From assembly GCA_001790315.1 (NCBI GenBank), contig MGCE01000030.1, positions 2,585-34,722 on the forward strand: DNA of 32,138 nt, given 5' to 3'. The position numbers and the translations under genes were made by a program. Positions 1-32,138 of this stretch are shown here, piece after piece (position 1 is the first letter of the stretch; every line of letters begins with the position of its first letter). The DNA comes from Candidatus Rokubacteria bacterium RIFCSPLOWO2_02_FULL_72_37 (lineage in GTDB: Bacteria > Methylomirabilota > Methylomirabilia > Rokubacteriales > CSP1-6). A model generated the notes under the pieces. That model saw only the letters and a list, made by a program, of their open reading frames with translations, had not been told where the DNA came from and did no database searches.

Positions 1-773
1 TTGAAGCTCGGCCCTCGCACCTCGATCAGGAGTTTGTGAGCCGGCAGGCAGAAGTCGTAAAGGAACGCGGAGACGGGCAAGGCGAACAGGTGCACGTACT
101 CCACGCCGAGCCGGTCGAGGATCGGCTTCAATTCCGCTTCGCCGAAGCCGGTCACACCGCGCCGAGCACCCGCCGTGATCTTCGCCGCAAGTGCAACCCG
201 GCCCCGGTACCGCTCATCCGGCGTCAGGTGCTGGATCTTCGCGAGCCCGGCGGCGACCAGTTCGCGGGTCCGTTGGTTGGCCCTGCGGGCGATCGTCTGA
301 GCGTCTCGCCGCCCGCTCGCGTACTGGGCCTTCATCGCGAGGCGGATCCGTTCTCGCGTTGCCTCGCTGTGCAGGATTCGCTTGTTATTACAGCGCGGGG
401 AGCACGTCCGATACGACCGGCTCTCGTACCGGTCGTACCGGACGAAGTATGTCCGCCCGCAGACCTCACACACGTCCCCGAGCGTCTTGAGGCGATCGCC
501 CGCTCGAATCTCGTCCGCCCGCTTCCATACGCCGTTCACCATGAAGGGGTGCTCCGGGGTGACGGTGACGTGAGTCACCCGACCCGGGCGGTCGCCTGGC
601 CCGATCGAGAGGCGCACCAGGCCGCTTCCCTTGGGCAGCACCTCTTGGGGGCGCACGTAGATCACCTTCCTGAAGCGACCGCGGTGCGTGAGCACCAGAT
701 CGCCGATCCCGATGTCCTTGATCGGCGTGAAGCCGTCCGAGGTGTAGATCAGCACCCTCGGACTGATGAAGCA
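1..773 (-). mobile_element. Intein (Hint domain N-terminal part plus putative homing-endonuclease region), C-terminal blocks outside the window
   Basis: Block A-like [30 protein letters not shown] begins at the Cys codon 773-771. Block B-like [25 protein letters not shown] carries the TxxH motif. Then CEVCG...CSPRC, a NUMOD3-like [15 protein letters not shown], and a Vsr/DUF559-like [45 protein letters not shown]. Confidence 0.85.
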
Positions 774-1157
774 CTTCACAGTGTTGCTGATATAGACTTC
801 CTCGCGCGAGAACCCGACGCCCGGCGCCTCGAGCATCTTCGTGAGGAGCTGGCCGGCGCGCCCGACGAACGGAAGCCCCTGCGCGTCCTCGTCGGCGCCC
901 GGCCCTTCGCCGATCACCACGAACTCGGCGCGCGGATCGCCGGCGCCGAACACGATGGTCGTGCGCCCCTCGCAGAGCTTGCACCGGCGGCAGCCCTGGA
1001 GCCCACGCTCCTGCGCCGCGAGCGCTTCGGGGGCGGACAGGAGCCACTCGCCGGACAGGGCGCACTCGGTCACGCCGAGGTCCCGCCAGTGGCGCAGCGT
1101 CTCGCCGAGGGCGGCCACGGCGTCGGCGAGCGCCTCGCGCGCGGGTTCCAGCGCCAT
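1..1157 (-). CDS. Family-4 uracil-DNA glycosylase, N-terminal extein followed in frame by an intein; runs off the window start (partial)
   Basis: Read by hand from ATG at 1157; frame is open to position 1, which is why the ORF track omits it. N-extein: [14 protein letters not shown]...[74 protein letters not shown], containing the family-4 UDG motifs GEGPGxx[12 protein letters not shown] and VYIxNxVK. It continues as [34 protein letters not shown]. Confidence 0.88.
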
Positions 1158-1162
1158 GCGGG

Positions 1163-2383
1163 CTAGGCGGGCGTCGTCTTGTGGGTGGCGCTCGCGCGAA
1201 GCGCGACGATGTGCCCGAGGATCGCGTCTGCGACGGCGGCTTTCGACATCCGCGGCAGCGCGCGGGTGCCTCCCCAGCGGTCGAGCAACAGGACCTCGTT
1301 CTCCTCCGCTTCGAAGCCGATGCCCTGCTGGCTCACGTCGTTCGCGACGAGCAGATCGATGCCCTTGTGCTCGAGCTTCGCCCGCGCGTGCGCCGCGACG
1401 TCGCGCGTCTCGGCCGCGAAGCCGACGACGAACGCGCCGGCCCGCCGCGCCGCGACCTCCGCGAGGATGTCGGGGGTGGGGGTGAGCTCGAGCACGAGGT
1501 CGCGCTTCCCCTTGATCTTGTCGGGCGCCACCTGCCGCACGCGATAGTCGCCGACGGCGGCGGCCTTGATCACGATCGTGGCCTGGGCGAGGTGATGGAG
1601 CACGGCCTCACGCATCTCCTCGGCGGTCTGGACCGGGACGAAGACGGCGCCCGCCGGCGGCGTGAGCGCCGTCGGTCCCGAGACGAGCGTCACCCGGGCG
1701 CCGCGGCGAAGCGCCGCGGCGGCGAGGCGGTAGCCCATCTTGCCCGAGGAGCGGTTCGAGATGTACCGCACGGGGTCGATCGGCTCGCGGGTCGGACCCG
1801 CGGTGACGAGCACGTGATCGCTCTCGAGATCGCGGGCGGGCGAGAGGGCGCCGAGCAACGCCTCGACGATCCTCTCCACCTCCGGCAGACGGCCCTTGCC
1901 CGAGAGCCCCGAGGCGAGCACGCCCGCCTCGGGTTCGAGGACGACGATGCCGCGCGCCCTGAGGGTCGCGACGTTCGCGGCGACCGCCGGATGCTCCCAC
2001 ATGCCCCCGTCCATCGCCGGGGCGATGAGCACGGGCGAGCGCGCGGCGAGCAGGAGCGTCGTCAGGAAATCGTCGGCGATTCCGTGCGCCGCCTTCGCCA
2101 GGAGGTTCGCGGTCGCGGGCGCGACGAGGATCGCGTGGGCGCGCTCCGCGAGCCCGACGTGCTCGACCGCGTCCGGGCTCTGCGGATCGAACAGATCAGT
2201 GAGCACGGGCCGGCCGGACAGCGTGCGGAACGTCAGCGGGCCGACGAACGCGCGCGCGTGGTCCGTGAGGCACACCGTCACCTCGGCGCCGAGGGCGGTG
2301 AGCTCACGGAGCAGGTAGACCGCCTTGTACGCGGCGATGGAGCCCGTGACGCCCAGGATCAGCTCGCGCCGGGCGAGGCTCAT
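1163..2383 (-). CDS. coaBC: Bifunctional phosphopantothenoylcysteine decarboxylase / phosphopantothenate-cysteine ligase
   Basis: [71 protein letters not shown]. Confidence 0.96.
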
Positions 2384-2595
2384 GCCTTGGCGGTTTCTCC
2401 CTCGTCCTTGACGCGATACTCGACCTTCGCCGCCGCGATCTCCTCGAGGGATGTGCTGGTCGGCTTCTTGTGGCGGGTCTCCACACGAGCCGGTGCACCG
2501 CGGTTCAGCTGACGGGCGCGCTTGGCGGACAGCACCACGAGCAGGTAGCGGTTCGAGACCTTGTTCAGCGAGTTCTGCAGCGAGGGGAATGCCAT
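2380..2595 (-). CDS. rpoZ: DNA-directed RNA polymerase omega subunit
   Basis: 71-aa MAFPSLQNSLNKVSNRYLLVVLSAKRARQLNRGAP...TSLEEIAAAKVEY. ATGA overlap with the gmk stop; canonical gmk-rpoZ-coaBC neighbourhood. Confidence 0.93.
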   Translation of the reverse strand: MAFPSLQNSLNKVSNRYLLVVLSAKRARQLNRGAPARVETRHKKPTSTSLEEIAAAKVEYRVKDEGETAKA

Positions 2596-3209
2596 CAGTC
2601 GGGCACCTCCAGATCGGGGAATGTGAGCGCGAGGCGGCTCGCGCGGCAGCGCTCGGCCTGGATGATCGAGGCGAGCTGGTCCATCGCTTCCTTCACGTCG
2701 CGGTTCACGATCAGGTAATCGTAGCGACGCCAGAGCGCGATCTCCTCGCGCGCGCGCTGGAGGCGCCGGGTGATCTCGGCCTCGGCGTCCGACTTGCGCT
2801 CGCGCAGCCGCAGCTCGAGGTCGTGCATGGACGGCGCCACGATGAAGACGAGCACGGCCTCGGGATAGCGTCCCCGGAGCTGCTCCGCCCCCTGCGTGTC
2901 GATGTCCAGGAGGACGTCGCGCCCCGCGGCGAGCGCCTCGTCCAGCACCCGCGCGCGGGTGCCGTAGAGATTGCCGTGGACGGTCGCCCACTCGGCGAAC
3001 TCGCCACGGACGAGCATGTCGCGAAACGACGCTTCCGACACGAAGACGAAGTCGGCGCCGTCCAGCTCGCCTGCGCGGGCCGGTCGGGTCGTCACCGACA
3101 CCGAGTACGCCAGATCGCGCAGGAGCAGCCGGACCTCGCGGCACAGCGTGGTCTTTCCCGCACCCGACGGCGCCGAGACGACGACCAAGGTGCCGTGGCG
3201 CCTAATCAC
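2595..3209 (-). CDS. gmk: Guanylate kinase
   Basis: VVVSAPSGAGKTTLCREV P-loop, SVSVTTRPARAGELDGADFVFVS, LLDIDTQGAEQLR. Confidence 0.96.
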   Translation of the reverse strand: MIRRHGTLVVVSAPSGAGKTTLCREVRLLLRDLAYSVSVTTRPARAGELDGADFVFVSEASFRDMLVRGEFAEWATVHGNLYGTRARVLDEALAAGRDVLLDIDTQGAEQLRGRYPEAVLVFIVAPSMHDLELRLRERKSDAEAEITRRLQRAREEIALWRRYDYLIVNRDVKEAMDQLASIIQAERCRASRLALTFPDLEVPD

Positions 3210-3483
3210 CGGCCGGGCCCCGGTCCGTGGCGAGGCGCTGCGCGAGCGTCGCGGGCTCGAGCGAGGAGAGGATCAGGTGGTCGCTCCCGGTCACGATCAC
3301 GGCACGGGTGCGGCGGCCGTTGGTCGCGTCGACGAGCTTGGTGCTGCCCTTCGCGCTTTCGATCAGGCGCTTCACCGGCAGGGAGTCGAGGCCCACGATC
3401 GCCACGATCTGCTCCGCCACAACGACGTTGCCGTGGCCCACGTTCACGAGGTGCGTCGACGGACGGCCGTTCGGCTTACTCAA
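3202..3483 (-). CDS. remA: DUF370/RemA-family regulatory protein
   Basis: VNVGHGNVVVAEQIVAIVGLDSLPVKRLIESAKGSTKLVDATNGRRTRAVIVTGSDHLILSSLEP matches the DUF370/RemA pattern; located between yicC-like and gmk. Confidence 0.88.
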   Translation of the reverse strand: MSKPNGRPSTHLVNVGHGNVVVAEQIVAIVGLDSLPVKRLIESAKGSTKLVDATNGRRTRAVIVTGSDHLILSSLEPATLAQRLATDRGPAGD

Positions 3484-4390
3484 GGTTCTGCACCTGCTCG
3501 CGCATCTTCTCGATCACGCCCTTGGCCGCGAGCGCGGCCTGGCTCAGCTCGAGGTCGTCGGCCTTCGAGGCGATCGTGTTCACCTCGCGGTGGAGCTCCT
3601 GCACGAGGAAGTCGAGCGCCCGCCCGACCTGGCCGCCCGCGTCCAGCACCTGCGCGACCTGCGTCAGGTGCGCACGCAGGCGTGTCAACTCCTCGCGCAC
3701 GTCCGTCTTGTCGGCCCAGATCGCGACCTCGGTGAGGATCCGCCCCTCGTCCACGGTCGCCACACCGAGCAGGGTCCGGATACGCTCCCGCAGCCGCTCC
3801 TCGCGGCGCGCCACGGCGGCGGGCGCGCGCGCCTCGATCAGGTCCACCTGGGCGCCGAGGTCGGCGCCGAGCTTCCGGAGCTCGACGCCGAGCGCCTCGC
3901 CCTCGGTCCGCCGCCGCGCGACCAGCTCGTCGAGCGCGCGGCCCAGCGCTTCGACCAGGACGGGCTCGCAGGTTGCCTCGGCCGGCGCCTCGGCCTCCTC
4001 GGCACGCAGCACGCCGGCCCGCTCGAGCACCCACGCGAGCGTCACGTCCCCCGGCACGCCGACCTCGCGCCCCAGTTCCCGCGCGCGCGCGACGTACTCG
4101 GCGGCGAGCGGCGCGTCGGCCCGGACGCGCTGGACCGCCTGGCCCGGGCCGGGCGCGATCTGCACCGCGACGTCCACGCGCCCTCGCTCCAGACGCGACT
4201 GGATCAGGCGTCGCGCCTCGGGCTCGAGGGCGGCCAGCGCGCGCGGCAGCCGGAGCGCGACGTCGAGGTGCCGGTGATTGACCGAGCGCGCCTCCACCGT
4301 GAGGCTGACCCCCTGGCCCGCTGCGTCGCCCCGGCCGAATCCCGTCATGCTGGACAGGCGAGGAGCCGGGGCGGTGCGGGTGGACGCCAT
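3476..4390 (-). CDS. YicC-family endoribonuclease/stress protein
   Basis: SSMTGFGRGDAAGQGVSLTVEARSVNHRHLDVALRLPRAL ... EVNTIASKADDLELSQAALAAKGVIEKMREQVQNLE is typical YicC. Start at 4390 chosen because a TTGACA-N18-TATGAT promoter ends 6 nt upstream; internal ATG at 4348 is the alternative. Confidence 0.92.
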   Translation of the reverse strand: MASTRTAPAPRLSSMTGFGRGDAAGQGVSLTVEARSVNHRHLDVALRLPRALAALEPEARRLIQSRLERGRVDVAVQIAPGPGQAVQRVRADAPLAAEYVARARELGREVGVPGDVTLAWVLERAGVLRAEEAEAPAEATCEPVLVEALGRALDELVARRRTEGEALGVELRKLGADLGAQVDLIEARAPAAVARREERLRERIRTLLGVATVDEGRILTEVAIWADKTDVREELTRLRAHLTQVAQVLDAGGQVGRALDFLVQELHREVNTIASKADDLELSQAALAAKGVIEKMREQVQNLE

Positions 4391-4396
4391 CCAGTG

Positions 4397-4426
4397 ATCA
4401 TAGAGCGAAATCTCCTGTAGTGTCAA
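4397..4426 (-). promoter_or_regulatory. Sigma70-like promoter of the yicC-like gene (leaderless)
   Basis: - strand TTGACA (4426-4421), N18, TATGAT (4402-4397), then CACTGG and ATG at 4390. Confidence 0.75.
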
Positions 4427-4436
4427 TATGTTGCGA

Positions 4437-4466
4437 TTGACACGGCGAGAGCCGCCGGCATACACT
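4437..4466 (+). promoter_or_regulatory. Sigma70-like promoter of the ABC transporter operon
   Basis: TTGACA (4437-4442), N18, TACACT (4461-4466), about 50 bp upstream of the SBP start at 4519. Confidence 0.65.
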
Positions 4467-4518
4467 GCTTCGCCCGGGTCGAATCGAAGCCGGACCCGGC
4501 TCACGAGGAGGCATCGAC

Positions 4519-5592
4519 ATGAGGGTCACCCGTCGCAGGTTCCTCACCACCGCCGGCGTCGCCGGGTTCACGCTCGCCGGAGCCCGTGTCTTCGGTGTCG
4601 CCCGCGCCGCGGGCAAGCCGGTCACCATCTCGCACAGCGTCTCGACGTTCGTGTACGGGCAGCACCTCGTCGCGAAAGAGAAGAAATACTTCGAGCAGGA
4701 GGGGCTCGACGTGCCGGGCTTCATCGTGCCCGGTGGCGGAGCCAAGGTCGTGCAGGCGCTGGCGGCGGGGCAGGCGATGTTCGCCCTCGGCGACTCGAAC
4801 CATCCGCTGAAGATCACCGAGAAGGGCAAGGACGCGCTGATGATCTTCGCGACCGACCGGCGCTGCACGTACGCGAACATCGTGACGCGCAAGGAGCTGT
4901 GGGACAAGGGTGTGCGGTCCGTGGAGATGCTCGCCGACGTGAAGCTCGTCGGCCGCAAGGCGGTCGTCGCGGCGACGGCGATCGGGTCGGGCACGTACGT
5001 CTACGGCAACTACGTCCTGAAGCAGACGAAGGCCGCCGACGGCAAGCCCGTCAACGACCATGTCGACTGGGTGGGCGGGGGCGCGTCGACGACGATCCTC
5101 GGCGGGCTCAAGGCCGGCAAGTTCGACGCGATCATGGCTGTGCCCGAGTGGCAGTGGGCGGCGGAGGACGAGGGCTTCGGCAAGGCCATCTTCGACGTCC
5201 AGGACGAGGCGACCTGGAACCGAGTGTTCGGCGGCTCGATCCCGGTCACGGTCGGCTACGTGCTCAAGGAGACGGTCGAGAAGTCGCCCGACCTCGTCCA
5301 GGGGTACGTCAACGCCACCTACCGGGCGCAGCGGTGGATCAAGGCGGCGAAAGATGACGAGATCGCGGAGCTGATCCACAAGCCGTACATGGACACCTTC
5401 AAGCGCGAGGTCGTCCTGCGCTCGATTCGGTACTATCGGACGGTGTTCGACTGGGACTTCGCGATCGAGGAGAAGGATTACGCGACCGGCATGAAGGTGT
5501 GGGTGCCGCTCGCCCTCGCGAAGCCGATCCCCTACGCGCAGGCCGTGGACATGAGTTTCGTCCGGAAGGCCCGGGCCAAGTACACGTCCTGA
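4519..5592 (+). CDS. ABC transporter substrate-binding protein, NMT1/SsuA-like, Tat signal
   Basis: MRVTRRRFLTTAGVAGFTLAGARVFGVARA (twin-arginine signal), VSTFVYGQHLVAKEKKYFEQEGLDVPGFIVPGGGAKVVQALAAGQAMFALGD. Confidence 0.9.
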   Translation: MRVTRRRFLTTAGVAGFTLAGARVFGVARAAGKPVTISHSVSTFVYGQHLVAKEKKYFEQEGLDVPGFIVPGGGAKVVQALAAGQAMFALGDSNHPLKITEKGKDALMIFATDRRCTYANIVTRKELWDKGVRSVEMLADVKLVGRKAVVAATAIGSGTYVYGNYVLKQTKAADGKPVNDHVDWVGGGASTTILGGLKAGKFDAIMAVPEWQWAAEDEGFGKAIFDVQDEATWNRVFGGSIPVTVGYVLKETVEKSPDLVQGYVNATYRAQRWIKAAKDDEIAELIHKPYMDTFKREVVLRSIRYYRTVFDWDFAIEEKDYATGMKVWVPLALAKPIPYAQAVDMSFVRKARAKYTS

Positions 5593-6377
5593 ACGCGGGA
5601 CGTTCGCGCATCGTCATCCGGGGCCTCGTGAAGACCTTCCGCGAGGAGGGCCGCGAGGTCCCGGCCGTCCGGGACGTCTCCTTCGAGATCCGTGACAAGG
5701 AGTTCGTGGCCATCGTCGGCCCGTCCGGCTGCGGCAAGTCGACGATCCTCAACATGATCGGCGGGCTCGTCGCGCCGACGTCGGGCAGGATCGAGATCGA
5801 CGGACGCGCCGTCACGGGCGTTCCGCCGAACGTCGGCTACGTCTTCCAGAAGGACACGGTCTTCCCGTGGCGGACTGTCGCGCGCAACATCGCGCTCGGG
5901 CTGGAATACCGCGGCGTCACCGGCACCGAGCAGGAGCGGCGCGTGCGCGAGGGGATCCGCCTCGTGGGGCTCGAGGGCTTCGAGGAGGCCTACCCCGCGA
6001 CGCTCTCGGGCGGCATGCGTCAGCGCGTCGCGCTCATGCGGACGCTCGTCGTCGACCCGGAGATCCTCCTGATGGACGAGCCGTTCGGCGCGCTCGACAC
6101 GCACACGAAGCTCAACCTCCACGCCGAGTTGCTCGCCCTCTGGGAGGCCAAGCACCAGACCGTCGTCTTCGTCACGCACGATCTCAGCGAGGCGATCACG
6201 CTCGCCGACCGGATCGTGGTGATGACCCGGCGTCCCGGGCGCGTGAAGATGCTCTACGACGTCGCCCTCCCTCGGCCGCGCGACGTCATCAAGCTGCGCG
6301 AGTCGGAGGAGTACGCACGCGAGTACGGCCAGATCTGGCACGTGCTGGGTGAGGAATTCGCCGGGGCACGCCTGTGA
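5499..6377 (+). CDS. ABC transporter ATP-binding protein, NitT/TauT family
   Basis: VGPSGCGKSTILNMIGG Walker A, LSGGMRQRVALMRTLVVDPEILLMDEPFGALD. ORF begins at GTG 5499 inside the SBP gene; the true start may be further downstream (e.g. GTG 5628). Confidence 0.92.
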   Translation: MGAARPREADPLRAGRGHEFRPEGPGQVHVLNAGRSRIVIRGLVKTFREEGREVPAVRDVSFEIRDKEFVAIVGPSGCGKSTILNMIGGLVAPTSGRIEIDGRAVTGVPPNVGYVFQKDTVFPWRTVARNIALGLEYRGVTGTEQERRVREGIRLVGLEGFEEAYPATLSGGMRQRVALMRTLVVDPEILLMDEPFGALDTHTKLNLHAELLALWEAKHQTVVFVTHDLSEAITLADRIVVMTRRPGRVKMLYDVALPRPRDVIKLRESEEYAREYGQIWHVLGEEFAGARL

Positions 6378-7189
6378 AGGAGCGTGGCGCGATCCTCGTC
6401 TGGCGCCTGCTCATCCTCCTGACGCTGCTCGGCTCGTGGCAGTGGCTCACGGGGATCAAGGCGATCTCGAGGACGCCGGGGTTCTACTGGATCGATCCGT
6501 TCTTCGTCAGCCGGCCCTCCGAGATCCTGAAGCGTTTCGTGTATCTGGCGTCCGACGAGGTGCGGCTCACGATCTGGCAGATGGCGCTGTCCACGATCCA
6601 GTCGACTCTCTGGGGCTTCGTCGTCGGCGTCTCGTCGGGTTTCGCCGCCGGCCTGCTGCTCGGCCGTAACGATCGTCTGGCGCGGATCCTCGAGCCCTAC
6701 ATCATCGCGTTCAACTCGCTGCCGCGCATCGCGCTCGTGCCGCTCATCACGATGATCTTCGGCTTCGGCCTGCTGGCGAAGATCGTCCTCGCGTGGACGA
6801 TCGTGTTCTTCATCGTCTTCTTCAACACGTTCCAGGGCGTGCGGTCCGTCGACGCCGATCTGGTTCACGCCGCCAGGTTCCTCGGCGCGTCCGAGCAGCA
6901 GATCCTCAGAACCGTCGTCGTGCCATCCGCGCTCGCGTGGACCTTCGCCTCGCTGACGCCCTCCATCTCGTTCGCGCTGATCGGCGTCGTGGTGGGCGAG
7001 TTCCTGGGTGGTGAGTCGGGCGGTGGGCTGGGCTACCTGATCATCCAGTCGCTCGGCACCTTGAACGCCGCCGACATGATGGTCGCCCTCCTCTCGCTGG
7101 GCGCGATCGGCGTCGTCCTGGCGCTCGGGATCAAGCAGGTCGAGATCCGGCTCCTGCGCTGGCGGCCGGAGTATCGCAACCGCGCGTGA
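6374..7189 (+). CDS. ABC transporter permease, NitT/TauT family
   Basis: Multiple TM segments; EQQILRTVVVPSALAWTFASLTPSISFALIGVVVGEFLGGESGGGLGYLI is a BPD-type permease EAA-like region. GTGA overlap with the ATPase stop. Confidence 0.92.
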   Translation: MKERGAILVWRLLILLTLLGSWQWLTGIKAISRTPGFYWIDPFFVSRPSEILKRFVYLASDEVRLTIWQMALSTIQSTLWGFVVGVSSGFAAGLLLGRNDRLARILEPYIIAFNSLPRIALVPLITMIFGFGLLAKIVLAWTIVFFIVFFNTFQGVRSVDADLVHAARFLGASEQQILRTVVVPSALAWTFASLTPSISFALIGVVVGEFLGGESGGGLGYLIIQSLGTLNAADMMVALLSLGAIGVVLALGIKQVEIRLLRWRPEYRNRA

Positions 7190-7548
7190 CGCGCTGGCTC
7201 CTCGGCGCGGTCGGCATCCTCCTCGTCCTGGGCGCCGTGACGATCCTGGTGTCGCGCTGGGCCGGTCGACGGAGCTCGCGCGCCCCCGTGCTCCTCTCGG
7301 TGATCGCGCAGTGGCTCGGCGCCTGGGTCCTGTGGAACTTCGCGGGGGGACTGGCGCTGCGGGCCGGGATTCTCACGGTCTGGGACACGACGCCGTTCGC
7401 GCTGCTCGCGCTGGCGGGCGGCGTGTGGCAGTACCGCGTCGGGGTGCGTGCCGGGCGGGACAAAGGCCTCGCCGTGTTCGTCGGCGGCCAGATCCTCTGG
7501 CTCGTGATCGTGCTCGCCCGCAACGGCGTCCTGCCCACGGGGTTCTGA
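7186..7548 (+). CDS. Small hydrophobic membrane protein
   Basis: 120 aa, GTGA overlap with the permease, about four hydrophobic segments. No family recognised. Confidence 0.7.
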   Translation: MTRWLLGAVGILLVLGAVTILVSRWAGRRSSRAPVLLSVIAQWLGAWVLWNFAGGLALRAGILTVWDTTPFALLALAGGVWQYRVGVRAGRDKGLAVFVGGQILWLVIVLARNGVLPTGF

Positions 7549-7591
7549 CGCGCTTCTTGGTGCGCGAACGGACGCCGCGGTAGGCTAGGCC

Positions 7592-10500
7592 ATGGACCCC
7601 GCGGAGGAGATCCTCGTCGTCGATGACGATCCCGGGATCACCGGTCTCCTCGCCGAGCATCTCGAAGGCGAGGGGCACCGGGTGCTCGTGGCGCACTCGG
7701 CGGCCGAGGGCATCAGGTTCATCGACGAGCGGCCCGTCGCGCTGGTCCTGCTCGACCTCGTGCTTCCCGACGGCGACGGCCTCGCCGTCATGCACGCGGC
7801 TCGACGGCGCGAGCTGCCGCCCGAGGTCGTGATCGTCACGGGCCACGCCTCGCTGGACTCGGCGATCCAGGCGGTCGAGGGGAGCGCCGCGGGCTACATC
7901 GTGAAGCCCGTCGACTTGAACCGCCTCGCCGCGATCGTCCGCCGGGTGGTCGAGCGCCGTCACCTGCTCAGGGAGAACGCGGCCCTCCAGCGGGACCTGA
8001 GCGGGCGCGTCGCGGAGAGCGAGGCGCTGGCCGCGGTCTCGGCCACGGTCAGCTCGACGCTGGACGTGCGCGAAGGGCTCCGGCGCATCTGCCGCGAGCT
8101 CGCGCGCCTGCTCGGTGCGGAGACGGCCGCGGCCTACCTGCACGACCGCGCCACGGACGACCTCGTCCCAGCGGCGGCGTACCACGTGCCCAAGGAATAC
8201 GTGCAGACGCTCGCGGTCGCGTCGCTTCCGCTGCGCGAGCAGGGCTTTCACCTTCCGATCTGGGGGGAGCGTCGGCCCGTCTTCTCCGACGACGTGGCGC
8301 ACGATCCCCGCTTCACGCACGCGCTGTTCCGTGCGTTCCCCCACCAGTCTGGGCTCCTCCTCCCGATCATCCTCGACACGGCGACGGCCGGGGCCTTCTA
8401 CCTCGTGTGGTGGAAGGCGCGTCGCTCGCCGACGGGACGCGAGCTCCAGCTCGCGCAGCGCGTGTGCGACCAGGTCGGGCTCCTCCTGAAAAACGCGCGG
8501 CTGTTCGAGAACGCCGAGCGGAACCGGCGCCAGCTCGAGGTGCTCAACGAGGTGTCGCGCCGGCTCGCCGCCGTCCACGAGCCCGACGAGGTGCTCGGGC
8601 TGATCGTGAACGAGGCGGCGCGCCTGCTGGGCGCCGAGGCGGCCGGCATCCGGCTCCGCGAGGGCGACGACCTGCTGGTCGCGGCCCGGACCGAGTCGGC
8701 CGCCCGCGTGATGGCGCGCCCGCGGATCAAGGTCGGCGAGAGCCTGTCGGGCCGGGTCGTCGCGACGGGCGAGACCGTGGTGGTCGAGGATCTGTCCGCG
8801 GACACCGGGCACGATCCGCTCCACAAGCGGGGGGCGCTCGAGCTCGGCTTCCGCGGCTTCGTCGGCGTGCCACTCCGGAGCCGGGGCGGAGTGACCGGCA
8901 CGCTCAACATCTATACGAAAGGGGTGCGCCGCTTCGACGCCGACGAGATCGCGCTGCTCTCGGGTCTCGCCGACCAGGCGGCGGTGGCGATCGAGAAGGC
9001 TCGGTTGTTCCGCGACACGGAGGAAGGGCAGCAACGGCTCGAGCGCCTCTACCGGGCCGCGATGTCCATGCAGACGTCGTGGGACCGGGATGCGCGGCTC
9101 GACGCGTTCATCAGGGCGGCCCACGACGTGGTCGGATTCGACCGGGTGCGCGTCCTGCTCCTCACGGCGGACGGCACGAGGCTCGAGCCGGTGCGTACGC
9201 TCGGTCCTGAGGCCCCAGAGGGGGAGGTCGGCCTGCCCTTCTCGCCGGACGCCGGCCCGTTCTGGCAGGCGATGCAGCGCCGGCGCGCGGTCGCCGTGCT
9301 TTCGGACGAGGACCTGGCGCGCGCCGCGGCGATCGCGCCGGCGCTCCGCGCGCATCCGGACCTCCGCAGCCGGCGCTTCGTCGTCGCACCGCTCGTGATC
9401 GGCGACCGCGTCATCGGCGCGGCGAGCGCCGACAACAAGCCGAGCCGCCGGCCGATCGCGGCGGCGAGCGTCGAGCCGTTCGGCATGCTCTGCCAGGACC
9501 TGGCGATGGCGCTCGAAGAGAGCCGGCTGTATGCGGAGGCGCAGGCGCGCGAGCGACAGGCGACGCGCCTCCACGGGCTGACACGCGAGCTCGCGACGAG
9601 TCTCGAGGCCGACCAGGTGCTCGACCGGGTCACGGCCCAGACGGTCGAGCTCCTCGGCTGCGACGCCGCGGCGATCTTCGGCTACGACGGGGCACGGGGT
9701 GGCCTCACCTACCAGCGGGGGCTCAACCTGGAGCCCGAGCTCACCCGCGCCCAGTTCCTGCGTCCCGGAGAGGGCGTCGCGGGCCGAGCCTTCCAGGAGC
9801 GGCGTGTGGTGTGGACGCGCGACGTGCGGGCGGACGCGTCCCTCGAGTTCTCGCCGGTGTCGCGGAGGCTGGTCGGCGGCTCCGCCATGCGCGCGGTCCT
9901 CGGCGTCCCGATCGCGAGCCGAGACGAAGTCCACGGTGTGCTGATGGCGTACTTCTTCGTCCCGAAGGACTTCAGCCCTGACGCGGTGAAGCTGGTCGAG
10001 ACGCTCGCCGACCACTCGGCGATCGCGCTGCAGAACGCCCGGCTCTTCGAAGAGACCCGGGCGCGCGAGCGGGAAGCCAAGACGCTCTCGGACGGGCTCG
10101 CGCTGCTGAACCAGGCGAGCCGAGCGCTGCACCGGACGCTCGAAGTCGACAAGATGCTGACCGGTGCGCTCGACGACCTCGCGAAGGCGTTCGGCGCGAG
10201 CGGCGCGGTCGTCAACATCTTCGACGCTGCCGGGACCCAGCAGCGCTCGGTCGGCTACTGGCTCCCCGGGGTCGAGGGCCGCGCGCACCCCGCCCGCAAG
10301 CACGGGATCAGCCAGGCGGTCCGCACGGCCCGCGCGCCGATGCTGATCGCGGACATCGGCGCGCGTCGGGACATCGTCCATCCCGAGAACTTCGTCCGCG
10401 GCGTGAAGGCGATCGCGGCGTTCCCCATCGTCGGCCAGGGCGCGCACGTGCTCGGCGCGCTGCTCCTCTACTACACCACGACGCAGAAGTTCCCGGACGG

Positions 10501-11635
10501 CGAGGTGCGTCTGCTCGCCTCCTACGCCGACCAGCTCGGCACGGCGCTCGAGAATGCACAGCTCTACGAGCAGACCCAGACCCAGCAGGTCCGTCTCGCG
10601 CAGATCTTCGACTCCACGTCGGACGGGATCATCCTGGTGAGTCGCGAGGGCGAGATCAGGGCCGCCAACCGTCGGGCCGGCGCCCTGCTCGACTTCGACG
10701 CCGGCGAGGTCTTGGGCGTCTCCCTCACCGCCCTGCTCGCCGGGTTCCGGAGCTCCGTGCCCGATCACGACAGGACGTTCGGCGCCCTGCAGGCGCTGCT
10801 GGGGGATCCCGAGCGCGGCGGGGCGGGCGACCTCGACCTGACGCGGGGCAGTCGCGTCGTCCACTGGACCGGGCAGCCGACGCGGGACGCGACGGGCGCG
10901 ACGATCGGGTTCACCCTCACGCTGCGCGACGTCACTGAGGAACGCCAGGTCAGCCAGATGAAGTCGGACTTCGTGTCGTTCGTCACGCACCAGCTCCGCA
11001 CGCCACTGGCCGGAATCAAGTGGATGCTGGAGCTTGCGGCGCAGGCTCCGGACGCCCCGGGCGAGGCGGCCGGGTACGTCCAGGACGCGCGCGAGGCCGC
11101 CGAGCGGCTCATCGGACTCGTGAACGATCTCCTCGACATCTCCAGGCTCGAGAGCGGCAAGCTCACCGTCAATCTCGAGCCCACGGACCTCGGGGCGCTG
11201 ACGGCGGGCGTTCTCGGCGAGATCGCGACGCTCCTGGAGGGAAAGCGGCACCGGCTGTCGGTGACTGGAACCGAGGCGCTGCCGCCGGTGCTCGCGGACG
11301 TGCAGCTCCTGCGACAGGTCGTGCTCAACCTGACCTCGAACGCCATCAAGTACACCCCGACGGGCGGGCAGATCGCGATCCGCATGCGCGCGGAGGATGG
11401 CGCGGTCCGCTGGGAGATCAGGGACAGCGGCATCGGCGTTCCCGGAGCGTCGCAGGCGCGGCTGTTCGAGAAGTTCTTCCGGGCGGAGAACGCGCACACG
11501 GTCGAAACGGAGGGCACGGGCCTCGGACTCTACCTGGTCCGGCTCATCGTCGAGAAGCTCGGCGGGCGGGTCTGGTGCGAGTCGGAGGAGGGCAAGGGCG
11601 CGACGTTCATCTTCACGTTGCCGGCGGACAGGTGA
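7592..11635 (+). CDS. Hybrid signalling protein: REC, about five GAF, PAS, HisKA, HATPase
   Basis: N-terminal REC EEILVVDDDPGITGLLAEHLEGEG...YIVKPVDL. Successive GAF-like segments starting GLRRICRELARLLGAETAAAYL, EVLGLIVNEAARLLGAEAAGIRL, LDAFIRAAHDVVGFDRVRVLLL, QVLDRVTAQTVELLGCDAAAIFGY and KMLTGALDDLAKAFGASGAVVNIF. PAS IFDSTSDGIILVSREGEIRAANRRA; HisKA SDFVSFVTHQLRTPLAGIKWMLEL; ATPase LNLTSNAIKYTP...GTGLGLYLV. Confidence 0.92.
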   Translation: MDPAEEILVVDDDPGITGLLAEHLEGEGHRVLVAHSAAEGIRFIDERPVALVLLDLVLPDGDGLAVMHAARRRELPPEVVIVTGHASLDSAIQAVEGSAAGYIVKPVDLNRLAAIVRRVVERRHLLRENAALQRDLSGRVAESEALAAVSATVSSTLDVREGLRRICRELARLLGAETAAAYLHDRATDDLVPAAAYHVPKEYVQTLAVASLPLREQGFHLPIWGERRPVFSDDVAHDPRFTHALFRAFPHQSGLLLPIILDTATAGAFYLVWWKARRSPTGRELQLAQRVCDQVGLLLKNARLFENAERNRRQLEVLNEVSRRLAAVHEPDEVLGLIVNEAARLLGAEAAGIRLREGDDLLVAARTESAARVMARPRIKVGESLSGRVVATGETVVVEDLSADTGHDPLHKRGALELGFRGFVGVPLRSRGGVTGTLNIYTKGVRRFDADEIALLSGLADQAAVAIEKARLFRDTEEGQQRLERLYRAAMSMQTSWDRDARLDAFIRAAHDVVGFDRVRVLLLTADGTRLEPVRTLGPEAPEGEVGLPFSPDAGPFWQAMQRRRAVAVLSDEDLARAAAIAPALRAHPDLRSRRFVVAPLVIGDRVIGAASADNKPSRRPIAAASVEPFGMLCQDLAMALEESRLYAEAQARERQATRLHGLTRELATSLEADQVLDRVTAQTVELLGCDAAAIFGYDGARGGLTYQRGLNLEPELTRAQFLRPGEGVAGRAFQERRVVWTRDVRADASLEFSPVSRRLVGGSAMRAVLGVPIASRDEVHGVLMAYFFVPKDFSPDAVKLVETLADHSAIALQNARLFEETRAREREAKTLSDGLALLNQASRALHRTLEVDKMLTGALDDLAKAFGASGAVVNIFDAAGTQQRSVGYWLPGVEGRAHPARKHGISQAVRTARAPMLIADIGARRDIVHPENFVRGVKAIAAFPIVGQGAHVLGALLLYYTTTQKFPDGEVRLLASYADQLGTALENAQLYEQTQTQQVRLAQIFDSTSDGIILVSREGEIRAANRRAGALLDFDAGEVLGVSLTALLAGFRSSVPDHDRTFGALQALLGDPERGGAGDLDLTRGSRVVHWTGQPTRDATGATIGFTLTLRDVTEERQVSQMKSDFVSFVTHQLRTPLAGIKWMLELAAQAPDAPGEAAGYVQDAREAAERLIGLVNDLLDISRLESGKLTVNLEPTDLGALTAGVLGEIATLLEGKRHRLSVTGTEALPPVLADVQLLRQVVLNLTSNAIKYTPTGGQIAIRMRAEDGAVRWEIRDSGIGVPGASQARLFEKFFRAENAHTVETEGTGLGLYLVRLIVEKLGGRVWCESEEGKGATFIFTLPADR

Positions 11636-11640
11636 GGGCA

Positions 11641-12029
11641 TGGAGACGACGGGACGGCAGATCCTGCTGGTCGAGGACGATCGATTCCTTCGGCGCGCGT
11701 GCGAGGCGAGCCTGCGCCAGCGTGGCTTCACCGTGACGACGGCCGAGGACGGCGAGGAGGGGTTGCGACTGGCGAGGAGTCGGGGCTTCGACCTCGTGCT
11801 CCTCGACATGCTGATGCCGAAGCTCTCCGGGCTCTCGGTGCTGCGGGCGCTCCGGGAGGAGGAGGCGACGCGTATGCTGCCCGTCCTGATCCTCTCGAAT
11901 TCGTCGCGCGAGCAGGACGTGTCCGAGGTGACCGCGCTCGGCGTGTCCGGGTACCTGGTGAAGGCGAACCTGTCGCTCAAGGAGCTCGGCGACCGCATCG
12001 AGCAGCTCCTCGGAGGTCCCCGTGGCTGA
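11641..12029 (+). CDS. Single-domain response regulator (REC)
   Basis: METTGRQILLVEDDRFLRRACEASLRQRGFTVTTAEDGEEGLRLARSRGFDLVLLDMLMPKLSG...ILSNSSREQD...YLVKANLSLKEL. Confidence 0.92.
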
Positions 12030-12405
12030 GCGCGCGCGTCGTATCCTGCTCTGCGAGGACGACCGATTCCTGCGCAAGGCGGCGGAGGCGCGGCTCCGCC
12101 AGCACGGCTTCACGGTCTTCAGCGCGATGGACGGCGAGGAGTCGCTGCGGGTGGCGCGGGAGCAGATCCCGGACCTGATCCTCCTCGACCTCATCATGCC
12201 GAAGGTTCAGGGATTCGAGGTGCTCCGCCGCCTCAAGGCGGATGCGGCCACCGCGGGCATCCCCGTCGTCGTGCTCTCGAACCTGGGACAGGACCGCGAC
12301 GTCGAGCAGGCGACGGCGCTGGGCGCCCGGGCGTATTTCGTCAAGGCGCATCTCTCGCTCCAGGACCTCGTCACGAAGGTCGATGACGTGCTGGGAGGAC
12401 GGTAG
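12022..12405 (+). CDS. Single-domain response regulator (REC), paralogue of the preceding gene
   Basis: ARRILLCEDDRFLRKAAEARLRQHGFTVFSAMDGEESLRVAREQIPDLILLDLIMPKVQG...VVLSNLGQDRD...YFVKAHLSLQDL. Confidence 0.92.
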   Translation: MAERARRILLCEDDRFLRKAAEARLRQHGFTVFSAMDGEESLRVAREQIPDLILLDLIMPKVQGFEVLRRLKADAATAGIPVVVLSNLGQDRDVEQATALGARAYFVKAHLSLQDLVTKVDDVLGGR

Positions 12406-14145
12406 ATGGCCGGACTCCGCATCGAGGACGCCGAGCTCCACACGCTGCTGGTCCAGCGCCTCGAGATCCTGGACGAGGGCGAGTTCGAGCGCGCGCGGAA
12501 GATGGCGACGCGCCTGCGCATCCCGCTCGAGCGCGCGGTGATCGAGCGGGGCCGCGTGCCCGTCAACTTCATCCTCACCCACGTCGCCGAGATGTGGGGC
12601 GTCGGGTTCGTCGACCTCCGCGTGAGCGACGTCAAGCCGGAGGCGCTCGCGCTCCTGACGGAGGAGTACGCCCGCCAGCACATGCTGTTGCCGTTCGACG
12701 TCGACGGCGACCGGCTCCACGTCGCGATGTGGAACCCCCGGGACCGGCAGGCGATCGACGAGATCGAGCGCACGACGAGGCACAGGGTGGTTCCGTACCT
12801 CGCCCCCGAGGCGGCCATCCTGCGGGGGCATCTGCTGTACAGGGGCAATCTCCGCGAGATGCTCGAGCGCGCCATCGCCGACGAGAGCCTCACGCTCGTG
12901 CAGCAGCAGAGCGCGGTCGCCCAGCGGTCGACGGCCGAGCTGCTGACGCGGATCCTGGAGTACGCCGCGGTGGCACGCGCCTCCGACATCCATATCGAAC
13001 CCTACGAGCTGGAGGCGATCGTCCGCTATCGCATCGACGGGGCGCTTCACGAGGTCCTGAACCTGCCGCCGCCGATGCTCACCCCACTGGTGGCCCACAT
13101 CAAGATCGTGAGCCGGCTCCGGATCGACGAGCGGCGGGCGCCGCAGGACGGCCGCTTCGAGGCGGATCTGGGCGGCTACAAGATGGACATGCGCGTCTCC
13201 TCCCTGCCGACGATGTGGGGCGAGAAGATCGTGATGCGGGTCCTCTCGCGGGAGAGCCTCGTGATCGACCTCGAGGACCTCGGTCTGGTCGCGCGGGACT
13301 ACGAGATCGTGCTGCGCAACCTCCTCAGACCCTTCGGGATGGTCCTGATCACCGGGCCCACGGGGTCCGGGAAGACGACGAGCCTCTACTCGATGCTCGT
13401 GCGCCTCGGCATCGAGCGGCAGAGCGTGGTGAACATCTCGACCATCGAGGACCCGATCGAATACACGCTGCCGCGCGTGAACCAGATGGCGGTCAACCCC
13501 GGCGCCGGGGTCGAGTTCGCCACCGGGCTTCGCGCGCTCCTCCGGCAGGACCCGGACATCATCATGGTCGGTGAGATCCGCGACCGCGAGACGGCCGAGA
13601 TCGCCGTGCGCGCGGCGCTCGTCGGGCGGCTGCTGATCTCCACGCTGCACACCAACGACGCGACGGGAGTCGTCCCCCGCCTCCTCGACATGGGCATCGA
13701 GCCGTTCCTGGTCGCCTCCACGCTCGCGCTCGCCCTGGCCCAGCGCCTCGTCCGGCGCATCTGCGTGCGGTGCCGGGAGTCCGTGACGCCGGACCCGGCG
13801 CTGGTGCGCTCACTGCACGCGCGCCCGGACTTCGACCGCACCCTCGAGGTCCTGCGATCCGAGGGGATCCTCGGCAGCGGTACCGACCCCCTCGGTGGCC
13901 TGCAGATGTTCCGGGGACGGGGCTGTCCCCAGTGCAACGGCAGTGGGTTCCGCGGGCGCGTCGCGGTGTTCGAGCTCTTCGAGGTGGACGACGCCGTCCG
14001 CGCGCTGATCATGGACCGGCGCGACGCGTCCATGATCCGGGCCGCCGCGGTCGACCAGGGGATGAAGACGATGTTCCAGGACGGCCTGGCCAAGGCCCTG
14101 CTCGGCGAGACGCCGCTGGAAGAAGTCTTCCGCGTGGCGCTCTGA
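12406..14145 (+). CDS. Type IV pilus/type II secretion assembly ATPase (PilB/GspE family)
   Basis: LITGPTGSGKTTSLYSML, ASDIHIEPYE, LRQDPDIIMVGEIRDRETAEIAVRAALVGRLLISTLHTNDA, zinc motif CVRC...CPQCNGSGFRGRVAVFELFEV. Confidence 0.94.
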   Translation: MAGLRIEDAELHTLLVQRLEILDEGEFERARKMATRLRIPLERAVIERGRVPVNFILTHVAEMWGVGFVDLRVSDVKPEALALLTEEYARQHMLLPFDVDGDRLHVAMWNPRDRQAIDEIERTTRHRVVPYLAPEAAILRGHLLYRGNLREMLERAIADESLTLVQQQSAVAQRSTAELLTRILEYAAVARASDIHIEPYELEAIVRYRIDGALHEVLNLPPPMLTPLVAHIKIVSRLRIDERRAPQDGRFEADLGGYKMDMRVSSLPTMWGEKIVMRVLSRESLVIDLEDLGLVARDYEIVLRNLLRPFGMVLITGPTGSGKTTSLYSMLVRLGIERQSVVNISTIEDPIEYTLPRVNQMAVNPGAGVEFATGLRALLRQDPDIIMVGEIRDRETAEIAVRAALVGRLLISTLHTNDATGVVPRLLDMGIEPFLVASTLALALAQRLVRRICVRCRESVTPDPALVRSLHARPDFDRTLEVLRSEGILGSGTDPLGGLQMFRGRGCPQCNGSGFRGRVAVFELFEVDDAVRALIMDRRDASMIRAAAVDQGMKTMFQDGLAKALLGETPLEEVFRVAL

Positions 14146-14166
14146 AGTGGCCCGGCGGATGCGTGG

Positions 14167-14736
14167 CTAGGTGCGGCTGCCGGGCTTGATCGCCTGGCTG
14201 CCGCTCCGGCAGAGCGGGCACGCCTCCGGCGCCCAGATCGTGGCCTCCACCGTCGCGAGCGCGGCGAACGGGACGGCGAAGGAGACGGCACCACCGCTCC
14301 GGTCGATCAGCGACCCCACGCCCGCGACGGCGCCGCCGGCCTCCTCGACGCAGCGGACGACCTCGCGCGTCGACCCGCCCGTGGTGATCACGTCCTCGAC
14401 GACCAGGCAGCGCTCGGCGGGCGCGAGCGCGAAACCGCGGCGCAGGCGCATCACGCCGTTCTCCCGCTCGCTGAAGAGTGCGCGAACACCCAGCGTGCGC
14501 GCCACCTCGTACGCCACGAGGATGCCGCCGATCGCGGGCGCGAGCACGGTCCGGACGCTCTCGCCGGGCAGACGCGCGGCGAGAGCGCGGCCAAGCGCCT
14601 CGGCGTACTCCGGGTGCTGCAGCACGAGCGCGGACTGTAGATAGAGGTCCGAGTGAAGCCCCGACGTGAGCCGGAAGTGGCCGCGCATGAGCGCGCCGGT
14701 CTTCTCGTAGAGATCGAGCGTCTCGCGCTCGGTCAC
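14167..14736 (-). CDS. pyrE: Orotate phosphoribosyltransferase
   Basis: GALMRGHFRLTSGLHSDLYLQSALVLQHPEYAEALG; PRPP motif CLVVEDVITTGGSTREVV. GTG start overlaps the pyrF stop. Confidence 0.94.
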   Translation of the reverse strand: MTERETLDLYEKTGALMRGHFRLTSGLHSDLYLQSALVLQHPEYAEALGRALAARLPGESVRTVLAPAIGGILVAYEVARTLGVRALFSERENGVMRLRRGFALAPAERCLVVEDVITTGGSTREVVRCVEEAGGAVAGVGSLIDRSGGAVSFAVPFAALATVEATIWAPEACPLCRSGSQAIKPGSRT

Positions 14737-15450
14737 GAGCCCCCGAGTTCCCGGACGATGGCGGCGGCCGCGGCGGCCGGGTCCGATGCGCCCGTGATCG
14801 GCCGGCCGACGACGAGGTAGTCGGCGCCGGCAACGAGCGCGGCGCACGGCGTCGCGATGCGTACCTGATCGTCCGTTCCCTCGCCTCCCCCGGGGCGGAT
14901 GCCGGGCGTGACGATCACCCAGTCCCGACCCAGTCCGAGCCGGAGTGCGCGGACCTCCTGCGGCGACGCCACACAGCCGTCGAGCCCCGCCTCGCGCGCG
15001 CGCTCCGCGAGGTGGAGCACGTGCGCCTCCACGGTGGCGGCCACGCCGACCTCCCGGTGGAGCGCCGTCCGGTCGAGGCTCGTGAGGACCGTGACGCCGA
15101 GACAGACGGGACGCGCGGTCCCGAAATCGGCGGCCGCCTTCGTGGCGGCGTCGGCCGCGGCACGCATCATCGCGAGGCCGCCGCTCGCGTGGACGTTCAG
15201 CATCGAGACGCCGAGGCGCGCCGCCGCCCGGACGGCGCCGGCGACCGTGTTGGGGATGTCGTGGTACTTGAGGTCGAGGAAGACGCCGAAGCCGCGTTTC
15301 CTGGCGGCCTCGACCGCCCTCGGTCCGGCCGCCGTGAAGAGCTGTGAACCGATCTTGCAGCCGGTGAGCGTGCCGGCGAGGCAGTCGAGCAACCGCTCCG
15401 CGTCGCCGAGGGCCTCGACGTCGAGGGCGACCAGCACACGGTCCGCCGGG

Positions 15451-15464
<14 letters not shown>
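14733..15464 (-). CDS. pyrF: Orotidine 5'-phosphate decarboxylase
   Basis: [53 protein letters not shown]. Confidence 0.95.
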
Positions 15465-18657
<3,193 letters not shown>

Positions 18658-18668
18658 GGGCGGCTCCC

Positions 18669-18794
18669 GGCGGGGCGGGGCGGCGGGCCCCGCTCGACCA
18701 CGCGCGCGGCGACGCTCTGGGTGACGTAGGGCGCGCGCCGGCTCCGGAGACCCTGACAACACGGGTCTCGCGGGGCCCGCCGCCCCGCCCCGCC
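18669..18794 (-). repeat. Inverted-repeat element between EamA and carB: 25-bp perfect arms enclosing an internal hairpin
   Basis: Arms GGCGGGGCGGGGCGGCGGGCCCCGC at 18669-18693 and its exact complement at 18770-18794; inner 7-bp pair GAGACCC (18747-18753)/GGGTCTC (18763-18769). Sits immediately upstream of the carB SD and start. Confidence 0.8.
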
Positions 18795-18831
18795 CGGGCC
18801 CGCCACGCCAGCTCTGGTCCGCGGGCCTGCG

Positions 18832-19704
18832 TCAGGCGGCCGAGTTCACGACGTGGATGCCGCCCGCGACGGCCAGCGCGCCCGCCACCTGCAAGAGCGA
18901 GAGCGGCTCGCCGAGGAGCGCCCAGCCGATCAGCACGCCGAAGACCGGCGAGAGGAACACGAAGGCGTTGACGCGGACCGCGGAGTAGCTCCGGATCAGC
19001 CAGTTGAAGACGGCGAACGAGAACGCGGCGGCCACGGCACCGAGGTAGAGCACGCTCCCGACGGCGAGCGGACTGAGCCGCCAGGGCGCGTCGGGCTCGA
19101 GCATCAGCGTCAGGACACCCATGACGGGCATCGCCACCGCGGCGCTCCACAGGATGACCGAGGCCGAGTGGACCTCGCGCGGCATGGTCTTGACCAGGAT
19201 CGTGGCCGCCGACCAGCCGAGCGTCCCCAGCAACACGAACGCGTCGCCCACGAGCGACGCCTGGCCGGGGAGGCGGTCGGCGAACACCAGTACGATGCCC
19301 GTGAACGCGAGCACCGTCCCACCGAGCCGTCGCGTCGTGAGCCGCTCGGCCGGCACGAAGAGCGGCAGCAGCAGGAGCGTGAAGAAGGGCTGCGTGTTGA
19401 ACAGGATCGACGCGCGCCCCGCCGTCGTGCGGGCGGCGCCGAGGTAGAAGAGCGCCATCGTCCAGCAGAAGGCCGCGCCGCCGGCCAGGAGGAAGCGCCG
19501 CGCCCGGCGCCCGTAGACAACGGGGACGCCCGCCAGCCGCGAGTACAGGAACAGCAGCGCGCTCGCGACGACCACCCGCAGGAAGAGCGAGCCGAAGACC
19601 GGCAGGTCGCGGAACCCGAGCTTCACCATCGTGTACGATCCGCCCCAGATCGCCGTGAGGAGCACGACGAGCGCGATCGCCCGCGCGGGCAGCCGGTCGG
19701 GCAC
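18832..19704 (-). CDS. EamA/DMT-family transporter
   Basis: Start GTG 19704: VPDRLPARAIALVVLLTAIWGGSYTMVKLGFRDLPVFGSLFLRVVV; WTMALFYLGAARTTAGRASILFNTQPFFTLLL; GVLIGWALLGEPLSLLQVAGALAVAGGI. Confidence 0.92.
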   Translation of the reverse strand: MPDRLPARAIALVVLLTAIWGGSYTMVKLGFRDLPVFGSLFLRVVVASALLFLYSRLAGVPVVYGRRARRFLLAGGAAFCWTMALFYLGAARTTAGRASILFNTQPFFTLLLLPLFVPAERLTTRRLGGTVLAFTGIVLVFADRLPGQASLVGDAFVLLGTLGWSAATILVKTMPREVHSASVILWSAAVAMPVMGVLTLMLEPDAPWRLSPLAVGSVLYLGAVAAAFSFAVFNWLIRSYSAVRVNAFVFLSPVFGVLIGWALLGEPLSLLQVAGALAVAGGIHVVNSAA

Positions 19705-19718
19705 CGATCGGGCTCGTC

Positions 19719-19985
19719 CTATTCCTCGACCAGTCCATACACGATCGAGGTCTCGGGGGCGGCTTCCTCGCGGCGGTAGAGGACGTCGTCGAGCCGCCCG
19801 CTGCCGATCCACGCGGCCTCGCCGCTGCCCCAGAGCGTCTCGCCGAGGACGCTCATACGCCGGTCGACGCGCTCGCGGACGGCGTGAGCCTCGAGCGAGG
19901 TGTCGCTCTGCGTGGTGAACGAGGTCCACTCGGGCTTCTGGCCCGAACCCTCCGTCTTCCGGTACGAGATCAGGTACTTGGGCAT
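19719..19985 (-). CDS. Hypothetical 88-aa protein within the pyr operon
   Basis: MPKYLISYRKTEGSGQKPEWTSFTTQSDTSLEAHAVRERVDRRMSVLGETLWGSGEAAWIGSGRLDDVLYRREEAAPETSIVYGLVEE; begins 9 nt after carA, co-directional. Confidence 0.7.
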   Translation of the reverse strand: MPKYLISYRKTEGSGQKPEWTSFTTQSDTSLEAHAVRERVDRRMSVLGETLWGSGEAAWIGSGRLDDVLYRREEAAPETSIVYGLVEE

Positions 19986-19993
19986 GACGTCGA

Positions 19994-21118
19994 TCAGCCT
20001 CCCTTCCGCGCCATCAGCTCGGTGAAGCGATGGAACAGGTGGTTCGCGTCGTGCGGCCCCGGCGAGGCCTCCGGGTGGTACTGCACGGAGAACGCGGGCC
20101 ACTCGCGGTGGCGCAGGCCCTCGCAGGTGCCGTCGTTCAGGTTGACGTGTGTCGGCTCCCAGCCGCGGGCGCCGACCGAGTCCGGATCGACGGCGAAGCC
20201 GTGGTTCTGCGCGGTGATCTCGACCTTGCCCGTCGCGAGATCCTTCACCGGGTGGTTGGCGCCGTGGTGGCCGAAGGGCAGCTTGTACGTGCGGCCGCCG
20301 CCGGCGAGGCCGAGGATCTGGTGGCCGAGGCAGATGCCGAAGATCGGGAGCCGTCCGAGCAGCTCGCGCACCGAGGCGATGAGGTACGGGACGCCCTCGG
20401 GGTCGCCCGGGCCGTTGGAGAGGAACAGGCCGTCGGGCCGCCGCTCGAGGATCTCGGCGGCGGAGGTGGCGGCCGGGACGACCGTGACCTCGCAGCCCGC
20501 CATCCGGAGCTGCCGCAGGATGTTGAGCTTGACGCCGCAGTCGTAGGCGACGACGCGGAGGTGGGGCGCGGGCGGCGGCACGTAGCCCCGTGCGAGCTCC
20601 CAGCTTCCCTCCTGCCAGGCGAACGGCGCCTCCGTCGTCACCTCCGCGACGAGATCGCGACCGACGAGGCCCGGCAGCGCGCGGGCACGCTCGAGCAGGC
20701 GCGCGGGATCGGCCTCGACGGAGGAGATGATGCCGTCCTGGGCGCCGTGATCCCGCAGATGACGCGTGAGCGCGCGCGTGTCGATGCCCTGGAGGCCCAC
20801 GATCCCGTGGGTCCTGAGGTAGTCGTGGAGGCTCGTCGAGGCCCGGAAGTTCGACGCGATCGGCGAGGCCTCCTTCACGATGAACCCGTTCACCCACGGG
20901 CGCCGCGACTCGACGTCCTCCAGGTTCACGCCGTAGTTGCCGATCAGCGGGTAGGTCATCATGACGATCTGGCCACGGTAGCTCGGGTCCGTCAGGATCT
21001 CCTGGTAGCCCGACATCGCCGTGTTGAAGATGACCTCGCCGGAGGCCTCGCCGAGCGCTCCGAGCGCCCCGCCACGAAACACGCGACCGTCGCGCAGGAC
21101 GAGGATGGCGGGCGTCAC
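19994..21118 (-). CDS. carA: Carbamoyl-phosphate synthase small subunit
   Basis: [65 protein letters not shown]; amidotransferase motif [17 protein letters not shown] overlap with pyrC. Confidence 0.96.
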
Positions 21119-22385
21119 GGCCGCACGACCCCGCCGGCGACGATGGTGAGCGCGGGCGCGCCGGTGAGCTGCCAGGAGGCGAACGGCGTGTTGCGACTCT
21201 TCGACCTGAAGCGCGCCGGCTCGATGGTGACTCGCCGATCCAGGTCGAGCACCGTCACGTCCGCCGGCGCGCCCGGAGCGAGGCTCCCGCCCGGCAGGCC
21301 GAACAGGCGCGCCGGATCGCGCGAGAGCCGCGCGACGAGCGTCGCCAGGGACAGGAGGCCGGGGCCGACGACCCGGTCGAGCAGCACGGACACGGCGGTC
21401 TCGAGGCCGACGACGCCGAACGCGGCCCGGTCGAACTCGCCTTCTTTCTCGGCGAGCGCGTGCGGCGCGTGGTCGGTCGCGATGCAATCGATGGTGCCGT
21501 CGGCGAGCGCCTCGAGGAGCGCCTCCGTGTCGCGCTTGGTCCGGAGCGGTGGCGCCATCTTCGTGTTCGGATCGTACGTCCGGACAGCCTCTTCGGTGAG
21601 GACCAGATGGTGTGGCGTCACCTCGGCGGTCACCCGCACGCCTCGCGATTTCCCTTCGCGGACGAGCCGGACCGCGCCCGCCGTCGAGAGGTGGGCGATG
21701 TGCACGTGCGCCCCTGTCAGCTCCGCGAGGAGGATGTCGCGCGCGACCATCACGTCCTCGGCCGCCGCCGGCGCGCCCGGCAGGCCGACCTCCGTGGAGA
21801 CGACGCCCTCGTTCATCGCCCACCCGTGACAGAGCGTCGTGTCCTCCGCGTGGCTGACGACCGGCACGCCGAAGGGCAGCGTGTACTCGAGCGCGCGCCG
21901 GTAGAGGCCGGCGTTCATCACGCACCGGCCGTCGTCGGAGAAGGCCACGCAGCCGGCCTCGGCGAGCTCCGCCAGCTCGGCGAGCTCCTCGCCCTTGAGG
22001 CCGCGGGTCACCGCGCCGATCGGGTAGACGCGCACGACGCCCTCGACCTTCGCCTTGGCCAGGATGTAATCCGTGACGGCGCCGTTGTCGTTGACGGGAT
22101 GCGTGTTCGCCATGCACGCCACGGCCGTGAAGCCGCCGGCCGCCGCGGCGCGCGTTCCCGTCGCGACCGTCTCCTTGTACTCGTAGCCCGGCTCGCGCAG
22201 GTGGACGTGCACGTCGATGAAGCCCGGGCAGACCACCTTCCCCGTCACGTCGAGGACCTCGGTGCCAGCCGGCGCCTCGAGCCTTCTTCCGACGCGCTCC
22301 ACCCGCCCCTCGACGAGCAGGACGTCCTGCACGGCGTCGAGGCCGTTGGCGGGATCGACGACGCGGCCGTTCTGGAGCAGCAGAC

Positions 22386-22389
<4 letters not shown>
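21115..22389 (-). CDS. pyrC: Dihydroorotase
   Basis: [65 protein letters not shown]. Confidence 0.95.
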
Positions 22390-23950
<1,561 letters not shown>

Positions 23951-23952
23951 TC

Positions 23953-23982
23953 ACTCTACCTGCGCGTTCCCGCCGCTGTCAA
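23953..23982 (-). promoter_or_regulatory. Sigma70-like promoter of the pyr operon
   Basis: - strand TTGACA (23982-23977), N18, TAGAGT (23958-23953). The -35 overlaps the xth stop codon. Predicted start leaves a leader of about 55 nt. Confidence 0.65.
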
Positions 23983-24752
23983 CCGCCGGCGAGCGTCGCG
24001 ACGACGGGCACGTGGTCGGATGGCTTCTCACCCTTGCGCTCCTCACGGTCGATCTCGACCGCGGTGCAGGCGCTCGCCACGGACGCCGACACGAGGATGT
24101 GATCGATCCGGAGCCCCCAGCCCCGGTGGAACGCCCCGGCCCGGTAGTCCCACCACGTGAACAGCTCGCCCGCCTCGCGGTGCAGGCGGAGCGCGTCGCT
24201 GAGCCCCCAGGCGAGGAGGTCCCGGAACGCCGCACGCTCCGGCTCGCTGCACATGATCTTCCCCCGCCACTGCTCGGGGTCCCACACGTCCCGGTCCTCG
24301 GGCGCGACGTTGAGGTCGCCGCAGACGACGACGTCGCGCCCGGCGTCGGCGCCGGCGTCGAGAAAGGCGCGGAGGCGCCGGTACCAGTCGAGCTTGTAGA
24401 CGTACTTCTCCGAGCCCACCTCCTGGCCATTCGGGCCGTAGACGTTGACGACGCGGAGGCCGGCGACGTCGGCCACCAGGAACCGGCGCTGGGCGTCGTC
24501 GGCGTCGCCCGGGAGCGCGCGCGCGACCTCGGTCGGCTCCGCGCGCGAGAGTATCGCGACGCCGTTGTAGGTGCGCTGCCCGGCGACGAGCGACCGGTAC
24601 CCACACGCCTCGAGCTCGGCGCGCGGGAACTCCTCATCGGTCACCTTGACCTCCTGCAGGCACACGATGTCGGGCCGGCGGCGCTCGAGCCAGGCCAGGA
24701 GGCGTGGCAGGCGGATTCGGATCGAGTTGACGTTCCAGGTCGCGAGCTTCAC
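23979..24752 (-). CDS. xth: Exodeoxyribonuclease III family (AP endonuclease)
   Basis: VKLATWNVNSIRIRLPRLLAWLERRRPDIVCLQEVKVTDEEFP; NVYGPNGQ; VVCGDLNVAPEDRDV; GLRIDHILVS; KPSDHVPVVA. GTG start overlaps the carbamate kinase stop. Confidence 0.95.
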   Translation of the reverse strand: MKLATWNVNSIRIRLPRLLAWLERRRPDIVCLQEVKVTDEEFPRAELEACGYRSLVAGQRTYNGVAILSRAEPTEVARALPGDADDAQRRFLVADVAGLRVVNVYGPNGQEVGSEKYVYKLDWYRRLRAFLDAGADAGRDVVVCGDLNVAPEDRDVWDPEQWRGKIMCSEPERAAFRDLLAWGLSDALRLHREAGELFTWWDYRAGAFHRGWGLRIDHILVSASVASACTAVEIDREERKGEKPSDHVPVVATLAGG

Positions 24753-25687
24753 GGCGCGTCCCGTACGATCGCGGTGCCCGCGCGCCCGGCGACGGCCTCG
24801 GCGACGCGGTCGAGCGAGGTGATGACCGCGCGGCCACCGGCCTCGACGAACTCGGCCGCCGCCTCGACCTTCGGCCCCATGCTGCCCGGCGGGAACTCGC
24901 CCGCGGCGAGCAGCTGTTGCGCCTCGCGGATCGTGAGCCGGCTGAGGAAGCGCTGCCGCGGCGTGCCCCAGCCGACGGCCACGCGCTCGACGCCGGTGAG
25001 GAACAGCACGGCGTCGGCGCCGAGTGCCTGCGCGAGCACGACGCTCGCGAAGTCCTTCTCGATCACGGCCTCGACGCCACGGAGCCCGCCGGGCGTCTCG
25101 ACCACGGGAATGCCGCCGCCGCCCACGGCGACGGGGATCGCGCCGGCGTCCACGAGCGCCCGGACCAGCGGCGCCTCGACGACCCGGACGGGACGCGGCG
25201 AGGGGACGACGCGCCGCCAGCCGCGCCCCGCGTCCTCGACGACCTGCCAGCCGCTCTCCTTCGCGAGCCGCGCGGCCTGCGCCTCTCGATAGAACGTCCC
25301 GATCGGCTTGGTCGGTCGCGCGAAGGCCGGGTCGGCGGGGTCCACGACCACCTGGCAGACGAGAGCCGCGACGCGGTCGGGAAGCCCGCGCCGGCGCAGC
25401 AGGTTGCCGAGCACCTGCTGGATCGCGAAGCCCATGCTGCCCTGCGTCTCGGCGACGCAGAGATCCAGCGTGAGGGCGGGGATCACGAGCTTGGCGATCT
25501 CCATGCGGAGCAACTCCTCGCCGACCTGCGGGCCGTTGCCGTGCGTCAGCACGAGGCGGTGGCCCGCCGCGACCAGGTCGAGGAGCGGCGGGAGCGAGCG
25601 GGTGAGCGCGTCGAACCATTCGGTGGCCGACCCGCCGTCGTCGGTCCGGAGGGCGTTCCCGCCGATGGCGACGACGAGCCGGGTCAT
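24749..25687 (-). CDS. arcC: Carbamate kinase
   Basis: MTRLVVAIGGNALRTDDGG, VLTHGNGPQVGEELLRME, ETQGSMGFAIQQVLGNLL, PVAVGGGGIPVV, GVEAVIEKDFASVVLAQALGADAVLFLTGVERV, GSMGPKVEAAAEFVEAGG. Confidence 0.95.
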   Translation of the reverse strand: MTRLVVAIGGNALRTDDGGSATEWFDALTRSLPPLLDLVAAGHRLVLTHGNGPQVGEELLRMEIAKLVIPALTLDLCVAETQGSMGFAIQQVLGNLLRRRGLPDRVAALVCQVVVDPADPAFARPTKPIGTFYREAQAARLAKESGWQVVEDAGRGWRRVVPSPRPVRVVEAPLVRALVDAGAIPVAVGGGGIPVVETPGGLRGVEAVIEKDFASVVLAQALGADAVLFLTGVERVAVGWGTPRQRFLSRLTIREAQQLLAAGEFPPGSMGPKVEAAAEFVEAGGRAVITSLDRVAEAVAGRAGTAIVRDAP

Positions 25688-25818
25688 GGGAGCGGGGTCC
25701 GCGCGGCCGGCTCGCGCCGTGGGTGGCCTGCTGCAGGCACGCGTGGCTTTGATTGGAGCGGGGTCCGCGCGGCCGGCTCGCGCCGTGGGTGGCCTGCTGC
25801 AGGCACGCGTGGTTTCAT
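25684..25818 (-). CDS. Candidate 44-aa small ORF made of two 22-aa units, translationally bridging DUF1116 and carbamate kinase
   Basis: M-KPRVPAAGHPRREPAARTPLQS-KPRVPAAGHPRREPAARTPLP*. ATG (25818-25816) overlaps the DUF1116 stop (25817-25815) as ATGA; its TGA (25686-25684) overlaps the arcC ATG (25687-25685) as ATGA. Confidence 0.45.
   Translation of the reverse strand: MKPRVPAAGHPRREPAARTPLQSKPRVPAAGHPRREPAARTPLP
25689..25815. repeat. Two tandem copies of a 66-bp unit
   Basis: GGAGCGGGGTCCGCGCGGCCGGCTCGCGCCGTGGGTGGCCTGCTGCAGGCACGCGTGG occurs identically (58 bp) at 25689-25746 and 25755-25812, period 66; similarity extends to 60/61 with one substitution. Confidence 0.97.
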
Positions 25819-27218
25819 CCGGCGAGCGCCGCGAGCGCCAGCTCGAAGCAGGCGAGCGGCGCGCGGGCGACGCCGGCGCCGATCTGGCCGGTCCCGGCCT
25901 GCCGCCCGGCGATGCCCGTGTTGATGAGCGGCGTGATTCCGGTCTCGACGACGCGCCGCACGTCGATGCCCGCGGGCACCCCACGCTCGTCCTGCGCGGG
26001 GATCGAGAAGTACGGGTGCTCGCCGTGACAGATGTCGCGGATCTCCTCGGTCGCGGCCAGCGCGTCCGCCATCCCGCCGGCGCCGACGAAGCGGGCGACC
26101 GCGGGGGACGCCGCCATCGCGCCGCCGCCGAGGCCGACCGTCTCGACGATCGCGCTGTCGCCCATGTCCGGGTTTGCGTCGCCGGCGCCGTAGCCCGGGA
26201 AGTAGAGCCCGGTGGGCATTTCGACGGGCGCCGTGAACCACCGGTCGCCCGTCGCGGAGACCCGGATGCCGAAGTCCGTGCCGTTGCGCGCCATCGCGGT
26301 GACGAGCGTCGCCTCCGGGATGCCGGCCGCCGGGTCGGCGAGCGCCTTGCCTGCCGCCATCGCGACGTTCAGGAAGAACTGATCGTTGCCGGCCATGAAC
26401 TCGGCGAGCCGCGCGACCGCGTTGTGGCGCTGGCCCGCGCGCGCCACGTGCGGCATCAGCGCGCGCACTAGGAGCGAGGAGGCGGCGACGTTCCGCTGGT
26501 GCAGCTCGTCGCCCATCCGCAGTGCCTGGGCGATGAGCGGGCGCAGCTCGATCCCGCGCGCCGCCCTGAGCGCGGCGCCGAGTAGCGGCCCGGCCTCGCT
26601 GGCGAGCCAGCGCAGGCGCGCGAGCACGGAGTCGTCGGTCGCGCCGAAGCGGAGCACCTTGCCGAGGCCTTCGTTGATCGTCGCGTGGGCGCGGGTGCCG
26701 TGCGCGCGGTTCTCGACCACGAGGACCGGCATCGACGCGGTGACGATCCCCGTCATCGGGCCGACCGCTCGCCAGTCGTGGCAGGGCGCCAGGCGCGCCG
26801 CGCCGCGCCGCACGAGGTCCTCCGCGGCGTCGTCGTTGGCCGCCCAGCCCTCGTAGCGGATCGCGCAGCGGACGGCCGCGCGCATCGGCTCGCACATCCG
26901 CTCCCAGGCGAGCGGCGGCCCCGCGTGGAGCACCGTGCGCTCGGGCAGCTCGAGCGCCTCGCGGGCGGGGCGGCAGTCGACCAGCGCGGGCTCGCCGCCG
27001 GTGAGCCGATCGAACGCGACGGCGTTCGCGCGCTCGACGGCCTCGCGCCGAGCGTCCAGGCGCGCGAGCAGGGCGAGGGCGTGGGCGCTGGCAGCCGGCG
27101 GCCGCCAGGCGACGTGGACGACCGGCACGCGCAGGGCGGCGAGCGTCTCGGCGAACAGCTCGAGGCCCACGTTGACGACGCGCGGCGGCGCGGCCAGCAA
27201 CGGGTGCTCCGGCGTCAT
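25815..27218 (-). CDS. DUF1116 family protein (YlbE/AllG-like)
   Basis: VVNVGLELFAETLAALRVPVVHVAWRPPA, GPMTGIVTASMPVLVVENRAHGTRAHATINEGLGKVLRFGA, GDELHQRNVAASSLLVRALMPH, NDQFFLNVAMAAGKA, ARNGTDFGIRVSATGDRWFTAPVEMPTGLYFPGYGAGDANPDMGDSAIVETVGLGG. Confidence 0.9.
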   Translation of the reverse strand: MTPEHPLLAAPPRVVNVGLELFAETLAALRVPVVHVAWRPPAASAHALALLARLDARREAVERANAVAFDRLTGGEPALVDCRPAREALELPERTVLHAGPPLAWERMCEPMRAAVRCAIRYEGWAANDDAAEDLVRRGAARLAPCHDWRAVGPMTGIVTASMPVLVVENRAHGTRAHATINEGLGKVLRFGATDDSVLARLRWLASEAGPLLGAALRAARGIELRPLIAQALRMGDELHQRNVAASSLLVRALMPHVARAGQRHNAVARLAEFMAGNDQFFLNVAMAAGKALADPAAGIPEATLVTAMARNGTDFGIRVSATGDRWFTAPVEMPTGLYFPGYGAGDANPDMGDSAIVETVGLGGGAMAASPAVARFVGAGGMADALAATEEIRDICHGEHPYFSIPAQDERGVPAGIDVRRVVETGITPLINTGIAGRQAGTGQIGAGVARAPLACFELALAALAG

Positions 27219-27361
27219 GTGCCCTCCCGTGAGAAGTTGACATTACCACGCCCGCCCCGGCACCATGAGATGGAGGTCTGACCGAGGCGCGTGAACGAGC
27301 GAATCGTCGATCCCACCAGGCTCGGCGTGCAGAAAGAGAGCACCGATAGTGCGGTGAGCCG

Positions 27362-30277
27362 GTGAGGCTGCGTACTCAGCTGTCGGCGCTCGTCGTCTCG
27401 GCCCTCGTCCCGGTCGTGCTCTTCGCGGGGCTTCTGGCGCTGCTCTACAGCCGCGACCGGCAGACCGAGGTCAACCGGGACCTCTCTTCGACCGCCCGAA
27501 GCCTCTCGCGCGCCCTGGACCGCGAGTTCGAGGCTCACATCCGGGCGCTCGAGGTGCTGGCGACGTCCCATCACCTGGACGTCGGCGACCTCCGCGGGTT
27601 CCGCCTGGAAGCCGACCGCGCCATCGCGATGTCGCCCGCCTGGGAGGCGATCGTGCTCGTCGATCCCGGCGGCCAGCAGTTCGTGAACACCCGGGTCGCG
27701 CCGGGAACGCCGCTGCCGCGGACGGGGCTGGCCGCGCTGGTCGCGCGGACGATCGCCACCCGGCGGCCCGGCGTCTCCGATCTGTTCGTCGGCCCCGTGG
27801 CGAAGCGTCCGGTGATCGCGCTCGCCGTTCCCGTCGTGCGCGACGGCGCGGTCAGGTTCGTGCTGACGTCGAGCACCTCGCCCGAGCGCGTGCGGGCGCT
27901 CCTGGCCGACCAGCGCATTCCGGCGGACTTCGTCGCGACCATCGTGGACGGCGGGGCCGTGATCGTCGCGCGTAGCCTGGCGCCCGAGCAGTTCGTCGGC
28001 GGGCGGGTGAGCGGGCCGCTCGCCGCACGGCTCGCAGGATCCGACGAGACCCTCTGGGATGGCAGGACGCTCGAGGGCGAAGATGTGCGCGCGGCGGTGC
28101 GCCGGTCGAGCGTGTCCGGCTGGGCGGTGGTCGTCACGGTGCCGTCCGCGGTCGTGCAGGCGCCGGTGTACCGGGCGCTGGGATACCTCTCGCTGGCCGG
28201 GCTCGTGGTGGTTCTCGGGGGACTCGGCCTGGCGATCGTCGTCGGGCGCCGGATCGCCGCCCCGATCACCGCGCTCGCCGACGCCGCCGGGGCGCTCGGC
28301 CGCGGCGAACCCGTCCAGCGGCCGCCGTCGTCGATCGTGGAGGTGGAGCGAGTGGCGCGTGCGCTCGAGGCCGCCAGCGCGGAGCGGGGCCGCGCCGAGG
28401 CATCACTCAGGGCGAACGAGCGTTTCTACCGCTCGCTCCTCGAGAACGCGCTCGACATGGTCACGGTCGTCGACGCGCAGGGCGTGGTCGTCTACGAGAG
28501 CGCGGCGATCACGCGCGTGCTCGGCTGGACCCCGGCCGAGCGCGTCGGCCGGCCGCACGGCGAGCTGGTGCACCCCGACGACGTGGCCGTGGCCGCCGAC
28601 GGCATCGCACGGGGATTCCGGGCGGCGGGAGTGGCGCAGACGTTCCGGTTCCGGGCGCGTCACAGGGATGGGACCTGGCGCGACATGCACTCGGTCGGCC
28701 AGGTCTTCGTGGACGAGGCGGGCGTCGTCATCGGCGTCGTCAACTCGCGCGACGTGACCGGGCAGCGGCGCGCGGAGGAGGAGCTGGCGCTGCAGTCGCG
28801 CGCGCTCGACGCCGCCGCCAACGGGATCGTCATCACGGACCGCGACGGGCGGGTCGTCTGGGTCAACGAGGCGTTCACGCGGATGACGGGCTACCCGGCG
28901 GCGGAGGTCGTCGGGCAGACGCCGCGGCTCCTGAAGTCGGGCCGGCACGAGCACGCCTTCTACACCCGGCTGTGGGAAACCGTGGTCTCCGGTGTCCCGT
29001 GGCGCGGCGAGCTGGTCAACCGGCGGCGGGACGGGTCGCTCTACACCGAGGAGCAGGTGATCACGCCGGTGCGCGCCGCCGGCGGGCAGATCACGCACTT
29101 CATCGCGGTCAAGCAGGATGTCACCGACCGGAAGCGGGTCGACGAGGAGCTGCGGCAGCAGCGGGAGGTCCTCTACCAGAGCGAGAAGCTCGCGGGGATG
29201 GGTCAGCTCCTCGCGGGCGTCGCCCACGAGCTGAACAACCCGCTCACCGTCGTGATCGGGCGGGCGACGATGCTCGGGCGCGCGCTCGCGGGTGGTCCTC
29301 TCGAGCCCTCCGTGAGGAAGCTGGCCGAGGCCGCCGAGCGTTGCTCGCGGATCGTGAAGAACTTCGTCGCGCTCGCGCGCCAGCGGCCGCCGACACGCCA
29401 GAAGGTGGCGCTGAACCAGGTCGTCCGCGAGGCCCTCGAGCTGGTCGCCTACCCGCTGCGCGTGGACGACGTCGAGGTGACACTCGACCTGGCGCCCGAC
29501 CTCGCGCCGATCTGGGGCGACGCGCACCAGCTCCACCAGGTGGTCGTCAACCTCCTGACCAACGCCCACCAGGCGGTGCGCGAGACGCTGCCCCCGCGCC
29601 GCGTCGCCCTGACGACGCGCGCCGACGCCGCGCGCGGCCGGCTCCGGCTCGAGGTGAGCGACACGGGGCGCGGCATCCCGCCGGAGATCCGTCCGCGCGT
29701 CTTCGAACCGTTCTTCACGACGAAGCCGGTGGGGCAAGGCACCGGGCTCGGCCTCTCGATCTGCCAGGGGATCGTGGAGGGCCACGGCGGGACCATCGGC
29801 GTCGCCGACGGGACGCCGGGCGCGACGTTCGTCGTCGAGCTGCCGGCGGGCGAGGGAGCGGAGGCCCGTGCGGAGCCCGAGACGGTGGAGCTGGCGCCGC
29901 CGGCCCGGCGCGGAATCGTCCTGGTCGTGGACGACGAGGCGGAGGTGGGCGGTCTCCTCGCCGAGCTGATCGCCGCCGATGGCCACGAGGTCGACACGGC
30001 GAGCGACGGGCTCGACGCGCTCGACAAGCTCGGTCGCCGCGCCTACGACCTGGTGCTGAGCGACGTGAAGATGCCGAACCTGGACGGCCGCGGTCTCTAC
30101 CGCGAAGTCGAGCGCCGGTTCCCGCATCTCGCCGCGCGGATGGTCTTCCTCACCGGCGACGCCCTGGGCGCGGAGGTGTCCGCTTTCATCGAGACGACGG
30201 GCCGGCTGAACCTCGGCAAGCCGTTCGATCCCGACAAGGTGCGTCGGCTCGTGAATCGGATGCTGGCGACCCTCTGA
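27362..30277 (+). CDS. Membrane hybrid histidine kinase: Cache-like sensor, TM, HAMP, two PAS, HisKA, HATPase, C-terminal REC
   Basis: N-terminal TM LVVSALVPVVLFAGLLALLY, second TM LGYLSLAGLVVVLGGLGLAIVVGRRIAAPI, PAS segments FYRSLLENALDMVTVVDAQG and LDAAANGIVITDRDGRVVWVNEAF, HisKA MGQLLAGVAHELNNPLTVVIGRATML, GTGLGLSICQGIVEGHGG, REC IVLVVDDEAEVGGLLAELIAADGHEV...VLSDVKMPNLDG. Confidence 0.93.
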   Translation: MRLRTQLSALVVSALVPVVLFAGLLALLYSRDRQTEVNRDLSSTARSLSRALDREFEAHIRALEVLATSHHLDVGDLRGFRLEADRAIAMSPAWEAIVLVDPGGQQFVNTRVAPGTPLPRTGLAALVARTIATRRPGVSDLFVGPVAKRPVIALAVPVVRDGAVRFVLTSSTSPERVRALLADQRIPADFVATIVDGGAVIVARSLAPEQFVGGRVSGPLAARLAGSDETLWDGRTLEGEDVRAAVRRSSVSGWAVVVTVPSAVVQAPVYRALGYLSLAGLVVVLGGLGLAIVVGRRIAAPITALADAAGALGRGEPVQRPPSSIVEVERVARALEAASAERGRAEASLRANERFYRSLLENALDMVTVVDAQGVVVYESAAITRVLGWTPAERVGRPHGELVHPDDVAVAADGIARGFRAAGVAQTFRFRARHRDGTWRDMHSVGQVFVDEAGVVIGVVNSRDVTGQRRAEEELALQSRALDAAANGIVITDRDGRVVWVNEAFTRMTGYPAAEVVGQTPRLLKSGRHEHAFYTRLWETVVSGVPWRGELVNRRRDGSLYTEEQVITPVRAAGGQITHFIAVKQDVTDRKRVDEELRQQREVLYQSEKLAGMGQLLAGVAHELNNPLTVVIGRATMLGRALAGGPLEPSVRKLAEAAERCSRIVKNFVALARQRPPTRQKVALNQVVREALELVAYPLRVDDVEVTLDLAPDLAPIWGDAHQLHQVVVNLLTNAHQAVRETLPPRRVALTTRADAARGRLRLEVSDTGRGIPPEIRPRVFEPFFTTKPVGQGTGLGLSICQGIVEGHGGTIGVADGTPGATFVVELPAGEGAEARAEPETVELAPPARRGIVLVVDDEAEVGGLLAELIAADGHEVDTASDGLDALDKLGRRAYDLVLSDVKMPNLDGRGLYREVERRFPHLAARMVFLTGDALGAEVSAFIETTGRLNLGKPFDPDKVRRLVNRMLATL

Positions 30278-30302
30278 GACGCGCGCGGGGGTGGTGGCGG
30301 CG

Positions 30303-31856
30303 TCAGGCGCGCCGGGCCGCGATGAGCGCCGCGAGCCGGGCCGCCTGGGCGTTCGACGGCATCACGCGCACCCCCGCGGTCTCGAGCGCCGCGACCTGCG
30401 CCGAGCGCCGCTGGGGGTCCGTCTCGGTGCCGCAGACGGAGGCGACGACGGCGAGCCCCCGTCCCTCCGCCTCCGCCCGGCGCTGGGCCGCGCGGATCGC
30501 GGAGAGCACCTCACCGGCGGGATCAGGTGATGCGCCGAAGCCGAGGACCACGTCGAGCAGCAGAACCGCCGTGGCCGGGTCGTCGGTCTCGCGGGCGATC
30601 CGCTCGCGCCGGACGGAGCCATCGATCATCGGGTGCGGGTGGCCCCGCGTGAACGCGTCGCCGCCGAGGTCCACGACCCGGTGGCCGTTCCCGTCACCGT
30701 CCACTCCCGGCGCCACGTCGGCGAGCCGCGCGGCCAGGAGCTCCCGCGCCTCCCACGCCAGCGTGCCCCCCGCGTAGACGCCGCGCACCCAGCGTTGCCC
30801 GGTGCGGAGCGCGTGTGCCGCGGCCTCGACCCGCGCCGCGATCTCGCCCGGCGGCGCGCTGAACTCGACCGGCGCCGGCGTCAGGCCCCGCGCGAGCGCC
30901 ACGGCCGCGAGGGCGGCATCTTCGAGGGTTGACGCGACATGCGGAGCCCCGGGCATCTGCCTCGCGCCCCCCACGGCCCAATCCGCCCCCGCGGTCCCCG
31001 CTACGAGGTGCAGCACCGTTGGCTTGCCGAGCGCCGCGACGCGGGACCGGAGCTTCGGGAGCGTGGCCGGACCGGGGGGCTTGCCGACGACGACGACGAC
31101 CGCGGTCGCCGGGTCGGCGGCGAGGGCGTCGAGCGCCTGCTCCAGCATGAGGCCGCCGACCTCGTCAGCGAGGTCGTGCCCGCCCACCCCGATCGCGTGG
31201 GAGATCCCCTCGCCGGCGGCCGCGACGAGGCACGTGACCTCCTGCAGGCCCGTGCCCGACGCCGCCGCGACGCCGATCCGGCCGCGCGGCACCGCGTTCG
31301 CGAAGCCGAGCGGGACCCCGGCGAGGATCGCCGTGCCGCAGTCGGGCCCCATGAGGAAGAGGCCGCGCTCTCGCGCGAGCCGCTTGAGGGCGATTTCGTC
31401 CGCGAGGGCGACGTTGTCGCTGAACAGCATCACGTGCAGCCCGGCCTCGAGCGCCCGGCGCGCCTCCGTGGCCGCGTGGGCGCCGGGCACCGAGACGAGC
31501 GCCAGCGTCGCGTCCGGCAGCGCGCGGAGCGCCGCCGCGAGCGTGCGCGGCCGGGCCGCGGCGCCCACGCCGGCCGGGCCGCGGCGCGCCGCGAGCGCCG
31601 CCTCGCAGGCCGCGCGGGCGGCCTCGCCGGCCGCGATGGACTCGGCGCTGACGGCGATGACCAGGTCCGTCGCGCCCGCCGCCTCGCCCTCCGCGGCGAG
31701 CAGGCCGGCGTCCCGCAGCAGCGCGCGGTTCTCGGGCGTGCCCATCATGGCCGCGGCGCGGCTCACGCCGGGGACCGCCTCCATGTCCCGCGCGAGGCGC
31801 ATGAGCGTGACGGAGTCCTGGTAGAAGCCCTTCCGGACGAAGTTCCAGGCCGGCAC
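30303..31856 (-). CDS. fdrA: FdrA-like protein (acyl-CoA synthetase/succinyl-CoA ligase-like; AllF-like)
   Basis: WNFVRKGFYQDSVTLMRLARDMEAVPGVSRAAAMMGTPENRALLRDAGLL, RGLFLMGPDCGTAILAGVPLGFANAVPRGRIGVAAASGTGLQEVTCLVAAAGEGISHAIGVGGHDLADEVGG, YAGGTLAWEARELL. Confidence 0.9.
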   Translation of the reverse strand: MPAWNFVRKGFYQDSVTLMRLARDMEAVPGVSRAAAMMGTPENRALLRDAGLLAAEGEAAGATDLVIAVSAESIAAGEAARAACEAALAARRGPAGVGAAARPRTLAAALRALPDATLALVSVPGAHAATEARRALEAGLHVMLFSDNVALADEIALKRLARERGLFLMGPDCGTAILAGVPLGFANAVPRGRIGVAAASGTGLQEVTCLVAAAGEGISHAIGVGGHDLADEVGGLMLEQALDALAADPATAVVVVVGKPPGPATLPKLRSRVAALGKPTVLHLVAGTAGADWAVGGARQMPGAPHVASTLEDAALAAVALARGLTPAPVEFSAPPGEIAARVEAAAHALRTGQRWVRGVYAGGTLAWEARELLAARLADVAPGVDGDGNGHRVVDLGGDAFTRGHPHPMIDGSVRRERIARETDDPATAVLLLDVVLGFGASPDPAGEVLSAIRAAQRRAEAEGRGLAVVASVCGTETDPQRRSAQVAALETAGVRVMPSNAQAARLAALIAARRA

Positions 31857-31857
31857 G

Positions 31858-32138
31858 CTACTTCGGCGGGGCGATCCCGTGCGCCTTGATCTTGCGGTAG
31901 AGGTGGCTGCGCTCGATGCCGAGGCGCTCGGCCGTCCGCGTCATGTTCCAGTCGTTCGCGCGGAGCTCGGCGAGGATGTAGGAGCGCTCGAAGTGGTCGC
32001 GCGCCTCCCTGAGCGACCGCGCGCGCGGCTCGGCGTCCTCCGACGGCGCGTCCTTCGGGCGGAGCGGCGCCGGCAGGTCGCGGACGTCGATGACGTCGCC
32101 CGGCGCCATGATCACGAGCCGCTCGAGCATGTTGCGCA
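31858..32138 (-). CDS. NtrC-type (sigma54-dependent) response regulator, C-terminal part; runs off the window end
   Basis: RNMLERLVIMAPGDVIDVRDLPAPLRP...SLREARDHFERSYILAELRANDWNMTRTAERLGIERSHLYRKIKAHGI: end of an AAA+ domain plus Fis-type HTH. Confidence 0.85.
   Translation of the reverse strand, partial: RNMLERLVIMAPGDVIDVRDLPAPLRPKDAPSEDAEPRARSLREARDHFERSYILAELRANDWNMTRTAERLGIERSHLYRKIKAHGIAPPK

Follow-up and report, generated by a model that had tools for sequence, protein, structure and literature searches.

Hairpin upstream of carB

A perfect inverted repeat stands directly before carB in the window, the whole 32,138-nucleotide stretch of DNA analyzed here from Candidatus Rokubacteria bacterium RIFCSPLOWO2_02_FULL_72_37, and raises the question of whether it regulates that gene or is a repeat that happens to lie there. 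An earlier note on this DNA had offered both a multibranch regulatory RNA specific to carB and a MITE-like or palindromic repeat. The arms that it described (18669-18693 and 18770-18794) match each other as reverse complements at 25 of 25 positions and enclose a core of 76 nt; extended without gaps, they reach 18659-18699 and 18764-18804 at 88%. By our own estimate, a perfect 25-bp match within 200 nt is expected by chance about 1e-5 times per such window, and this hairpin (18669-18794) is the sole inverted repeat in the 32 kb with a net score of 18 pairs or more. The enclosed hairpin was also found as described, GAGACCC-TGACAACAC-GGGTCTC lying at 18747-18769 on the + strand (the version given earlier is that of the carB strand), as were the GTG start and GGGAG ribosome-binding site of carB.

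Read on the carB (-) strand, the element begins with its 5' arm (18770-18794, with an imperfect extension to 18804), followed by core box 1, GAGACCCGU (18761-18769), an inner core (18703-18760), core box 2, CGUGGUCGA (18694-18702), and the 3' arm (18669-18693), which complements the 5' arm perfectly over 25 bp and extends imperfectly to 18659. CG-U-GGUC of box 2 pairs with GACCCG of box 1, leaving the U bulged and GA opposite GA. The inner core of this copy holds a copy-specific GGGUCUC, the partner of GAGACCC. The predicted fold of the - strand has an energy of -124.4 kcal/mol compared to -94.3 +/- 4.7 for shuffles (z = -6.4). Downstream on the - strand lies carB (15451-18657, start at 18657, CPSase_L domains), whose ribosome-binding site (18668-18664, - strand) falls within the imperfect base of the hairpin. 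The upstream neighbor is a gene for an EamA transporter (18832-19704, - strand), and an 88-aa ORF, MPKYLISYRKTEG... (19719-19985, - strand), with no Pfam match, also lies between carA and carB.

No U-tract terminator was seen at the hairpin and no target duplication was visible around it, the latter as already remarked. A consensus scan, of little weight in this phylum, gave no promoter at this copy, and Rfam gave no covariance model match above the gathering score. We assign a probability of roughly 65% to the reading that this hairpin is a member of an old palindromic repeat family, derived from a mobile element and conserved in its single-strand fold, that is situated at gene 3' ends and is incidental at carB.

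A dispersed repeat family in Rokubacteria

BLASTN against the source genome and three congeners, a check that had been proposed with the two readings, brought up further copies that have mainly the core ends in common. A covariance model built from 19 copies gave matches at E <= 0.001 in 14 of 40 relatives and, with a cutoff of E <= 1e-5, in 30 of 60 genomes from the order. The genomes that carry it belong without exception to one GTDB family, in which a genus mostly has the element throughout or not at all (11 of 27 genera have it). Bearing genomes hold at least 1 to 22 copies each, and the source genome, which is 71% complete, has at least 8; the genome search scored top candidates only, so these counts may be too low.

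A pattern scan of genome contigs (84,980 species) found good complementary arms, among the matches listed, only in Ca. Rokuibacteriota. Candidate members outside this phylum were rejected, the listed pattern matches having no complementary arms (the best, a Planctomycetota record, had net 6 pairs), and the same scan of IMG/VR gave no match with good complementary arms (best, net 5 pairs). As far as searched, the repeat is confined to a single family of soil bacteria within Rokubacteria. No Rfam family matches, and the literature searched held no paper describing such a repeat; it is apparently undescribed so far. In one genome (G020, contig C96), five copies follow one another head to tail every 136 bp (L166:2431-3088).

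Fixed core and covarying arms

The aligned copies follow one plan on the carB strand: a variable arm, GA, GACCCG, about 60 nt, CG-U-GGUC, GA and the complementary arm, with the whole element measuring about 126-180 bp. The 2 core boxes are near-invariant and asymmetric (GA-GACCCG ... CG-U-GGUC-GA) in 92 model matches. The arms are typically 20-40 bp, differ in sequence between copies and are complementary within each. Most cores are 74-80 nt long, and 87-90-nt and 30-nt types also occur; the inner core varies in sequence while its length is nearly fixed, and the core types have no conserved inner helix in common.

In the 92 matches, 97.2% of cells were paired compared to 74.6% when shuffled and 43-49% for slid structures, although the alignment was fitted to the model and these pairing figures lean towards it. 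Double changes numbered 299, versus 70 in shuffles, and changes on both sides were seen in all 12 of the modeled arm pairs and in 3 of the 6 pairs of the core. A model-independent comparison over 24 positions found the arms of a copy to be 87% complementary to each other and swapped arms 50%, with a mean identity of 52% among the 5' arms of different copies.

The possibility that the core inserted into ordinary hairpins already present was considered and rejected, since 393 kb of flanks contain practically no comparable hairpins lacking a core (one weak case and one divergent core variant) and there are none at the empty sites. Copy L121, the outer arms of which resemble another repeat, is a partial exception.

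Several variants of the core were noted. A divergent type of 83-87 nt, GAGACCCGTTCCC...CTCGTGGTCGA (L213, L233, L241, L247, L253, L285 and L149:4648-4899), is probably under-detected by the model. The short type has 30 nt between the arms, keeps both core boxes (L106:2221-2274, L123:2501-2554 and L163:2501-2554) and is the minimal form. L376 (G041, site C) has about 35 extra nt between GCGTGGT and the arm, and its arms are still paired over 49 bp.

Shared positions, empty sites and inverted cores

Some positions are common to genera. The rubrerythrin site is filled in five genomes of three genera and the gspF-gspG site in four genomes, and further shared positions exist. Sites A and B of G020 are also filled in its congener G040 (B in G041 as well), and the related genera G018 and G021 do not have these copies; G021 has a gap of 12 bp at site A and is free of any intergenic insert at site B. 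Dispersal together with these empty sites argues for transposition. The two flanks of L122 have their matches on different G001 contigs, which left no clean empty site to define for this copy.

Orthologous copies have kept their core boxes, and their arms have changed yet mostly remain paired. At old orthologous sites, the inner core drifts while the boxes stay near-invariant. In 6 of 13 orthologous groups, the core has the opposite orientation in at least one genome. The inverted cores of L097 and L157 are 78% identical, which 0.04% of non-orthologous pairs attain, and those of L094 and L101 are 72% identical, which 0.8% attain. Since these clearest cases are far closer to their ortholog than unrelated copies are, in-place inversion appears likelier than replacement by another copy. 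The weaker inverted cores (about 65% or less), larB-larC above all, may be replacements by another copy.

Placement at gene 3' ends and strand of the fold

Gene calls came from a simple codon score, and about a dozen copies that appear inside predicted ORFs were excluded from the counts. Across the family, copies stand at the 3' ends of genes: 22 are flanked by convergent genes, 44 by codirectional genes and 3 by divergent genes. The convergent excess compared to other gene pairs was significant (p = 6e-7); the divergent deficit had p = 4e-6 among gaps of at least 100 bp and p = 0.12 against all pairs. Codirectional copies were divided into 23 sense and 25 antisense under a slightly looser gene call. 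Copies occur in either orientation relative to their neighbors, and the neighboring genes are unrelated from copy to copy.

On the GAGACC strand, arm mismatches comprised 84 G-T and 45 A-C (p = 8e-4; 36:12 per copy) in a test that takes sites as independent although the copies are related. The ratio was 37:12 at arm positions 13-24, which are outside the modeled pairs, and 20:5 in antisense-placed copies. Because the bias is present in antisense-placed copies, it does not follow neighboring transcription, and a function in the sense of the neighboring mRNA was rejected on this ground. The bias points to a folded GAGACC strand, which could be RNA or single-stranded DNA.

In the reading that we favor, the family would have dispersed as a small non-autonomous mobile element. 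Once a copy was in place, the pairing of its arms would have been maintained partly by selection for the GAGACC-strand fold and partly by copying between the palindrome arms, which could also invert the core. To judge from its position at gene 3' ends, the hairpin now most likely serves either to protect or process transcript ends or as a structured single-strand site for a protein. A bolder version is put forward tentatively, as something we would not expect to hold in full: a new class of bacterial dispersed element, in which a fixed asymmetric core sits on copy-specific self-complementary arms, is recognized as the folded GAGACC strand, can invert in place and is kept by selection at the 3' ends of genes in different genera, the arms being generated or re-written after insertion and not copied with the element. 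Fixed cores with changing yet paired arms, orthologous across several genera, offer a natural system for palindrome upkeep, and open to study the question of whether palindromes are kept perfect by folded-strand selection or by arm-to-arm copying.

Alternative explanations and known elements

The strong covariation, the asymmetric conserved core, the strand-specific wobble bias and the positions kept across genera would also suit a class of structured non-coding RNA, multi-copy and not mobile, with its own promoter or in 3' UTRs. We consider this unlikely, however, given the many copies, the gains at sites that are empty in related genera, the tandem array in G020 and the orientation independent of neighbors; the promoter scan at the carB copy counts against it only weakly.

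A MITE is defined by a shared terminal repeat and target duplication. Being small, non-coding, multi-copy, dispersed, mostly intergenic and missing from some orthologous sites, the Rokubacteria repeat bears out in kind the MITE-like or palindromic reading of the earlier note. However, the arms are unrelated and covary where a MITE would have terminal inverted repeats common to its copies (a shared outer repeat is found only in L121/L122), and what the copies do share is the core, which the note had not singled out. No target duplication was found in the flanks or at sites A-C, where no site pair is close enough to decide, and no unit ends common to the family were found. ERIC (about 127 bp) and Correia elements are small, non-coding, dispersed palindromes, mostly intergenic and in transcribed regions, for which 3'-end placements and RNase-dependent effects on mRNA have been reported (PMC10969869, PMC2759123). 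The Rokubacteria repeat is like them in size, dispersal and location but differs in sharing a core in place of terminal repeats. That it is a decaying, functionless MITE, with pairing kept solely by template switching between palindrome arms, is a poor prospect. Arms that change fast but together, core inversions and partial tandem copies fit such palindrome-driven copying. At old orthologous sites, in contrast, the core boxes stay almost unchanged as the inner part drifts, and since the boxes are not repeated within a copy, arm-to-arm correction of them is impossible; the strand-specific wobble bias also speaks against decay.

REPs are extragenic palindromes of 20-40 bp with covarying stem residues, G-T pairs in the stems and an unpaired GTAG or CGTC tag, often with a Y1 transposase in the genome (PMC3733652). 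The Rokubacteria repeat is likewise an extragenic palindrome with a covarying stem and G-T pairs; unlike REPs and REPINs, it measures about 126-180 bp, and the copies have no GTAG, CGTC or other common tag at the hairpin base. The search for a mobilizing enzyme covered Y1 transposases and the L121 outer repeat. A Y1 transposase (PF01797) was missing from the bearers tested except G012, which has one marginal copy, and RAYT mobilization was therefore rejected. The repeat resembles MITEs and REPs but departs from each in defining features.

Integron attC sites are read as a folded single strand, are conserved more in shape than in sequence and have their boxes at the base. A recombination site of this kind, or like IS200/IS605-type ends, would account for structure conserved while sequence varies, for the one strand favored, for the bulged base in the core helix and for the inversions. 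We hold it to be improbable, as the conserved boxes are at the inner arm ends, unlike the attC base, the copies are dispersed at unrelated loci with no cassette arrays seen, and a Y1 transposase is missing from nearly all bearers.

The hairpins share with intrinsic terminators a GC-rich stem, a position close behind stop codons and enrichment between convergent genes. They differ in having the conserved 76-nt core and in lying also between genes of operon-like arrangement, for example gspF and gspG. A canonical intrinsic terminator was rejected because TTTT beside an arm was seen in 0 of 89 copies and the carB copy has no U-tract.

The recent pair L121/L122 in G002 has cores about 95% identical, framed by CTAGCCTGGATYGTTCACGAGCGA repeats. 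As these repeats also occur elsewhere without the core, another repeat probably carried the pair along when it moved. Ends of CTAGCC.GGATTATTCATGARCGA mark a second dispersed family of inverted repeats, which occurs with or without the hairpin core inside (L121:377-620, L122:2433, L399:1426-1524 and L400:1501-1715) and is probably a separate MITE family.

carB junctions in related genomes

We compared 20 carB loci from 19 family genomes. The element stands before carB in the source genome (G000) alone and is missing there in the 18 others, so the conserved structure at orthologous junctions that the regulatory reading had called for was not found. Control of carB, separately from carA, by a leader RNA or riboswitch had been suggested by adjacency on the same strand and a stable fold over the ribosome-binding site. 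As a conserved device it is refuted by this comparison and by the dispersed copies, an outcome that the note had named as refuting it; these copies adjoin unrelated genes, about half of the codirectional ones in antisense. This reading is highly improbable, although the copy may have an effect on carB in the source organism alone. The supposed carB regulator is thereby removed and replaced by a repeat family, and annotators are warned to treat GC-rich intergenic hairpins of this kind in Rokubacteria as repeats, not gene-specific riboswitches.

In most family genomes, carB is directly preceded by a small ORF, either a conserved one or another, and in the source genome the EamA gene and the element are interposed between the small ORF and carB. 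Close EamA homologs are absent from the three congeners, indicating that the EamA gene was gained in the source lineage. Under the mobile-derived repeat reading, the carB copy would have entered this lineage together with the EamA gene or beside it, and its overlap with the ribosome-binding site would be only incidental. A repeat traveling specifically with EamA was rejected; the only homolog found, in G008, is on a contig with no model match. In most of the family genomes examined, the 88-aa ORF immediately precedes carB, and it is a conserved small protein. In the three congeners (G002, G001 and G003; L328, L329 and L332), a different small ORF, MWFD.DEEADVLYVSFERPQG..., which we take to resemble DUF2283, stands directly before carB, indicating that this junction gained genes more than once.
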